This document shows positions 1 to 64,000 of a stretch of DNA of 64,000 bases, in pieces; within the stretch, counting starts at the first letter, position 1, and each line of letters opens with the position of its first letter. Both the position numbers and the translations under genes were made by a program. The notes below the pieces were generated by a model that worked only from the letters and a program-made list of their open reading frames with translations, was not told the DNA's origin and searched no databases. Location of the stretch: contig NZ_JADKYM010000009.1 of assembly GCF_015475875.1 (NCBI RefSeq), positions 62,001 through 126,000 of the forward strand. Reading direction: 5' to 3'. This stretch comes from Sphingopyxis solisilvae (GTDB lineage Bacteria; Pseudomonadota; Alphaproteobacteria; Sphingomonadales; Sphingomonadaceae).

Positions 1-53
1 CGTCTGTCGCCGCGGGGGGCGGGCTTGTCAATCGGCGGCGGGCGGCGCGGCGA

Positions 54-1673
54 TCAGGTGCGGGCGATCCGGTCGGGCCAGCGGATCGTGATGGCAAGGG
101 CGTGGTCCGCGGCGCGGCGGTCCCAGCTGCCCTTCAGCTGGCGTTCGATCAGCGTGCGGATGAATTGGGTGCCGAAACTTTCGCTTTCGATTTGCGGCGT
201 CGCGGCGAGATTGGTTTCGTTCCAGTTGAACAGGATATCGTCGCCCTCGCGCTGCCAGCCGACGGTCAGGTCGCCCTGTCCGGCGAGCGCGCCATATTTG
301 ATGCTGTTGGTGACGAACTCGTGGATGGCGAGCGAGAGCGCCTGCGCGCCTTCGTCGTCCAGCCGGACCTCGGGGCCGGCGACGGCGGCGAGCTGGTCGG
401 GCGAGCGTCCGGCGAGTTCGAGCTCGCGGTGGACGATCCGGCCCAGTTCGACGCTGTCGACCGCGCCGGTGACCAGCATTTGTTTGGCGTCCGACAGCGC
501 GCGCATGCGGCCGTCGAATTTCGTCTCGAATTCGTCGAGCGTCGACGATTCGCGTAAGGTGATCCGCGCGAGCGCACCGATGCGCGCAAAGGCGTTCTTC
601 ATCCGGTGCGCCATTTCGCCGATCATCAGCTCGCGGTCCTCGGCATGGCGCGCCTTTTCCTCGGCGAGCGCCTGCGCCGCGTCGATCCGGCGTCGCTGGA
701 CGCGGTGGAGCTGGGTCGCGAGCAGCGCGACCGCGATGCCGAAGATCAGGATCGCGAGCGGACGGCCCAGCCGCTCGAGGAAGCGCCCCGATGAAATGCG
801 CATCGTCCACTGGCGATCGGCGACGCGCAGCACCTGTTCCTGCGCATCCCACCCCATGTCGCCCTTGCGGAACACCAGCGGCGCCGACGGCCCCTGTCCG
901 GCATAGATTTCGATCCCGTCAATCGCGTCGAGCTGTGGCCCGAGGACGGCGCGCACCATGTCGCCGGTGCGGAAGGGAGCGTAGACAAATGCCTCGACCG
1001 GGCGGACACCGTCGCCGGTAACAATGGTCTGGGGGCTCGCGCCGTTTGCGGTCCGGGCATAGACGGGCAGATAGATCAGAAAGCCCGGCTGTTTGGCGGT
1101 CGCGGTCTTTTCCTGCGCGAGCTGGACGATGCCGCTCGCCGCAGGCTGGCCCGTTTGCCACGCGCGGCGCATCGCGGCGCGGCGCGTCGGTTCGCTGAAC
1201 ATGTCGAAGCCCAGCGCGGCGTCGCGGCGCGGGGTGTAGGGTTCGACCAGCGTGATCGCAAAGCCGACCGGCTGGTCGGTCGCCGGCCACACCTTTATGT
1301 CGCGGCCATAATTTTCGCGCAGCTTGGCCTCGATCGCCGCGGGGGTGCCGGCGCGCATTGCGGCGGCGATGCCGACGCCCTCCATCCCGGGGGCGTGGAT
1401 TTGCGGTTGCAGCGCGGCCAGATAGGCGCGGATGCCCGGACCGCTGGCGCTGATGTCCGACTGATAGAGCGCGCGCACCCCTTCCAGCACCGCGACATGG
1501 TCGCGCAGCCGCATGTTGATCTGGGCTGCGACCCGTTCGGCACGATCGGCCTCTTCGGCCTGATTGTAGAAATAGCTGGCGGTGGCTGCGGCGAGTGTTG
1601 CGAGCAGGATGACCAGACCGACGAAGCGGACCAGCAGCGCCAACAGCCGATCAGCCCAGGAATTCGGGCGCAT
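54..1673 (-). CDS. CHASE-domain sensor histidine kinase, HWE family
   Basis: A 539-residue membrane sensor kinase. One N-terminal membrane segment (about 11-33) precedes a periplasmic CHASE-type sensor region (about 40-290, with the typical GMEGVG and VEPYTPRRDAALGFDM stretches) and a second membrane segment (about 303-322). The cytoplasmic part starts with the phosphoacceptor box HRMKNAFARI (His356). The ATPase N-box HEFVTNSIKYGAL (His451, Asn456) and the WNE triplet (484-486) are the residues that define the HWE kinase family. No receiver or output domain is fused and no response regulator lies next to it in the window, so its partner is unknown. Family confidence is high; the signal is unknown. 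Confidence 0.88.
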   Translation of the reverse strand: MRPNSWADRLLALLVRFVGLVILLATLAAATASYFYNQAEEADRAERVAAQINMRLRDHVAVLEGVRALYQSDISASGPGIRAYLAALQPQIHAPGMEGVGIAAAMRAGTPAAIEAKLRENYGRDIKVWPATDQPVGFAITLVEPYTPRRDAALGFDMFSEPTRRAAMRRAWQTGQPAASGIVQLAQEKTATAKQPGFLIYLPVYARTANGASPQTIVTGDGVRPVEAFVYAPFRTGDMVRAVLGPQLDAIDGIEIYAGQGPSAPLVFRKGDMGWDAQEQVLRVADRQWTMRISSGRFLERLGRPLAILIFGIAVALLATQLHRVQRRRIDAAQALAEEKARHAEDRELMIGEMAHRMKNAFARIGALARITLRESSTLDEFETKFDGRMRALSDAKQMLVTGAVDSVELGRIVHRELELAGRSPDQLAAVAGPEVRLDDEGAQALSLAIHEFVTNSIKYGALAGQGDLTVGWQREGDDILFNWNETNLAATPQIESESFGTQFIRTLIERQLKGSWDRRAADHALAITIRWPDRIART

Positions 1674-1790
1674 TATATTGTCCTGCCTTATTGGCTGCCG
1701 CAGCAGCGCCCCCCTCGCGAATCCGGTCTTCCATGCCGCGCGGCGCTTGGCAAGAATATTTCGCGCGGGTGCAAATTTGACGCAAATACG

Positions 1791-1818
1791 TTGCGATGCG
1801 CAACCTTTTGTCTATGCT
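1791..1818 (+). promoter_or_regulatory. possible sigma70-type promoter of the GST gene
   Basis: TTGCGA at 1791-1796 and TATGCT at 1813-1818 are 16 bases apart, about 29 bases before the start codon at 1847. This is a pattern match only. Confidence 0.3.
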
Positions 1819-1846
1819 GGCAGGCAGACAAAGGGAGGAGTGCGGG

Positions 1847-2497
1847 ATGATCATTTACGGGTCGCTGGTGTCGCCGTTCGTGCGCAAGCTGCTGGGGTTC
1901 CTGGGTGAAAAGAACATCGCGTTCGAGCTGAAGGGCGTTGGCATCGGGGATCCCGATCCGGGGTTTCGTGCCGCGTCGCCGTTGGGGAAGATGCCGGCGA
2001 TGGAGGATGACGGCTTCACCCTGGCCGATTCGAGCGCGATCATCCATTATCTGGAAGCCAAGCATCCCGAGCCCGCGCTGATTCCCGCCGAGCCCCGAGA
2101 GCGCGGGCGGGTGATATGGTGGGACGAGTTTGGCGACACCGTGCTGGCGGCGTGCAGCGGCAAGCTGTTTTTCAACCGTATCGTCGCGCCGAAGTTCCTG
2201 GGCCGCGACGGCGATCTGGCGGCAGCGGCGCTGGCGGAGAGCGAGGAATTGCCGAAGCTGCTCGGCTATCTGGAAAGCGCGATCCCGGCGTCGGGCTATC
2301 TGGTCGGCGACCGGTTGACGCTGGCCGACCTGGCGGTCGCATCGCCGCTGGTGAACTTGCGCCACTGCGGGTCACCGGTCGATATCGCAACCTATCCGCG
2401 GATCGCAGCGTGGAGCGCGGCGATACTGGCGCGCGACAGCCTGGCGCCGTGGATCGCCAAGGAGGACCGGATGATGGCGCGGGTGCAGGGCGGCTGA
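1847..2497 (+). CDS. glutathione S-transferase family protein
   Basis: A 216-residue cytosolic GST-fold protein. The thioredoxin-like N-terminal domain opens with MIIYGSLVSPFVRK and has the cis-proline region SPLGKMPAMEDDG followed by DSSAIIHYLE, the glutathione gamma-glutamyl binding segment. The helical C-terminal domain contains the N-capping motif LVGDRLTLADLAVAS. The start at 1847 was preferred over an in-frame upstream ATG because AGGGAGGAG sits at 1832-1840, six bases ahead, and the GST fold begins right there. Substrate cannot be told from sequence. It stands alone, divergent from the kinase and convergent with corA. Confidence 0.85.
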   Translation: MIIYGSLVSPFVRKLLGFLGEKNIAFELKGVGIGDPDPGFRAASPLGKMPAMEDDGFTLADSSAIIHYLEAKHPEPALIPAEPRERGRVIWWDEFGDTVLAACSGKLFFNRIVAPKFLGRDGDLAAAALAESEELPKLLGYLESAIPASGYLVGDRLTLADLAVASPLVNLRHCGSPVDIATYPRIAAWSAAILARDSLAPWIAKEDRMMARVQGG

Positions 2498-2512
2498 TAC
2501 CGAAAGGGCACG

Positions 2513-3481
2513 CTATAGCCAGCCGATGCGTTTGAAGCGCCAGTAGAGGCCGCCCGACGCGCCGAAAATGAGCGCCAGCACAAGCGGGTAGCCAAAGGTC
2601 CAGCCCAGTTCGGGCATGACTTCGAAATTCATCCCGTAGATTCCGGCGATCGCGGTCGGGACGGCGAGGATGGCTGCCCAGGCCGCGAGCTGGCGGGTGA
2701 TGACCCCTTGCCGCTGCGCCTCGAGCAACCCGTTGGTGTCGATGACCGAGGCGGCAATATCGCGAAGGCCGGTCAAACGGTAATCGGCACGGTTCAGATG
2801 ATCGAGCACATCGCGGAAAAACGGCCGGACCGGCTTGTCGATCACCGGAAGGTCGGCGGTGGTAAGTTTGCCGACGGCGTCCTTCATCAAGCCGGTAAGG
2901 CGCTGGAAGCGGATGATCTCGTGCCGCTGGGCATAGAGATTGCGGATGTCGGCCGCGTCGAGCGGTGTGTCCATGACGCTTTCTTCGACCCCCAGCAGCC
3001 GGTCCTCGATCTCGTCGATGACCGGGAAATAGCCGTCGACGATGAAATCGACGATCGCATAAAGAATATAGTCGGTGCCATGGCCGAGCAGCGCCGGGGT
3101 CGCTTCGAGCCGCGCCCGCACGTCGGTATGCGCGCGCGCCGACCCGTGACGGACGCTGATAAGAAAACGGCGGCCAAGAAAGATTGCGGTTTCGCCAGCC
3201 TGTATCCGACCCTGTTCCACATTGGCGGTGCGCGCGACAACGAAAAGCTGGTCGCCATAAACCTCGACCTTGGGCAGTTGGCGGCCCTTGAGCGCATCCT
3301 CGACCGCCAGCGGGTGGAGGCCGAAGCGACCGGCGATATTCTCCAGCTCGCCCGGGGTCGGTTCGTAGAGACCGAGCCAGAAAAAATCGCCTTCCTCGCA
3401 ACTTTCGGGCAGTTCCTCGTCGGCGCCGATGTCACGAACAAGCCTGCCGTCGTGATAGACGCGGGCGGCGATGATGGGCAT
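2513..3481 (-). CDS. corA: CorA-family divalent cation transporter
   Basis: A 322-residue CorA-type channel for magnesium and related cations. It has a long acidic and helical cytoplasmic N-terminal part (1-255) and two membrane helices at the C-terminus (about 263-283 and 292-311). The family signature GMN is intact at residues 283-285 in the loop between the helices (YGMNFEVMPELGW). The length matches the family, which works as a homopentamer in the inner membrane. It is monocistronic and convergent with the GST gene, 15 bases away. Whether it carries Mg, Co or exports Zn (as ZntB does) cannot be decided from what I see. Confidence 0.9.
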   Translation of the reverse strand: MPIIAARVYHDGRLVRDIGADEELPESCEEGDFFWLGLYEPTPGELENIAGRFGLHPLAVEDALKGRQLPKVEVYGDQLFVVARTANVEQGRIQAGETAIFLGRRFLISVRHGSARAHTDVRARLEATPALLGHGTDYILYAIVDFIVDGYFPVIDEIEDRLLGVEESVMDTPLDAADIRNLYAQRHEIIRFQRLTGLMKDAVGKLTTADLPVIDKPVRPFFRDVLDHLNRADYRLTGLRDIAASVIDTNGLLEAQRQGVITRQLAAWAAILAVPTAIAGIYGMNFEVMPELGWTFGYPLVLALIFGASGGLYWRFKRIGWL

Positions 3482-3600
3482 CGAAAAACTCCTGACCGTT
3501 TGGCGCTCCTATAAGCGTGGTGATACGGGTTGGGAAAGCGGCAGCACGCGGCGACGGCAGGCGATTGCTTCATCCGGATAAAACCCCTTGCCAAGTGCGC

Positions 3601-3630
3601 GCTACAAATGTAGCACGCTACAAATGTAGC
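3601..3630. promoter_or_regulatory. two tandem BlaI-type operators
   Basis: The 14-base palindrome GCTACAAATGTAGC occurs twice with no mismatch, at 3601-3614 and 3617-3630, a 16-base period. Each carries the TACA/TGTA half-sites known for BlaI/MecI operators. They end 16 bases before the blaI start and probably cover its promoter; a TTGCCA at 3588-3593 could be the -35 box. This suggests self-repression of the whole operon. Confidence 0.75.
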
Positions 3631-3646
3631 GCATGAGGTGAGTCGC

Positions 3647-4024
3647 ATGTTGTCTAGTTTGCCACCGCGGGAACGCGAGATTGTCGATATTCTCTATGAA
3701 CGCGGTGCGTCGACGGTGACGGAGATCGGCGACGCGCTGTCCGACGAACTGTCGGGATCGGCGATCCGCGCGATGCTCAAGCGGCTGGAGGCGAAGGGCT
3801 TTGTGGCGCGCCAACAATCGGAGCGCGGCTTTGTCTATGCACCGAGCGTGTCGGACAAGACGGCGCGCAAATCGGCGCTGAGCCAGGTCGTGCGGGTGTT
3901 TTTCAACGGATCGGCAACCAGCGCCGCCGCGGCGCTGCTGGGCATGCAGGACGAGATGAGCGCGGACGAACTCGACGAGCTGGAAAAGCTGATCGGGCAG
4001 GCGCGCGAAGGGAGGGCGAAATGA
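3647..4024 (+). CDS. blaI: BlaI/MecI/CopY-family transcriptional repressor
   Basis: A small repressor of about 125 residues. It has the winged-helix domain typical of BlaI (LPPREREIVDILYERG, then SGSAIRAMLKRLEAKGFVARQ as the recognition helix and wing) and a C-terminal dimerisation part rich in Asp/Glu and Leu. In known members the repressor is cleaved after activation of the membrane protease BlaR1/MecR1. Here the next gene is such a protease and overlaps it by 4 bases (ATGA). An upstream in-frame GTG at 3638 is possible, but the purine-rich GAGGTGAG lies just ahead of the ATG at 3647. Confidence 0.9.
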   Translation: MLSSLPPREREIVDILYERGASTVTEIGDALSDELSGSAIRAMLKRLEAKGFVARQQSERGFVYAPSVSDKTARKSALSQVVRVFFNGSATSAAAALLGMQDEMSADELDELEKLIGQAREGRAK

Positions 4025-5778
4025 TGATCACCACCGCGATGCTGATCGGGCTTGCCTGGAAATCGGTGGTGATCGCCGGGCTGACGCTGGCGCTGCTGCG
4101 GTTGGCGCGGACGCGATCGTCGGGCGAGCGATCGCTGGTCGCGCATATCGGCCTGCTTGCGCTGCTGATGCTGCCGGTCGCTTCGCTGGTCCTGCCGCTG
4201 TGGCAGCCGCTGCCCGCAAGCTGGGTTGCCGAGGCGGCCCCGACGGCTTCCGTCCTCACCGAGACAGGGGGATCGGCGGTCGATCCGGCCGTCGCCGCGG
4301 CTTCAGTCCCTGCCGTGGCCGACACCGCCGGCCCGCCGCCGATCAGCCTGTCCGCGTGGGGCGATCTTGCCCCCTTTCTCTATCTTGTCCCGTTCGCGCT
4401 GCTGTTTGGAGTGATGCTGGTCGCGGTGCTGCGGCTGTTCGCGATGCGTCGGCGCGCCGAGGTGCTGGTCGACGGGTCCTGGCTGTCGGCGCTGGCCGAG
4501 GCGCAGCGGCGGATGGGATTCAAACATGGCACTGCGTTGCTGGTCAGCGACGAATTGCGCTCGCCGATCAGCTGGGGGCTGCTGCGCTCGACGATCGTGC
4601 TGAGCCCGAAAGCGGTGCAGGCGGTCGGCGAGGCCGAGGCGATTATCGCGCACGAACTGGCGCATATCACGCGGCTCGACTGGGCGAAACTTCTCGCTGC
4701 GCGCGCCGCCTGTGCGGTGTTCTGGTTCAATCCGCTGGTATGGATGCTGGCGCGCGAGAGCCACCAGCTTCGCGAGGAAGCCGCCGACGACGCGGTGCTG
4801 ATGGCCGACATCGACGGCCCCGATTATGCCAGCCTGCTGGTCGGCGCGGCGCGGCACGACAACAAGGCGGCGTTGATGGCGGCGCACGGCGTCGCGCCGT
4901 CGCAGGGCAGCCTGAAACGCCGCATCACCCGCGTCCTCGATGCGAGCCTGCGGCGTGGACCGGCGAGCGCGAGCTGGGTGTTGATGAGCCTGGTCGTGCT
5001 GGCGGGGCTGACCGCGCCGCTCGCCGCCTTTTCGGCCACCGCGTCCGAAGAGCGGGCTACGGCGAAAGACGCCCGGATCGCGGCACTCGCCGCGCAAAAG
5101 TCGGCTCTGGCGACCAAGCAGCAGGCAACAGCAACCAAGGCCGAGGCAGCGGTGGTGGCCGAAGCCGCCGCGACCGACCGGCGGCTGAGCGCCGAGGAAC
5201 TGGTAAGTCTGCGCGCGGTGGGGGCGACCCCGGACTTTGTCGCGCAGATGCGTGAAGAGAGCGGCCCGATGAGCGCCGGGGAGATTATTTCGGCCAAGGC
5301 GAGCGGGGTCGATCCTGCCTATATCCGGGCCATGCGCCAGATCTTTCCGAAGGTCGATGTCGGCGATCTGATCGGTGCGTCAGCACTGCATATCGAACCA
5401 GCCTTTGCCCGCGACATGAAATCGCATTTCCCCGACATCGGCATCGACGATGTGATCGCGCTGCGCGCGATGGGGATCGACTGCGATTTCGTCACCGACA
5501 TGCAGAAGGCAGGCGTATCGATGCGCAGCGCCGGTGATGCGATCGAACTGCGCGCCACGGGGATGACCCGGTCGCGATCAAAGCCGAAACCGGCAGCCGC
5601 GCGGTCGCAGCGGGGCGCATCGGTCAGCACCGGTCCCAACGGGTCGATGGAAGCGCGCAGCGGCGATGGCCGTGTCGCGCGGATGGAATCTCCGGCACCG
5701 CCTGCAGCGAGCGCCCCCCCGCGCCCCCCGGCGACTGACGCGCGACAAACCGACGCCCGGACATTCGTCCAAGCCTGA
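4021..5778 (+). CDS. M56-family (BlaR1-like) membrane zinc metalloprotease with C-terminal repeats
   Basis: A 585-residue integral membrane protease. Membrane segments are seen at about 5-27, 39-60, 117-140 and 316-339. The zinc site HELAH is at residues 211-215, followed by LREEAADDAVL, as in the M56 family, which senses a signal outside and cleaves the partner repressor BlaI inside. Classic BlaR1 ends in a penicillin-binding domain with STxK; that is absent. Instead residues about 388-514 hold four to five units of roughly 28 residues with the pattern xxDDhIxhRAhGhxPxFhxxM. The tail (about 515-585) is rich in Pro, Ser and Arg. The same repeat appears in the next gene. The signal sensed is therefore unknown. 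Confidence 0.88.
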   Translation: MMITTAMLIGLAWKSVVIAGLTLALLRLARTRSSGERSLVAHIGLLALLMLPVASLVLPLWQPLPASWVAEAAPTASVLTETGGSAVDPAVAAASVPAVADTAGPPPISLSAWGDLAPFLYLVPFALLFGVMLVAVLRLFAMRRRAEVLVDGSWLSALAEAQRRMGFKHGTALLVSDELRSPISWGLLRSTIVLSPKAVQAVGEAEAIIAHELAHITRLDWAKLLAARAACAVFWFNPLVWMLARESHQLREEAADDAVLMADIDGPDYASLLVGAARHDNKAALMAAHGVAPSQGSLKRRITRVLDASLRRGPASASWVLMSLVVLAGLTAPLAAFSATASEERATAKDARIAALAAQKSALATKQQATATKAEAAVVAEAAATDRRLSAEELVSLRAVGATPDFVAQMREESGPMSAGEIISAKASGVDPAYIRAMRQIFPKVDVGDLIGASALHIEPAFARDMKSHFPDIGIDDVIALRAMGIDCDFVTDMQKAGVSMRSAGDAIELRATGMTRSRSKPKPAAARSQRGASVSTGPNGSMEARSGDGRVARMESPAPPAASAPPRPPATDARQTDARTFVQA

Positions 5779-5864
5779 CCATCGTTGATCGAACCATAGT
5801 TTTGAAACGCCGCTGCGGGGGCGAGCGATGACGCTCGTCCCGCGCCGGCCCCAGGAGAAGCTGT

Positions 5865-6596
5865 ATGAAAACCCCCGTACTCGCTGCCACCGCCGCGCTG
5901 CTGACCATCTTGACCTGCGCCGCGCCGAGCAGCGCCGCCGACCCGCTCGTCATGCGCGACATCGAATGGAAGGCGTGGCCCGGCAAGACCCATCCGCAAT
6001 TGCAGGTGAGCCGCGAACGGTCGAGCAGTAGCCTGTCGCTCGACGGCCGCCGCCGTGAACTGGCGCCTGCGCGCGCCGCGATCGGGGGCGGTGCCGGTCC
6101 GGTGGCGTTCACCGTGACGCACGACGCAGGGACGCTCGCCTGTACCGGAGTGCTGACCCGCGCGTTTGAGGGTGGCGGCAGCTGTCGCTTTAATGCCGAC
6201 CCTGCGTTCGAGGCGGCGCTGGATGCACGCGGGCTGAAACCCGACCGGCGCAGCGACACGCTGGCGATGCTGATGGTCGATGCGACGATTGTGCTGGCCG
6301 ACGGGCTGAGCGAGGCCGGGGTCAAACCGAAGGACGCCAACGACCTGATCGCCGCGGCAGCGCTGGAGGTCACGCCCGCCTATATCCGCGACCTCAAATC
6401 CGAGGCATTGGTGCTGACGAAAGTCGACGATGCGATCGCGTGCAAGGCGCTCGGTGTCGATGGCGCCTATATGCGCGGACTGGCCGCGGCGGGCTATCGC
6501 AAGCTGAGTGCCGACGATGTGATTGGCATGAAGGCGCTGGGGGTCACTGGCGCGTATGCGACGGCGATGAACCGCGCGGCGCAGGGGGCCAAGTGA
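5865..6596 (+). CDS. secreted protein with BlaR1-type 28-residue repeats, function unknown
   Basis: A 243-residue exported protein. A signal peptide (1-24, ending PSSA|AD) is followed by a beta-rich region with two cysteines (VTHDAGTLACTG and GGGSCRFNAD, possibly a disulphide). Residues about 145-243 then carry three units of the same repeat as the M56 protease, for example DDAIACKALGVDGAYMRGL and DDVIGMKALGVTGAYATAM. It lies 86 bases after the protease gene and its stop overlaps the next start (TGATG). The shared repeat suggests that it and the protease bind each other or the same target in the periplasm. I know no named function for it. Confidence 0.8.
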   Translation: MKTPVLAATAALLTILTCAAPSSAADPLVMRDIEWKAWPGKTHPQLQVSRERSSSSLSLDGRRRELAPARAAIGGGAGPVAFTVTHDAGTLACTGVLTRAFEGGGSCRFNADPAFEAALDARGLKPDRRSDTLAMLMVDATIVLADGLSEAGVKPKDANDLIAAAALEVTPAYIRDLKSEALVLTKVDDAIACKALGVDGAYMRGLAAAGYRKLSADDVIGMKALGVTGAYATAMNRAAQGAK

Positions 6597-8686
6597 TGCG
6601 GCTGGTCAGCCTTTGCGCTCTCTCCACCGCAATCGCGGTGCCGGCGCTGGCGCAGGAATCGCCGACCACCGGCAACGCACCGCCGCCAGCGGCGAATGAG
6701 GGTGCGGCAAGCGGCAACAGCGCCGGACGGCAAGTTTTTACTCCCGCCGATTTTGCCCGCTACGCGCCGACCAACGCCTATGACATGCTCAATCAGGTTC
6801 CCGGATTTTCGATCCGCGACAATGAAAATCTGCGCGGACTGGGGCAGGCGACGGGCAATGTGCTGTTCAACGGCGAGCGGCCGTCGAACAAGGGCGACGA
6901 TATGTACACCCAATTATCGCGCATCCCCGCGGGCAATGTCGAGCGGATCGAGATTGTCGATGGAGCAACGCTGGATATTCCCGGTCTTTCGGGACAGGTC
7001 GCCAATGTCGTCTATCGCGCGGCAAGCTTTTCGGGACAATTTTCGTGGAAGCCCGAATTTCGCGCCCATTATACCGACCCGCTGCTGACCCGCGCCGACG
7101 TGTCGATCCGCGGCACCGCAGGGGCGGTGGAATATGAGGCGGCGCTGAGCAACGACGATTCGGCGCGCAGCGGCGCGGGCGGGGTGACGCTGATTGCCGA
7201 TGGTGCGGGCAATATCGTCGAACGCCGTGACGACATCTGGAACACCCATTATGACTCGCCGAAACTGTCGGGACGGATCAAATGGGCCGTGCCGGGCGGC
7301 AGCATCGTCAATTTTGGCGGTCATTATCAGCGCCAATATTACCGCTATGACGAAGATGGCGTTCGCACGGCGGCGGGACAGGCCGACCGCCTGCGCACGG
7401 TGCGCGACACCGAAAACACCTGGAATTACGAGCTGGGCGGCGACTGGCAGTTCGGACTGGGGCCGGGCAAGCTGAAGCTGATCGGGCTACGGCGCTTTAG
7501 CCACGAACCCTATTCGCAAGAGGTTATCACCCGCTTCGCCGATGGCGCGCCGTCGACCGGCGACCGCTTTGCGCAGACCGGAAAACTGGGCGAGACGATC
7601 GCGCGGGGCGAATATCAGTGGAAGATGTTCGGCGGCGACTGGCAATTGTCGGGCGAGGCGGCGTTCAACAATCTGGACAATGTCGCTTCGATCGGGGTGC
7701 TCGTTCCCGGCAGCGGATTCGTCGACCAGCCGTTTGCCGGTGGTACCGGCGGGGTGAGCGAGGACCGGTACGAAGGCTTGCTGAGTTTTGGGCGCCCGTT
7801 GACGGACAAGCTGTCGTTCCAGATCGTCGCGGGGGCCGAACATTCGACCATCGCGCAGGCGGGGCCGACCGGAATCGAACGCAGCTTTTTCCGGCCCAAG
7901 GGGTCGTTGACGCTGAGCTGGGCGGCGTCGGCCGATTTCGACGCATCGCTGAAAATCCGGCGGCGGGTGTTGCAGCTGTCCTTTTACGACTTTCTGGGCC
8001 GCGCCTTTTTGAATGACGGCAACCAGAACGAGAATAATTTCGACCTGCGCCCGCAGCAGGACTGGAGTTTCGAGTTCGAGGCGAACCGGAAATTCGGCGC
8101 GTGGGGCTCGACCAAGCTGATCCTGATCCACCGCGACGTCGAGGACCGCGTCGACATCGTCCCGGTCGGCAATGGCGAGGCAGTGGGCAATATCGCCAAA
8201 GCAAAGGCCAGCGCGATCGACTGGACCGCGACGGTCAACCTCGACCCGGCGGGGATCAAAGGCATGAAGGTCGAAACGCGCGTGCTGTTGCAGAAATCGT
8301 CGCTGCGCGATCCGTTTACCGGCGAAAAGCGGCAATGGAGCGGTTTTACCGATACCGTGATCGAAGGCAGCGTCCGCCACGATATCCCCGGCAGCGACTG
8401 GGCATGGGGGGGCGGAGCGAATTACGGTCATTACCAGCCGCGCTATCGCAGCAACCAGGTCGATAAAGTGTGGGAGGGGCCGGTGTTTGCCAACGTCTTT
8501 GTCGAGCACAAGAATGTGATGGGGCTGACGGTGCGCGCGCAGGTCCGCAATATCGCGAACGCCCGTTCAAGGCGCGAACGGATCGTATATTCCGGCTTGC
8601 GCGGCGACAGCGCGGTCGCCTTTACCGAATCGCGCGACCGGCTGATCGGGCCGATCTTCTCCTTTTCGGCGCGCGGGACGTTTTGA
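6596..8686 (+). CDS. TonB-dependent outer membrane receptor
   Basis: A 696-residue outer-membrane protein. A signal peptide (ending ALAQE) is followed by a plug domain (about 45-140, TPADFARYAPTNAYDMLNQVPGFSIRD split over two strands, then VERIEIVDGATLDIPGLSGQ). The rest alternates in the way of a beta-barrel and ends in phenylalanine (SFSARGTF), as outer-membrane barrels do. The N-terminal reading frame can be extended back into the previous gene, but the start at 6596 overlaps that gene's stop by one base and begins the signal peptide. It is the last gene of the blaI operon, so its expression is probably released when BlaI is cleaved. The substrate is unknown. Confidence 0.85.
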   Translation: MRLVSLCALSTAIAVPALAQESPTTGNAPPPAANEGAASGNSAGRQVFTPADFARYAPTNAYDMLNQVPGFSIRDNENLRGLGQATGNVLFNGERPSNKGDDMYTQLSRIPAGNVERIEIVDGATLDIPGLSGQVANVVYRAASFSGQFSWKPEFRAHYTDPLLTRADVSIRGTAGAVEYEAALSNDDSARSGAGGVTLIADGAGNIVERRDDIWNTHYDSPKLSGRIKWAVPGGSIVNFGGHYQRQYYRYDEDGVRTAAGQADRLRTVRDTENTWNYELGGDWQFGLGPGKLKLIGLRRFSHEPYSQEVITRFADGAPSTGDRFAQTGKLGETIARGEYQWKMFGGDWQLSGEAAFNNLDNVASIGVLVPGSGFVDQPFAGGTGGVSEDRYEGLLSFGRPLTDKLSFQIVAGAEHSTIAQAGPTGIERSFFRPKGSLTLSWAASADFDASLKIRRRVLQLSFYDFLGRAFLNDGNQNENNFDLRPQQDWSFEFEANRKFGAWGSTKLILIHRDVEDRVDIVPVGNGEAVGNIAKAKASAIDWTATVNLDPAGIKGMKVETRVLLQKSSLRDPFTGEKRQWSGFTDTVIEGSVRHDIPGSDWAWGGGANYGHYQPRYRSNQVDKVWEGPVFANVFVEHKNVMGLTVRAQVRNIANARSRRERIVYSGLRGDSAVAFTESRDRLIGPIFSFSARGTF

Positions 8687-8691
8687 TCGCC

Positions 8692-8735
8692 GCCCGATCC
8701 GGTTCCCCGGCTTTCGTCGGCGAACCGGATCGGGC
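8692..8735. terminator. strong hairpin after the blaI operon
   Basis: A perfect 14-base inverted repeat (GCCCGATCCGGTTC at 8692-8705 and its complement at 8722-8735) with a 16-base loop, starting 5 bases after the receptor stop codon. No run of T follows, so it may be an RNA-stabilising or weak terminator structure. Confidence 0.5.
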
Positions 8736-8746
8736 ATAGCGTCGCG

Positions 8747-9121
8747 GTGACGCCCCGCCGCACCAAAATCTATTTCGATGGCGGTTGTCGCCCCAACCCC
8801 GGCCCGATGGAAATTGCGGTGGTGGCGGGCGGTGTCGCGCAGGTCGAGCGCGATATTGGAACGGGCAGCAGCATGGACGCCGAATGGCTGGCGCTGATCG
8901 CGGCGCTACGGCTGGCACGGGCGCGCGGGCTGGCCGACTTTGTCCTGCTCGGCGATGCCGCGACGGTGGTGGCGCAGGCGAACGGGGCGGCGCGCGCGCG
9001 AGGGAGTGCTGCTGAGCATCTGGCGGCGTATCGGGCACTGGCCGGGGCGGGTCCGCCGTCGCGCGTCCGCCATATCGGGCGACACCAGAATCTGGCGGGG
9101 ATCGCGCTGGCGCGTCGCTGA
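8747..9121 (+). CDS. RNase H-like protein, probably catalytically altered
   Basis: A 124-residue protein with the ribonuclease HI fold. It has the first strand IYFDGGCRPNPG with the first catalytic Asp, the helix SSMDAEWLALIAALRLA with the Glu, and LLGDAATVV with the third Asp. The last motif reads HIGRHQNLAGIALARR; the usual form is N-x3-D, and here the position of the fourth carboxylate is Ile. It starts with GTG directly after a hairpin. Family members of this small type occur beside the larger rnhA in many bacteria. Activity on RNA-DNA hybrids is doubtful without the fourth acidic residue. Confidence 0.7.
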   Translation: MTPRRTKIYFDGGCRPNPGPMEIAVVAGGVAQVERDIGTGSSMDAEWLALIAALRLARARGLADFVLLGDAATVVAQANGAARARGSAAEHLAAYRALAGAGPPSRVRHIGRHQNLAGIALARR

Positions 9122-9132
9122 CCGGGGTGGCC

Positions 9133-9161
9133 TTGCCGGTTCGGTAACGCTTATGTACTAG
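9133..9161 (+). promoter_or_regulatory. possible promoter of the PAS protein gene
   Basis: TTGCCG (9133-9138) and TACTAG (9156-9161) are separated by 17 bases, upstream of the gene starting at 9215. Pattern match only. Confidence 0.25.
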
Positions 9162-9214
9162 CCCGGCACCGGGGGTGTCGCTATCCCCATGGAAAACCAC
9201 GAAAGACCGGTGCC

Positions 9215-10944
<1,730 letters not shown>

Positions 10945-10963
10945 ATGGAGTTCGCATCGGTCA

Positions 10964-10991
10964 TTGCGCGTTGAATTGCGCAAGCTATTAT
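10964..10991 (+). promoter_or_regulatory. possible promoter giving a leaderless mRNA
   Basis: TTGCGC (10964-10969) and TATTAT (10986-10991) are 16 bases apart. Transcription would start about seven bases later, on or next to the ATG at 10999, and no Shine-Dalgarno sequence is visible. Confidence 0.35.
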
Positions 10992-10998
10992 CTGCGGC

Positions 10999-11838
10999 AT
11001 GAGTGTTATCAATGGAATGGCGGCCGCCGTATCGCTCGCACTATCGGCTGCCGGGATTTTCGCAGCGACTGAAACCAGTCAATTGTCGGCTGAAAGCACG
11101 GCTCGATGGGAAGTCGATTATGGCGAAACGAAATGCCGTTTGATCCGGCATTTCGGTAGCGGCAGCGATGGTGGCCGTTTGGAAATTGCGCGCGACTGGA
11201 GTTTTGGCGGTTATTCGTGGATTTTGGTAGGCGCAAATGTCCCGGTTTATACATCCGCGACGCCAGTTACGGTTACGTTGAGCCCTTCGCTCGCCGCACA
11301 CCGGTTTCAAGCTAACCCTTACCTGTTGGATCTGCGCACTGCGCGAGGCGTCGGTTGGAGTGATACCGATAACAGGCTTGTCGACGCGCTCCGCAGCGAT
11401 CAGCAGATCACGGTGACGGGAGCAAAAAAGCTAAACGTGGCAATTGGTTTGCCCAACGCGCCGGACGCGTTGAAGGCATTGGAAGCTTGTGACGACGATT
11501 TGATCGCTGGCTGGGGATTTGATGCTCGCCAACAGCGCTCTCTTTCGGCCCAGGTAAAGCCGTCGAATAATCCTGGTCGCTGGGTAACCAACAATGATTA
11601 CCCGCGCGAAGATTTCGTTCGTAAGAATGAGGGTTTGACGACATTCCTTTTGAGCGTTGGCATAGATGGCGGTGTGACCGGGTGCCGGATCGTCGGCAGT
11701 TCGGGATTTCCAAGCCTGGATAAACGGACGTGCGAATTGCTGAATGCGCGCGCGGCATTTGCGCCCGCCAAGGATAGCAGTGGTCGGCCTGTGGCAAGCT
11801 TCTATATCAACAGAGTCTGGTGGCAGGTGCCGCGGTAG
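10999..11838 (+). CDS. exported protein with TonB C-terminal-like domain
   Basis: A 279-residue protein. The N-terminus looks like a signal peptide (MSVINGMAAAVSLALSAAGIFAATE). The middle is a beta-rich region without a family I recognise. The last 80 residues (about 195-279: YPREDFVRKNEGLTTFLLSV, then GVTGCRIVGSSGFPSLDKRT and CELLNARAAFAPAKDSSG) follow the pattern of the TonB C-terminal domain common in sphingomonads, with paired cysteines. The proline-rich linker and N-terminal membrane anchor of true TonB are missing. Its base composition is visibly less GC-rich than its neighbours, which hints at recent acquisition. Confidence 0.65.
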   Translation: MSVINGMAAAVSLALSAAGIFAATETSQLSAESTARWEVDYGETKCRLIRHFGSGSDGGRLEIARDWSFGGYSWILVGANVPVYTSATPVTVTLSPSLAAHRFQANPYLLDLRTARGVGWSDTDNRLVDALRSDQQITVTGAKKLNVAIGLPNAPDALKALEACDDDLIAGWGFDARQQRSLSAQVKPSNNPGRWVTNNDYPREDFVRKNEGLTTFLLSVGIDGGVTGCRIVGSSGFPSLDKRTCELLNARAAFAPAKDSSGRPVASFYINRVWWQVPR

Positions 11839-11853
11839 CGATCACGCTGGAGG

Positions 11854-12885
11854 CTATCGCGACAAGTAGGTGTCGATCGCCGCTAGGTGTTTTGCGGTCG
11901 CATCGTTATCGAGAAACGAGCCGGTAAAGCTGTTGCGCGCCAGAGTGACGAGATCGGCTTTCGACAGATCGAGCGCGTCGGCGACTGCCCGATAGTTGGC
12001 GTTGACATACCCCCCGAAATAGCTGGGATCGTCGCTGTTTACCGTCGCGCGCAATCCGGCGTCCAGCATCGTCTTCAGCGGATGCGCGGCGATGTCGTTG
12101 ACGACGCAGAGCTTGAGGTTCGAGAGCGGGCAGACGGTGAGTGTGATCCCCTCGGCGGCGAGGCGCGCGACGAGGGCGGGGTCTTCGAGGCTGCGGTTGC
12201 CATGGTCGATGCGGTCGACGTTCAGCAGGTCGAGCGCTTCATACACATAGGCGGGCGGGCCTTCTTCGCCAGCGTGCGCGACGATTTTCAGGCCGAGACT
12301 GCGGGCGCGGGCGAAGACGCGTTCGAACTTTGCCGGGGGGTGGCCGACTTCGGAGCTGTCGAGGCCGACGCCGTCGATCCGGTCCAGAAAGGGCAACGCC
12401 TCGTCGAGTGTCGCCTCGGCGTCGGCTTCGCTGAGGTGGCGCAGGAAACACATGATCAGTTTTGACGTCATGCCATAGCGCGCCTGTGCATCGTCGAGCG
12501 CGCGGGTGATGCCGGTGACGACGGTACCGAACGCGACGCCGCGCGCGGTATGCCCCTGCGGATCGAAGAAGATTTCGACGTGGCGCACCGCGTCGGCATG
12601 GGCGCGGGCGAGATAGGCCGCGGTGAGGTGGAAGAAATCCTGCTCGGTGATGAGCACGCCCATCCCCTGATAATAGATGTCGAGGAAATCCTGAAGGTTC
12701 GAGAAGGCGTAGGCCGCGCGAACCTCATCGACACTGGCGAAGGGGATGGCGACGTTATTGCGCTGCGCGAGTTCGAACATCAGTTCGGGTTCGAGCGAGC
12801 CTTCGATATGGAGGTGCAGTTCGGCCTTGGGCAGCGCGGCGATGAATGCGGCGCGGTCGTCGGGCGAGGCAAAGCCTTCATGCAT
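11854..12885 (-). CDS. add: adenine/adenosine deaminase
   Basis: A 343-residue metal-dependent amidohydrolase. The zinc ligands are in ELHLHIEGSLEPEL, HAGEEGPPAYVYEALD and NSDDPSYFGG, and the catalytic region reads RIDHGNRS. The segment GLDSSEVGHPP resembles the adenine-deaminase branch (type 2, Aah1-like) more than classical adenosine deaminase, which has a different loop there. It converts adenine (or adenosine) to hypoxanthine (or inosine). It overlaps by 8 bases the upstream phosphoribosyltransferase gene, which would turn the hypoxanthine into IMP, so the pair makes a salvage unit. I favour adenine as substrate but this is inference. Confidence 0.88.
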   Translation of the reverse strand: MHEGFASPDDRAAFIAALPKAELHLHIEGSLEPELMFELAQRNNVAIPFASVDEVRAAYAFSNLQDFLDIYYQGMGVLITEQDFFHLTAAYLARAHADAVRHVEIFFDPQGHTARGVAFGTVVTGITRALDDAQARYGMTSKLIMCFLRHLSEADAEATLDEALPFLDRIDGVGLDSSEVGHPPAKFERVFARARSLGLKIVAHAGEEGPPAYVYEALDLLNVDRIDHGNRSLEDPALVARLAAEGITLTVCPLSNLKLCVVNDIAAHPLKTMLDAGLRATVNSDDPSYFGGYVNANYRAVADALDLSKADLVTLARNSFTGSFLDNDATAKHLAAIDTYLSR

Positions 12886-13453
12886 CGTTGCTGCCTTCCT
12901 CGCGCAGGATGATCGCCGCCTCGGGCTTGTGCTGGCGGATCTCGTCGATCGTCAGCCCGTCGATTTCGTGCGGGAAAATCAGCCACTGGTCGGTTTCGTG
13001 AACGAAGAAGTCGGGGCGCAAGTCGGTGACGTTGCGGCCGGGCTTGAACCAGACGGTCGCGATACGGATGTCGCGCGGCATATTGTGGCGGCAGCGCGCT
13101 TTCAGCTCGGCGATGAAGGCGCGGATGCTGCGCCCGCTGTCGAACACATCGTCGATGATCAGCAGCCGGTCTTCGGGATCGAGGGTGTCGATCAAATAGC
13201 CCAATGCAAACACCTTCACCTCGGGATCCTGGCGGTCGATGCCGTGGTAGGATGAGGTGCGGATCGCGATATGGTCGCAATGCTGGCCGTGATAGTCGAG
13301 CAGTTCCTGCACCGCGATGCCGACCGGCGCGCCGCCGCGCCAGATGCCGACGAGATGCGTCGGTTTGAACCCGCTGTCGATCACCTGCATCCCCAGCCGC
13401 AGCGAATCGGCGAGAAGGTCGTTGGCGCTGATGAAGATTTTGTCCGCGGTCAT
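12878..13453 (-). CDS. purine phosphoribosyltransferase (hypoxanthine type)
   Basis: A 191-residue type I phosphoribosyltransferase. It has LVGIWRGGAPVGIAVQELL near the N-terminus and the PRPP-binding motif LLIIDDVFDSGRSI in the centre (about 95-108). It probably joins a purine base to PRPP to give the nucleotide in the cytosol. It is the first gene of a two-gene operon with the deaminase, which supports hypoxanthine as the substrate. Xanthine or guanine are alternatives that sequence reading cannot exclude. Confidence 0.85.
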   Translation of the reverse strand: MTADKIFISANDLLADSLRLGMQVIDSGFKPTHLVGIWRGGAPVGIAVQELLDYHGQHCDHIAIRTSSYHGIDRQDPEVKVFALGYLIDTLDPEDRLLIIDDVFDSGRSIRAFIAELKARCRHNMPRDIRIATVWFKPGRNVTDLRPDFFVHETDQWLIFPHEIDGLTIDEIRQHKPEAAIILREEGSNDA

Positions 13454-13532
13454 GGGGGAGGGGTAATCGGGTGCGCTGGGGTTCGCAAGGAGGAGGGTGA
13501 ATGACGCCTTTGGGGTGGTTAGCTGACGTTAA

Positions 13533-13671
13533 ATCCTCCCCGCTTGCGGGGAGGTGGCAGCGCGAAGCGCTGACGGAGGGGGGTGGCGTCCTTCAGCGGC
13601 GCGTCAGGCCGATTACCCCCCCCTCCACCACCGCCTGCGGCGGCGGTCCCCTCCTCGCAAGCGGGGAAGAT
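13533..13671. repeat. palindromic intergenic repeat, family A copy 1
   Basis: A 139-base imperfect palindrome. It begins with ATCCTCCCCGCTTGCGGGG and ends with the complement CTCCTCGCAAGCGGGGAAGA. Inside are GGCAGCGCGAAGCGCTGACG and a CCGCCTGCGGCGG hairpin. Related copies are at 21285-21421 and 56882-57016. It fills most of the 299-base gap between the phosphoribosyltransferase and the SRPBCC gene; the remaining flanks show no gene. Confidence 0.85.
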
Positions 13672-13752
13672 ATCGACGGCAGCAACAGGTTGTTTCCAGA
13701 CGTCCGGAAGGGGCCACTCGCGCGGCCCCTTCCGTCCATCCCGATGATATGG

Positions 13753-14286
13753 TCAGCCCGCCAACCGCGCCGCATATTCCTCGCGCAGACGCACGAAATT
13801 GTCCCAGTGCGGGGTGGCGGTCGTGCCGCGCAGCTTTGCCTCCAGCACATCGACATGGGCGTGCCAGCCGGCGCTGACGTTGAGCAGGACGGCGGGGTCG
13901 GTCACGCGGTGGTGTGTGATCGTCAGCAGCACGTCGGTCCCCTGTTCCCGCAGGGTGAAGGTGACGCCGCCGGTGCTGCCCCAGCTGATCGCCAGCCGGT
14001 GCGGCGCGTCGCATTCGAGCACTTCGCACGTCATGCGATGCTCTTCGCTCATGCCGTCGGGGCGGGCGCCGGGCGGGTCGGTCAGCTCGTCGTTGCGCCA
14101 CACCAGTTCGACCGCGGCGCCGACCTTTTCCTCCATCGCGCCCGCGGCAAGCCATTGGCGGCGGAGGTCGCCGTCGACCAGATAGGACCAGACGCGGTCG
14201 ATCGGTCCGGGGACCAGGCGTTCGAGCGTCAGCGTCGCATCCTCGGCGATCACAGCATAGTCGTCGGCAGTCTTCATCATCGTCAT
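13753..14286 (-). CDS. SRPBCC (AHSA1-type) domain protein
   Basis: A 177-residue single-domain protein of the START-like SRPBCC fold. It has RLVPGPIDRVWSYLVDGDLR at the start, VTFTLREQGTDVLLTITH in the middle and a long C-terminal helix (SAGWHAHVDVLEAKLRG). Such proteins bind small hydrophobic molecules or act with Hsp90-like partners. The start at 14286 has AAAGGAG upstream and overlaps by 4 bases (ATGA) the ArsR regulator gene. The ArsR-SRPBCC pair is a common arrangement; the ligand is not known. Confidence 0.82.
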   Translation of the reverse strand: MTMMKTADDYAVIAEDATLTLERLVPGPIDRVWSYLVDGDLRRQWLAAGAMEEKVGAAVELVWRNDELTDPPGARPDGMSEEHRMTCEVLECDAPHRLAISWGSTGGVTFTLREQGTDVLLTITHHRVTDPAVLLNVSAGWHAHVDVLEAKLRGTTATPHWDNFVRLREEYAARLAG

Positions 14287-14666
14287 CGTTTTTCTCCTTT
14301 GTTCCCGGGGATGGGTGGTTTGACGGGAGGCGTCCCGGCGCTCTTCGTGCGCAGCAGCGCTTCGAGGGTGTCGAGGCGGTCGGTCCAGAAGCGGCGATAG
14401 ATGCCGAGCCACTGGTCGGCGGACATCAGTGGCGCCGGATCGAGGCTACAGACATGGGTGCGGCCGCGGACGTCGCGGCGGATCAGGCCTGCTGCTTCGA
14501 GCACCTTGATATGTTTCGATGCCGCCGCGAGCGACATCGCGAAGGGTGCGGCGAGATCGCCGACGCTGCGCTCGCCGGTCGCCAGCTCGGCCAGCATGGC
14601 ACGCCGCGTCGCGTCGCCGAGCGCGTGAAAGATTGTGTCGAGTGCGAGCGAATCATGTTCAACCAT
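14283..14666 (-). CDS. ArsR-family transcriptional regulator
   Basis: A 127-residue winged-helix repressor. It has FHALGDATRRAMLAELATG, then the recognition helix MSLAAASKHIKVLEAAGLIR and the wing RDVRGRTHVCSLD. No cysteine pair of the metal-sensing kind is seen in the DNA-binding helix, so it is probably not a metal sensor. A longer reading frame upstream exists, but MVEHDSLALD at 14666 is the family's natural N-terminus. Its own start codon lies within one of two matching palindromes (14659-14674 and 14698-14713), so it likely represses itself and the SRPBCC gene. Confidence 0.85.
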   Translation of the reverse strand: MVEHDSLALDTIFHALGDATRRAMLAELATGERSVGDLAAPFAMSLAAASKHIKVLEAAGLIRRDVRGRTHVCSLDPAPLMSADQWLGIYRRFWTDRLDTLEALLRTKSAGTPPVKPPIPGNKGEKR

Positions 14667-14713
14667 ATGGTTAAATATAGCGCAGATGTTGAGACTGTCA
14701 ACCAGATGGTTGA
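14659..14713. promoter_or_regulatory. paired ArsR operator candidates
   Basis: TCAACCATATGGTTAA (14659-14674) and TCAACCAGATGGTTGA (14698-14713) are two near-perfect palindromes of the same sequence, 39 bases centre to centre (close to four helix turns). The first contains the ATG of the arsR gene. Confidence 0.65.
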
Positions 14714-14774
14714 ATAATTTGCGACCCCCGATTCGGTCTTTCAAGGCGGGGTGGTCGGCGCCATAAGCGGTCGC

Positions 14775-15494
14775 ATGTTGACCAGCATCCTGCTCCCGCT
14801 CGCCCTTGCCGCGCAGACAGCCGCGACGCCCCCCGCGCCGCCGCCGTCTTCGCGCCCGCGTCCGACCTTTGCGCCGCCGCCCCCGCCCCCGCCCTTGCCG
14901 GTGCCGGTCGATGCGCAGGCGACGGATACGCGGCCCTATGTCGAACTGGTCACCGACCTCGGCACGATCGTGGTGCGGCTGGAGCATGAACGCGCGGCCG
15001 CGACCGCGGCCAATTTCCTGCGCTATGTCGATGCAAAGCGGATGGACGGGTTCAAATTCTATCGTTCGACGAAAAGCTGGGGACCGGCCAATCAGTTGAT
15101 CCAGGCGGGCAACCGCGGCGACGCGCGGCGCAATTTTCCGCCGGTCGCGCACGAGCCGACAAAGACGACCGGACTGACCAACTGCAAGGGCGCACTGTCG
15201 ATGGCGCGCCTCAATCCCGGCGACGCGACGAGCGACTTTTTCCTGCTGCTATCCGACATCAAGGGGTTCGACAGCGATGCCCCCGGCGGCGACGGGGCGG
15301 GCTTTGCGGTGTTTGGCGAACTGGTCGCGGGGGCGGGGGTGGCGGAGGCGATCTTTAACGCGCCGGTTTCGCCGACCGCCGGGCAGGGCGTGATGGTCGG
15401 GCAGATGCTGGAGCCGCCGGTGACGATCAAGTCCGCACGCCGTGTCGCCGCCCCGGCCGACGCCCCGCAGGGATGCGTGGTGAAGGGCGAGTAA
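14775..15494 (+). CDS. peptidyl-prolyl cis-trans isomerase, cyclophilin type, exported
   Basis: A 239-residue protein. A hydrophobic signal-like N-terminus (MLTSILLPLALAAQTA) is followed by a proline-rich linker (about 17-48, with a run of seven prolines). The cyclophilin domain comes next: YVELVTDLGTIVVRLEHERA, then GFKFYRS and IQAGNRGDAR. The catalytic Arg of the FHR motif is kept as FYR, and GFAVFGELVAG matches the family's FGxVxxG. It probably speeds up proline isomerisation during folding in the periplasm. It lies 62 bases before bamD, in keeping with a role in envelope protein folding. Confidence 0.85.
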   Translation: MLTSILLPLALAAQTAATPPAPPPSSRPRPTFAPPPPPPPLPVPVDAQATDTRPYVELVTDLGTIVVRLEHERAAATAANFLRYVDAKRMDGFKFYRSTKSWGPANQLIQAGNRGDARRNFPPVAHEPTKTTGLTNCKGALSMARLNPGDATSDFFLLLSDIKGFDSDAPGGDGAGFAVFGELVAGAGVAEAIFNAPVSPTAGQGVMVGQMLEPPVTIKSARRVAAPADAPQGCVVKGE

Positions 15495-15556
15495 AAGCGC
15501 GACCGCCCGCGTATCATTTATTTTGCGTTCATCGGCGCTGTGGCTATACCGCGCGC

Positions 15557-16351
15557 ATGACTCAGCGTTCCTCCCTGCGCGCCACGACGCGCCTGCTCGC
15601 CGCCACTCTTGCGATTTCGCCCCTGCTTGCGGCCTGTGGCGGCGGCGCGGCGGTGAAAAAGGACACGCGCTATGTCGCGCGCGACGTCAACACGCTGTAC
15701 CGTGCGGCGCAGGAGCGGCTCGACCGCGGCCAGTATCGCGTCGCCGCGGCGCTGTTCGACGAGGTCGAGCGCCAGCACCCCTATTCGCCCTGGGCGCGTC
15801 GCGCGCAGCTGATGAGTTCGTTCAGCTATTATATGGATCGCGAATACACCCCGGCGATCGAGTCGGCGCAGCGATTCCTGGCAATCCATCCGGGCAACAA
15901 GGACGCGCCCTATGCCTATTATCTGATCGGCCTCAGCTATTATGAGCAGATCAGCGACGTGACGCGCGACCAGAAGATCACCCAGCAGGCGGCGAACGCG
16001 CTGGGCGAGGTGATCCGCCGCTATCCCGACAGCCGCTATGCCGCCGACGCGCGGTTGAAGATCGACCTGGTGCAGGACCATCTCGCGGGCAAGGAAATGG
16101 AGATCGGCCGTTTCTATCAGCGCAGCTCGAACTGGCTCGCGGCGTCGATCCGCTTCCGCGAAGTCGTCGACAAGTTCCAGACCACCAGCCACGCGCCCGA
16201 GGCGCTGTACCGCCTGACCGAATCCTATCTGGCGCTTGGCATCCCCGAGGAAGCGAAGAAGTCCGCGGCGGTGCTGGGGGCAAACTATCCGGGTAACGAA
16301 TGGTATGACCGCGCGTACAAGCTGATGCAGCGGCACGCGCCCGGCGCCTGA
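15557..16351 (+). CDS. bamD: outer membrane assembly lipoprotein BamD
   Basis: A 264-residue lipoprotein of the BAM complex, which inserts beta-barrels into the outer membrane. The signal peptide ends with the lipobox LLAAC at about residue 26. Tetratricopeptide repeats follow: NTLYRAAQERLDRGQYRVAA, ALFDEVERQHPYSPWARRAQ and AIESAQRFLAIHPGN, then YAYYLIGLSYYEQI. Length and order of repeats match the family. The start at 15557 gives a proper signal peptide; the longer reading frame does not. It precedes recN by 49 bases, an order seen in many alphaproteobacteria. Confidence 0.93.
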   Translation: MTQRSSLRATTRLLAATLAISPLLAACGGGAAVKKDTRYVARDVNTLYRAAQERLDRGQYRVAAALFDEVERQHPYSPWARRAQLMSSFSYYMDREYTPAIESAQRFLAIHPGNKDAPYAYYLIGLSYYEQISDVTRDQKITQQAANALGEVIRRYPDSRYAADARLKIDLVQDHLAGKEMEIGRFYQRSSNWLAASIRFREVVDKFQTTSHAPEALYRLTESYLALGIPEEAKKSAAVLGANYPGNEWYDRAYKLMQRHAPGA

Positions 16352-16400
16352 TTTCGCGCGGGCGTGGATTCGCGCTTTGTTCTAATGTAAGGGGCGCCTT

Positions 16401-18068
16401 GTGCTGACCGCCCTGTCCATTGCCAATATCGTTCTGATCGAACGGCTCGAGCTCGATTTCGCGGCCGGGCTGGGGGTTCTGACGGGCGAGACGGGGGCGG
16501 GCAAATCCATCCTGCTCGACGCGCTGGGGCTGGCGCTCGGCGCGCGTGCCGACAGCGCGCTGGTGCGGCAGGGAACCGACAAGGCGCAGGTGACCGCCAG
16601 TTTTGCTGCACCGACCGTCGATACCCCGCTTGCCACGTTGCTGGCGGATAACGAGATCGCGATCGAACCGGGTGAGCCGCTGCTCGTCCGCCGCACGCTG
16701 AAAGCCGACGGGGGCAGCCGCGCGTTCCTGAACGACCAGCCGTGTTCGGCGGCGCTGCTGCGCGAGGTCGGCGGGCATCTGGTCGAAATCCACGGCCAGC
16801 ATGACGATCGCGGCCTGCTCGCGCCGGCGGGGCATCGCGCGCTGCTCGACGCCTTTGCGCGCGCCGACACCGGCGCGGTGGCTGCGGCGCACGCGGCATG
16901 GCGCGCTGCCGAGGCGAAGCTGGCGGCGGCGCAGAGCGCGCTCGACGACGCGGCGCGCGACCGCGAATGGCTGGAACATTGCGTCGCCGAATTGCAGGCG
17001 CTCGACCCGCAGCCGGGCGAGGACGCCGAACTGTCCGAGGCGCGCGCGGCGATGCAGAAGGGCGAAAAGATCGCCGGCGACCTCGGCGCGATTCTGGAGG
17101 CTTTCGAGGGCAGCGACGGCGGCCCGGCGCTGCTGCGCGGCGCGGCGCGGCGGCTCGACCGGCTGGCGGGCGACCATCCGCTGCTCGCCGAGGCGCTCGC
17201 GGGGCTCGACCGCGCAATCATCGAGGCCGACGAGGCCGAAACGCGGCTGCGCGAAGCGGCGCGCGCGATGGAATATGACCCGGAGCGGCTGGAGGCGACC
17301 GAAACGCGGTTGTTCGAGCTGCGCGCGATGGCACGCAAACATGGCGTCCAGCCCGACGAACTCACTGAACTCACCGGAACGCTGGCGGCGCGTCTCGACG
17401 CGATCGAGGGCGGCAGCGCAGGGCTGGCGAAGCTGGAGGCGGCGGTTGCCGACACCGCCGCCGCCTATACCCACGCCGCGAGCTTCTTGTCCGACCTGCG
17501 TAGCAAGGCGGCGGCACGGCTCGATGCGGCGGTCGCGGGCGAGCTGGTGCCGTTGAAGCTCGACGCAGCGCGCTTCCAGACGCTGGTTGAGCGCATCCCT
17601 GCCGAGCGCTGGGGGCCGGAGGGCATCGACCGCGTCGAATTCCTGATTTCGACCAACCCCGGGGCGCCGTTCGCGCCGCTGGCGAAGATCGCGTCGGGCG
17701 GCGAATTGTCGCGCTTCATCCTCGCGCTCAAGGTCGCGCTGGCCGAAGAGGGCGGCGCCGACACAATCATCTTTGACGAAATCGACCGCGGCGTCGGCGG
17801 CGCTGTAGCGAGCGCGATCGGCGAGCGGCTCGCGCGGCTGGCCGGGCGCGGCAAGCAACTGCTCGCGGTAACGCACAGCCCGCAGGTCGCCGCGAAGGGC
17901 GCAGCGCATTTTGTCATCGCCAAATCGAGCGAAGGCGTGGTGACCCGCACGAGCGTCCACGCGCTTGACGAAGCGGGCCGCCGCGAGGAGATCGCGCGGA
18001 TGCTGTCGGGCGCCGAGGTGACCGACGAAGCGCGGGCGCAGGCGGAAAGGCTGCTGGAGACGATATGA
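16401..18068 (+). CDS. recN: DNA repair ATPase RecN
   Basis: A 555-residue SMC-like ATPase for double-strand break repair. The Walker A motif GETGAGKS is near residue 30. A long Ala/Glu/Arg-rich coiled-coil follows (about 150-380). The signature motif SGGELSRFILALK and Walker B IIFDEIDRGVGG are in the last third. The start is GTG with AAGGGG a few bases upstream. It overlaps the next gene by 4 bases (ATGA), so the 2OG oxygenase is translated with it. Confidence 0.95.
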   Translation: MLTALSIANIVLIERLELDFAAGLGVLTGETGAGKSILLDALGLALGARADSALVRQGTDKAQVTASFAAPTVDTPLATLLADNEIAIEPGEPLLVRRTLKADGGSRAFLNDQPCSAALLREVGGHLVEIHGQHDDRGLLAPAGHRALLDAFARADTGAVAAAHAAWRAAEAKLAAAQSALDDAARDREWLEHCVAELQALDPQPGEDAELSEARAAMQKGEKIAGDLGAILEAFEGSDGGPALLRGAARRLDRLAGDHPLLAEALAGLDRAIIEADEAETRLREAARAMEYDPERLEATETRLFELRAMARKHGVQPDELTELTGTLAARLDAIEGGSAGLAKLEAAVADTAAAYTHAASFLSDLRSKAAARLDAAVAGELVPLKLDAARFQTLVERIPAERWGPEGIDRVEFLISTNPGAPFAPLAKIASGGELSRFILALKVALAEEGGADTIIFDEIDRGVGGAVASAIGERLARLAGRGKQLLAVTHSPQVAAKGAAHFVIAKSSEGVVTRTSVHALDEAGRREEIARMLSGAEVTDEARAQAERLLETI

Positions 18069-18724
18069 CCAACGGGGCCGATACCTATCGCGACCAGGGC
18101 TATCTGGCGTTGCCGGGCTTTGTTCCGACCGACGTCACCCACGCGTTTCTGGCAACGCTGAAATCGGACCTGATTCGCGGCGGTGTGTCGTTCGACGCGC
18201 TGAAGCGCGGGTCGGCGCTGCTCAAGACCGAGGCGGTCGAGGTCTATGGCCAGCAATATCCCCCGATGGCGACGTTCCTGTGGGGCATGACCCCGGCGGT
18301 GAGCGCGCTGGTGGGCCACGAGGTGCGCCCCACCTATTGCTATTTCCGCATGTACCGCGCGGGCGACATCTGCCGGGTGCATTCGGACCGCTATGCCTGC
18401 GAACATAGCCTGTCGCTTCTGCTGGCGGCGAGCGATGACAAGCCCTGGCCGCTCGAAGTCGGGTCGCAGCACATCGAAACCCCGCGCGAACGCGCCGACC
18501 CCGATTTCGGTGACGAAGCCTATGGATCGGTGCCGATGCGCGCGGGCGATGCGGTGCTGTACCAGGGAGTCCACCGGTTGCACGGGCGGATGATGCCCAA
18601 CCCCAATCGCTGGTCGGCGCATCTGTTCCTGCACTGGGTCGATCCTACCGGTCCTTATGCGGCGCAGGCGTTCGAGGGGATGCAGATTCCGCCGACCGAG
18701 GCGCTGGCGATGGAACGGGGTTGA
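18065..18724 (+). CDS. 2OG-Fe(II) oxygenase family protein
   Basis: A 219-residue protein of the double-stranded beta-helix dioxygenase type. The iron ligands are seen as His106 and Asp108 in CRVHSDRYACEHSLSLLL, with a later His at 169 or 172 in VLYQGVHRLHGRM. The final strand RWSAHLFLHWVDP closes the fold. The enzyme would use 2-oxoglutarate and oxygen; its substrate is unknown. It is coupled to recN by a 4-base overlap and followed after 7 bases by the ABM-domain gene and then ligA. It does not have the arginine pattern of AlkB. Confidence 0.72.
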   Translation: MTNGADTYRDQGYLALPGFVPTDVTHAFLATLKSDLIRGGVSFDALKRGSALLKTEAVEVYGQQYPPMATFLWGMTPAVSALVGHEVRPTYCYFRMYRAGDICRVHSDRYACEHSLSLLLAASDDKPWPLEVGSQHIETPRERADPDFGDEAYGSVPMRAGDAVLYQGVHRLHGRMMPNPNRWSAHLFLHWVDPTGPYAAQAFEGMQIPPTEALAMERG

Positions 18725-21283
<2,559 letters not shown>

Positions 21284-21284
21284 C

Positions 21285-21421
21285 GATCCTCCCCACTTGT
21301 GGGGAGGTGGCAAGCCGCAGGCTTGACGGAGGGGGTTTGCGTCATCAAGCCTCGCTTTCAGGACGATAGCCCTCTCCACCATGCTTCGCATGGTCCCCCT
21401 CCTCGCGAGGCGGGGAGGATC
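21285..21421. repeat. palindromic intergenic repeat, family A copy 2
   Basis: A 137-base imperfect palindrome starting GATCCTCCCCACTTGTGGGG and ending GGCGGGGAGGATC, with an inner CCATGCTTCGCATGG hairpin. It occupies the gap between ligA and the sterol-desaturase-like gene and has the same orientation as copy 1. Confidence 0.85.
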
Positions 21422-21448
21422 GGTGGGGCTGAGGGGTTGGGGGAACAA

Positions 21449-22618
21449 ATGGCAAAACGCGATTATCTGACCAACCTGATGCGCGATCTGGAATCGCATA
21501 CCGAGGTGCGGCGGTTCGGCAGCGGGTGGCTGTCGGGGTTTTTCGCGCTGCTGTTTGCGATCGTTGGGTTCGGGATGGTGATTGCGCTGCGCTTTCCTGA
21601 TTGGTTCGCGACGCCCGAACTCGCGATCATCAAGGATTGGGGCGGGTTTCGCGGGGTGGTGCATCTCGTGCTGCTCGCGAGCTATGGGCTTGCGTTGCTC
21701 AGCCTCTTGCTGCGTCCGCGCAAGGTGCTGGGCGCGACCGCGCTGATGATTGCGCTGGCCGCGACGCTGATCGGCGGGGCGAATGTCCAGCCCGAGGAAA
21801 CGCGCAGCTGGGGTATATTTTTCGGGCTCGACTTTTTCGTCGTCAACCTGCTGATCACCGGCTTCATGTTCGCGCCGCTCGAGCGGCTGTTCCCGCATCG
21901 CCGCGCGCAGCGCCTGTTCCGCACCGAATGGCGCGAGGATCTGTTTTATTATCTGGTCAGCACGATGTTTGTGCAGGTGCTGGGCTTCCTCGCGCTCGCG
22001 CCGTCGACGATCATCAACGAAAATACCAGCAATTGGCAGGCGTTCCGCGCCGGGGTCGCGTCGCTGCCCTGGCTCGTGCAGTTCGCGATCGTCCTCGTCG
22101 CGTCGGACCTCGCGCAATATTGGTACCACCGGCTGTTCCACAAGGTGCCGTTCCTGTGGGGGTTCCATGCGATCCATCACAGCGCGAAGTCGATGGACTG
22201 GTTGGCGGGGTCGCGGATGCACTTCGTCGAGATCATCCTGCTGCGTTCGATCACCTCGCTGCCGCTGTTCACTTTGGGATTCAGCCCGTCGGTGATGCAG
22301 GCCTATATCGGCTTCGTCTATGTGTGGTCGTCGCTGCTCCACGCCAATGTCGGGGGCAATTTCAACCGGCTGGGTCACTGGATCGCGACGCCGCGGTTTC
22401 ATCATTGGCACCATGGGCTGGAACGCGAGGCGTTCGACGTCAATTTTGCGATCCACTTTCCGTGGCTCGACAAGATTTTTGGGACATTTCACCTGCCGAA
22501 GGATCGCTGGCCCGAGAATTATGGCATTCCCGAGGATGTGCCGAAAAATTACTGGGGGCAGTTCCTGTATCCGTGGAAGCGGACGGGGAAGAAGATCGAC
22601 GAGACGCCAGCGGAGTAA
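21449..22618 (+). CDS. sterol desaturase/fatty acid hydroxylase family protein
   Basis: A 389-residue integral membrane di-iron enzyme. About six hydrophobic segments are seen (near 28-48, 67-87, 93-113, 125-145, 170-190, 205-225). The histidine clusters of the family are present: HRLFH, HAIHH and HHWHH, with the usual spacing in the C-terminal half. These bind the two irons that activate oxygen. Such proteins hydroxylate or desaturate lipids; sequence does not show which. The start at 21449 follows a GGGGGAAC stretch; the longer frame runs through the repeat and is unlikely. Confidence 0.85.
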   Translation: MAKRDYLTNLMRDLESHTEVRRFGSGWLSGFFALLFAIVGFGMVIALRFPDWFATPELAIIKDWGGFRGVVHLVLLASYGLALLSLLLRPRKVLGATALMIALAATLIGGANVQPEETRSWGIFFGLDFFVVNLLITGFMFAPLERLFPHRRAQRLFRTEWREDLFYYLVSTMFVQVLGFLALAPSTIINENTSNWQAFRAGVASLPWLVQFAIVLVASDLAQYWYHRLFHKVPFLWGFHAIHHSAKSMDWLAGSRMHFVEIILLRSITSLPLFTLGFSPSVMQAYIGFVYVWSSLLHANVGGNFNRLGHWIATPRFHHWHHGLEREAFDVNFAIHFPWLDKIFGTFHLPKDRWPENYGIPEDVPKNYWGQFLYPWKRTGKKIDETPAE

Positions 22619-22623
22619 ACAAC

Positions 22624-22717
22624 GTCATTGCGAGGAGCCGAAGGCGACGCGGCAATCTCCAGCTATCGGCAGAGCATTGCCGATAGCTGGAGATTGCTTC
22701 GCTGCGCTCGCAATGAC
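22624..22717. repeat. palindromic intergenic repeat, family B copy 1
   Basis: A 94-base hairpin. The ends are GTCATTGCGAG and its complement CTCGCAATGAC; the inner stem is AATCTCCAGCTATCGGCA with its complement 3' of it. A second copy in the opposite orientation is at 58768-58848. Confidence 0.85.
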
Positions 22718-22777
22718 GACAAAGGTGGACACTTTGTCCGCTTGCCAGCTTGACACGTGCGCCATAAAGGCCGCGGC

Positions 22778-23170
22778 GTGAGCCTGCTCGCCGCCTTTCG
22801 CCGTCCCGGCATCTTGCTGCTGCTACCGCTGCTGCTCGCGCTCGGCGCGCGGGTGCTGGTCGCGCCGGGGTGGATGATCGAGAGCGATGCCGGCGGGTCG
22901 ATCACCGTGCGTATCTGTTCGGACCCGACCGATCCCGGCAAGACGGTCACCATCCCGCTGGAAAAGGCGGGGAGTCACGACGCGGGCGAGACGCAGCAGC
23001 ATTGCCCATGGGGCGCGCTGGCGAATGCGCCGATCGTGCCGGGTGAACCCCTGTTGATCGCGGCGCCGATGGTTGCGGCGCCGACGCCTGTTGCGGTGCG
23101 GTCGCTGGGCTTCGCGCCCGGCATTGCGTCGCCCCTGCCGCCGAGTACCGGACCGCCTGCTTTCGCCTGA
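22778..23170 (+). CDS. DUF2946-like small exported or membrane protein
   Basis: A protein of about 130 residues. A hydrophobic N-terminal helix (FRRPGILLLLPLLLALGARV) precedes a region with IESDAGGSITVRICSDPTD and GETQQHCPWGALANA, which carries two cysteines and a histidine, then an Ala/Pro-rich tail. This is the pattern I associate with DUF2946 proteins, which often sit before a TonB-dependent receptor and a PepSY protein, as here. They are suspected to handle copper. The start is GTG at 22778; an in-frame GTG at 22757 is also possible. Confidence 0.65.
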   Translation: MSLLAAFRRPGILLLLPLLLALGARVLVAPGWMIESDAGGSITVRICSDPTDPGKTVTIPLEKAGSHDAGETQQHCPWGALANAPIVPGEPLLIAAPMVAAPTPVAVRSLGFAPGIASPLPPSTGPPAFA

Positions 23171-23241
23171 ACCAGATTAAACGGTCGCCCGCGCAGATGC
23201 GCGGCGCGGCGCTTTGCTGATTTCACGCGAAAGATCGATTT

Positions 23242-25248
23242 ATGAAAACCAACGCCTATCGGGCGGCGCCTTTGCTGGCGCTCGCCTTCTCGCTTGTCCC
23301 TGCCGCGGCGCAGGCCGCCGAGGCCGAAGCCGATCCGACGATCATCGTCACCGCCCCCGAACTGACCAACGACGCCGAAGCGCGCGTCGCCAAGACAGCA
23401 GGCGGCGCCGATGTCGTCAGCCATCAGGATTATGCCGACAAGTCGATTGTTTCCCTGCGCGACACGCTGGCATTTTCGCCCGGCGTCTATCTCCAGCCGC
23501 GTTACGGGCAGGAGGTCCGCATCTCGATCCGCGGATCGGGGCTGTCGCGCGGTTTCCATATGCGCGGTCTGACGCTGCTGCAGGACGGGGTGCCGATCAA
23601 CCTGGCCGATGACAATGGCGACTTCCAGGAACTCGAGCCCATCTTCTTCGACCATCTCGAAGTCTATCGCGGCGCCAATGCGCTGCGGTTCGGGTCGGGC
23701 ACGTTGGGCGGCGCGGTCAATGGCGTGACGCCGACCGGGCGCACGGCGGAGGGCTTTTATCTGCGCGGTGATGTCGGCAGTTTCGACAGCTATCGCGGGC
23801 TGGTGTCGGCGGGGGTTGCAGGCGACCGCGTCGATGCGTGGGGCGCGATCAGCGCCGATACGTCGGATGGCGACCGCGATCATGTGAAGCGCCGCAGCCT
23901 GCGTTTCCATGGCAATGTCGGGATGCAGTTTACTGACGTCGTTTCGAACCGGCTGTATGTCAGCGTCAATCACATCAAACAGGAAATTCCCGGCGCGCTG
24001 ACCTTTGCCGAGGTGCTGACGACACCGCGCAAGGCAGGGCCGGGGGTGGTTGCGGGTGATTACGGCCGCGACATCGATTCGATCCGTATCCAGAATCGGA
24101 CGCGTTTCGACTGGGGCGCGGCGCGGCTGGATGTCGGTGCCTTTGTGAACGCCAAATCGCTTTACCATCCGATTTTCCAGGTGGTCGATAGCGAGTCGCT
24201 CGATCGCGGGGGATATTTCCGCTTCGATTATGGCGCCGAAGCCGTCGAGATCACGCTGGGAGGCGAACTGCGCGTGGGCGATATTCGCGCAAAGCGCTTT
24301 ACCAATGTCGCCGGGCGGCGCGGGGCGGTGCAGGTCAACGCCGATCAGGATGCACGAACCGCCACGCTCTATGGCGAGGTGCGGGTCAAGCCAGTTGAGG
24401 CATTGTCCTTGATCGCGGGCGGTATTTATGCCGACGGGATGCGGCGGCAGGTGATGAATTTCAATGCTACCGCCCCGATGCAGAATGGCACGATCGGCCG
24501 CGCCGACTTCGACGCTTTCTCTCCCAAGGTCGGGCTGTTGTTCGAACCGGCCGACGGCGTCCAGATCTATGCCAATTACAATCGTTCGGTCGAATTCCCG
24601 GGCTTCAGCGAGCTTGCCCAGATCGTCAGCTTTGTCCCGCTCGATCCGCAGCGGGCATGGACGGCCGAAATCGGGACGCGCGGCAAGACGGGACCGGTGA
24701 GCTGGGATCTGACCCTGTATCGTAGCGACATCAAGGGCGAGCTGCTCCAGTTCAATGTCGGTCCGAATATCCCCGCATCGACCTTTAACGCGGGCCGGAC
24801 GCGGCATCAGGGGGTCGAGGCGGCGCTGGAGTTGAATCCTGCTGACTGGCTGCGGCTGCGACAGGTTTATACGTACAGCGATTTCCGCTTTCGCGGCGAC
24901 GCCAGCTACGGCGACAACCGCCTGCCGGTGGTACCCAAGCATGTCTATCGGGCGGAGGCGCGGATCGGGAGCGACGCGCTGCATATCGCGCCGAATGTCG
25001 AGTGGGTACCCGATGGGCCGTTCGCCGATTACCGCAATCTGGTGCAGACGCCGGGCTATGCTTTGCTCGGCGTGACGGGCGGGGCGCGGATTGCCGAGGG
25101 GGTCGATGCTTTTGTCGATGTCCGTAACATCACGGGCAAGAAGGCGATCGGCGACATCAGCGCGGCGATCACCGTGACCCCGACATCGGCAATCTATTAC
25201 CCGGTCGAGCGCCGCGCGGTGTCCGCCGGTATTCGCGCGCGCTTCTAA
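23242..25248 (+). CDS. TonB-dependent outer membrane receptor (metal or siderophore type)
   Basis: A 668-residue outer-membrane receptor. A signal peptide (ending AQA|AE) and a probable TonB box (DPTIIVTAPEL) precede the plug (about 50-165, SLRDTLAFSPGVYLQPRYGQ, then RISIRGSGLSRGFHMRGLTL and LEVYRGANALRFGSGTLGGA). The 22-strand barrel ends in phenylalanine (IRARF). The plug contains FHMRGL, with a His and a Met where copper-receptor relatives such as OprC use such residues, but this is only suggestive. It is followed 15 bases later by a PepSY reductase, so the two probably act as one uptake unit. Confidence 0.87.
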   Translation: MKTNAYRAAPLLALAFSLVPAAAQAAEAEADPTIIVTAPELTNDAEARVAKTAGGADVVSHQDYADKSIVSLRDTLAFSPGVYLQPRYGQEVRISIRGSGLSRGFHMRGLTLLQDGVPINLADDNGDFQELEPIFFDHLEVYRGANALRFGSGTLGGAVNGVTPTGRTAEGFYLRGDVGSFDSYRGLVSAGVAGDRVDAWGAISADTSDGDRDHVKRRSLRFHGNVGMQFTDVVSNRLYVSVNHIKQEIPGALTFAEVLTTPRKAGPGVVAGDYGRDIDSIRIQNRTRFDWGAARLDVGAFVNAKSLYHPIFQVVDSESLDRGGYFRFDYGAEAVEITLGGELRVGDIRAKRFTNVAGRRGAVQVNADQDARTATLYGEVRVKPVEALSLIAGGIYADGMRRQVMNFNATAPMQNGTIGRADFDAFSPKVGLLFEPADGVQIYANYNRSVEFPGFSELAQIVSFVPLDPQRAWTAEIGTRGKTGPVSWDLTLYRSDIKGELLQFNVGPNIPASTFNAGRTRHQGVEAALELNPADWLRLRQVYTYSDFRFRGDASYGDNRLPVVPKHVYRAEARIGSDALHIAPNVEWVPDGPFADYRNLVQTPGYALLGVTGGARIAEGVDAFVDVRNITGKKAIGDISAAITVTPTSAIYYPVERRAVSAGIRARF

Positions 25249-25263
25249 GCGAAAGGACAGGGG

Positions 25264-26619
25264 ATGACCGACATCAACCGGATTCCGCTCTATCGCACGA
25301 TCTGGCGCTGGCATTTCTATGCCGGGCTGTTCGTCATCCCCTTCATCCTGATGCTGTCGGTGACGGGCGCGGCCTATCTGTTCAAGCCGCAGCTCGACCG
25401 GTGGCAGGAGCGCGAATGGCGCGGTCTGCCGGTCGCCGAGCGGGTCGATGCCGACGCGCAGGTGGCGGCGGCGCTGGCCGCCTTTCCCGGTGCGAATTTT
25501 CATTATTATCGCGTGCCGCAGACGCCCGGCGATGCGGCGATCGTTCACGTCGGTTTGCCGAGCGGGGGGATGCGCGATGTGGCGGTGGCACCCAAGGGCG
25601 AGGTGATCGGGTCGGCCAATCCCGACGACCGGATTTCGGCGTGGCTGGCAAAGATCCACGGCAGCTTGCTGATCGGGCGTGCGGGCGGGATCATCGTCGA
25701 ACTGGCGGCGAGCTGGGCGATCGTGATGATCCTGACCGGGCTCTATCTGTGGTGGCCGCGCGGGCGCGGGGTGGCGGGAGTCGTGTGGCCGCGGCTGGGG
25801 CTGGGCGGGCGAACCGTGCTGCGCGACCTGCACGCGGTGACCGGTTTCTGGGTGTCGGGGCTGGCGCTGGTGTTGCTGCTGACCGCGCTGCCGTGGACCG
25901 ATGTCTGGGCGCAGGGCTTTCGCGCCGTGCGCGCCGAAATGGGGTGGGTGCAGGGCGCGCAGGACTGGAAAAGCGGCGGCCATGCCAGCCATCATGCGGC
26001 GCATGATCATAGTGCGATGGCGAAAGCGATGCCCGCGCCGGTCGCGGTCGGCGACGAACCGCGTGTTCCGCTCGACCGCATTGTGCTGCGCGCGCAAAAT
26101 GAAAATCTGCCCGCGCCGGTGATCATCCAGCCGCCGGGGGCGCCGAATATGTTCGGGCCGCCCAATGGCGACAGCTGGACGCTGACCACGCAGACGCAGA
26201 ACCGGCCGCTGGTGCGCAAGGTAAGCTACGACGTCGTCACCGGGATCGAGGTGTCGCGCAGCGGTTTTGCCGACAAACATATCATCGACCGCATCGTCGG
26301 GATCGGCATCGCCTGGCATGAGGGGGCGCTGTTCGGGATCGTCAGCCAGCTGATCGGGGTGCTTACGGCTTTGATGCTGATGACCCTCGCGGTGTCGGGG
26401 TTCCTGATGTGGCGACGGCGCAAGCCTGAGGACGCCCTGGGCGCGCCGCCGCTGCCGCGCGATCCGGCGAAGCTGAAGGGGGTGGCGGCGATTGTGCTGT
26501 TGCTCGCCGCGCTGCTGCCGTTGCTCGGTGCCTCCCTGATCTTGCTATGGCTCGTCGATCGGCTCATCATCCCGCGCCTGCCGCGCGCGGCGCGATGGCT
26601 GGGAATGGCGCGCGCGTGA
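25264..26619 (+). CDS. PepSY-associated TM-helix protein (inner-membrane metal or siderophore reductase type)
   Basis: A 451-residue inner-membrane protein. Membrane segments lie at about 20-42, 140-163, 193-215, 360-380 and 400-425. PepSY-type periplasmic regions lie between them (for example GDAAIVHVGLPSGGMRDVAV, and YDVVTGIEVSRSGFADKHII). Histidines in the helices (YAGLF after RWHFY, LHAVTGFWVSG, GIAWHEGALFG) could bind heme. Residues about 240-255 form a loop with six histidines and a methionine (HASHHAAHDHSAM). Relatives reduce ferric siderophores taken up by the paired receptor; the His-rich loop suggests copper or another soft metal here. Confidence 0.8.
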   Translation: MTDINRIPLYRTIWRWHFYAGLFVIPFILMLSVTGAAYLFKPQLDRWQEREWRGLPVAERVDADAQVAAALAAFPGANFHYYRVPQTPGDAAIVHVGLPSGGMRDVAVAPKGEVIGSANPDDRISAWLAKIHGSLLIGRAGGIIVELAASWAIVMILTGLYLWWPRGRGVAGVVWPRLGLGGRTVLRDLHAVTGFWVSGLALVLLLTALPWTDVWAQGFRAVRAEMGWVQGAQDWKSGGHASHHAAHDHSAMAKAMPAPVAVGDEPRVPLDRIVLRAQNENLPAPVIIQPPGAPNMFGPPNGDSWTLTTQTQNRPLVRKVSYDVVTGIEVSRSGFADKHIIDRIVGIGIAWHEGALFGIVSQLIGVLTALMLMTLAVSGFLMWRRRKPEDALGAPPLPRDPAKLKGVAAIVLLLAALLPLLGASLILLWLVDRLIIPRLPRAARWLGMARA

Positions 26620-26658
26620 AGGTTTCATCTGAAACCAGTTCATGCTAGACGGGATGGT

Positions 26659-27534
26659 ATGAAAGACGGCTTTACCCATGTCCATGAAACGCCGCCGCCG
26701 GGGGCCGCGGCGGACTGGACCATTTCGCAAAATTGGGACGCCTTCACCGCCGACGAACATGCGATGTGGGACAGACTGTTCGCGCGCCAGTCGGCGATGC
26801 TGCCCGGCCGCGCCTCGGAGGCGTTCCTGCGCGGCATCGACGTGCTGCGGCTCGAAAAGCCGGGGATCCCCGATTATCGCGAGCTCAACGCGCGATTGAT
26901 GGCGGCGACGGGGTGGCAGGTCGTGGCGGTGCCGGGGCTGGTTCCCGACGAGGTGTTTTTCGACCATCTTGCCAACCGGCGCTTTCCTGCGGGCAATTTC
27001 ATCCGCACGCCCGAGCAGCTCGATTATCTGCAGGAACCCGACGTGTTTCACGACGTGTTCGGCCATGTCCCGATGCTCGCCGACCCGGTGTTCGCCGACT
27101 ATATGGTCGCCTATGGCCAAGGCGGGCTCCGCAGCCTGCAATTCGACGCGCTGAAACAGCTCGCACGGCTTTACTGGTATACGGTCGAATTCGGCCTGAT
27201 CCGCGAGGCGGGCGGCCTGCGCATTTATGGCGCGGGGATTGTGTCGTCCTATGCAGAAAGCGTGTTTGCGCTCGACAGCGATAGCCCGAACCGCATCGGT
27301 TTTGATCTCGCGCGCGTGATGCGGACCGATTATCGGATCGATGATTTTCAGCAGAATTATTTTGTCATCGACAGCCTCGATCAGCTGCTCGATACGACGG
27401 TGAACACCGATTTTGCGCCGCTTTACGCCGCGAATGATGCGCTGCCGCCGATCGCGATTGCCGATATCCTTCCGGGTGACGAGGTGATCACGCGCGGCAC
27501 GCAGGAATATGCGCTGGGCAAGCAAACCGCCTGA
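26659..27534 (+). CDS. phhA: phenylalanine 4-monooxygenase
   Basis: A 291-residue pterin-dependent aromatic hydroxylase that makes tyrosine from phenylalanine. The non-heme iron ligands are His131 and His136 in FHDVFGHVPML and Glu177 in YWYTVEFGLI. Length matches the bacterial, catalytic-domain-only form. It needs tetrahydrobiopterin or tetrahydromonapterin; the usual recycling enzyme (phhB) is not beside it, but a FolM-like reductase and FolB occur at 57-58 kb. It stands alone and is convergent with prmA across a hairpin repeat. Confidence 0.95.
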   Translation: MKDGFTHVHETPPPGAAADWTISQNWDAFTADEHAMWDRLFARQSAMLPGRASEAFLRGIDVLRLEKPGIPDYRELNARLMAATGWQVVAVPGLVPDEVFFDHLANRRFPAGNFIRTPEQLDYLQEPDVFHDVFGHVPMLADPVFADYMVAYGQGGLRSLQFDALKQLARLYWYTVEFGLIREAGGLRIYGAGIVSSYAESVFALDSDSPNRIGFDLARVMRTDYRIDDFQQNYFVIDSLDQLLDTTVNTDFAPLYAANDALPPIAIADILPGDEVITRGTQEYALGKQTA

Positions 27535-27536
27535 AC

Positions 27537-27615
27537 CCGTTCGTGTCGAGCGAAGTCGAGACACGCATGAGGAGCGCGCCACTTCAGCGGTCTCGACTTC
27601 GCTCGACACGAACGG
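27537..27615. repeat. palindromic intergenic repeat, family C copy 1
   Basis: A 79-base hairpin whose arms (CCGTTCGTGTCGAGCGAAGT with its complement on the right) pair over about 25 bases. It starts 3 bases after the phhA stop and lies between two convergent genes, so it may stop transcription from both sides. Confidence 0.85.
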
Positions 27616-27630
27616 AAATATCGCGGTCTG

Positions 27631-28602
27631 CTACCAGCTCCCGAAACTCGCATCCGCCGGGTCGGCGCGGTGGAAGGCGCGCTCCTTGCGGCGCCAGCCA
27701 TAGCGGCGGCGCTTGACGAGGAGCAGGCACGGCCAGTCGGCGCTGCCACCGCGCGCGGCGAGGCGGAAACCTTGCGCGCGATAGGCGGCGAGCACCGGCT
27801 CCATCTGGCGCGCGATCAGCCCGGCGAGGATCGCATGACCGCGGGGCGCGGTTGCAGCGCCGATATCGGGCGCAAGCGTGATCAGCGGCCCGGCAAGGAT
27901 ATTGGCGATGACCAGATCATAAGGCGCGCGGTGGCGGATCGCCGGATGATCGGTCCCCGGCGCCACCGCGAGAGCGAGGCGTCCGCCGCCGCGGCCCAGC
28001 GGCACGCGGTTGATCGCGGCATTGTCGCGCGTCACGAAAATACTGGCGGGGTCGATGTCCGACGCAATCGTGCGCGCGCTTGGCCAGAGCGCCATGGCGG
28101 CAAAGGCCAGCAGCCCGGTGCCGGTGCCGATGTCGGCGATGTTGCGCGGGCTGGCGCCCTGCCGCGCGAGACGGTCGAGCATGGCAAGGCACCCCGCGGT
28201 CGTATCGTGGCCGCCGGTGCCGAACGCCTGGCTGGCATCGATCAGAAAGGGGGTGGTGCCGGACGGAATGCGGTCGGCATGGCTGCTCGTATGGACGAAA
28301 AAGCGCCCCGCCTGCACGGGTTCCAGCCCCTGCTGCGACAGCGTGACCCAATCCTCTTCGGGCAGCTCGGCGACGACGGGTTTTGTGCCCTTTGCGCTCG
28401 GTACCAGCGATTGCAGCAATTTGACGAGCGCCGCACCGGGCTTGTCGTCCATATAGGCGTCGAGTTGCCATTGCCCCGCATCCTCGTCGATCTCGCGCGT
28501 GACCACGACGGGCGCCTCGGGCAGCGCGTCGAGTGCGGGAATCTCCCCCGACAGCGCTTCGGCTTCGGCGCGGGCGCAGGGGAGCGAGACGATCCAGCTC
28601 AT
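27631..28602 (-). CDS. prmA: ribosomal protein L11 methyltransferase
   Basis: A 323-residue SAM-dependent methyltransferase. An N-terminal substrate-binding domain (1-115) is joined to a Rossmann methyltransferase domain: PFLIDASQAFGTGGHDTTAG, motif I ADIGTGTGLLAFAAM, and the NILAGPL motif typical of PrmA. The tail after about 290 is basic (RRRYGWRRKERAFHRADP) and longer than usual. It would trimethylate ribosomal protein L11 in the cytosol. It is probably cotranscribed with the upstream SDR gene, 3 bases apart. Confidence 0.9.
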   Translation of the reverse strand: MSWIVSLPCARAEAEALSGEIPALDALPEAPVVVTREIDEDAGQWQLDAYMDDKPGAALVKLLQSLVPSAKGTKPVVAELPEEDWVTLSQQGLEPVQAGRFFVHTSSHADRIPSGTTPFLIDASQAFGTGGHDTTAGCLAMLDRLARQGASPRNIADIGTGTGLLAFAAMALWPSARTIASDIDPASIFVTRDNAAINRVPLGRGGGRLALAVAPGTDHPAIRHRAPYDLVIANILAGPLITLAPDIGAATAPRGHAILAGLIARQMEPVLAAYRAQGFRLAARGGSADWPCLLLVKRRRYGWRRKERAFHRADPADASFGSW

Positions 28603-28605
28603 CGG

Positions 28606-29298
28606 TCAGCGCACATAGCTCGCGCCGTTCACGTCGAGCACCGCGCCGGTCATCGAGGCGGGCGCGTCGAGCGCGCACCAGCGCGCCATCTCGGCGACCT
28701 CGTGCGGTTCGGCGACACGGCCCAAGGGAATGTCGGCGAGCAATTTGTCGCCGCCGCGGCTCGCCAGATACTCGTCGGCCATGCCGGTCATGGTGAAACC
28801 GGGGCAGATCGCAAAGGCGAGAATGCCGTCCTTGGCATAGGCGCGCGCGATGGTTTTGGTCATCGCGACCATGCCCGCCTTTGATGCGGCATAATGCCAG
28901 TGCGCGGGGCTGTCCCCCCTATGCGCGGCGCGGCTGGCGATGTTGACGATGCGGCCGTTGGTCCGGCGTTCTTGCCAGTGCAGCACAGCGCGCCGGCAGA
29001 GGTCGGTGCTGGCGGTCAGATTGATCTGGAGCGTGCGGTTCCAGTTCGCCAGCCAGTCGGCGTCAGCATTGCCGATCGGGTTCGCTTCGAAAACCCCGGC
29101 ATTGTTGACCAGAACGTCGATGCGGCCGTCGAGCTGGTCGAGGCTGCTTTGCCACAAGCGCGCGGGGGTGGCCGGGTTCGCCAGATCACCGTCGGCGCTG
29201 GCCAGCGCGACCGTTTTGACGGCGTCGCAGGTTAGCGCTTCGGCGATCGCGGCGCCGATGCCGCGGCTGGCGCCGGTGATCAGGATGTGGGTTTGCAT
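28606..29298 (-). CDS. SDR-family oxidoreductase
   Basis: A 230-residue short-chain dehydrogenase. The nucleotide-binding motif TGASRGIG is at residues 8-15, NNAG at about 66-69, the catalytic Ser in NIASRAAH and YAASK near 137-141. The C-terminus GAVLDVNGASYVR is that of the FabG-like group. It would reduce or oxidise a carbonyl or alcohol with NAD(P). It lies directly before prmA, which gives no hint about its substrate. Confidence 0.87.
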   Translation of the reverse strand: MQTHILITGASRGIGAAIAEALTCDAVKTVALASADGDLANPATPARLWQSSLDQLDGRIDVLVNNAGVFEANPIGNADADWLANWNRTLQINLTASTDLCRRAVLHWQERRTNGRIVNIASRAAHRGDSPAHWHYAASKAGMVAMTKTIARAYAKDGILAFAICPGFTMTGMADEYLASRGGDKLLADIPLGRVAEPHEVAEMARWCALDAPASMTGAVLDVNGASYVR

Positions 29299-29373
29299 GG
29301 GGCGGCTTTAGCGAGGCAACGGCGTCAGTCCAACCGCCAAACCGCGCCCAATTGCGTCAGGACATTCCTCGTT

Positions 29374-29453
29374 CCGTTCGTGTCGAGCGAAGTCGAGACA
29401 CGCCGAAGTCGTGCGCTGCTGATGGGTGTCTCGACTTCGCTCGACACGAACGG
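29374..29453. repeat. palindromic intergenic repeat, family C copy 2
   Basis: An 80-base hairpin with the same arms as the copies at 27537 and 55347. It lies between the SDR start and the chemoreceptor stop. Confidence 0.85.
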
Positions 29454-29466
29454 GGCAAAGGTCCGT

Positions 29467-30819
29467 TTATGCCACCCGGCGGCTGAACTCGCTCGCGGCC
29501 TGTTCCAGCTGCTGGAGCCGCCCGCCCATCATCGCAAATTCCTGGCTGAGCACGCTGATCTCGCTCGCGACCATGCCTGAATCGTTGCGGATGCTGGCGA
29601 TGGTCGACGACATGGAATCGGCGGCGAGCGCGGTTTCGTCGACTGCGGCGGTGATCGAGGTGACCGTCTGCGCCTGTGCGTCCATCGCATCGCGGATGCG
29701 CTGCGCCGATTGCTGGACTTCGACGATCGTCGCCTGGATCGACTGGTTGGCCGAAACCGATCCGCGCGTCGCCTGCTGGATCGCGGTGATCTTGCCCGCA
29801 ATATCGTCGGTTGCGCGCGCGGTTTCGTTGGCGAGGCTTTTGACTTCCTGCGCGACGACGGCAAAGCCGCGGCCCGATTCTCCGGCGCGCGCGGCTTCGA
29901 TCGTGGCGTTCAGCGCGAGCAGGTTGGTCTGGCCCGCGATCTCGCGGATCAGGCCCAAAATGGACTCGATCGATTCGGCGTGGTGCGACAGCGTCTCCGA
30001 CATCGCGACCGCTTCGCCCGCCTGTTCGGAGGCGCGGGTGGCGACGCTGGCCGATGCCTCGACCTCGCTGCGCGCATCCTCGATCGCGCGGATCAGCCCG
30101 GCGGCGGTCGAGGCGGCTTCGCGCATTGCCATCGCCGATTGCTCGGACGCGGCGGCGACTTCGCTCGTTTTGGCGATCATGCCCTTGGCCGCCTGATCGG
30201 CCGAGGCGGCTTGTTTGGCGAGCTGTTCGCGCACCCCGTCGGTGTCCTGCACCAGCGAGGCGATCGAGCGGTCGAAATCATGGGCCAGCGTCTGCCGTTC
30301 GCTCGAAATCACCGCGCGGTCGAGTTTTTCGGCGTAACGCTGCATAATATCGAACTCGAGCAGCGCGAGCCGGTTGATCGCGCTGGTGAGCCGCGTCAGG
30401 CGCGCCGCATCGTCGATGCACGCCGCGACGACATATTCGATGGTCAGCCGCTGGCTTTCGGCGATGCACGACATGACCAGCGCGAGCGGCAGTTTGACGC
30501 GCCGCGCCATATGCGCGTTCTGGCAGGCGATCGTTGCGACCTCTTGTCCCGCGGCGTCGGCATATTTGGTTTCGGTGTGGCGCGCGCTGCCGCGCACATA
30601 GGATTCGAGCAGCTCGCCTTCGACCGGTCGCTCGACGCTGGGCAGCGCGTTGAACGCATCCCAATAGGCGCGCGCGATTGCCTCCTCGCGCCCGGCGATG
30701 ATCGCGTAAACTTCGCTCGCCTGGGCGGCAAGCTGACCGTCGAGGTCGTAATAGGGGAAGCGTTCGGCCATCGAGATCGGGTCGATTTGCTGCTTATGAA
30801 TCGGATTATCCTTCACCAT
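29467..30819 (-). CDS. soluble globin-coupled methyl-accepting chemotaxis protein
   Basis: A 450-residue chemoreceptor with no membrane segment. The N-terminal 180 residues are helical and match the protoglobin/globin-sensor pattern ([20 protein letters not shown], then [20 protein letters not shown] and [16 protein letters not shown]). The rest is the coiled-coil signalling domain with the conserved hairpin [20 protein letters not shown] and [20 protein letters not shown]. It probably senses oxygen or redox through bound heme and drives a cytoplasmic chemotaxis array. No C-terminal methyltransferase-tethering pentapeptide is present. No che genes are in the window. Confidence 0.85.
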
Positions 30820-30945
30820 GATCCTGCTTCCCTGATCGATCGCGCCGCGCGAGTCTGACGCCCGCCTGTCGTCGGCAAAACATATGACCGGGCTATGCCG
30901 CGATTTTGGTAAATTGCGCGTTAACCAGCGGCGCGGTTTTTTGGC

Positions 30946-31419
30946 TCAAGCCGTGTCGCCGACCGGTACCGGATAGCCCTCGAACGCCTTGATCGTGCGC
31001 AGCGCAAAGGCGCTGTGCATCGCCGCGACCCCGGGCAGCCGAGACAGGCAATGGCGGTGCAGCCGGTCGAAATCGGCAACATTGCGTGCCGCGACGCGCA
31101 GGCGGTAGTCGGAAGCGCCCGAAAGCAGCTGGCATTCAAGTATCTCGTCGAAACTTTTGACCGCGCTTTCGAACGCGGTCAGCGCCTCCTCGCTCTGCGA
31201 GGTCAGGCTGATATCGACGAACACGTCGAGCCCGAGGCCGATACGGTCGGGGGCAAGGCGTGCGGTATAGCCGGTGATGATCCCGGCGGCCTCCAGGGCG
31301 CGGATGCGGCGGTGGCAGGCGGAGGCCGACAGGCCCACGACGTCGCCAAGTTCGGCGGCAGGGCGCGGACCGCCGCGTTGCAGCATGTCGAGGAGCTTAC
31401 GGTCGATTCGATCAATCAT
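30946..31419 (-). CDS. Lrp/AsnC-family transcriptional regulator
   Basis: A 157-residue regulator. It begins MIDRIDRKLLDMLQ, followed by the helix-turn-helix PAAELGDVVGLSASACHRRI and RALEAAGIITGYTARL, and then the RAM ligand-binding domain (FVDISLTSQSEEALTAFE, LLSGASDYRLRVAARN). The longer frame to 31521 is not used, since the family starts at MIDRID. It faces the alanine dehydrogenase gene, which Lrp-type regulators often control in this group; alanine is a likely effector. Confidence 0.87.
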   Translation of the reverse strand: MIDRIDRKLLDMLQRGGPRPAAELGDVVGLSASACHRRIRALEAAGIITGYTARLAPDRIGLGLDVFVDISLTSQSEEALTAFESAVKSFDEILECQLLSGASDYRLRVAARNVADFDRLHRHCLSRLPGVAAMHSAFALRTIKAFEGYPVPVGDTA

Positions 31420-31440
31420 CGCGCGTGAAATGTCCGTATA

Positions 31441-31457
31441 ACGCAAAATTTGTGCGT
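31441..31457. promoter_or_regulatory. Lrp/AsnC-type operator candidate
   Basis: ACGCAAAATTTGTGCGT is a 17-base near-palindrome (7 of 8 pairs) in the 158-base space between the lrp-like gene and ald, 22 bases before the regulator's start codon. Confidence 0.5.
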
Positions 31458-31577
31458 GATTATCGATGATCGGCGGACGATATGCAAGCATCTCGCTCCG
31501 TATTTCTGCTATAGCGCGCAACGATAATCGACACCGCCCTGACGTTTCGAGTGGCGGCGATCAACCGGAGAGCGACA

Positions 31578-32693
31578 ATGATCATCGGCACCCCCAAGGA
31601 AATCAAAAACCACGAATATCGCGTCGGACTGACCCCCGAAAGCGCGCGCGAACTCGTCGTCCACGGCCACCGTGTGCTGGTGCAGACGGGCGCGGGCGAA
31701 GGCATTGGCGCACACGACCGTTTCTATGTCGAGGCGGGCGCCGAGATCGTTCAGACGGCCGAAGAGATTTTCGCGACCTGCGACATGGTGGTCAAGGTCA
31801 AGGAACCCCAGCCCGGCGAGCGCGCGATGCTGCGCGAAGGACAGATTCTTTATACCTATCTCCACCTCGCGCCCGATCCCGACCAGACCCGCGACCTGAT
31901 GAAATCGGGTGCGGTGTGCATTGCTTATGAAACCGTGACGAGCCCGCACGGCGGCCTGCCGCTGCTCAAACCGATGAGCCAGGTTGCGGGGCGCATGTCG
32001 ATCCAGGCGGGCGCGACCGCGCTCGAAAAGGCGCATGGCGGCCGCGGCGTGCTCTTGGGCGGCGTCCCCGGCGTGGCGCCGGGCAAGGTGTGCGTGATCG
32101 GCGGCGGCGTTGTCGGCTTCAACGCGGCGCAGATGGCGGCGGGCCTCGGCGCCGACGTCACCATTCTCGACCGCGATCCCGAAGTGCTCGAACGCGTCGG
32201 CACCTTTTTCGAGGCGCGCGCCAAAACGCGCTTCTCGAACCGCGCGAACCTCGCCGAATGCGTCGCCGAGGCCGACCTTGTGATCGGCGCGGTGCTGATC
32301 CCCGGCGCCGAAGCACCCAAGCTGGTCAACCGCGACATGCTCGGCACGATGCGTCCCGGCTCGGTGCTCGTCGACGTCGCGATCGACCAGGGCGGCTGTT
32401 TCGAAACCAGCCATGCGACGACCCACGCCGACCCGACCTATATCGTCGACGACATCGTCCATTATGCCGTCGCCAACATGCCGGGCGCGGTCGCGCGCAC
32501 CAGCACCTATGCGCTCAATAACGTCACCCTGCCGCACGCGCTGCGCATTGCCGACCTCGGTTGGAAAGAAGCGTTGAAGCGCGACGTGCATCTTGCGCAG
32601 GGTTTGAACGTATGGAATGGCAAGGTGACGTTCGAAGCCGTCGCGGAAGCGATCGGGACGGACTATGCGCCTGTGGAACAGGCGCTCGCCTGA
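31578..32693 (+). CDS. ald: alanine dehydrogenase
   Basis: A 371-residue NAD-dependent enzyme that interconverts alanine with pyruvate and ammonia. The start [20 protein letters not shown] is typical, followed by [10 protein letters not shown] and the NAD-binding fold [20 protein letters not shown]. The conserved segment [18 protein letters not shown] is also present. A purine-rich GGAGAG precedes the start at 31578. The Lrp-like gene is divergent, and the palindrome at 31441 between them is a likely control site. Confidence 0.95.
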
Positions 32694-32714
32694 CAACAAG
32701 GACATGGTGCAAGA

Positions 32715-32951
32715 ATGACCGACCAAGCTCCCCCGCCGCCGCACGCCAACGAACCCGAGGAGAATGAGGTGCTGCGCGCCGCACGCGAGCAGCGCCAGCA
32801 GCAGGAAGCCGCCGACGCGGCCGAGGCCGCGGACAAGGAGGCGGCGAAAGGCAAGCGCGGCTGGAAAACGGCCGCCGCAGCGGGCATCGGCATCGGATCG
32901 GCGGCGGTGATCGCGGCGCTGCTTTACGCGAACCGCGACAAGCTCAAGTGA
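32715..32951 (+). CDS. small single-pass membrane protein, function unknown
   Basis: A 78-residue protein. The first half is highly charged and helical (NEVLRAAREQRQQQEAADAA, then EAADKEAAKGKRGWK), and a membrane segment follows (about 53-72, AAAAGIGIGSAAVIAALLYA) with a short basic tail. The layout places the charged part on one side of the inner membrane. It lies 21 bases after ald and may be in its operon. No family recognised. Confidence 0.6.
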   Translation: MTDQAPPPPHANEPEENEVLRAAREQRQQQEAADAAEAADKEAAKGKRGWKTAAAAGIGIGSAAVIAALLYANRDKLK

Positions 32952-33087
32952 TCTGATCGTGGGTTCGGCAATACCGGGCCGGAAGGCGGTGCGTTATCTG
33001 CGCTGCGACCGCCATCGGTCGCGGTAGTCGGGTCGGCGCCGCGGCCATGGGCTCACCCCTGCCGACGCAAGAAGGCATACCCATCGC

Positions 33088-34416
33088 ATGACGCTGTTGC
33101 GGAACCCGATCCGGCTGGTCCCGACGCTGTTTCTGATTGCGATTGCCATTGGAACCGTGCTGTTGAGCCTGCCCGTTGCCACGGCAGATGGCACTGGCGC
33201 GCCATTCCTGACGGCGCTTTTTACGGCCACGTCCGCGGTTGCCGTGACCGGTCTGGTGGTGGTCGATACCGGAAGTTACTGGTCGCCTTTCGGTCAGATA
33301 GCCATTTTGCTGATGTTCCAGATCGGCGGCCTCGGCATCATGACGGCGGCCACTTTGTTCGGCCTGATCGCGGGGCGCGGTTTCGGCTTGCAGGATCGCA
33401 TAGCCACGCAGGTCGAGCGGGGTCGGCTCGAAACGCGCGACGCGCTCTCGGTTCTGAAGCTGGTTTTCGCGATCACGATCATGGTCGAGGCGGCAATCGC
33501 CATCGTCCTGGCGATCCGCATGGCGGTCCATTATGACATGAACTGGGCTGCCGCCGCCTGGCACGGGCTGTTCCACGCGGTCAGCGCCTTTAACAACGCC
33601 GGTTTTTCGACCTTTTCCGACAGTGTGATGGGGTATCAGTCCGATCCGGTCATCCTGGTTCCGATTATGCTGGCGGTGATCCTGACCGCACTCGGCTTTC
33701 CGGTGATGCAGGATCTGCGCGAGCACCGTTTCGGCTGGCGGCGCTGGTCGCTCCATTCCAAGGTCACAGTCGCCGGCACCGCCGCTCTGCTCGCTATTGG
33801 TTTCACCGCCATCCTTGCGATGGAGTGGAGCAATGCAGCGACTCTCGGACCAATGGGCGTAGGCAGCAAGCTGCTCAATGCGGCGTTTCATTCGGTGATG
33901 CCGCGGACCGCCGGTTTCAATAGCCTGGATGTCGGCGGATTTCACGATCAGACGCTGATGGTCAACTATCTGTTGATGTTCATCGGCGGCGGCAGCGCCG
34001 GAACGGCGGGCGGGATCAAGGTGACGACGTTCATCGTGCTGTTCGCCATCGTCCTGTCCGAAGTGCTGGGCCGCCGCGACGCCGGGCTGTTCAACCGCCG
34101 CTTTGGCAGCGATGTCGAACGGCAGGCGCTGACGGTCACAGTCCTTGCCGCGAGCCTTGTTTTCGCGGCAGCCACCTATATCGCGTCGGTGACCGCCCTG
34201 TCGTTGCAGGACATTCTTTTCGAGTGCATCTCCGCCTTTGCGACGGTCGGCTTGTCGACGGGGATTACCGCCGATCTGCCGCCCGGCGCGCAAGTCGTTA
34301 TCGTGCTGCTGATGTTCGTCGGCCGGGTGGGAACGATTACTGTCGCCACCGCGCTGGCCGTCGGAAGGCGACCGCGCCCTTATCGTTATCCCAAGGAGAA
34401 CCTCATTGTCGGCTGA
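33088..34416 (+). CDS. ktrB: potassium transporter, TrkH/KtrB family
   Basis: A 442-residue inner-membrane K+ translocator. It has four M1-P-M2 units. The selectivity-filter glycines are visible in four loops: SAVAVTGLVV, SAFNNAGFSTF, MPRTAGFNSL and SAFATVGLSTG. Eight or so hydrophobic helices surround them. Length is that of KtrB rather than the longer TrkH. It overlaps by 11 bases the gene for the regulatory subunit, which would gate it by binding nucleotide. Confidence 0.92.
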   Translation: MTLLRNPIRLVPTLFLIAIAIGTVLLSLPVATADGTGAPFLTALFTATSAVAVTGLVVVDTGSYWSPFGQIAILLMFQIGGLGIMTAATLFGLIAGRGFGLQDRIATQVERGRLETRDALSVLKLVFAITIMVEAAIAIVLAIRMAVHYDMNWAAAAWHGLFHAVSAFNNAGFSTFSDSVMGYQSDPVILVPIMLAVILTALGFPVMQDLREHRFGWRRWSLHSKVTVAGTAALLAIGFTAILAMEWSNAATLGPMGVGSKLLNAAFHSVMPRTAGFNSLDVGGFHDQTLMVNYLLMFIGGGSAGTAGGIKVTTFIVLFAIVLSEVLGRRDAGLFNRRFGSDVERQALTVTVLAASLVFAAATYIASVTALSLQDILFECISAFATVGLSTGITADLPPGAQVVIVLLMFVGRVGTITVATALAVGRRPRPYRYPKENLIVG

Positions 34417-35065
34417 CAAGCGAAAACCCGTCCTCGTCGTGGGCCTCGGCCGTTTTGGCGGCGCCGTGGCGCGCACGCTGAGCAACAATGGTGGCGAAGT
34501 ATTGGGGATCGATAACAATCCGCAAATGGTGCAGGAATATGCGGGCGACCTGACGAAGGTGGTCGAGGCCGACTGCACCGACGGTGCCGTCTTGCGGCAG
34601 CTCGGCGTCGTCGATTTCGAGGCGGCGGTTGTCGCCATCGGCAGCGATATCGAAGCCAGCGTGTTGACCGTGCTGGCGCTCGCCGAGCTTGGCCTGTCCA
34701 ATATCTGGGCCAAGGCCAATAATGACAAGCACGCCCGCATCCTCGAACGTATCGGCGCCACCCATGTGGTGTTTCCCGAGCAGCGCATGGGCGAGCGGGT
34801 GGCGCACCTGCTCAATGAACGGCTGCTCGATTTTATCGCTTTCGATGATGCCTTCGCCATCGCCCGACTCAGCGCACCCGAACCGATTGTGGGGCTTCCC
34901 CTGGTAACGAGCGCGTGCCGCAAGAAATATGATGTCACCGTGGTCGGGGTGAAGCGGACGGGCGAGGCGTTTATTCACGCCGTTCCCGACACGCTGATCT
35001 TTCCCGGTGACGAATTGGTCGTGTCGGGCCGGATCAAGGATATCGAGCGTTTCTCGGCTATCTAG
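34406..35065 (+). CDS. ktrA: potassium uptake regulator, TrkA/KtrA family
   Basis: A 219-residue cytosolic RCK protein. The N-terminal Rossmann domain has VLVVGLGRFGGAVARTLS and an acidic residue at the end of the second strand (GIDNNPQM) for nucleotide binding. The C-terminal TrkA-C domain is at about 140-219. The start is TTG with AAGGAG seven bases ahead, inside ktrB. Its stop codon TAG at 35063-35065 lies in the end of the inverted-repeat element that follows, so the last residues may have been set by that insertion. Confidence 0.9.
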   Translation: MSADKRKPVLVVGLGRFGGAVARTLSNNGGEVLGIDNNPQMVQEYAGDLTKVVEADCTDGAVLRQLGVVDFEAAVVAIGSDIEASVLTVLALAELGLSNIWAKANNDKHARILERIGATHVVFPEQRMGERVAHLLNERLLDFIAFDDAFAIARLSAPEPIVGLPLVTSACRKKYDVTVVGVKRTGEAFIHAVPDTLIFPGDELVVSGRIKDIERFSAI

Positions 35066-35334
35066 AGCGCGATGACATGATATTGCCCCACCGTGATTGC
35101 CCCCGGAAGTTCGCCGGCAAGAAGCGTCTCGTAAGACGGGCTGGTTGCCCGGTCCAGAGACGCGCCGCTGTCCGGCGGGCTTCCGGGGGCAACCCCTGCG
35201 GGGCGGGCCTATTTCGGCCGATTGCCACGTTGCTCGTCGGGCACGATGTCCCGCATCGCGCCGCTCCTCGCGCCTCGCACTCGGCCAAAATCGGCTCCGT
35301 CACGGTGGGTCAATATCATGTCATCGCGCTCTAG
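35062..35334. mobile_element. 273 bp inverted-repeat element (MITE-like) with two inner hairpins
   Basis: The ends are 35-base inverted repeats (35062-35096 and 35300-35334) that pair with one mismatch; both begin with CTAGAGCGCGATGACATGAT. Inside are two further inverted-repeat arms: 35097-35192 (outer bases TTGCCCCCGGAAG) and 35207-35295. Folded, it would give a three-way junction. No reading frame in it looks like a protein. It lies between ktrA and sdhC and makes up most of that 405-base gap. No clear target duplication is seen beyond the terminal CTAG itself. Confidence 0.75.
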
Positions 35335-35470
35335 GGTCAGCGTCTTAAGTGGTTTCCGCGCTACGGCATCTCGTCGCAATCGCAGCCCCATGCTCCTAAG
35401 CAATTGCATATCGCGCGCGTGGCGCTAAACCGGCGCGCATCGACCGAACAGAGTCAGAAACGGGGCTGAT
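35335..35470 (+). promoter_or_regulatory. upstream region of the sdh operon
   Basis: The 136 bases between the inverted-repeat element and sdhC have no gene. TTGCAT (35404-35409) and TAAACC (35426-35431), 16 bases apart, are a weak promoter match. The sdh promoter must lie here or in the element. Confidence 0.3.
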
Positions 35471-35914
35471 ATGGCTGGCAATGAACCCAATGCGCGTCCG
35501 CGCGCGCCGCATTTGCAGGTGTATAAATGGGGACCCGCGATGGCGGTGTCGATCCTGCACCGCGCCAGCGGTGACGGCCTTGCGATCGTCGGCGCTCTCA
35601 TGTTCCTGTGGTGGCTCGGCGCGATCGCGGCGGGGCCGGACGCTTATGCCGCGTTCGTCGCGTGCGTCTGGCACGATCCCAGCCCCGAAATCACCCTGTT
35701 TCGCCAGATCACCAACATATTGGGCAAGGTCGTGCTGGTCGGGGTGACCTGGGCATTTTTCCAGCATCTGTTTTCTGGGCTGCGCCACCTGATCCTCGAC
35801 ACCGGTGCAGGGTATGAACTCAAGACCAACAAGATGTGGTCGGCGCTGGTGATCGCCGCTGGGGTCCTCGCGACCGCCGCGACCTGGCTTTGTATCATGG
35901 CGGGAGCACTCTGA
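35471..35914 (+). CDS. sdhC: succinate dehydrogenase cytochrome b556 subunit
   Basis: A 147-residue membrane anchor of complex II. It begins with RPRAPHLQVYKWGPAMAVSI followed by the SILHRASG motif that helps form the quinone site. Three helices follow (about 32-52, 75-95, 120-142). HLFSGLRHLILD contains the heme-binding histidine. Its stop overlaps the sdhD start (TGATG). Confidence 0.93.
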   Translation: MAGNEPNARPRAPHLQVYKWGPAMAVSILHRASGDGLAIVGALMFLWWLGAIAAGPDAYAAFVACVWHDPSPEITLFRQITNILGKVVLVGVTWAFFQHLFSGLRHLILDTGAGYELKTNKMWSALVIAAGVLATAATWLCIMAGAL

Positions 35915-36315
35915 TGGGTGACGGCACACAGCTCGGCAAGGTTCGCGGCCTCGGCTCGGCGAAACACGGGTCGCACCACTGGCTCCAACAACGGCTGACC
36001 GCGCTCGGCAACATCCTGCTCGTCGGTTTCCTGTTCGTTTCGCTGATCCGCCTGCCGCTGGGTGACCATGGCGCGGTGCTGCGCTGGGCCGCGAACCCGC
36101 TTGTCGCGGTCGCGCTGGTGCTGCTGCTGGTCAGTGTGTTCTGGCACCTGCGGCTCGGCCTGCAGGTGCTGATCGAGGATTATGTACACGGGCCGATGCG
36201 GCTGCTCGCGCTCGTCCTGCTCAATTTCTATGTCGTCGGCGGCGCCGCATACGGGATCTTTGCGATCGCCCGGATCGCGCTCGCGCCCGTGACGGCCGGC
36301 CCGGGGGGCATGTGA
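35914..36315 (+). CDS. sdhD: succinate dehydrogenase membrane anchor subunit
   Basis: A 133-residue protein with three membrane helices (about 27-47, 60-83, 95-120). It has the family's [19 protein letters not shown] start, the [17 protein letters not shown] motif with the heme-ligand histidine, and the tyrosine near the quinone site. It pairs with SdhC to anchor SdhAB and bind ubiquinone. One base separates it from sdhA. Confidence 0.9.
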
Positions 36316-36316
36316 C

Positions 36317-38131
36317 ATGACCGACGCTTACAAGATCATCGACCATATCTATGACACCGTCGTCGTCGGGGCCGGCGGCTCCGGCCTGCGCGCGACGATG
36401 GGCAGCGCCGAAGCGGGGCTGAAGACCGCGTGCATCACCAAGGTGTTCCCGACGCGCAGCCACACGGTGGCGGCGCAGGGCGGCATCGCCGCGTCGCTCG
36501 GCAACAACTCGCCCGACCACTGGACGTGGCATATGTACGACACCGTCAAGGGCTCCGACTGGCTCGGCGACCAGGACGCGATCGAATATATGGTCCGCGA
36601 AGCGCCCGCGGCGGTGTATGAGTTGGAACATGCCGGGGTGCCGTTTTCGCGCAACGCCGACGGCACCATCTACCAGCGTCCGTTCGGCGGCCATATGCAG
36701 AATATGGGCGAAGGCCCGCCGGTGCAGCGCACCGCCGCCGCTGCCGACCGCACCGGCCATGCGATGCTTCACGCGCTGTACCAGCAGTCGCTGAAATATG
36801 ACGCCGATTTCTTCGTCGAATATTTCGCGCTCGACCTGATCATGGAAGACGGCCCCGACGGCAAGGTTTGCCGCGGCGTTATCGCCTTGTGCATGGACGA
36901 CGGCAGCATTCACCGTTTCCGTTCGCAGGCCGTCGTGCTCGCGACCGGCGGCTATGGCCGCAGCTATTTCACCGCAACCTCGGCGCACACCTGTACCGGC
37001 GATGGCGGCGGCATGGTGCTGCGCGCCGGTCTGCCATTGCAGGACATGGAGTTTGTCCAGTTCCACCCGACCGGCATCTACGGCGCCGGGGTGCTGATTA
37101 CTGAGGGTGCGCGCGGCGAGGGCGGCTATCTGACCAACTCCGAAGGCGAGCGGTTCATGGAACGCTATGCCCCGTCGGCGAAGGATCTGGCGTCGCGCGA
37201 CGTCGTGTCGCGCTCGATGGCGCTCGAAATCCGCGAAGGCCGCGGCGTCGGCCCGCACAAGGACCATATCTTCCTGCATCTCGACCATATCGACCCGGCG
37301 GTGCTCGCCGAGCGGCTGCCCGGGATCACCGAGAGCGGCAAGGTGTTTGCGGGCGTCGATCTGACCCGCCAGCCGCTGCCGGTCGTGCCGACCGTCCATT
37401 ACAATATGGGCGGCATTCCGTGTAACTATCATGGCGAAGTCGTCACGCTGGGCAAGGATGGTCCTGACACCGTCGTCCCCGGCCTGTTCGCGGTCGGCGA
37501 AGCCGCCTGCGTGTCGGTGCATGGCGCCAACCGTCTCGGCTCGAACAGCCTGATCGACCTCGTCGTCTTTGGCCGCGCGACCGGGCATCGGCTGCGCGAC
37601 ATCATCAAGCCGGGTGCGGCGCAGCAGCCGCTGCCGAAGGACAGCGCCGATCTGGCGCTCGGCCGCCTCGACCATTTCCGCCATGCCAAGGGCGGGTCGC
37701 CGACCGCGGAAATCCGCACCGAAATGCAGCGCGCCATGTCGGCGCACGCCGCGGTGTTCCGCACCGACGAACTGATGGCCGAGGGCAAGGAAAAGCTGAC
37801 CAAGACCTATCAGCGGATGAACGATGTTGGGGTCACCGACCGCAGCCTGATCTGGAACACCGACCTTGTCGAAACGCTCGAGCTCGACAATCTGATCAGC
37901 CAGGCGACGGTCACGATGCACTCGGCGCACAACCGCAAGGAAAGCCGCGGCGCCCACGCGCACGAGGACTTCCCGAACCGCGACGACGCGAACTGGATGA
38001 AGCACACCGTGGCTTGGTTCGACGGCTGGGGCGGCAAAGGCGGCGGCGTCCGCCTCGATTATCGCCCGGTCCACGAATATACGCTGTCAGACGACGTCGA
38101 ATATATCAAGCCGAAGGCGCGGGTTTATTGA
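36317..38131 (+). CDS. sdhA: succinate dehydrogenase flavoprotein subunit
   Basis: A 604-residue FAD protein that oxidises succinate to fumarate on the inner face of the membrane. The dinucleotide fold is [20 protein letters not shown]. The covalent FAD site is the His in [18 protein letters not shown]. The active-site region has [19 protein letters not shown], and [17 protein letters not shown] is conserved. The C-terminus KPKARVY is as in other alphaproteobacteria. The iron-sulphur subunit gene sdhB does not follow; the next gene is on the other strand. Confidence 0.96.
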
Positions 38132-38152
38132 TCGGGGCGCAGCGCGCGTTAC

Positions 38153-38440
38153 TTAGAACCAGCTTTCGATCGGATTGATGTCCGAGAAGGGTTGGTCGAC
38201 GTCTTGGCCCATGACCCATAGTTTCTGACACGCGACGGCGAAAAAAATCAGCGCGACGGTCCATACGATGAAGGTTTTGCGGATCTGCCAGAGGCGTTCG
38301 GCTTCGGCGGCCTTGGCGCGGGCCTTGTAATCGATGCCCAGTTCGCCTTCGAACTCGGCCACCAGCTGCGCGCGGCGGGTGCGCGAAATATTCGCGATAC
38401 TCGCGTTACTTTCGTCAGCCTTTGCGCGGCGAGTCGCCAT
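38153..38440 (-). CDS. small single-pass membrane protein, function unknown
   Basis: A 95-residue protein. A basic start (MATRRAKADESNASIAN) leads to a helical stretch (AQLVAEFEGELGIDYKARAK) and a membrane segment at about 59-77 (FIVWTVALIFFAVACQKLW). An acidic tail ends in SWF. The ATG at 38440 was chosen because AGGG precedes it; an in-frame ATG lies at 38470. It is convergent with sdhA, and I do not recognise a family. Confidence 0.55.
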   Translation of the reverse strand: MATRRAKADESNASIANISRTRRAQLVAEFEGELGIDYKARAKAAEAERLWQIRKTFIVWTVALIFFAVACQKLWVMGQDVDQPFSDINPIESWF

Positions 38441-38532
38441 GGTTGTACCCTGACTAGATAGTCCTGCCATCGGTCATAGGGCAGAGCCCCTGCCAAAGCG
38501 TTAACCGCCGTCCGGGGTTGCGACGAGCCGTG

Positions 38533-39528
38533 TCAGATCGTCACCACCAGCTTGCCGACCGCGCTGCGGTCGCCGAGCTTGGCGATCGCCTGGCCGCCGT
38601 CGGAAAGCGCGTAGGTGCCGGTGACGCGCGGCTTGATCTTGCCCTGTTCCCACAGCTGGAACAGGCGCGCGACATGCGCGCGGTTGCGTTCGGGCTCGCG
38701 CGCGACAAAGGCGCCCCAGAACACCCCCGCAACGTCGCAGCTTTTGAGCAGGGTCAGGTTGAGCGGCAGGCGCGGAATGCCCGCGGGGAAGCCGACGACG
38801 AGATAGCGGCCTTCCCATGCGATCGAGCGCAGCGCGGGCTCGGCATAATCGCCGCCGACGGCGTCATAGATGACATTGGCGCCGCCGGGACCGACGGCTT
38901 CCTTGAACTTGTTCGCGAGTTCCTTCGACTGGTCCTTGTCGAACGGTTGACGGCCATAGATCACGACCTCATCGGCTCCCGCCTGCCGCGCAATACCGGC
39001 CTTTTCCTCGCTCGACACGCCTGCCACGACGCGCGCGCCGAAAGCCTTGCCCAGTTCGACCGCGGCGATGCCGACGCCACCCGACGCGCCGAGGACGAGC
39101 AAAGTGTCGCCTTCCTGGATGTGCCCGCGATCAACCAGCGCGTGGATGCTGGTCCCATAGGTCATCAGCAACGAGGCACCTTCGGCAAAGTCATGGCCTT
39201 CGGGCAGGTGGTAGACGTTATGGACGCCGACCGCGACGGCTTCGGCCATGCCGCCATTGCCGCAGCCCGCAATGACGCGGTCGCCGACCTTGAACCCGGT
39301 CACGCCTTCGCCGACTTCAGCGACGAGACCCGCGACTTCGCCGCCGGGAGCAAAGGGGCGCGCGGGTTTGAACTGATATTTATCCTCGATGATCAGCGTG
39401 TCGGGGAAATTGACCGCACAGGCCCTCACATCGATGACGATCTGGCCGACGCCCGCGGTCGGCCGCGGCAATTCGCCCAGGGTCAGCGTTTCGGGGCCGC
39501 CGGTGGCGGTCGACAAGAGGGCCTTCAT
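38533..39528 (-). CDS. NADPH:quinone reductase-like MDR oxidoreductase
   Basis: A 331-residue zinc-independent medium-chain dehydrogenase. It has the GroES-like N-terminus (VRACAVNFPDTLIIEDKYQF, then FAPGGEVAGLVAEVGEGVTG) and the NADPH fold LLVLGASGGVGIAAVELGKA. The zinc-binding cysteines of alcohol dehydrogenases are missing, as in quinone reductases. The start at 39528 has AAAGGAGA upstream; a second ATG sits directly before it. It follows leuD by 22 bases and may be in the same transcript, though its role in leucine synthesis is not expected. Confidence 0.87.
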   Translation of the reverse strand: MKALLSTATGGPETLTLGELPRPTAGVGQIVIDVRACAVNFPDTLIIEDKYQFKPARPFAPGGEVAGLVAEVGEGVTGFKVGDRVIAGCGNGGMAEAVAVGVHNVYHLPEGHDFAEGASLLMTYGTSIHALVDRGHIQEGDTLLVLGASGGVGIAAVELGKAFGARVVAGVSSEEKAGIARQAGADEVVIYGRQPFDKDQSKELANKFKEAVGPGGANVIYDAVGGDYAEPALRSIAWEGRYLVVGFPAGIPRLPLNLTLLKSCDVAGVFWGAFVAREPERNRAHVARLFQLWEQGKIKPRVTGTYALSDGGQAIAKLGDRSAVGKLVVTI

Positions 39529-39550
39529 CATCTTCTCCTTTATCCGGTCA

Positions 39551-40141
39551 TTATACCGCGGGACGCATCCACGGGCGCGCGGCGTCGAGTTGTTGTTCAT
39601 AGGCGGTGATGGCGGCGCCGCTCTTTTCGGTCAGCGAAATCTCGTCGAGTCCTTCGAGCAGGCACATCTTGCGGAACGGGTCGATCTCGAAGGTGAAGCG
39701 GTCCTGAAACGGCGTCGTCACCGTCTGGGTATCGAGATCGACATGGATCGGTTCGGTCGCCGCGACCTCCAACAGCCGGTCGATGGCCGATTGGGGAAGC
39801 ACCACCGGCAAGATGCCGTTCTTGACCGCATTGCCCGAAAAAATGTCCGAATAGCTGGGGGCAATGACGACGCGGATACCAAGGTCGCCAAGCGCCCAGG
39901 CGGCATGTTCGCGGCTCGACCCGCAACCGAAATTGTCGCCCGCGATCAGGATCGGCGCCCCGCTGTATTCGGGGCGATCGAACAGATTGTCGGTGTCGGC
40001 GCGCAGGCTTTCGAACGCGCCGCGGCCCATCCCTTCGCGGCTGGTGGTTTTCAGCCAATGTGCAGGGATGATGACGTCGGTATCGACATTTTTCAGCCCC
40101 AGCGGGATCGCGCGCCCCTCCACCTTGTCGATCGGTGCCAT
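39551..40141 (-). CDS. leuD: 3-isopropylmalate dehydratase small subunit
   Basis: A 196-residue subunit of isopropylmalate isomerase in leucine synthesis. It has [20 protein letters not shown] at the N-terminus, the swivelling-domain motif [20 protein letters not shown] and [20 protein letters not shown]. It starts one base after the stop of the MBL hydrolase gene that separates it from leuC, so all three are likely translated from one mRNA. Confidence 0.94.
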
Positions 40142-40142
40142 A

Positions 40143-40994
40143 TTATTCGGCAGCCTTCGGGAACGGGGGCAGTTTGCCGATATCGCGCGGTTCGTGCTGG
40201 AGAATCACCGTAGCCCCCAAGTTTTTGGCGAGCCCCTTGAACCGGCCAAACGACGCCAGCGTGTCGGCACGGTTGGTGTTGAAGGTCGGCACGCCTTCGC
40301 TGTCGTAATTTTCCTGAAAATGCGCCTGATCGCCGCTCAGCAGCACCGGCCCCATGCCCGCCAGCCGCACAAGCAATGTGTGATGTCCGGGGGTGTGGCC
40401 GGGCATGTCGAGCATGACGACGCGGCCGTCGCCGAAAATATCCTTGTCGCGCGCTACCGGCTCGACCTGGCCGCCGCCGCTGATCCAATGCGCGAAAGGC
40501 GTCGGATCGACGAATGCGGGCGGCGGGTTCTGGGTGAGCACATCCCAATCGCTTTTGCCGATGTAGAGCTTAGCAGCCGGAAAATCGGGCAGCTGGGCGA
40601 TGTGGTCGAAATGGAAATGGCTGACCCCGACCACATCAATGTCGTCGGGCTTGATACCCAGATCGGCCAGCTGTTCGACCAGGCTGCGGCGCACGGTGGC
40701 CGACATGTCCCCCGTCGTCGTGAACGCCGCGCCTTTCAGCGCGGTGGGCAGGCCCAGATCCCACAGCATCAACTGGTCGCCGTGGCGGATCAGGTAACAA
40801 CCGACGGTCAGGTCGCGGCTCTGCCCCGGATAAGCCTCCGTATCCGAAAAGGCATTGAGCCGGTTGACGCGCACCGTGCCGCAGTCGAGCCGGGTCAGGC
40901 TGACCTTGGCCGCCGCGGCGGGCTTGTCCTGGGCGAGGGCGGGGGTAGCAAGGGCCAACGCCGCTGCGGCCGATGCGATAGCTTTCCAGATCAT
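40143..40994 (-). CDS. exported metallo-beta-lactamase-fold hydrolase (lactonase-like)
   Basis: A 283-residue protein. A signal peptide (ending ALA|QD) is followed by an MBL-fold domain. The zinc motif SHFHFDH is at about 125-131, GHTPGHH and [12 protein letters not shown] further on. This motif set and order, with [18 protein letters not shown] near the start, resembles the N-acyl homoserine lactonase (AiiA-like) group. It would hydrolyse a lactone or ester in the periplasm. It sits between leuC (26 bases) and leuD (1 base). Substrate assignment is only by family. Confidence 0.8.
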
Positions 40995-41019
40995 GCCATT
41001 CCGCTCCTTCTCTCTCCGT

Positions 41020-42450
41020 TCAATCGATCAGTTCCCGCACATCGGTGAGCCGCCCGGTCACCGCCGCTGCAGCGGCCATCGCGGGGCTGAGCAGATGGGT
41101 GCGGCTGCCCGGCCCCTGGCGGCCGACAAAATTGCGGTTGCTGGTGCTGGCGCAGCGCTCGCCCGCGGGCACCTTGTCGGGGTTCATCGCGAGGCAGGCC
41201 GAACAGCCGGGCTCGCGCCATTCGAGTCCCGCGTCGATAAAGATACGGTCGAGTCCCTCGGCCTCGGCCTGCGCTTTCACCAGCCCTGATCCGGGCACGA
41301 CGATTGCCCATTTGACGCCCGGTGCCTTTTTGCGGCCTTTGAGCACCGCCGCGGCGGCACGCATATCCTCGATCCGGCTGTTCGTGCAGCTGCCGATGAA
41401 GATATTCTCGACCGCCACATCCTGCATCCGCGTGCCGGGTTCGAGCCCCATGTAAGCGAGCGACTTGGCGGCGGCGGCCTGCTTCGACGGATCGGCAAAG
41501 CTCGCTGGATCGGGCACTGTGCCGGTGATCGGCACGACATCTTCGGGGCTGGTACCCCACGTGACACTGGGTGCGATGTCGGCAGCGTCGATGACGACGG
41601 TCTTGTCATAGGTCGCGCCCGGATCGGTTGCTAGGCTGGTCCAGTATGCGACCGCGGCGTCCCAGTCGGCGCCCTTCGGCGCATAGGGGCGGCCCTTCAG
41701 ATATGCGAACGTCACTTCGTCGGGCGCGATCAGCCCGGCGCGGGCGCCGCCCTCGATCGCCATGTTGCTGACCGTCAGCCGACCCTCGACCGACAGGGCG
41801 CGGATCGCGCTGCCGGTATATTCGACGACATGGCCCGTGCCGCCCGCGGCGCCGATCACCCCGGTGATGTGCAGAATGATGTCCTTCGCGGTGACGCCGA
41901 CGCCGATTGCGCCCTCGACGCGCACTTCCATCGTCCTGGCAGGCTGGAGCAGCAGGGTCTGCGTCGCCAGCACATGCTCGACCTCGCTGGTGCCAATGCC
42001 GAACGCCAGCGCGCCGATGCCGCCGTGGCAGGCGGTGTGGCTGTCGCCGCAGACGATCGTCGCGCCGGGGAGCGAAAACCCCTGCTCGGGTCCGACGACA
42101 TGGACAATGCCCTGTTCGGGGGCGACTGCGTCGATGTACCGGATGCCGAAGTCGGGGGCGTTTTTCTCCAGCGCCGCGAGCTGGGCAGCGCTGTCGGGGT
42201 CGGCAACCGGCAAACGGTTTCCGGCCGCGTCGCGCCGCGGTGTCGTCGGCACATTATGGTCGGGCACCGCCAGCGTCAGGTCAGGACGGCGCACCGTCCG
42301 CCCGGTCGCGCGCAGCCCCGCGAACGCCTGCGGACTGGTGACTTCGTGGACAAGGTGGCGGTCGATGAAGATCAGGCAGGTGCCGTCGGGGCGCCGTTCG
42401 ACGACATGCGCGTCCCAGATTTTTTCGTACAGGGTGCGGGGGCGAGTCAT
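41020..42450 (-). CDS. leuC: 3-isopropylmalate dehydratase large subunit
   Basis: A 476-residue iron-sulphur enzyme subunit. It starts [20 protein letters not shown] and has the substrate motif [20 protein letters not shown]. The 4Fe-4S cysteines are in [12 protein letters not shown] and [13 protein letters not shown]. With LeuD it isomerises 2-isopropylmalate to 3-isopropylmalate. It is the first gene of the leuC-MBL-leuD group. Confidence 0.95.
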
Positions 42451-42597
42451 GGCGTTGCCTTAGATCAGCGGCACAACTTTGCAAGCCGGTGGCGATAAGA
42501 AACGCAATTTTCGGTCGCGCGACGCCGGTCTCATCTCTGTACGGCCATCCCGGCGAAGGGAGTGGCGCGACCGGCGGTACGCGCCTATATTCGACGC

Positions 42598-43116
42598 ATG
42601 ACGCTTCCCGCCATCCTCGCGCTTGTCGTCGCCACGGTCGTCGCGATGGAGTTCGTCGCTTGGGCGAGCCACAAATATATCATGCACGGCTTTGGCTGGG
42701 CGTGGCACCGCGACCATCATGAGCCACACGACAAGCTGTTCGAGAAAAACGACCTGTTCGGCCTGTTCGGCGCGGCGCTCAGCATTTCGATGTTCGCAGT
42801 CGGCAGCCCGATGATCATGGGCGCGAGCGCGTGGGAGCCGGGGACGTGGATCGGGCTGGGCGTGCTGTTTTACGGCATCATCTACACCGTCGTGCACGAC
42901 GGACTGGTGCATCAACGCTATTTCCGCTGGGTGCCGCGGCATGGCTACGCCAAGCGGCTGGTGCAGGCGCACAAGCTGCACCATGCAACGATCGGCAAAG
43001 AGGGTGGGGTCAGCTTCGGATTCGTCTTTGCGCGCGATCCGGCGAGGCTGAAGGCCGAACTCAAGGCACAGCGCGAAGCGGGGATTGCAGTGGTGCGCGA
43101 GGCTTTGGTCGACTGA
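42598..43116 (+). CDS. crtZ: beta-carotene 3-hydroxylase
   Basis: A 172-residue membrane di-iron hydroxylase that turns beta-carotene into zeaxanthin. Histidine clusters HKYIMH, HRDHHEPH, HDGLVHQRYF and HKLHHA are all present. Membrane segments lie at about 2-24, 50-72 and 78-100. The start at 42598 gives the family's N-terminus. No other carotenoid gene is next to it in the window, which fits sphingomonads, where crtZ is often apart from the crtYBI group. Confidence 0.93.
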   Translation: MTLPAILALVVATVVAMEFVAWASHKYIMHGFGWAWHRDHHEPHDKLFEKNDLFGLFGAALSISMFAVGSPMIMGASAWEPGTWIGLGVLFYGIIYTVVHDGLVHQRYFRWVPRHGYAKRLVQAHKLHHATIGKEGGVSFGFVFARDPARLKAELKAQREAGIAVVREALVD

Positions 43117-43138
43117 TCGTCGCCGCCGCGAAGGCGAT

Positions 43139-43819
43139 TCACCCCGTCCGGTAATCTGCAGTGATCACCCCCGCGGCTGCCAACTCCTCCTCATGTCCCA
43201 CTTCGCGCCAACTTTCGGCCAGCGCCTGGCGTCCCCACTCGAGCATAGCGGGATGCGCCAGGATGTGGTCGACCCACGCCTGCCCCGCGCCGACGTCGAG
43301 ACCATAGGTGCGGATACGGAAGGCGACCGGCGCGAAGAAGGCGTCGACCGCGGTAAAATCACGCCCCGCAAGCCACGGCCCGGCAAAGCGCGCCAGCCCC
43401 TCTTCGAACAGTTCGCGGATGCGCGCGACGTTGGCCTGGAGCGCGTCCGACATCGGCTTGGGCGTGACGCGCACCCCGACGTTCATCGTACAATCGTTGC
43501 GGAGCGCCGCGAAGCCGCTGTGCATCTCGCAAACGGCGCACTGCGCCCAGGCACGCGCATCGGGGTCGGTCGGCCACACGCCCTCGTGCCGGTCGGCGAG
43601 ATAGAGGGTGATGCCGAGCGAGTCATAGATCGTGCGCCCGTCGTGGAGCAGCGCGGGAACCTGGCCGGTCGGCGAGAAGCTGCGGAAATCGTCGTAGTTC
43701 GCCGGCTTGGTGAAAGGTTTGATACGATCCCTGAACGCGATGCCGAGCGCGGTCATCAGCACCCACGGACGCAGCGACCAGCTCGAATAATTGCGGTTGG
43801 CGGTGATCAGCTCGTACAT
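43139..43819 (-). CDS. glutathione S-transferase family protein
   Basis: A 226-residue GST-fold protein. The thioredoxin-like domain starts MYELITANRNYSSWSLRPWV with the active-site serine region, and continues with SPTGQVPALLHDG and DSLGITLYLADR. The helical domain has WLAGRDFTAVDAFFAPVAFR. It overlaps by 13 bases the upstream epimerase gene. Conjugation or isomerase activity is likely, the substrate unknown. Confidence 0.85.
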   Translation of the reverse strand: MYELITANRNYSSWSLRPWVLMTALGIAFRDRIKPFTKPANYDDFRSFSPTGQVPALLHDGRTIYDSLGITLYLADRHEGVWPTDPDARAWAQCAVCEMHSGFAALRNDCTMNVGVRVTPKPMSDALQANVARIRELFEEGLARFAGPWLAGRDFTAVDAFFAPVAFRIRTYGLDVGAGQAWVDHILAHPAMLEWGRQALAESWREVGHEEELAAAGVITADYRTG

Positions 43820-44784
43820 GTTTCGCGCTCCTGAGCGACGATGGGGGAGGTGTAGGCAGGGTCGTGCGCGAAAGGTAGCGCGCTGCCCTGGCGCAGCGCC
43901 GCCAGCACGCTGGCGAAGTCGCTGCGGGCGCGCCAGCCGAAGCGGCGCTCGGCGCGCGACGGGTCGTAAACGCGGTCGATGCGGTCGGGGAGCACCCAGC
44001 CTGCTGCGGCATAGAGCTCGGCGGCCTCTGGGTGCGCGCGCGCGATGACCGCGCGGGCGTCGCGGGCAAGCTCCTCGGCGTCGTCGCGCGCGAACGGCGG
44101 CGGGGCGGAGAGGATGAAGGTGTCACAGCCGATCGTCGGCGCCGCCTCCAGCGCGGCGAGATGGGCGGCCGCTGCATCCTCGACGGTCAGGCGGCGGTGT
44201 AGCATCTCGTTCGCCTTCAGGTTCGGGCCGCTCGGCACCGCATGGGTGTCGTCATCCTCGGGAAAGAAACGTCCGGTGCGCAGGATCGCCACGTTGATGC
44301 CATGCTCGCGGTGGACGAGGCGGCACGCCTGCTCGGCCGCGAGCTTGGTGATGCCATAGATGTTGCGCGGCTCCAGCGGACCGAAATCCTCGTCCATCCA
44401 CCAGGCGCCCGTATCGCCAGCGCCGGCTCGGACATCGGCGCGCACCATCAGCGAGGTGGTCGAGGTGAACAGGAAGCGGTCGTTCCCGACGGCAACCGCC
44501 GCCTCGATCAGGTTCAGCGTGCCGCTGACATTGACATCGACAAAGGCTTGCCGCGGATAACGGACGATGTCGGGCTTGTGCAGCGCGCCGCCGTGGATGA
44601 CCGCCTCGATGCCATGCTCGGCCATCATGCGGTCGACCAGTGCGCGGTCGGCGACGGTGCCGATAACCTGCGTATGTTGGCCGGGCACGACGTCGAGCCC
44701 GGCAACGTCATGACCGTGTCGGCCAAGCAATGGTGCGAGATGGCGCCCCAACCAGCCCGACGATCCGGTCAACAATATCCGCAT
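43807..44784 (-). CDS. NAD-dependent epimerase/dehydratase family protein
   Basis: A 325-residue extended SDR protein. The nucleotide fold is MRILLTGSSGWLGRHLAPLL, the catalytic pair is in NIYGITKLAAEQ (Tyr and Lys of YxxxK), and ILRTGRFFPEDDD is the following conserved region. It probably acts on a nucleotide sugar or a related carbonyl. The start at 44784 was chosen because the fold begins there. It is co-directional with and overlaps the GST gene. Confidence 0.85.
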   Translation of the reverse strand: MRILLTGSSGWLGRHLAPLLGRHGHDVAGLDVVPGQHTQVIGTVADRALVDRMMAEHGIEAVIHGGALHKPDIVRYPRQAFVDVNVSGTLNLIEAAVAVGNDRFLFTSTTSLMVRADVRAGAGDTGAWWMDEDFGPLEPRNIYGITKLAAEQACRLVHREHGINVAILRTGRFFPEDDDTHAVPSGPNLKANEMLHRRLTVEDAAAAHLAALEAAPTIGCDTFILSAPPPFARDDAEELARDARAVIARAHPEAAELYAAAGWVLPDRIDRVYDPSRAERRFGWRARSDFASVLAALRQGSALPFAHDPAYTSPIVAQERETCTS

Positions 44785-44815
44785 GATTGATCTTCTTGAT
44801 AGGTGCGCCGCGCCA

Positions 44816-46096
44816 TCATGATCCCGCTTTGGCAGCGGCAGGCGCGGCGGCGACCGTACTGCGCGTGACCGGTGGCAGTTCACTCAGGTCGAGCCAGTTT
44901 GTGTCGCTGCGCCCGTGATAGCTGTCGATGGCGGCGAACGGGATGCGAAAGGGAAAGCCCCAGTCGCTGTTCCACATGGCGACGACGCCCGTCCGCGTCG
45001 ACGGTTCGAAGATCATCGTCGCGCGATAGCCCGAAACCGCGCCCGAATGGCCCTCCAGCCGGTGACCGGCATAGGTGAAGCTGCGCCAGCCTAGGCCGTA
45101 GGCGGCATCGCCCGTCGCTTGTCGCAGCGCGCCGCCATACAGCCGCGGCGTGCCGACGCGCGGCCGGTGCGCTTCGCGGAGTACCGGAGCGGGAAGCACA
45201 TCGGGACGTGCGCCCATCATTGCCTGCATCCATTTGGCGAAATCGACGATATCGCTTTCGACACCCGCAGCAGCGGGGACGCGCCAATAGGCGGGTTTGA
45301 CCGGCAAGACGCGCTCGTCGCGGTGCGGCCGCGCCCAATCCTTTGCGCCGGTCAGCCGGTCCATGCCGAAACCGGCGCTGACCATCCCGAGCGGTAGAAA
45401 AAAGCGATCCTCCACCGCGTCGGCAAAAGATTTGCCACCAGCCGCCGCCAATATCTCGCTCGCGGCGTCGAAGGCGATATTCTGATAGGTGTGGCAGGTG
45501 CCGGGTTCGCACTGCAACGGCGCCGCAGCGAGATTGGCGCGCAGGAGTTCGGGATTCTGTCCCTCTTCCAGCTTTTCGTCATAGGCGTTTTTGGTGATGC
45601 CGGTGCGCTGGGCGAGCAGGTCGCCGAAGCTGAGCTGCGCCTCGGCCCCGCGCGGCAGGCGCAGCGTCGTTTGCGACTGGGCGATCGGACGGTCGAGATC
45701 GATTGTGCCGTCGTGCGCCATCGCCGCCGCCATGGCCCCCGCGGTGGTTTTCGACACCGAGGCCCAACGGAACAAGGTTTGCGGCGTGACCGGCGTCCCG
45801 GTTGCCCGGTCGGCGACGCCATAGGTGCGGACGAAGCGCAGTTTGCCATCCTCGACCACCGCCACCGCCAGCCCTGCCATTTCAGGGCGGGCGGCCAGCG
45901 CCGCCAGGTTCCGGTCCAGCGAAAGATAGTCGATCCGCCCCTGCCACCGGTCGGGGCTGTCGGGCAGATGTTCGGCGGTCTTGATCGGGATCGGCACGCT
46001 GGCGAGCGGCTGTTTGCCGCCAAAGGCGTGAATGCCGAACCAGCCCGAAAAACCCAGTGTCACGACCGCGATCAGGAAAATTACAATGCGCTTCAT
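44816..46096 (-). CDS. serine hydrolase, class C beta-lactamase/esterase family
   Basis: A 426-residue protein with an N-terminal membrane anchor or uncleaved signal (IVIFLIAVVTLGFSGWFGIH). The active-site motif SVSK is at residues 113-116. A YQN triad (HTYQNIAF) and HSGAVSG (in place of KTG) complete the family pattern. The HSG/HxG form is more usual in esterases and peptidases of this family than in true AmpC. It acts outside the inner membrane. I would not call it a resistance gene from sequence. Confidence 0.85.
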   Translation of the reverse strand: MKRIVIFLIAVVTLGFSGWFGIHAFGGKQPLASVPIPIKTAEHLPDSPDRWQGRIDYLSLDRNLAALAARPEMAGLAVAVVEDGKLRFVRTYGVADRATGTPVTPQTLFRWASVSKTTAGAMAAAMAHDGTIDLDRPIAQSQTTLRLPRGAEAQLSFGDLLAQRTGITKNAYDEKLEEGQNPELLRANLAAAPLQCEPGTCHTYQNIAFDAASEILAAAGGKSFADAVEDRFFLPLGMVSAGFGMDRLTGAKDWARPHRDERVLPVKPAYWRVPAAAGVESDIVDFAKWMQAMMGARPDVLPAPVLREAHRPRVGTPRLYGGALRQATGDAAYGLGWRSFTYAGHRLEGHSGAVSGYRATMIFEPSTRTGVVAMWNSDWGFPFRIPFAAIDSYHGRSDTNWLDLSELPPVTRSTVAAAPAAAKAGS

Positions 46097-46174
46097 CGAC
46101 CCGTACTGGACTGCGACCTCAATATCTGTCCGCCGTCTTAGCGGGGCAGGACGCCGCCGTCACCCCCGCGCGCG

Positions 46175-46624
46175 TCAGGGTGCAAGATAGCGCCAGGCTT
46201 TCCATGTCCCGGTCGCGTAGACAGCGCCGAAAACCAGCACGATCAGCGACGACCAGATCGCGAAGCCGTCGGAATAGTGCCGCGTCGCAAGGTTGACCGG
46301 CACAAACGCCAGCGCGCGAAGCAAGTAGATGGCGGTGATCAGGGTCAGCGCGGCGCGCAGCAACGGCAGGCGCGGCAAACAGCCGGCGCCCGAAAAGGCA
46401 TAGGCGGCCCAGATCGCCAAGGTGGCGGCGATGCCGACGGTGATAAGCGCAGGATACCAGTCACCGCGCCCGGCGGCGCGCGCCATCTTTTCGCCCGCGC
46501 CGAAAAAGCGGTACCAGTCCGGACCGCCGACGATGCAGGCAAGATGCAGCAACGCCGCCACGATCGACAAGGCACCGCCGATCAGCAGCCACGGCGTGCC
46601 CGGGTTGGCGGCGACGTCAGGCAA
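46175..46624 (-). CDS. four-helix membrane protein, function unknown
   Basis: A 149-residue protein with four membrane helices (about 11-32, 57-76, 88-108, 122-140). Between the first two is GGPDWYRFFGAGEKMARAAG. It starts with TTG, preceded by AGGTGG. It lies 27 bases downstream of mntA on the same strand and may be the last gene of that transcript. I do not recognise the family. Confidence 0.6.
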   Translation of the reverse strand: MPDVAANPGTPWLLIGGALSIVAALLHLACIVGGPDWYRFFGAGEKMARAAGRGDWYPALITVGIAATLAIWAAYAFSGAGCLPRLPLLRAALTLITAIYLLRALAFVPVNLATRHYSDGFAIWSSLIVLVFGAVYATGTWKAWRYLAP

Positions 46625-46651
46625 GCCCGCCCACCTAGGTCCGCTGTCCGT

Positions 46652-46993
46652 TCATTGTTCGACGTTCGACAGGTCGTCGCGGGTAAAAAGCAGCTGGCTT
46701 CGCTTCAAAATCTCGTCGCGAACCTGCGGGTCGGTCAGGTCGCGCTCATGCTTCAGGTCCACCGCGACGGACAGATCGCTTTCCTCAAACGCGACGCCGA
46801 GATTCAGCATGGCGTGGAAATCGATCGTCCCGCTTAGCAGCAGGTCGAGGTCGGAGCCGGGCCGCGACGTGCGCGCTGCGCGCGAGCCATAGAGGCTTAC
46901 CTCGTCGATCTGATCGGCGTAATGCGAGAGAATCCCGGCGACGATGCGCATATCATCGACCGACAGACCGATGGCGTCATGCTCGGCGCGCAT
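46652..46993 (-). CDS. mntA: MntA-type nucleotidyltransferase antitoxin
   Basis: A 113-residue minimal nucleotidyltransferase. The catalytic signature GS-x10-DxD is intact: Gly36-Ser37, then Asp48 and Asp50 in GSRAARTSRPGSDLDLLL. Known MntA proteins silence the HepT toxin by adding AMP units to its tyrosine. The start was moved from a TTG to the next ATG at 46993. It overlaps hepT by 17 bases. It is the downstream gene, the order seen in many HEPN-MNT pairs. Confidence 0.85.
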   Translation of the reverse strand: MRAEHDAIGLSVDDMRIVAGILSHYADQIDEVSLYGSRAARTSRPGSDLDLLLSGTIDFHAMLNLGVAFEESDLSVAVDLKHERDLTDPQVRDEILKRSQLLFTRDDLSNVEQ

Positions 46994-47396
46994 CAACGTC
47001 CCGTTCCAGCGCAGTCAGTATCGCAAGAAATTGGTCGGCGATCAGTTTTAAGCCCTGATCGCGGATTGGCTCACTGTAGGTATGCGACAACTGGTTGCGT
47101 AGCTTGCCCATCGCCAGCCATTCGTCAGCCGCAGCGATCATGCCGGCGGCGTGCGCGGCGCGAATGGTCGATGCCGGGGTCAGCGCTTCTGGCGGTGCCA
47201 GTTCTTCCGCCAGCCGATCGGCCAGCAGTTTCCAGCCCAATTCCCACGCAATCTCGAAACGCTGGACCATGCCAGCCTTTTCCAGTTCGGTCAGCGGACG
47301 TTTTTGGCGCAGATCAACCGCCTCTTTCAAGCCCGCCAAGGCGCGTGAAAAATTGTCCAGACGGAGCAGGGAACGCGGCGGTGGCTTGTCGTCCAT
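46977..47396 (-). CDS. hepT: HepT-type HEPN toxin
   Basis: A 139-residue helical HEPN protein. The ribonuclease motif R-x4-H-x-Y is present as Arg100, His105, Tyr107 in LRNQLSHTYSEP. The N-terminal part (FSRALAGLKEAVDLRQKRPL) is that of the HI0074 group. It would cut RNA unless its tyrosine is AMPylated by MntA. Its ATG (47394-47396) directly follows the stop codon of scoB (TGAATG), with no room for its own Shine-Dalgarno sequence, so it depends on translation of scoB. Confidence 0.85.
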   Translation of the reverse strand: MDDKPPPRSLLRLDNFSRALAGLKEAVDLRQKRPLTELEKAGMVQRFEIAWELGWKLLADRLAEELAPPEALTPASTIRAAHAAGMIAAADEWLAMGKLRNQLSHTYSEPIRDQGLKLIADQFLAILTALERDVDARRA

Positions 47397-48032
47397 TCAG
47401 GATAAGTAGCTTGCCGTCGTTTTCGCAGCAACCTCTTCCGCCGTTACCCCCGGCGCCAGCTCGATCAGCTTGAACGGGCTGTCATGATCGTCGCGCCGGA
47501 ATACCGCGAGGTCGGTGATGATCATGTCGACGACATTCTTGCCGGTCAGCGGCAGGGTGCAGGCCGGAATGAACTTCGGGCTGCCGTCCTTGGCGTTATG
47601 CTCCATCACGACGATGATCTTTTTGACCCCGGCGACCAGATCCATCGCGCCGCCCATGCCCTTGATCATCTTGCCGGGGATCATCCAGTTCGCGATGTCG
47701 CCATTTTCGGCAATCTCCATCGCGCCGAGGACGGTGAGGTCGATATGTCCGCCGCGGATCATCGCAAAGCTGTCCGATGAGCTGAAATAGGCCGATTGCG
47801 GCAGCTCGCTGATCGTCTGCTTGCCGGCGTTGATCAGGTCGGCGTCTTCGTCACCTTCAAAGGGGAAGGGGCCGATGCCGAGCATGCCGTTTTCGGACTG
47901 GAGCGTCACCGTCATTCCGGCGGGAATATGGTTCGCGACCAAGGTCGGAATGCCGATGCCAAGGTTGACGTAATAGCCGTCCTGCAGTTCCTGCGCGGCG
48001 CGCGCCGCCATATCGTCGCGGGTCCATGGCAT
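47397..48032 (-). CDS. scoB: 3-oxoacid CoA-transferase subunit B
   Basis: A 211-residue subunit that works with ScoA to move CoA between succinyl-CoA and a 3-oxoacid. It has [20 protein letters not shown], the catalytic glutamate in the [10 protein letters not shown] segment and [12 protein letters not shown]. The start at 48032 fits the family N-terminus ([19 protein letters not shown]). It is separated from scoA by two unrelated genes, one base downstream of the acid phosphatase gene. Confidence 0.93.
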
Positions 48033-48033
48033 C

Positions 48034-48912
48034 TTATTTCGGCTCCCATTTGGTGTCGGAGGGGAAGGTGTCGTCCCAGCCCAGCTTCTCCCACGGCCCA
48101 TAGGCCGCGTTGGGGAACAGGAACCAGCCTTTGTCCCACAGCGCCGTGGCGGCGGGGCTGGCGGCAAGCGCGGTACGCTGTGCGGCGGGCAGGTCTTTGA
48201 CGTTGAACTGCTGGCTGAAATCGCCAAGCTGGTCGCCCGCCATCAGGATCACGCAATAACGCGATGCGATCGTGGCGCGGCGCGCGTCCTTGCTCGATCC
48301 GTCGGCGTCGTCGCCCATCAGGAACAAAGTGTCGCCGTGCTTGAATTCGCCAAGTCCGGCGGCGCGCAGAGTATCTTCGCTGCCCTTGGCATTGGCGGCG
48401 GTGCGGTTGGTGTTGGCGATGACGGTGATGCCCGCCGCGCGCAGCTCGGCCAGCATCTCCACTGTGCCGGGCATCGCGACCGCCTTGCCCGCGCCGGTCT
48501 GTTCCCATTGGTCCCATATTTTGGGGTCGAAGGCGATGCCCTGTTCGGCAAAATAGCGCATCGACCCCACGTTCCAGACCAGCGTTTCGTCGGCGTCGAA
48601 CACTGCCGCAAAGGGTTTGGTCCCGCATGGGACAAAGCGCGGCGCGTTCATCGTTGCACCCGGGGCAAGGACCACGCTGTCGATCGGGCGCTGTTTGATC
48701 CGTGCTGCAGCATAATCTGCGATCCGCGCATTGGTTGCGCGCACAGCCATCGCAGCTTCGGCCGAGCCATAGAGATACTGCAACGCGACTGGCGGCTTCG
48801 TGGCCTCGGCTGATATTGCAGCGGGCGCCGTCGGCGCGCTCGCTACCGGAGCGGAGGTGGTTGTGCAGCCGGTAAGCAGCAGCGCGGTGATCGAGATCAG
48901 TTGCGCTTTCAT
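48034..48912 (-). CDS. HAD-family acid phosphatase, lipoprotein (class B / e(P4)-like)
   Basis: A 292-residue exported phosphatase. The lipobox LLLTGC gives a lipid-anchored Cys at about residue 16. The HAD catalytic motif [10 protein letters not shown] (first Asp the nucleophile) is followed by [20 protein letters not shown] (motif II) and [17 protein letters not shown] (motif III/IV). It probably removes phosphate from nucleotides or other small esters at the outer membrane. It lies between the CoA-transferase subunits with a TGATG junction to the gene before it. Confidence 0.87.
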
Positions 48913-49241
48913 CAATGCGTTCCTTGTGGACCGAGCGGGCGGGGAAGGTCGGTCGGGTTGGCCAGTTCGGCGTTTACGCCCTCCATGATCCGCTCGAAAG
49001 CATGGTCTTCGTCGACATTGACCGCTTGGGCATAGGCCTTTGCGCCATGGCGCACGGCATCGACGATCGCGAGCCCGAACAGCATCGGATCGGCGCCCAG
49101 CGCCGCGGGATCGATGACGCACAGGACATTGCCGTTCGATTGTTTCCACATGCGCAGAAACTCCTCGCCGCCCGCCAGCGCCGGGATGCCGGTGACGTCG
49201 ATCGACCCCTTATGGCCGATGCCCTTGCGCCCGAAGCTCAC
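48912..49241 (-). CDS. DUF5076-like small protein
   Basis: A 109-residue protein starting with GTG inside the end of scoA (GTGA overlap). It reads [20 protein letters not shown], then [20 protein letters not shown] and [20 protein letters not shown], and ends GPQGTH. The longer frame upstream is antisense-like sequence of scoA and is not coding. The closest family I can name is DUF5076, of unknown function, common in sphingomonads. It has no membrane segment or known catalytic motif. Confidence 0.65.
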
Positions 49242-49957
49242 GCGGCCTCTGCGCTTTCCGGGCGCGGGCGCGTCGTGCGGAATTCGATCTTCTTGTCGTA
49301 CGGGGCGCCGACGATCATGCGCTTCACATAAATGCCGGGCAGGTGGATGCAGTCGGGGTCGAGGCTGCCGGTCGGCACGATTTCCTCGACCTCGGCGACG
49401 CAGATCTTGGCCGCGGTCGCCATCGGCTGGTTGAAGTTGCGCGCGGTCTTGCGGAAGATGAGGTTGCCGCTCTCGTCGGCCTTCCAGCCCTTGATGATCG
49501 CGAGGTCGGCAAAGATGCCGCGTTCGAGGATATAGTCCTGTCCGTCGAAATTCTTCACTTCCTTGCCCTCGGCGACGAGCGTGCCGACGCCGGTCCTGGT
49601 ATAAAAGCCAGGAATGCCCGCGCCGCCCGCGCGGCAGCGTTCGGCGAGCGTACCCTGCGGACAGAATTCGACCTCGAGCTCGCCCGCCAGATATTGCCGC
49701 TCGAATTCCTTGTTCTCGCCGACGTAGGACGAGATCATCTTTTTGACCTGCCGGGTGCGGAGCAGCTTGCCGAGCCCCTCGCCGTCGATCCCGGCATTGT
49801 TGCTGGCGATGGTCAGGTCTTTCGTTCCCGCGTCGCGGATCGCGTCGATCAGCCGTTCGGGGATGCCGCACAGGCCAAAACCGCCGGCGCAAATCTGCAT
49901 GCCGTCGAAGAGCAGGCCGTCGAGCGCGGCGGCGGCGTCGGGGTAGATTTTCTTCAT
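49238..49957 (-). CDS. scoA: 3-oxoacid CoA-transferase subunit A
   Basis: A 239-residue subunit. It starts [20 protein letters not shown] and has [20 protein letters not shown], the CoA-binding glycine loop, and [21 protein letters not shown] longer frame extends to 50047, but the family starts at MKKIYPD. It is the first gene of a series running scoA, DUF5076, acid phosphatase, scoB, hepT, mntA. The enzyme serves ketone-body and fatty-acid-derived acid use. Confidence 0.93.
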
Positions 49958-50057
49958 GTCCGCTGGCCCTTTTCGGTTGGGCTGCCGTAACGGCAGGGAA
50001 AGTGCGTCTGCGCGATAGTGAATGGGCCGCAACGGGTCAACCGCCACCCCGCGGAGG

Positions 50058-50705
50058 TCAGGGTAGCGTTATTCCCAGCACCGCGGACAGGTCGGCCAGC
50101 GCCTGCTCGCCACTCGCTACCTTGATCGCGTGCATACCGAGCTGCGCCGCCGGTTTGCAGTTGATGCCAAGGTCGTCGAGATAGATGCAGGTGGCGGGTT
50201 CGACGGCCAGCGCGTCGCACATCATCTGGTAGATCCGCGGATCGGGCTTGCGGACGCCGACCTTGCTCGATTCGATGACATGGTCGAAGCGCGCCATGAT
50301 TGCGGCGACCTCTTCAGCCTGGGCAAAGCTGCGCGCCATCCCGGCGCCATGGCCGCTAGGCACATTGTTGGTGATGCAGCCGATCGTGAAGCCCTTGGCT
50401 TTCAGCGTATCGAGCGCCGCAACCATCGCCGGCCGCACCGCGCCCGCGAGTACCGCGAGCACCGCTTCGCCCTCCAGTTCCTGCCCCAGCGCGCGCGCCT
50501 CGGCTGCGAACAGCGCGTCAAACGTCGCAGCATCGATTTCGGCCCGCTCGAACTTCGCCCAGGCGTTGTGGTCGGGGTCGGCGGCGTTGACGCGGCGGAC
50601 GAAATCGCGCGGCAGCCCGCGTTCCTCCTCCAGCCGGTTGAACGCCTCGAACGGCGACGACGTGATGACGCCGCCGAAATCGAAAATCAGGGTCGTGTAA
50701 GTCAT
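50058..50705 (-). CDS. HAD-superfamily hydrolase (subfamily IA)
   Basis: A 215-residue cytosolic phosphatase-like protein. Motif I is FDFGGVI at residues 8-14, where the second Asp of DxD is replaced by Gly, as in the epoxide-hydrolase N-terminal/acyl-phosphatase-like group. [10 protein letters not shown] is motif II and [20 protein letters not shown] motif IV. Loss of the second Asp is usual in this subgroup (DFGGV). Its substrate is unknown. It is divergent in no obvious way from its neighbours and probably monocistronic. Confidence 0.82.
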
Positions 50706-50721
50706 GGGAGAGGCGGACATC

Positions 50722-51123
50722 CTATTTCTGGGCCGGTGCCGCGACGCGGTTGCCCGACCAGCTCGCGTCGTCGATGCTGAGATCAAGCTTGTCGGGCGAG
50801 CGCACCGTGTCGAGCAGGAAGACATGAGGACCGCTCGCGGCGAGGATCGCGTCCATCGCCTTTTCGAGCGGGATGGTGACTGCCGGGATGCGTGCATAGT
50901 CCGACTTGATTTCGACCTTGTTCGGACCGACACGGGTGACGGTGACTGTCACATTGTCGCGCGACGATCCGCGCGCATCGGAAATGACGGCGCCCTCGTA
51001 GGTGCCAGCGATGCGATCGGCGAGGTCGGCCTTGCGCGGCGCGGTGGTCGGGTTGGTTTCGGCGTGGGCGGCGGCGGGCAGCAGCGCCGTGGCGGCGATG
51101 GTCAGGATCAGCAAGCGAAGCAT
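50722..51123 (-). CDS. exported protein, function unknown
   Basis: A 133-residue protein. A signal peptide (MLRLLILTIAATALLPAAAH, cleaved near AHA|ET) is followed by a beta-rich domain: LADRIAGTYEGAVISDARGS, then VTVTVTRVGPNKVEIKSDYA and FLLDTVRSPDKLDLSIDDAS. The second part looks like a small lipocalin-like or DUF-type beta-barrel. It lies 23 bases downstream of the DUF2855 gene and 16 bases before the HAD gene, all on one strand. Confidence 0.7.
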   Translation of the reverse strand: MLRLLILTIAATALLPAAAHAETNPTTAPRKADLADRIAGTYEGAVISDARGSSRDNVTVTVTRVGPNKVEIKSDYARIPAVTIPLEKAMDAILAASGPHVFLLDTVRSPDKLDLSIDDASWSGNRVAAPAQK

Positions 51124-51146
51124 CGGACATCCTTTCAGGCAAATGG

Positions 51147-52250
51147 TCAGGGTTCGACGACGATCCCTGCCTTGGCATCGGCGCGACCCGAGAGCATTTC
51201 GTGATAGGCCTCCAGCGCGGCCGGGCCGCCGCGCCGTTTGTCGATCGCGGCGAGCCGCGGCGCCACGTCCATGAACGCCAGCCACGCTTCGGCGATCTTC
51301 TGCCCGAACACCGCGCCCCCCCAATCGGCAATGCGTTTCTGGCTGCGCCCGGGCGCGAAGAAGCCTTGCCGCTCGGGGCCGGGCAGACCTTCAACATCGG
51401 CCTGCGCATCCCAATGCGATTTGCCGACGATGATCGAAGCCTGAAGCTGGTTGCCGAAATGGCTGTGGACGACGCGCGTCACCGCGCCATTGCCCGCCAT
51501 ATCGACCAGCGCGGCGGGGGTAGCGGCGTTGAGCGTCATGATCTGATCGTAGCTAATGACGCGGTCGTAGATCCCCTGCGCCGCCAGCGATTCGACATTC
51601 GCGGCGCTGGTCAGCCCGATCGTTTCGGGGCGATCGGCGCGTTGTTTGAGCGCAAAGCCAAGGCCGATCGCGGTCTTGCTCGACGCGCTGGCGATCAGGA
51701 TCTGCTGGACGCCATAATCGCCCTCGTCCTCGAACTGGTCGGCGATCAACCAGCCGGTCAGAAACAGCGGGCGGAACACCGGCCAATAATCATGGTCGGC
51801 GGCGCGATAGTCGGCTAGCGCGTCGATCCGCTGATATTGATTATAGATCGGCGGCAGCGTGGTGCGCCGCGGGGTGATGTCGATGAAGCCCCCCGGTCCC
51901 GCCTTGCCGACGGTCAGCACGGCATCGCTCGCCATCGGATAATAGCCATAGAGTCGATCGCCCACCGATACGCCCTCGGCGGCGCTTTCGGTAACGGTGG
52001 CGAAACCCCATACTGGCAACCGTCCGGCCTCGCCCGGTTTGGCGAAAAAGTCCCAATAGCCCTGGTCGTTGCCGAACAGCCCGGCGGGCTTGCCGAACAC
52101 GGCATAGGTGATGTTGTTCGCGGTCATCGCATAGCTGTCGACATGCACCCGCACCTGGCCCGGCGCGAGCGGTGCGGCGGCCTCCTCAATCAGGCGGGCC
52201 TGCGTAATATCGTCGCGATCGATGTCGATCGCCCAGCTTGCTGAACCCAT
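51147..52250 (-). CDS. DUF2855 family protein (MDR-like)
   Basis: A 367-residue protein that reads as a distant medium-chain dehydrogenase: GQVRVHVDSYAMTANNITYA, then GFATVTESAAEGVSVGDRLY, and QQILIASASSKTAIGLGFAL in place of the usual GxGxxG NAD(P) loop. This combination matches DUF2855. Function is not known; a lipid- or ketone-related reductase has been suggested for such proteins, which I cannot test. The start at 52250 is the family's; the longer frame is not. Confidence 0.78.
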   Translation of the reverse strand: MGSASWAIDIDRDDITQARLIEEAAAPLAPGQVRVHVDSYAMTANNITYAVFGKPAGLFGNDQGYWDFFAKPGEAGRLPVWGFATVTESAAEGVSVGDRLYGYYPMASDAVLTVGKAGPGGFIDITPRRTTLPPIYNQYQRIDALADYRAADHDYWPVFRPLFLTGWLIADQFEDEGDYGVQQILIASASSKTAIGLGFALKQRADRPETIGLTSAANVESLAAQGIYDRVISYDQIMTLNAATPAALVDMAGNGAVTRVVHSHFGNQLQASIIVGKSHWDAQADVEGLPGPERQGFFAPGRSQKRIADWGGAVFGQKIAEAWLAFMDVAPRLAAIDKRRGGPAALEAYHEMLSGRADAKAGIVVEP

Positions 52251-52342
52251 GTCCGGACCCCTCCGTATATCTGGCCGCGGTTGCGGCGAAGCGGGGACCA
52301 TACAGATGCACGCCGCGCTGACAATCGCATAGGGCGCGCTAG

Positions 52343-53032
52343 TCAGCCGATCGTCGTCCCGAACAGTGATCCGATCGCCATCGTTACCCCCATCGCGACG
52401 GCGCCCCAAAAGCTGACGCGCAGGACGGCGCGGGAGATGGGCGCTTTGCCCGCCCAGGCGCCGAGCGCGCCGAGAATGGCGAGGAACAGCAGCGAGGCGG
52501 CGGACACGATCCACGGCAGCGATGGTCCTGTGACCAGCAGCACGATCGCCAGCGGCAGGGCGGCGCCGACGGTAAAGCTCGCCGCCGACGCCGCTGCCGC
52601 CTGAATCGGGCGCGCCGCCAGCTCGCTGGTCAGCCCCAGTTCGTCGCGCAAATGGCTGTCGAGCGCATTGTGTGCGGTCAGCTGCGCCGCGACCTGTTCG
52701 GCGAGCGGACGGTCGAGGCCGCGTTGCTGATAGATTTGCGTCAGCTCCTCAAGTTCCAGATCGGGAACGGTGGCAAGCTCGCGCTTCTCCTTGGCAATAT
52801 CGGCCTTTTCGGCGTCGCCCTGCGAGCTGACCGAAACATATTCGCCCGCTGCCATCGACATCGCTCCGGCGACGAGCCCCGCAGTGCCGGTGACGAGGAT
52901 CGTCGATGCCGACGCCCCCGCCGCGGCGACCCCGGCGATCAGGCTGGCGGTCGATACGATCCCGTCGTTGGCGCCCAGAATCGCGGCGCGCAGCCAGCCG
53001 ATGCGGCTGGCGGCATGGGTTTCGCGATGCAT
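52343..53032 (-). CDS. VIT1/CCC1-family iron/manganese transporter
   Basis: A 229-residue membrane transporter. It begins with the typical WLRAAILGANDGIVSTASLI and LVAGAMSMAAGEYVSVSSQ. A cytosolic loop rich in Glu (about 70-140, EKADIAKEKRELATVPDLEL) would bind metal, and three more helices end in SFWGAVAMGVTMAIGSLFG. It moves Fe2+ or Mn2+ out of the cytosol in known relatives. It is 10 bases before the VapC stop on the same strand. Confidence 0.9.
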   Translation of the reverse strand: MHRETHAASRIGWLRAAILGANDGIVSTASLIAGVAAAGASASTILVTGTAGLVAGAMSMAAGEYVSVSSQGDAEKADIAKEKRELATVPDLELEELTQIYQQRGLDRPLAEQVAAQLTAHNALDSHLRDELGLTSELAARPIQAAAASAASFTVGAALPLAIVLLVTGPSLPWIVSAASLLFLAILGALGAWAGKAPISRAVLRVSFWGAVAMGVTMAIGSLFGTTIG

Positions 53033-53042
53033 GGACGGTCTC

Positions 53043-53435
53043 CTACCAGAAACGGATGACGCCGAACTGGTCGAACAGCGCTTCGTTGGAAATCAGGGCC
53101 AGTTGCTCGATCTGCGCCTGCGCGATCAGCATACGGTCGAACGGGTCGCGGTGCGGGATCGGCAGGGTGCCGGCGAGCCGGGCGTGGTCGGCCGTCAGCG
53201 GCAAGGGTTCGAGATTGTCCTTGGCGATTTCGTCCGAGAACTCGAGCGCATGGGCTCGCGCAAAATCGAGTTTTCCAACGCGGTGTTTCTGCGCGATTTC
53301 AAAAGCCGAGATGGCCGAGGCATAGATCGGTGCGTCGCGACTTTGCAGCAGGTCTTGTACGCGAGACGGCAACACGTCCGGCGAATAGGTTGCCCACAAC
53401 AAGCTGTGGGTGTCGAGCAAATAGCCTTCGCTCAC
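53043..53435 (-). CDS. vapC: PIN-domain toxin VapC
   Basis: A 130-residue PIN ribonuclease. Acidic residues are in LLDTHSLLWA (Asp8), SAFEIAQKH (Glu46) and HRDPFDRMLIAQA (Asp97, Asp100). The last site has ISNEALF, with Asn where Asp is more usual. It starts with GTG and overlaps the antitoxin stop by 4 bases (GTGA). As in other VapC proteins it would cut RNA until bound by the antitoxin. Confidence 0.88.
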   Translation of the reverse strand: MSEGYLLDTHSLLWATYSPDVLPSRVQDLLQSRDAPIYASAISAFEIAQKHRVGKLDFARAHALEFSDEIAKDNLEPLPLTADHARLAGTLPIPHRDPFDRMLIAQAQIEQLALISNEALFDQFGVIRFW

Positions 53436-53710
53436 AGCTTGTCGTTGGGATCATCGGCGTCGCAATTCCACAACGCCAAGTCTTCTTCGGGCAACGGATC
53501 CCAAAAGCCGTCTTCCAAGGGGTCCTTACCGGGCGGAATCAGGTGCGCGAGGCGGCCGAGTTGCCGCTTTGGTTTGACCACATCCTTCACCGGCATCAGC
53601 TTGACCACCGGTTCCTTGCCGCGCGCGATCGTCACCTCTTCGCCTGCGAGGACGCGGGCGATCAGGCGCGACAGATTTGTCTTGGCCTCGTGGATGGTCA
53701 CGATTGTCAT
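53432..53710 (-). CDS. vapB: Phd/YefM-type antitoxin of the VapC pair
   Basis: A 92-residue antitoxin. The N-terminal DNA-binding part is VTIHEAKTNLSRLIARVLAG, then EEVTIARGKEPVVKLMP, typical of Phd/YefM. The C-terminal tail (DPLPEEDLALWNCDADD) is acidic and would wrap the toxin. It starts 10 bases from a TTAGCTAAG repeat pair that may be its own operator. Confidence 0.87.
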   Translation of the reverse strand: MTIVTIHEAKTNLSRLIARVLAGEEVTIARGKEPVVKLMPVKDVVKPKRQLGRLAHLIPPGKDPLEDGFWDPLPEEDLALWNCDADDPNDKL

Positions 53711-53720
53711 ACTGGCTAAC

Positions 53721-53742
53721 TTAGCTAAGCCGGTTAGCTAAG
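53721..53742. promoter_or_regulatory. vapBC operator candidate
   Basis: TTAGCTAAG occurs at 53721-53729 and 53734-53742, a 13-base period, just upstream of the antitoxin gene; GCTAAC and GTTAGC on either side make a further inverted repeat. The core TTAGCTAA is itself a palindrome. Confidence 0.6.
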
Positions 53743-54663
53743 TCAATATTGCAGTTGCAGCCCCGGCCGCGTCCAGCGCGTCTTCACCAGCCGCCCCGTC
53801 CCCGACAGCGTGATATAGGCATCCTGCCGGTCGGGGCCACCGAACGCGATGTTGGTGGTGAAAATATCGTCGGTCGCGACAAATTCGACCAGTTCGCCTG
53901 CGGGCGAGACGACGCTGATCCCGCATTCGCCGATCGTCGCGACGGCGATATTGCCGCTGGCTTCCATCGCAAGGCTGTCGAAGAATTTATAGCCCGCCGG
54001 GCGATAGAGCGGGATGCCGGGGCCGCCCGGGCCCGCGGCGTCGTCGACCTTGCCGGGGGCGACGATGTTGAACTGGGTCAGGCGGCAGGTATAGGTTTCG
54101 GCGGCGTAAAGCTTGGTTCCGTCGGGCGAGATGCCGATGCCGTTGGGATTGTAACTCGGGAAAATGACTTCCTCGATGAAACTGCCGTCGGCCTTGGCGT
54201 AAAAAATGCCGACGATGTCGTGGCAGCGTTTGGCATAATCGACCTTGCCATGGTCGGTGAACCAGAAGCCGCCATGGCCGTCGAACATCAGGTCGTTCGG
54301 GCCGCGCAGCGTGACGCCATGATCGCCGCTCTGGTACAGCACCTCGACTTCGCCGGTGGCGATGTCGATCCGCTCGATGCGCCCGCCCGAATAATCGTCG
54401 GCGATGCCGTGCGGCGCCAGATAACCGTTCGATTCGACATAGTTGAACCCGCCATTGTTGCAGCAGTACAGCTTGCCGTCGGGGCCGAATGCCAGGCCGT
54501 TGGGCCCGCCGCCAGGTTCGGCGATCACGTCTTTCTTTCCGCCCGGCCAACAGCGTGTGATTCGCCCCGGCGCGATTTCGGTAAGGATGACGCTGCCGTC
54601 GTCCATGACGACCGGCCCTTCCGGAAAGCGCAATCCGTCGGCGATCAATTCGAACTCGGCCAT
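53743..54663 (-). CDS. SMP-30/gluconolactonase family hydrolase
   Basis: A 306-residue six-bladed beta-propeller enzyme. FELIADGLRFPEGPVVMDDG carries the metal-binding Glu, GGGPNGLAFGPDGKLYCCNN and PNGIGISPDGTKLYAAETYT are the repeats with Asn/Asp ligands. Such enzymes open sugar lactones with Ca or Zn. The start at 54663 gives the family N-terminus (MAEFELI). It is divergent from the 2OG oxygenase gene, 46 bases apart. Confidence 0.87.
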   Translation of the reverse strand: MAEFELIADGLRFPEGPVVMDDGSVILTEIAPGRITRCWPGGKKDVIAEPGGGPNGLAFGPDGKLYCCNNGGFNYVESNGYLAPHGIADDYSGGRIERIDIATGEVEVLYQSGDHGVTLRGPNDLMFDGHGGFWFTDHGKVDYAKRCHDIVGIFYAKADGSFIEEVIFPSYNPNGIGISPDGTKLYAAETYTCRLTQFNIVAPGKVDDAAGPGGPGIPLYRPAGYKFFDSLAMEASGNIAVATIGECGISVVSPAGELVEFVATDDIFTTNIAFGGPDRQDAYITLSGTGRLVKTRWTRPGLQLQY

Positions 54664-54709
54664 CCTCGTCTCCCTTGCTTGTCCACATTGGCTGTGCTTT
54701 GCGGCCATC

Positions 54710-55309
54710 ATGCCCGTTCGATCGCTCTTCGCCACCAATTTTTACGAGGCCGATGTCGGCACCCCCGACCTGCTCGCCGAGCTGGAAGACAGCATCCGGA
54801 TGTTTGCCGACGAAGACGGTGCCGGGCGGGCTTGGAGCCGCGACCACCGTTATAAGGGCTATACCAGCTATGCGAGCCTGAACGACCTGCCCGAGCGCGA
54901 TCCGGCCTTTTACGACCTCAAGAAATTGCTCGACAAAGAGGTCAAGGCCTTTGCCAAGGCGTGCCACTTCGACCTCGCAAAGCCGCTGAAGCTCGACAGC
55001 CTGTGGGTCAATGTCCTGAAACCGGGCGGCACGCACAGCGGTCATATTCACCCTCACAGCATCGTGTCGGGCACCTTCTATGTCGCCGTCCCCCCGGGAT
55101 CGGGGGCGCTCAAGCTGGAGGACCCTCGCCTGCCGATGCTGATGGCGGCGCCGGGGCGCACCGACGATGCGCCCGAGCATCTGCTGCCCTTTGTCTATGC
55201 CGAGCCCGCGGCGGGACGGGTGTTCCTGTGGGAAAGCTGGCTCCGCCACGAAGTGATGCCGCATTCGGGCAGGGGCGAGCGGATCAGCATCAGCTTTAAC
55301 TATCGCTGA
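54710..55309 (+). CDS. putative 2OG-Fe(II) oxygenase (TIGR02466-like)
   Basis: A 199-residue protein. MPVRSLFATNFYEADVG is followed by a helical part, LDSLWVNVLKPGGTHSGHIH (His109, 112, 114) and HSIVSGTFYVAVP. It ends with FLWESWLRHEVMPHSGRGER and ISISFNYR. The histidine pattern and end match the TIGR02466 group of putative 2OG-Fe oxygenases. Substrate unknown. Confidence 0.75.
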   Translation: MPVRSLFATNFYEADVGTPDLLAELEDSIRMFADEDGAGRAWSRDHRYKGYTSYASLNDLPERDPAFYDLKKLLDKEVKAFAKACHFDLAKPLKLDSLWVNVLKPGGTHSGHIHPHSIVSGTFYVAVPPGSGALKLEDPRLPMLMAAPGRTDDAPEHLLPFVYAEPAAGRVFLWESWLRHEVMPHSGRGERISISFNYR

Positions 55310-55346
55310 GCGCGACTATATGGACGCTATCTGACCAACCCCATTC

Positions 55347-55420
55347 CCGTTCGTGTCGAGCGAAGTCGAGACACGCCAGCGCAGCGCGAGACGCATCTCG
55401 ACTTCGCTCGATGCGAACGG
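55347..55420. repeat. palindromic intergenic repeat, family C copy 3
   Basis: A 74-base hairpin with the same arms as the copies at 27537 and 29374, with a few changes on the right arm. It lies between two genes on the same strand. Confidence 0.82.
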
Positions 55421-55439
55421 AATAGTTAGAAAGTCCCTC

Positions 55440-56873
55440 ATGACCGCGACCTACGACGCCGACCTCCAGCTTTTCATTAACGGCGCCTGGCGGAGCGGTG
55501 AAGGGCGGGATGCGCGTCCGGTGTATAACCCCGCGACCGCGGATACGATCGCCGAACTGCCGGTCGCGACCGCTGCCGATCTTGACGAGGCGCTGGCGGC
55601 GGCAGTGCGCGGTTGGCCCGTGTGGCGTGCCAAGACCCCCGACGAGCGCGCCGCACTGATGCGCAAGGCGGCGGGCCTGATCCGCGAGCGGGCCGACCAT
55701 ATCGCGACGCTGCTGACGCTCGAACAAGGCAAGCCGATCGCCGAAGCGCGCGGCGAAGTGTTGTCGGCGTCCTCGCTGCTCGAGTATTTCGCCGAGGAGG
55801 GCAAGCGCATCGAAGGCCGCGTGGCACAGCGCCCCGCGGGGCAGCGCGCGATGGTGCTGCGCCAGCCGGTCGGGCCGGTCGCGGCGTTCAGTCCGTGGAA
55901 TTTCCCGGTCAACCTGATGGTCAAGAAAATCGCCCCCGCGCTCGCCGCGGGCTGTGTCGTGATCGCGAAGGCGCCCGAGGAAACCCCCGGCTGCACCAGC
56001 GCGATCATGCGTTGCCTAGCCGACGCGGGCATTCCCGGTGACGTCGTTCAGCTGGTTTACGGCAATCCCGACATGATCAGCCGCCATCTCTTGGGCAGCG
56101 AGGTGATCCGCAAGGTCAGCTTTACCGGCTCGACCGCAGTCGGCAAGCATCTGATGAAGCTCGCTGCCGATCGGGTGCAGCGGATCACCATGGAACTGGG
56201 CGGCCATGCGCCGGTGCTGGTCTTTGACGATTGCGATCTGGAGAGCACGCTCGACCGCGTCGTCATGCAGAAGTTCCGGAACGCGGGACAGGTGTGCGTC
56301 TCGCCGACGCGTTTCTATGTGCAGGAAGGGATTTACGACGCCTTTGTCGCGGGGTTCGCCGCGCGTACGAAGAAAGTGAAGATCGGCAGCGGGCTCGACG
56401 CCGATACCCAGATGGGACCTTTGGCCAACGCACGCCGTATTCCGGCATTGGAGGCGCTTGTTGCCGACGCCAAGGCGAAGGGCGCGCGCGTGATTGCGGG
56501 CGGTGAGGCGACCGGTGACGGCTATTTCTTCCAGCCGACGGCGATCGCCGACGTGCCGGTCGAAGCCGATGCGATGAACAACGAACCCTTTGGGCCGATG
56601 GCGCTGATCCGCCCGTTCGCGAGCGAGGGCGAGGCGCTGGAACAGGCGAACCGGCTGCCCTACGGCCTCGCCGCCTTTGCCTTCACCGAGAACGGCCGCC
56701 GCATCAACCGCATCGCCGACGGCATCGAAAGCGGGATGGTCGGGATCAACAGCTTCGTCATTTCGGCGAACGACATGCCGTTCGGCGGGATCAAGGAATC
56801 GGGCTTCGGCAGCGAGAGCGGGCCGGAGGGGCTGGACGGTTATCTGGTGACCAAGGCGGTGCATATTTATTGA
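55440..56873 (+). CDS. succinate-semialdehyde dehydrogenase family protein
   Basis: A 477-residue aldehyde dehydrogenase. It has FSPWNFPVNLMVKKIAPALA, the general base Glu in TMELGGHAPVLVFDD, and the catalytic Cys in NAGQVCVSPTRFYV. KESGFGSESGPEGLDGYLVT ends the fold. The last feature and SFTGSTAVGKHLM fit the GabD/SSADH group, which makes succinate from succinic semialdehyde. No other gab gene is in the window, so the exact substrate is open. Confidence 0.87.
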   Translation: MTATYDADLQLFINGAWRSGEGRDARPVYNPATADTIAELPVATAADLDEALAAAVRGWPVWRAKTPDERAALMRKAAGLIRERADHIATLLTLEQGKPIAEARGEVLSASSLLEYFAEEGKRIEGRVAQRPAGQRAMVLRQPVGPVAAFSPWNFPVNLMVKKIAPALAAGCVVIAKAPEETPGCTSAIMRCLADAGIPGDVVQLVYGNPDMISRHLLGSEVIRKVSFTGSTAVGKHLMKLAADRVQRITMELGGHAPVLVFDDCDLESTLDRVVMQKFRNAGQVCVSPTRFYVQEGIYDAFVAGFAARTKKVKIGSGLDADTQMGPLANARRIPALEALVADAKAKGARVIAGGEATGDGYFFQPTAIADVPVEADAMNNEPFGPMALIRPFASEGEALEQANRLPYGLAAFAFTENGRRINRIADGIESGMVGINSFVISANDMPFGGIKESGFGSESGPEGLDGYLVTKAVHIY

Positions 56874-56881
56874 AAGTGACA

Positions 56882-57016
56882 ATCCTCCCTGTCGCGCAGC
56901 GATGGGGAGGGGGACCGTCCGCGAAGCGGATGGTGGAGGGGCCGCGACGTCGCGTTATGGCCCCTCCGTCAGCGCTTCGCGCTGCCACCTCCCCATCGCT
57001 GCGCGACAGGGAGGAT
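56882..57016. repeat. palindromic intergenic repeat, family A copy 3
   Basis: A 135-base palindrome, inverted relative to the copies at 13533 and 21285 (shared core: GCAGCGCGAAGCGCTGACGG in the other strand). It separates two convergent genes and may stop transcription from both. Confidence 0.85.
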
Positions 57017-57021
57017 CCTTC

Positions 57022-57783
57022 TCAATCCCGCTCCAACGCCACAAAATCGCGCCCCATCGGCGCCAGATGCGCGCCGCCGTCGACGAAGATCGTTTGTCCG
57101 GTCACCGCTTCGGCGCGCGCCAGATAGACGACTGCGTCGGCAATCTGCCCCGGCGTCGGCAGCGTGCCGAGCGGCATACGCTGCGCCAGCCGTTCGATCT
57201 GGCCCGCCGAATAATCGTCGGTCGCCAGAGTTAGCCCCGGCGCGACCGCATTGACCCGCGCCCGGCCCCCGAACGCCACCGCCAGCGTTCGCGTCGCCTG
57301 CCACAGCGCGGATTTCGACAGGCTGTAGGCCAGCTGATCGGGGACCGGCTGCGCGACGCGCTGGTCGACGATGTTGACAATCGCCGGGCGCGCGCTGGGG
57401 CTGGCGGCGACCAGCGCCTTGGCCAGCATCACCGGGGCGTGGTGATTGATCTGCATCATTTCGGCGAGCGCCGCCGCCGACAGGTCGGTCCATTCGCCCT
57501 CGGCAAACAAAGCGGCATTGTTGACCAGCAGATCCGGGGCGCGGCCGAATTTATCGATGACTGCCGGGATCAACGCATCGACCGCCGCCGGATCGGACAG
57601 GTCGGCGGCGAAGCGGTGGCTGATCGCGCCGGTTTCGGCCAGCGCGTCGGCGAGCACGGGGTCGGCGTCGCCCGGGCTGCGCTTGTGGATCGCCAGCACA
57701 TAGCCTTCGCGCGCCAGCCGCGCCGAAATCGCGGCGCCGACGCGGTGGAGCCCGCCCGTGACGAGAGCGAGCTTTTGCGTCAT
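57022..57783 (-). CDS. folM: FolM-type dihydromonapterin/dihydrofolate reductase (SDR)
   Basis: A 253-residue SDR. The nucleotide motif is VTGGLHRVGAAI: the Arg of TGxxxRxG is the mark of the pteridine-reductase subgroup. NNAALF and YSLSK are the catalytic motifs. It overlaps by 4 bases (ATGA) the folB gene, which is strong support for a role in pterin synthesis. In other bacteria FolM makes tetrahydromonapterin, the cofactor of phenylalanine hydroxylase. Confidence 0.82.
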   Translation of the reverse strand: MTQKLALVTGGLHRVGAAISARLAREGYVLAIHKRSPGDADPVLADALAETGAISHRFAADLSDPAAVDALIPAVIDKFGRAPDLLVNNAALFAEGEWTDLSAAALAEMMQINHHAPVMLAKALVAASPSARPAIVNIVDQRVAQPVPDQLAYSLSKSALWQATRTLAVAFGGRARVNAVAPGLTLATDDYSAGQIERLAQRMPLGTLPTPGQIADAVVYLARAEAVTGQTIFVDGGAHLAPMGRDFVALERD

Positions 57784-58163
57784 TTGCCCAAAGTCCTACG
57801 GCTCCGCCGCATGGTGATCCCGATCGCTTCGCCTTCCTCGGCGATCGCCAGCTTGACGATCTTGACCTCGACCTCTTCGACCTTGTCGTCCTGCAGGAAT
57901 AGCGTGTCGATGATATGGTCGGCGACGCTTTCGATCAGCACAAAATGCACGTCCTTCGGAATTCCTTCGGTCGCGGCGAATTTCAGGTGCATGTAATTTT
58001 TCGACGCGCTCAGCGGCGTCGTCGGGGCATAGTGATCGGCCATCGCCAGCCGGGCACGCACCGCGATGCGCAGCGGCTGCGGCAGGTGGGTTTCTTCGGA
58101 ATAAATGCCGGTCAGCACCTCGGTGGTGATCCCGTCCACTTCCAGCCACAATGTATCGGTCAC
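57780..58163 (-). CDS. folB: dihydroneopterin aldolase-family protein
   Basis: A 127-residue FolB-fold protein. VLTGIYSEETHLPQPLRIAV holds the substrate Glu, and VEVKIVKLAIAEEGEAIGIT is the conserved C-terminal part with the catalytic Lys region. It would split dihydroneopterin or related pterins in folate/pterin synthesis. It starts with GTG and AGGA seven bases ahead. It could be FolB or the FolX-like epimerase. Confidence 0.85.
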   Translation of the reverse strand: MTDTLWLEVDGITTEVLTGIYSEETHLPQPLRIAVRARLAMADHYAPTTPLSASKNYMHLKFAATEGIPKDVHFVLIESVADHIIDTLFLQDDKVEEVEVKIVKLAIAEEGEAIGITMRRSRRTLGK

Positions 58164-58253
58164 AAGATATTCCTGTTCGACGGGACCGTTATTCGGCTTT
58201 CCTTCGCCGACCCCGGACCCTAAAGCGCCGCCGCATTAGCGAAAGGGTGCGCG

Positions 58254-58760
58254 TTGGTCGAGTTACTTCCATTGTCGGACATCGAACCATCGGCGGTCGA
58301 GGCGCTGCTCGACGCTGCGTTCGGGACCGACCGGTTTGAACGCACCGCCTATCGCATCCGCAAAGGCATGAATGCGGTGCCCGCGCTCAGCTTTGCCGCC
58401 GTCGAGGCCGACGCGCTGATCGGCACGATCCAGTGCTGGCCGGTCGCGCATCGCGCCGCCGATGGCGCGGTCACGCCGCTGGTCATGGTCGGGCCGGTTG
58501 CGGTGCGCCCCGACCTTCAGCGCGGCGGGCATGGCCGCGTGCTGATGGCGCATATGCTGGCGGCGGCAGAAACCGCGGCCGACGGCGCGCTGATGATGAT
58601 CGGCGATCCCGAATATTATGGTCGCTTCTTTGGCTTCACCGTCGATGCGACGGGGGCGTGGGGTTTGCCCGGGCCTTATGAAAAGCGCCGCCTGCTGGCG
58701 CGTGCGGTTAACGGGCATATGGTGCCGACAGGTGCGGGGAAGATCGGCCCGCGGCTCTAA
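58254..58760 (+). CDS. GNAT-family N-acetyltransferase
   Basis: A 168-residue acetyltransferase. PLVMVGPVAVRPDLQRGGHG (with the Q/RxxGxG/A acetyl-CoA loop) and RVLMAHMLAAAETAADGALM are the core motifs, and IGDPEYYGRFFGFTVDATGA is typical of the YhbS-like subgroup. It starts with TTG, preceded by AAAGGG. Its substrate is not known. Confidence 0.85.
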   Translation: MVELLPLSDIEPSAVEALLDAAFGTDRFERTAYRIRKGMNAVPALSFAAVEADALIGTIQCWPVAHRAADGAVTPLVMVGPVAVRPDLQRGGHGRVLMAHMLAAAETAADGALMMIGDPEYYGRFFGFTVDATGAWGLPGPYEKRRLLARAVNGHMVPTGAGKIGPRL

Positions 58761-58767
58761 ACAAGTC

Positions 58768-58848
58768 GTCATTGCGAGCGTAGCGAAGCAATCCAGAGCG
58801 GTTTACGCCCACTCTGGATTGCCGCGTCGCTTCGCTCCTCGCAATGAC
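58768..58848. repeat. palindromic intergenic repeat, family B copy 2
   Basis: An 81-base hairpin bounded by GTCATTGCGAG and CTCGCAATGAC, with AATCCAGAG/CTCTGGATT as inner stem. It is inverted relative to the copy at 22624. Confidence 0.85.
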
Positions 58849-58902
58849 GACGTTTGATCTTGGCGGGGTTGCGCCCGTCGCTCACACTCCTATGTCGGAT
58901 GG

Positions 58903-59487
58903 ATGGTCTCCCCCCTGCCTTCGCTTCCCAAAGACTTCGCGCAGCTCTCACTCACCGAGGCGGCCGAACTGCTCGCGGCGCGCAAGCTGCCGCCGGTTGA
59001 CCAATGGCATCCCGAGCGCAGCGGCGACAGCTTCATGGAAATCCGCGCCGATGGCAGCTGGTATCATGAGGGTGGGCGGATCAACCGGGCCGCGATGGTC
59101 AAGCTCTTCTCGACGATCCTGCGCCGCGAAGCCGACGGCACCCATGTGCTCGTCACCCCCGCCGAGCGGCTGAGCATCGCGGTCGAGGACACGCCCTTTC
59201 GCGCGGTCGAGATGAAAAGCGAGGGCGCGGGCAAGGACCGCAACCTCGTCTTTCGCCTCGATACCGACGACCTTGTCATGGCCGGACCCGACCACCCGCT
59301 CAGCTTTGGCCGCGACCCCGACCAGCCCGACCCGCGGCTGCATGTCCGCGGCGCTGTGGGTAACGGGCTGGAGGCGCGGATCGACCGGGCGCTTTATTAT
59401 GAGATCGTCGAGATGGCGCTCGCCGACCAAAGCGATCCGCCCGCGATCTGGTCGAACGGCGCACGTTTTCCGTTGGTCGAGTGCTGA
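58903..59487 (+). CDS. DUF1285 family protein
   Basis: A 194-residue protein with PPVDQWHPERSGDSFMEIRA, DGSWYHEGGRINRAAMVKLF and STILRREADGTHVLVTPAER, the pattern of DUF1285, which is widespread beside NUDIX and cca genes in alphaproteobacteria. No catalytic site is known. Its stop overlaps the NUDIX start (TGATG). Confidence 0.85.
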   Translation: MVSPLPSLPKDFAQLSLTEAAELLAARKLPPVDQWHPERSGDSFMEIRADGSWYHEGGRINRAAMVKLFSTILRREADGTHVLVTPAERLSIAVEDTPFRAVEMKSEGAGKDRNLVFRLDTDDLVMAGPDHPLSFGRDPDQPDPRLHVRGAVGNGLEARIDRALYYEIVEMALADQSDPPAIWSNGARFPLVEC

Positions 59488-60071
59488 TGCTTTCCGCCAA
59501 GCTGCGCGCCGCGCTCGACAATCTGCTGCCCGATGCGGGCGAGGACGAGGCCTATCTCGGTACGCCGACGCTCCGCGATGCCGCGGTGCTGATCGCCTTT
59601 ACCGACCGCCCCGACCCCGGCGTCATCCTGACCCAGCGGCCGCAATGGCTGCGCAGCCATGCGGGACAGGTCGCCTTTCCGGGCGGCAAGATCGATCCCG
59701 ACGACCGCGATGCGGTCGATGCGGCGCTGCGCGAGGCGGAGGAAGAGATCGGCCTGGGGCGCCGCGATGTCATGGTGGCGGGGGTAACCGAACCCTATCG
59801 GTCGGGCAGCGGCTATCACATCACCCCGGTTCTGGGGGTCATCCCGCCCGACCTGCCGCTCGACCCCAATCCCGACGAGGTCGAGGACTGTTTCGAAGTG
59901 CCGCTCGACATCCTGTTCGATCCCGCCAATTATCGCCGCCAGCAGGCGCATTGGCAGGGGCATGACCGGCATTATTACGACATGGACTGGCAGGGACGGC
60001 GGATCTGGGGCGTGACGGCGGGGATCATCGTCAATCTCGCGCGGCGGATGCCCGCAGGGTGGCACCGGTGA
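59487..60071 (+). CDS. NUDIX hydrolase, CoA pyrophosphatase type
   Basis: A 194-residue hydrolase. The Nudix helix is in GQVAFPGGKIDPDDRDAVDA followed by ALREAEEEIGL (REAEEEIG is the REUxEE core), and LRSHAGQVAFPGGK with it is the NuCoA/YeaB signature. It would cleave CoA or related dinucleotides. The ATG at 59487 overlaps the previous stop; a GTG six bases upstream is an alternative start. Confidence 0.88.
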   Translation: MLSAKLRAALDNLLPDAGEDEAYLGTPTLRDAAVLIAFTDRPDPGVILTQRPQWLRSHAGQVAFPGGKIDPDDRDAVDAALREAEEEIGLGRRDVMVAGVTEPYRSGSGYHITPVLGVIPPDLPLDPNPDEVEDCFEVPLDILFDPANYRRQQAHWQGHDRHYYDMDWQGRRIWGVTAGIIVNLARRMPAGWHR

Positions 60072-61264
60072 TCCGGCTGCCCGATGCCGAGTGGCGTTTG
60101 CGTCCCGGACTGCGGCGGATCATCGACGCGCTGGGCGCCGATGGCGGTGCGGTGAAGATCGTCGGCGGGGCGGTGCGCGATACGCTGCTGGGTCTGCCCG
60201 TCACCGATGTCGATCTGGCAACACCGCTCCGGCCCGACGACGTGATGCGGCGGCTGGAAGGCGCCGGGATCAAGGTCATCCCGACGGGCATCGCGCATGG
60301 TACGGTGACCGCGGTCGCCAGCGGCGACCGGCACGAGATCACGACGCTGCGCCGCGACGTCGAAACCGACGGCCGCCGCGCGACCGTCGCCTTTGCTGAT
60401 GAATGGCGCGACGACGCCGCGCGGCGCGATTTCACGATCAACGCGCTCTACGCTGATCCCGCGACCGGCGCGATCGACGATTATTTCGGCGGGCTCGACG
60501 ATCTGCAGGCGGGATGCGTGCGCTTTATCGGCGACGCGGCCACGCGGATCGCCGAGGATCATCTGCGCATCCTGCGCTTCTATCGCTTTGCGGCGCGCTT
60601 TGGCCGCGGCGAGCTGGAACCCGCAAGCCACGCCGCCGTGGTTGCGGCGCGCCAGTCGCTCAAAAGCCTGTCGCGCGAACGGATCGCCGATGAACTGGGC
60701 AAGATATTGGCCTTGCCCGACCCGCGCGCGATCGTCGGCCAGATGGCCGCGGACGGCATATTTGCGGTGCTGCTGCCCGAACTCGATCCGGATTTTGCTC
60801 GCACGCTCGACCGGTTGTGTGCGAGCGAGGTGGCCGCCGGGGTGCCGGCGGTCGGCCATCGCCGTCTTGCCGCGCTGCTTCCCGCCGACGCGGCGATGGC
60901 CGAGCAGGTGTCGAGCCGCCTGCGCCTGTCGACGCGGCAGCGCAAATATCTGGCCGCCGTCGCGGCGCATCGCGGCGATGTCGCGCGGCCGATCCGGCAA
61001 CTGGCGCATGCCATCGGGATCGATGCCGCGCGCGACGTCCACCTGATTGGGGGTGACGCGTCAGCGGTAAAGGATCTGGCGGGATGGGCCGTGCCGCGGC
61101 TACCGCTGAAGGGCGGCGACATCGTTGCCCGCGGAATCGCAGCGGGTCCGGACGTCGCGCGGATTTTGAAGGCGGTCGAGGCGGCCTGGGTCGCCGAAGA
61201 TTTTCCCGGCGCGGTCCGGGTCGCCGAACTGGTCGATCAGAAAATCGGACGCAGCAGCGACTGA
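60068..61264 (+). CDS. cca: CCA tRNA nucleotidyltransferase
   Basis: A 398-residue class II nucleotidyltransferase that adds CCA to tRNA 3' ends. It has KIVGGAVRDTLLGLPVTDVD (with the GGxxRD and DxD motifs) and RRDFTINALYADPATG (the base-selecting motif). The C-terminal part is all-helical. The start at 60068 overlaps the NUDIX gene stop by GTGA; a GTG at 60059 is an alternative. Its last 28 bases are shared with the convergent GGDEF/EAL gene. Confidence 0.9.
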   Translation: MIRLPDAEWRLRPGLRRIIDALGADGGAVKIVGGAVRDTLLGLPVTDVDLATPLRPDDVMRRLEGAGIKVIPTGIAHGTVTAVASGDRHEITTLRRDVETDGRRATVAFADEWRDDAARRDFTINALYADPATGAIDDYFGGLDDLQAGCVRFIGDAATRIAEDHLRILRFYRFAARFGRGELEPASHAAVVAARQSLKSLSRERIADELGKILALPDPRAIVGQMAADGIFAVLLPELDPDFARTLDRLCASEVAAGVPAVGHRRLAALLPADAAMAEQVSSRLRLSTRQRKYLAAVAAHRGDVARPIRQLAHAIGIDAARDVHLIGGDASAVKDLAGWAVPRLPLKGGDIVARGIAAGPDVARILKAVEAAWVAEDFPGAVRVAELVDQKIGRSSD

Positions 61265-62949
61265 CGCCAGAAATCGAGCGCGGCGGGTCCATCGAGCGGG
61301 CGCGCGAACAGATAGCCCTGCCCGAAATCGCAACCGAGCGCGGACAGCAACCGCGCTTGATCGGCGGTCTCGACACCTTCGGCGGTGGTCCGCATCCCCA
61401 GCACTTCGGCCAGGCTCTGGATCGTGCGGACGATTGCCACCTTGTCGCGGTCGTCGACCATATGTTCGACAAAGCTGCGGTCGATCTTGAGCACGTCGAT
61501 CGGCAGCCGCTGCAGATAGGCAAGGTTCGAATAGCCGGTGCCGAAATCGTCCATCGCGACGCGGGCGTCGAGCGCCTTCAACTCGCTGAGCACCGACAGC
61601 GCCAGATCGGGGTCGCCGATGATCGCGCTTTCGGTCAGCTCGATCATCAACCGCTCGCCACCGATCTTGTGTTTGTCGAGCGCCTGGCGAACCACCCCCG
61701 CGACATCGTCGCGCAGCAACTGGATCGCCGATACGTTGACCGAAAAATAACAGTCGACCGTCTTGCCGCCATTCTGCCGGTCCCAGTCGGCGAGCACCGC
61801 CGCCGCCTTGCCGATCGCCCATTGGCCAAGCGGGACGATCAGTCCGGAATCCTCGGCAATCGGGATAAACTCGCTGGGCGAAATCGGTAGGCCGTCCTGC
61901 TTGTCCCAGCGCGCGAGCGCCTCGAACCCCGCGACCTTGCCCGTGGCAAGTTCGACCAGCGGCTGGAAGGCGAGGTGGAGCCGGTCCTCCTCGATCGCGT
62001 TGCGCAATTCGGTTTCGAGGCCGAAGCGGTTGTCCGACAGCATTGCCGATTCGGGTTCGTAAATTTCGATGCGATCGGTTTGTTTGGCGCGCTTGAGCGC
62101 AATTTGCGCATGGCGGATCTGGTCGGCGATATCGCTGTCCGCGGCCGACTGGATCGCACAGCCGAGCGCGCAATCGACGCTGACCTTCAGTTCGCCGATG
62201 CGGAACGGATGATCGAAGCAGCCGCGAATACGCCGCGCCATTTCACGCACGTCGGCACGACCGCCCGCGACGCGGGTCGAAATCGCAAACTCGTCGCCGC
62301 CAGTGCGCGCCAAAATGTCGCCGCTGCGCAGCGAAGACTTCAATCGCCGTGCCACGGTGATGATCAATTCATCGCCCGCCATCGGCCCGATATGTTCGTT
62401 GATCCGGCTAAACCGCGCGAGATCGAGCAGCAGAATCGCATGGTCGGTCCCGGCGCCAATGGCGATGCCGCGATGTTCGACCATTTCCTCGAAACCGGCG
62501 CGGTTGGGCAGGCCGGTCAGGCTGTCCGACACCAGTTCGCGGCGCAAATTGCGCTCGGTCATCATCTCCTGCGTGCGGTCGATCAGCGTCAGCAGGAACA
62601 GGCTTTCGTCGCCCGATTCGGTGGGCAGTGGTCCGATCGACCCGCGCAGGTCGCGCGCCGCGACGCCGTCGCCGAGCTGGCAGGAAAATTCCTGGGTATC
62701 CTCGGGGTTCTGCGCCGCACATTCGATCGCACGCAGCAGCGCGATGGGGGCGTCGGCGCCAGCGGGCGACAACCCCAGCCGGTCGAATGCGACATTGCTG
62801 GCGTGCAGGCGAAAATTGCCGCGCGCGAGGGGACGGATCAGCGCCGCCGGTACCGGGAGGGCGTCGATCCAGCCGACGAACAACAAGGGCCGGTCTTCGC
62901 CGGTTCTATCGATAGGCATAACAGCGGGTTTTGTGCGACCTTTCCCCAT
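61237..62949 (-). CDS. GGDEF-EAL bifunctional cyclic di-GMP protein
   Basis: A 570-residue cytosolic protein. An N-terminal PAS-like region (about 20-130) precedes a GGDEF domain with the motif GGDEF intact (ILARTGGDEFAIS) and an EAL domain with FEALARWD, VMDDFGTGYSNLAYL-like DDFGTGYSNLAYL and KIDRSFVEHM. It may make and break cyclic di-GMP, though one half may be regulatory. It starts at 62949 or 62919, neither with a clear Shine-Dalgarno site. It is convergent with and overlaps cca by 28 bases. Confidence 0.88.
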   Translation of the reverse strand: MGKGRTKPAVMPIDRTGEDRPLLFVGWIDALPVPAALIRPLARGNFRLHASNVAFDRLGLSPAGADAPIALLRAIECAAQNPEDTQEFSCQLGDGVAARDLRGSIGPLPTESGDESLFLLTLIDRTQEMMTERNLRRELVSDSLTGLPNRAGFEEMVEHRGIAIGAGTDHAILLLDLARFSRINEHIGPMAGDELIITVARRLKSSLRSGDILARTGGDEFAISTRVAGGRADVREMARRIRGCFDHPFRIGELKVSVDCALGCAIQSAADSDIADQIRHAQIALKRAKQTDRIEIYEPESAMLSDNRFGLETELRNAIEEDRLHLAFQPLVELATGKVAGFEALARWDKQDGLPISPSEFIPIAEDSGLIVPLGQWAIGKAAAVLADWDRQNGGKTVDCYFSVNVSAIQLLRDDVAGVVRQALDKHKIGGERLMIELTESAIIGDPDLALSVLSELKALDARVAMDDFGTGYSNLAYLQRLPIDVLKIDRSFVEHMVDDRDKVAIVRTIQSLAEVLGMRTTAEGVETADQARLLSALGCDFGQGYLFARPLDGPAALDFWRQSLLRPIF

Positions 62950-63008
62950 TGGCCATGGCGTAACGGGGTGGGAGTAAAGAAGCTATTTACGGCAACATGA
63001 AAATGCGG

Positions 63009-64000
63009 TCAGCCGAACCGATTGTTGCGCGGGAATCCGGTTGGCGGCATCCGGCCCGCAGCGCCGCGCGCGACGCGCCAGGGCGCGAGATCATTTTCGG
63101 TGCGCGTGCGCCCGCTGTCGCCGCCCATCGCCCAGCTCAACCCATCGGCAAAGGCGAAGCTGACCGCATCCGACAGGCCGCCGTCGCGATAGCGTTGCAG
63201 CATCACGCCCTGGCCGCGCGCCATCACCGGGACTTCGGCAAGCGGAAAGACGACGAGCTTGCGGTTCTCACCGACCACCGCGACGCTGTCGTCGCCCGGC
63301 GCTATCGGCCGCACGACGGCCAGCGCGGCCTTGGGCTTCAGGTTGACGACATTGCGCCCCTTGCGCGTCTCGGCCACGACCTCGGCCATTTGCGCGATAA
63401 AGCCGTGGCCGCTCGTCGAGGCGAGCAGCAAGCGGCCTTCGGCGCTCGCCGGGATCATTGCGACGATGCGCGCCTCCGGATCGATATCTACCATCAGCCG
63501 CAGTGGTTCGCCAAAGCCGCGTCCGCCCGGCAGCTTGTCGGCGCCGATGGTGAAGAAGCGCCCGTCGCTCGCCGCGATCAGCAGCTTGTCGGTGGTCTGC
63601 GCGTGCGCGGCGAAGAGCAGCTCGTCGCCTTCCTTGAATTTGAACTCGCCCCACTGGTCGGGCGCGACATGGCCGCGCTGCGCGCGGATCCAGCCGCGCT
63701 TCGACAGGATGACCGTGACTGGTTCTTTCTCGATCATCGCGTCGAGCGGAATCTCGCGCGCCGGGGCGGCTTCGGAAATCGTCGTGCGCCGCGCGCCCAG
63801 CAGCGTTTCGAGCCCGTAAACTGCGCGCAATTTTTCCAGATCCTTGCGTAGCCGCGTCTTCTGCCGCGCCGGACTGTCGACCAGTTTCGCCAGCTCTTCG
63901 CGCTCGGCGGTCAGATCGGCCTGCTCGCGCTTCAGCTCCATTTCCTCGAGCTTGCGCAAGGACCGCAGCCGCATGTTCAGGATTGCCTCGGCCTGCCGGT
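63009..64000 (-). CDS. parC: DNA topoisomerase IV subunit A, C-terminal part (truncated by the window)
   Basis: The last 330 residues or so of ParC. The frame runs unbroken to the window edge and includes RQAEAILNMRLRSLRKLEEM, the coiled-coil signature of ParC/GyrA, just before the edge. Beta-propeller-like repeats follow (IRAQRGHVAPDQWGEFKFKE, then LLAASDGRFF-type strands such as LLIAASDGRFFTIGADKLPG). The C-terminus ends NNRFG. ParC is favoured over GyrA by the short C-terminal domain and lack of a GyrA box that I could see. The 5' part lies beyond 64000. Confidence 0.85.
   Translation of the reverse strand, partial: RQAEAILNMRLRSLRKLEEMELKREQADLTAEREELAKLVDSPARQKTRLRKDLEKLRAVYGLETLLGARRTTISEAAPAREIPLDAMIEKEPVTVILSKRGWIRAQRGHVAPDQWGEFKFKEGDELLFAAHAQTTDKLLIAASDGRFFTIGADKLPGGRGFGEPLRLMVDIDPEARIVAMIPASAEGRLLLASTSGHGFIAQMAEVVAETRKGRNVVNLKPKAALAVVRPIAPGDDSVAVVGENRKLVVFPLAEVPVMARGQGVMLQRYRDGGLSDAVSFAFADGLSWAMGGDSGRTRTENDLAPWRVARGAAGRMPPTGFPRNNRFG

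Follow-up and report, generated by a model that had tools for sequence, protein, structure and literature searches.

To our knowledge, BlaR1-type M56 proteases have been described almost exclusively as sensors of beta-lactams. M56 genes without a penicillin-binding sensor domain also occur in bacteria, and the mycobacterial Rv1846c/Rv1845c is a BlaI/M56 pair that works outside classic beta-lactamase induction; we know of no repeat module or receptor operon for that pair, which is set beside the present locus by description only. In the BlaR1 system, BlaI represses transcription, a signal at the ectodomain activates a cytoplasmic zinc protease, and BlaI is cleaved (PMC7593790).

The unit described here is a four-gene operon of Sphingopyxis solisilvae, lying in a window of 64,000 nt (the whole stretch of DNA that was analyzed). 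With BlaI-BlaR1 and MecI-MecR1 of staphylococci and Bacillus licheniformis it shares the repressor family, an M56 protease with an HExxH motif, TACA/TGTA operators, and the repressor-protease gene pair. Unlike them, it has no penicillin-binding ectodomain, carrying instead a repeat tail and a separate secreted partner, and its apparent output is a TonB-dependent receptor rather than a beta-lactamase or PBP2a. A second point of comparison is cell-surface signalling by a TonB-dependent receptor, an anti-sigma factor and an ECF sigma factor (PMC7593790), in which, as proposed here, regulated proteolysis controls a TonB-dependent receptor gene; in the Sphingopyxis unit, however, BlaI and M56 replace the sigma and anti-sigma factors, and the receptor has no recognized N-terminal signalling domain. 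Our literature search, to which subscription journals were mostly closed, found nothing linking BlaI/M56 to a TonB receptor or describing the repeat or the partner.

Gene content of the operon

The operators, genes and intergenic element are as follows (window coordinates).

3601..3614, no strand assigned: operator 1, exact match to GCTACAAATGTAGC
3617..3630, no strand assigned: operator 2, exact match to GCTACAAATGTAGC, centre-to-centre 16 bp from operator 1
3647..4024, + strand: blaI-type repressor gene (Pfam Penicillinase_R, E 9e-24, over cut-off)
4021..5778, + strand: M56 (BlaR1-type) membrane protease gene (Peptidase_M56, E 2e-29, residues 61-303)
5820..5839, + strand: conserved stem-loop GGCGAGCGATGACGCTCGTC between the protease and partner genes (columns 30-49 of the alignment of 5791-5864)
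5865..6596, + strand: secreted partner gene (signal peptide, six-strand beta domain at residues 29-111, helical repeats at about 129-242)
6596..8686, + strand: TonB-dependent receptor gene, ATG at 6596 (Pfam Plug, E 5e-10, over cut-off)

The initial, sequence-only reading had named a blaI gene, an M56 protease with HELAH but without a penicillin-binding sensor, two perfect operators, and a one-base stop/start overlap between the partner and receptor genes. All of these were borne out by the profile matches and exact sites listed above and by the sequence TGATG at 6594-6598; in most relatives the partner/receptor overlap is four bases. For blaI, the ATG at 3647 behind AGGTGA is a likelier start than the GTG at 3638, and both AGGTGA and ATG are conserved in relatives. 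On profile evidence the unit belongs to the BlaI and M56 families.

HELAH occupies residues 211-215 of the protease and is invariant across 26 sequences. Hydropathy places four hydrophobic segments near residues 5-29, 37-64, 114-144 and 314-342, so that the Peptidase_M56 domain has its HExxH between transmembrane segments. From hydropathy and the example of BlaR1, the protease would span the inner membrane with a cytoplasmic zinc site and a periplasmic repeat tail. BlaR1 and MecR1 carry a C-terminal penicillin-binding (class D beta-lactamase-like) sensor; here the tail consists of helical repeats. Searches of Pfam and NCBIfam detected neither a transpeptidase nor a beta-lactamase nor any other sensor domain in the protease at E<=1, and the model NF000326 (blaR1_generic) scored 66.5 bits against a cut-off of 400, over residues 121-343 only. 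One finding named in advance as able to overturn the first reading, a tail with a penicillin-binding domain or another known sensor, was thus rejected. Since a search for the domain that defines BlaR1/MecR1 beta-lactam sensors came back empty, the Sphingopyxis M56 protein is, judged by its domains, not one of them.

The structure model of the protease is poor outside the repeats (mean pLDDT 59.9), and a fold search with it gave no match at E<=0.001. The final ~30 protease residues (5679-5778) are unlike those of relatives, as if a small indel had shifted the frame past residue ~556; the proteases of relatives have a conserved proline-rich C-terminus (PPxPP).

The receptor's barrel matched no Pfam model, and Pfam found no N-terminal signalling domain on it. 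FecA-type cell-surface signalling pairs such a domain with adjacent sigma and anti-sigma genes; the neighbors here are blaI and the M56 gene. Downstream of the operon, at 10999-11838 and shortly after an MreB-like gene, lies a gene for a TonB C-terminal domain protein (PF03544, E 4e-9). Anti-phage defence models had no match.

Secreted partner and intergenic stem-loop

The secreted partner was modelled with a mean pLDDT of 88.5, and its nearest named relatives come from Sphingopyxis. It matched no Pfam or NCBIfam family, and a Foldseek search of its fold returned nothing at E<=0.001. Comparison of its beta domain with PAS/Cache folds gave a best Z of 5.4 over 81 residues (rmsd 3.2), below the tool's meaningful level; the modelled domain thus weakly resembles PAS/Cache sensor domains, and we treat the likeness as a lead. 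No convincing relative of solved structure was found for the secreted protein or the receptor. The partner is unlikely to be a lipoprotein, because the cysteine of its signal peptide is not conserved among the aligned homologs (F in L049, S in L052 and L053).

The stem-loop lies a short distance upstream of the partner's ribosome site. Nearly all of the 27 sequences aligned from Sphingopyxis operons retain its stem, the inner part of which is near-invariant. Covariation in the same 27 sequences did not rise above shuffles, and for that reason we do not claim a functional RNA; a standard terminator was rejected because no run of T follows the stem.

Operators and regulon

Exact GCTACAAATGTAGC occurs twice in the window, both times upstream of blaI. 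Allowing up to two mismatches on both strands gave four matches at the same two places, where shuffles of the whole window predict 0.11. Both operators are kept in 28/28 blaI-bearing Sphingopyxis stretches (window included), in each of which the exact TACAAATGTA core occurs twice with a spacing that hardly varies, and two TACA(N2)TGTA-type dyads were present at 19 of the 23 other Sphingomonadaceae M56 loci. TACA/TGTA dyads upstream of blaI characterize BlaI/MecI systems, and the two exact, conserved dyads found here are putative sites of this kind.

Genome-wide, S. solisilvae has three copies of the exact 12-mer operator core: the two described and one before a second BlaI/M56 pair (G000:C7, L062:7618-9647). 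That pair is alike in its BlaI, its M56 protease and a near-identical operator, ACTACAAATGTAGT, but its M56 tail lacks the 28-residue repeat and no beta-plus-repeat partner adjoins it. The two BlaI proteins may cross-talk. Downstream of the second pair, on the same strand, is a gene of the metallo-beta-lactamase fold (L062:5318-6244).

Extra single core sites in the other Sphingopyxis genomes inspected fell at the second BlaI/M56 pair, before an S41-peptidase gene, or within coding sequence. Among the sites listed, closely spaced operator pairs stood at the four-gene operon. Since the sole paired operators among these sites lie upstream of this operon, the TonB-dependent receptor appears, from the sites, to be the evident output of the BlaI/M56 switch. 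In other Sphingopyxis stretches (L209, L211, L213, L215, L216, L219, L222 and L224) a single core sits at or just upstream of a secreted-protein gene, and all three of the products checked (L211, L215, L216) were S41-family peptidases; the S. solisilvae genome showed no core so placed.

Conservation of the four-gene unit

The Sphingopyxis set comprised 31 genomes: 28 that matched the partner, the window, G263 and strain PET50. The partner went unmatched in 7 of 35 same-genus genomes. The four genes were found in unbroken order in 29/31, and the other two loci were cut by contig ends (G010 is split over two contigs and G032 begins inside the M56 gene); no Sphingopyxis genome having the locus contradicted the order. 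Loss of the four-gene order in relatives, the other finding that would have told against the sequence-only reading, was thus not seen. In PET50 (L105) the M56 repeat region lies in another frame, perhaps through a frameshift.

Elsewhere in the Sphingomonadaceae, 13 of 23 M56 loci held the whole four-gene unit, six had the protease and partner but nothing matching the receptor within 2.5 kb, and four had the protease and receptor with no adjacent partner. Outside this family, no receptor was found adjoining the system, and, judged by gene neighborhoods, the receptor gene was added in Sphingomonadaceae and lies outside the core.

A repeat shared by the protease and its partner

The sequence-only reading had also described a repeat of roughly 28 residues common to the protease and the secreted protein. 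This repeat is real, and the residue ranges first given for it are right to within a few residues. A profile of the secreted-protein repeat scored 79.5 bits on protease residues 386-520, against 8.4 for the best of 2000 shuffles. Repeats cover protease residues ~388-514 (modelled helices 391-513, pLDDT 84-97) and, in the structure model, residues ~129-242 of the secreted protein. In high-confidence AlphaFold2 models of both, each unit of about 28 residues forms two helices, a helical hairpin. The cross-phylum consensus is roughly LSADxLxxxKAxGVTPxYIxxMxxAGY, and no curated family in Pfam or NCBIfam covers the repeat or the beta domain.

The repeat was confined to this one locus in the S. solisilvae genome and to one locus in each of eight Bacteroidota, Acidobacteriota and Myxococcota genomes; some Acidobacteriota genomes carry more than one. 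A broad draw of Pseudomonadota yielded it at E<=1e-6 in 4/398 genomes, and it was found in 30/198 Bacteroidota and 20/149 Acidobacteriota genomes, some of the Bacteroidota matches being to an unrelated-looking repeat. Bacteroidota proteins of ~230-290 residues with similar repeats (L325, L328, L329, L330) adjoin a conserved response-regulator-like gene at the loci examined; lacking both a beta domain and an M56 gene, they were excluded as a separate family or a case of convergence.

Fused and split forms across phyla

We tracked the beta-plus-repeat module across phyla with profiles built in this analysis. Many of the loci were found via the repeat itself and so are uninformative on its frequency among all M56 proteases; placement of the beta domain was not a selection criterion. 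At all 15 Bacteroidota loci, which include Mucilaginibacter, Pedobacter and Chitinophagaceae, the module is fused into the M56 ectodomain, C-terminal to the protease part, and three of them have extra free copies besides the fused form. Acidobacteriota M56 loci were split in seven cases (three of them with protease and partner genes overlapping by four bases), fused in two, and in three had a repeat-only M56 without an adjacent partner. The one Myxococcota locus, from Archangium, is split. Within the Sphingomonadaceae the form is split wherever an adjacent partner exists, including 19 non-Sphingopyxis loci with a partner beside a repeat-only M56. The protease-partner pairing thus spans four phyla, and BlaI precedes M56 at these loci wherever the contig reaches far enough.

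By the fused-gene argument, a module that is fused in Bacteroidota and usually split elsewhere leads one to expect joint sensing by the protease tail and the secreted protein. The comparison suggests that the two form a single periplasmic sensor, and it lends indirect strength to the earlier proposal of a protease that senses the repeat protein. Among the part pairs tested, with protease-domain distance removed, the two repeat regions covary most (partial r 0.61), a value confounded by the tree; given shared ancestry, this covariation is weak backing for the sensor reading.

In about 15 of the stretches examined, a free beta-plus-repeat protein is encoded and the retrieved DNA contains no M56 gene (among them L307, L308, L311, L314, L315, L317, L320, L321, L116, L127 and L171), so the partner can act elsewhere.

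A probable two-piece sensor and its alternatives

We favor, as the probable explanation, a BlaI/M56 antirepressor switch with a two-piece, non-beta-lactam sensor that drives its own operon, receptor included. BlaI bound to both operators would keep the operon off. The secreted beta-plus-repeat protein would be the detached half of an M56 ectodomain, as the fused Bacteroidota form suggests, and would detect a periplasmic or imported cue jointly with the protease tail. On the cue, the protease would cleave BlaI, the operon would be expressed, and more partner and receptor would be made; the receptor may import the signal, closing the loop. Counting against this account are the free copies without M56, the loci without an adjacent partner (four in Sphingomonadaceae, three in Acidobacteriota), the three Bacteroidota loci at which a fused form and free copies occur together, so that one does not strictly rule out the other, and the poor protease model outside the repeats. 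The sequence-only proposal of a derived, non-beta-lactam switch that releases the receptor gene is partly supported by the Sphingopyxis operon, with its BlaI/M56 pair lacking a penicillin-binding sensor, its conserved order and its paired operators found only here; it does not extend to the system at large, where the receptor is outside the core and was not found adjoining it beyond the Sphingomonadaceae.

The shared repeat and co-expression under one repressor would also give negative feedback if the secreted protein were a titratable inhibitor that, like CpxP or RseB, silenced the protease by sitting on its repeats until a ligand or misfolded envelope protein drew it off. We think this unlikely: in Bacteroidota the module and the protease are a single polypeptide, as would be expected of a sensor domain more than of an inhibitor that can come off, and four loci have no adjacent partner. 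It is more doubtful still that the secreted protein is a periplasmic cargo-handling helper of the receptor, resembling the protease tail by ancestry only. The partner gene does overlap the receptor gene, by one or four bases in most relatives, but the Acidobacteriota and Myxococcota partners adjoin a protease at loci where nothing adjacent matches the receptor, and at four Sphingomonadaceae loci a receptor gene is present while an adjacent partner is missing. The families and the TACA/TGTA operators, as in bla and mec systems, would suit an ordinary BlaR1 relative that responds to beta-lactams or cell-wall stress through an unrecognized penicillin-binding tail; with Pfam and NCBIfam showing no such domain at E<=1, a tail of helical repeats, and no beta-lactamase gene in the operon, we regard this as very improbable.

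A broader form of the two-piece sensor reading, which we put forward only tentatively, is that a new periplasmic module, the beta domain plus 28-residue repeats, may define a cross-phylum class of BlaI/M56 systems, and that in Sphingomonadaceae the split sensor may detect a substrate imported by the very receptor it controls, a closed loop without sigma factors.

Implications

Together with its relatives, fused and split, in four phyla, the operon presents a candidate second sensory class of M56 switches that can be put to the test. Comparison of the fused and split forms points to the pair of proteins expected to be in contact and to the surfaces worth testing, and the Sphingopyxis operon itself offers a putative proteolytic route to the control of an outer-membrane receptor.

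Follow-up and report, generated by a model that had tools for sequence, protein, structure and literature searches.

We propose, at a probability of roughly 60%, that the window (the whole 64,000-nucleotide stretch of DNA analyzed) encodes an autoregulated BlaI/M56 signaling operon in which an alpha-solenoid built from a 28-29-residue repeat, common to the membrane protease and to a secreted partner protein, serves as the receptor part. This reading is favored because of the BlaR1-like core, the BlaI repressor with its upstream dyads, the conserved pairing of protease and partner, their fusions, and the solenoid models of both proteins. The BlaI/M56 kind of system is already known; what is new is the repeat and the proposed two-protein receptor, and the repeat-bearing protease with its partner probably forms a type of receptor, present in several phyla, that has not been described before. 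Proteases of the BlaR1 type are known mostly for sensing antibiotics. A branch whose receptor is built of repeats and accompanied by a conserved second component makes sensing of signals other than beta-lactams by such systems testable, and it exposes a repeat family left unnamed and partly mislabeled (LytB, helix-hairpin-helix) in Pfam and NCBIfam.

A four-gene operon and its candidate operators

The genome (3.38 Mb, 50 contigs) carries, in this order on the plus strand, genes for a BlaI-type repressor, an M56 protease, a secreted 243-residue protein and a TonB-dependent receptor (Table 1). The start of the M56 gene overlaps the blaI stop (ATGA), that of the receptor gene overlaps the partner stop (TGATG), and 86 bases separate the M56 gene from the partner gene; the four genes read as one operon. 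A search of 72,556 plasmid records with the protease and with the partner protein of locus L042 gave no match.

Table 1. Features of the operon and of the region preceding it, in window coordinates
Feature	Position	Strand	Basis
BlaI-type dyad CTACAAATGTAG, first copy	3602..3613		Exact match; 0 expected in window shuffles
BlaI-type dyad CTACAAATGTAG, second copy	3618..3629		Exact match; 0 expected in window shuffles
BlaI/MecI-type repressor, 125 aa, no cysteine	3647..4024	+	PF03965 84.6 bits, cut-off 22.6 (Pfam); cysteine count
M56 membrane metalloprotease with repeat tail, 585 aa	4021..5778	+	PF05569 102.9 bits, cut-off 31 (Pfam)
HELAH (HExxH) zinc-protease motif, aa 211-215	4651..4665	+	Motif scan; conservation
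Predicted last membrane helix, aa 317-336	4969..5028	+	Model helix; hydropathy peak 320-338
Repeat unit 1, aa 389-416	5185..5268	+	Self-match, profile, model
Repeat unit 2, aa 417-444	5269..5352	+	Self-match, profile, model
Repeat unit 3, aa 445-472	5353..5436	+	Self-match, profile, model
Repeat unit 4, aa 473-500	5437..5520	+	Self-match, profile, model
Partial unit 5, one helix, aa 501-516	5521..5568	+	Model helix 504-512; profile score just 2.3 bits
Secreted partner, 243 aa: beta domain and repeats as in protease	5865..6596	+	Model; N-terminal signal judged by eye
Predicted beta domain of partner, aa 33-111, six strands	5961..6197	+	Model
Degenerate helix pair of partner, aa 129-150	6249..6314	+	Model helices 129-137, 142-150; no notable profile match
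Three repeat units of partner, aa 158-238	6336..6578	+	Profile and model
TonB-dependent receptor	6596..8686	+	PF07715 40.2 bits, cut-off 23.9 (Pfam)

Two TACANNTGTA-type dyads lie 18-45 bases upstream of the blaI ATG at 3647 and are candidate BlaI sites; for the related CopR-CopY repressors, TACANNTGTA is described as the core of the operator (PMC7253601). A dyad precedes blaI in 23 of the 24 sphingomonad loci with a repeat-bearing M56 protein (two copies in 20, one copy in 3), in 7/14 loci with a repeat-less M56 protein and in 0/31 loci of other phyla. Since the dyads also occur at repeat-less loci and are absent from these loci of other phyla, they mark BlaI in sphingomonads and not the repeat system. 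Genome-wide, CTACANNTGTAG is found at three sites, two before the operon and one before the other blaI gene, versus 2 for the reversed control; the number of sites is therefore no evidence, but their places are. The corresponding figures for TACANNTGTA are 4 sites versus 19 for the control, the fourth site lying inside an ORF. The visible regulon is the operon itself, and both BlaI proteins of the genome might share sites. The second blaI-M56 pair (contig C7; L001, L204) has one dyad before blaI, and its M56 protein has a different C-terminal end, with neither repeats nor another Pfam domain.

The repeat tail and the secreted partner

The M56 protein combines four hydrophobic helices with the HELAH motif, in which H211, E212 and H215 are invariant across 31 sequences. 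Its repeats had been announced in the preliminary description as four to five units at 5184-5570, behind the last membrane helix of a BlaR1-type protease. That placement was borne out by Pfam, motif scan and model, and we found four 28-residue units plus a partial fifth, in frame with the M56 ORF (aa 389-516, nt 5185-5568). Matched against itself without gaps over 22 residues, the tail scored at best 52, against a mean of 28.5 (SD 4.0) and a maximum of 45 in 500 shuffles. Stronger than this self-match was the match between the tail and the secreted neighbor (66; mean 25.1 and maximum 41 in 500 shuffles). An AlphaFold2 model built on 31 sequences (mean pLDDT 78.5) places helix pairs at the repeat period (391-399/404-414, 419-427/432-441, 447-455/460-469, 475-483/488-496) and then a helix at 504-512, with pLDDT of 89-98 over ten-residue blocks from 391 to 510. 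The tail is thus modeled with high confidence as an alpha-solenoid, the architecture first suggested from its length. A Pfam scan of the protease (E up to 10) returned M56, M48 below its cut-off and a weak eCIS_core match, and nothing else; the protease repeat profile matched DotG/IcmE with an E of 1.1e-4.

The claim that the BlaR1 sensor had been replaced by repeats held in part. The M56 protein contains no ST.K and no K[TS]G, and the STxK serine named beforehand as the sign against the claim is absent, the sole S..K occurrences being at residues 518 and 520. Pfam detected no penicillin-binding or transpeptidase domain in the protease (E up to 10) and no penicillin-binding domain in 31 relatives (E up to 0.01), and NCBIfam blaR1_generic reached 66.5 bits, below its cut-off of 400. 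Replacement itself is unproven: a penicillin-binding domain was found in 0/10 repeat-less M56 relatives scanned, of 14, and one such relative, L041 (5829-8045, minus strand), has a C-terminal DUF2807, another extracytoplasmic domain; therefore, the word "replaced" cannot be claimed. The C-terminal ends of M56 proteins vary as a rule in these relatives.

The partner carries protease-type repeats behind a small beta domain and matched no Pfam or NCBIfam family (E up to 10). Its repeats, the fusions, the operators and the spread across phyla go beyond the preliminary description. The partner model, built on 41 sequences, reaches a mean pLDDT of 85.1 and shows six strands followed by four helix pairs, of which the first is degenerate; this array is likewise modeled as a solenoid with high confidence. 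Cysteines 93 and 107 (residue numbers of the partner encoded here), kept in at least 90% of eleven aligned sequences, may form a disulfide.

Family searches with 41 partners gave weak LYTB matches in 21 (best E 3.8e-8) and SAM_GIDA_C matches in 13; in eight other proteins, the cut-off was exceeded by HHH_5 in L155 (32.0 versus 27 bits) and by DUF447_C in L116 (26.6 versus 24.8). We read the LytB, GidA, NrdH, HhH and similar matches as small helical likenesses summed over units. Those two above-cut-off hits aside, neither the repeat nor the beta domain appears to have an accepted family in Pfam or NCBIfam. Given the weak LytB matches, automatic annotation may call partners LytB-type reductases. 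A literature search, with most subscription papers outside its reach, found no description of these repeats and no match to the string IHGVTP.

Pairing and fusion of protease and partner across phyla

The repeats are present in other M56 proteins too, a point raised for checking in the preliminary description together with the genes that follow them. The order blaI, M56 with repeats, beta domain with repeats was found at 53 distinct loci in several phyla, and the partner gene lies directly downstream on the same strand in 54/54 split pairs (53 distinct; the DNA of L040 contains that of L146, and the pair is counted once among distinct loci). The tally over all loci is 54 split pairs, 9 fusions, 5 repeat-bearing M56 proteins without partner and 25 partners without M56, the M56 counts in pairs and fusions resting on the catalytic-domain profile. 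Of the 63 pairs or fusions, 57 have BlaI; each of the remaining six has an M56 ORF that runs to the end of the stretch. No partner was detected by profile beside the M56 genes of L043, L106, L107, L108 and L119, the last of which starts at the stretch end; the 25 partner proteins lack an M56 gene within the stretch examined, some stretches being cut and some not. Loci L044 and L045 of a single sphingomonad genome (G081) encode two partner proteins, neither with an M56 gene inside its 10-kb stretch.

In the 40-locus set, 24 M56 proteins have at least two repeat units, and for 20 of them the partner gene is adjacent (not L043, L106, L107 and L108), a proportion biased toward partner presence in L091-L108, which were found via the partner profile. 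At the loci found through M56 (20 places plus one, not a random draw), the partner lies beside 5/6 repeat-bearing versus 0/14 repeat-less M56 genes (p = 0.0004, ignoring relatedness). The partner profile, repeats included, matched in 3/398 genomes sampled from the phylum and in 21/296 from the order. A degenerate DNA pattern for the unit core retrieved 87 stretches in genome contigs; 80 were taken as loci, and 79 of them (all except L121) have at least three units in one ORF. Chosen by the repeat motif, these loci are informative on arrangement and not on frequency. Acidobacteria make up most of their titles, followed by Myxococcota, Chloroflexota, Bacteroidota (with Rhodothermia) and Gemmatimonadota; alphaproteobacteria (Sphingomonas, Parvularcula) also occur, as do single records of WOR-3, Eisenbacteria, Comamonas and Actinomadura, in which misassignment is possible.

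Nine fusions join M56, beta domain and repeats, in this order, in one chain, under Bacteroidota (L120, L152, L155, L158, L159, L171) or Acidobacteriota titles (L125, L138, L182). They are the best evidence that protease and partner may act together. In Chloroflexota, the repeat also stands, without M56, behind a segment resembling SHOCT (PF22746, with a score that exceeds the cut-off in L117 and L185 but falls short of it in L122); therefore, it is not tied to M56, and these and other Chloroflexota proteins suggest a further use of the repeat.

A TonB-dependent receptor gene ends the operon in 19 of the 24 sphingomonad loci with a repeat-bearing M56 protein; none follows in L043, L099 and L101, it lies further on in L103, and L042 ends at the contig edge. 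Outside alphaproteobacteria, no downstream family occurred twice among 30 neighboring ORFs scanned of 84, some of them on the other strand. The receptor is not, judging from these neighborhoods, a general output of the M56-repeat system. Two Acidobacteriota loci (L109:2-1933, L165:1399-3960) have a permease gene of the MacB/FtsX type at most 9 bases after the partner.

Proposed mechanism and comparison with known systems

The proposed autoregulated circuit builds on features seen in the sequence, namely gene order, dyads, the HExxH motif, repeats in both proteins, conserved pairing and natural fusions. At rest, BlaI would occupy the two dyads before blaI and keep the operon repressed. A periplasmic ligand, or a changed seating of the partner on the protease array, would provide a signal that crosses the membrane by way of the predicted last helix and reaches the M56 site in the cytoplasm. 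BlaI would then be cut by the protease, and the operon, including the TonB-dependent receptor gene, would be transcribed. By analogy with BlaR1, solenoid and partner would act as the sensor and the receptor as one output; ligand binding, array-array contact, BlaI cutting and derepression are all inferred. Counted against this model are the 5 M56-repeat proteins without partner, the 25 partners without M56, the Chloroflexota repeats without M56, the occurrence of dyads at 7/14 repeat-less loci and 0/31 loci elsewhere, and the lack of a common output outside alphaproteobacteria.

A more specific and tentative proposal is that two arrays, related yet distinct, one on the protease and one on the partner, dock in the periplasm, and that a ligand binding to the partner weakens or strengthens this docking and so switches the repressor-cutting protease, in an undescribed receptor class that extends across phyla. 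Outside alphaproteobacterial loci, His occupies unit position 16 in 85% of the 342 units of partners and in 94% of the 83 units of fused proteins, versus 16% of 192 units in protease arrays, where Gln accounts for 44%. The protease and partner arrays are therefore kept different, as complementary partners might be. At this position in alphaproteobacterial loci, the predominant residues are Leu, Val, Met and Phe, with His in 9% of protease and 22% of partner units. Matched array length was rejected as a sign of pairing: across all 54 pairs rho is 0.69, but it drops to 0.28 (p 0.13) when the 30 pairs from outside alphaproteobacteria are taken alone, so that relatedness can explain the match.

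We consider it doubtful that the beta domain alone senses the ligand in a PAS- or Cache-like pocket, with the repeats as a spacer or dimerization scaffold that couples it to the protease. The beta domain does sit between protease and repeats in the fusions, and many of the 50 structural matches for the partner, which cover residues 25-124 alone, are PAS, LOV, phytochrome or Cache domains (coverage of the protease array in structural matches was minimal). However, this structural comparison is weak (best Z just 5.6, 78 aligned, rmsd 3.1), and CBF-beta and others appear among the same matches. Moreover, long arrays of 3 to 13 units are kept, and where protease and partner are separate proteins, the protease has repeats and no beta domain.

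That the partner is instead a regulated output, e.g., a periplasmic binder or scavenger outside a sensor formed by the protease on its own, seems unlikely. It would fit the partners without M56, and the frequent position of the partner outside alphaproteobacteria as the last gene, with the next gene on the other strand, but it sits poorly with nine protease fusions and constant adjacency. A sensor of beta-lactams whose penicillin-binding domain has diverged, to which a gene pair and operators of the BlaI-BlaR1 type might point, is already contradicted by motif, Pfam and NCBIfam searches, the all-helical tail of the model and the scan of relatives, and deserves almost no credence.

The sensor model of a solenoid shared by protease and partner can be set beside several known systems. 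The metal site of CopY consists of cysteines. CopY-like copper control was rejected for the BlaI protein here, which scored 41.6 bits against an NCBIfam cut-off of 121.95 and has no cysteine; what it has in common with the CopR/CopY copper repressors is described as the superfamily and the TACANNTGTA operator core (PMC7253601).

Kinship with TAL-effector repeats, likewise two-helix units, was rejected in favor of resemblance without membership. TAL-effector units are 33-35 residues long, versus 28-29 here. The partner profile matched a TALE chain with a summed E of 4e-14, but single stretches of this best hit reached only 0.06-0.33. The protease profile gave no match to TAL-effector repeats up to E 1, and the array aligned to two TALE-type chains with Z scores of 5.7 and 5.4, below the chance level for helical repeats. 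The designed repeat protein O43_129 (PDB 8v2d) matched the protease and partner profiles with E of 5e-9 and 7e-5, respectively; it is an artificial sequence, which probably stems from PMC10972742, so the likeness is one of helical units alone. The SHOCT-like Chloroflexota proteins have the same repeats, without M56 and, by profile, without the beta domain.

A further close counterpart is S. aureus BlaR1/BlaI (PDB 8exp, 8exq, 8exr, 8exs, 8ext), which likewise has a BlaI-type repressor adjoining an HExxH M56 protease with a C-terminal extracytoplasmic part. The M56 core aligns with S. aureus BlaR1 at Z 18.8 (rmsd 4.2, 252 aligned; profile E 4e-12), a protein described as cleaving BlaI directly under the control of its extracellular sensor (PMC9834060). 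Unlike S. aureus BlaR1, the protease has no beta-lactam-binding domain and ends in a predicted repeat solenoid, and the operon, with no beta-lactamase gene, instead supplies a TonB-dependent receptor and a conserved secreted partner built with the same repeats.
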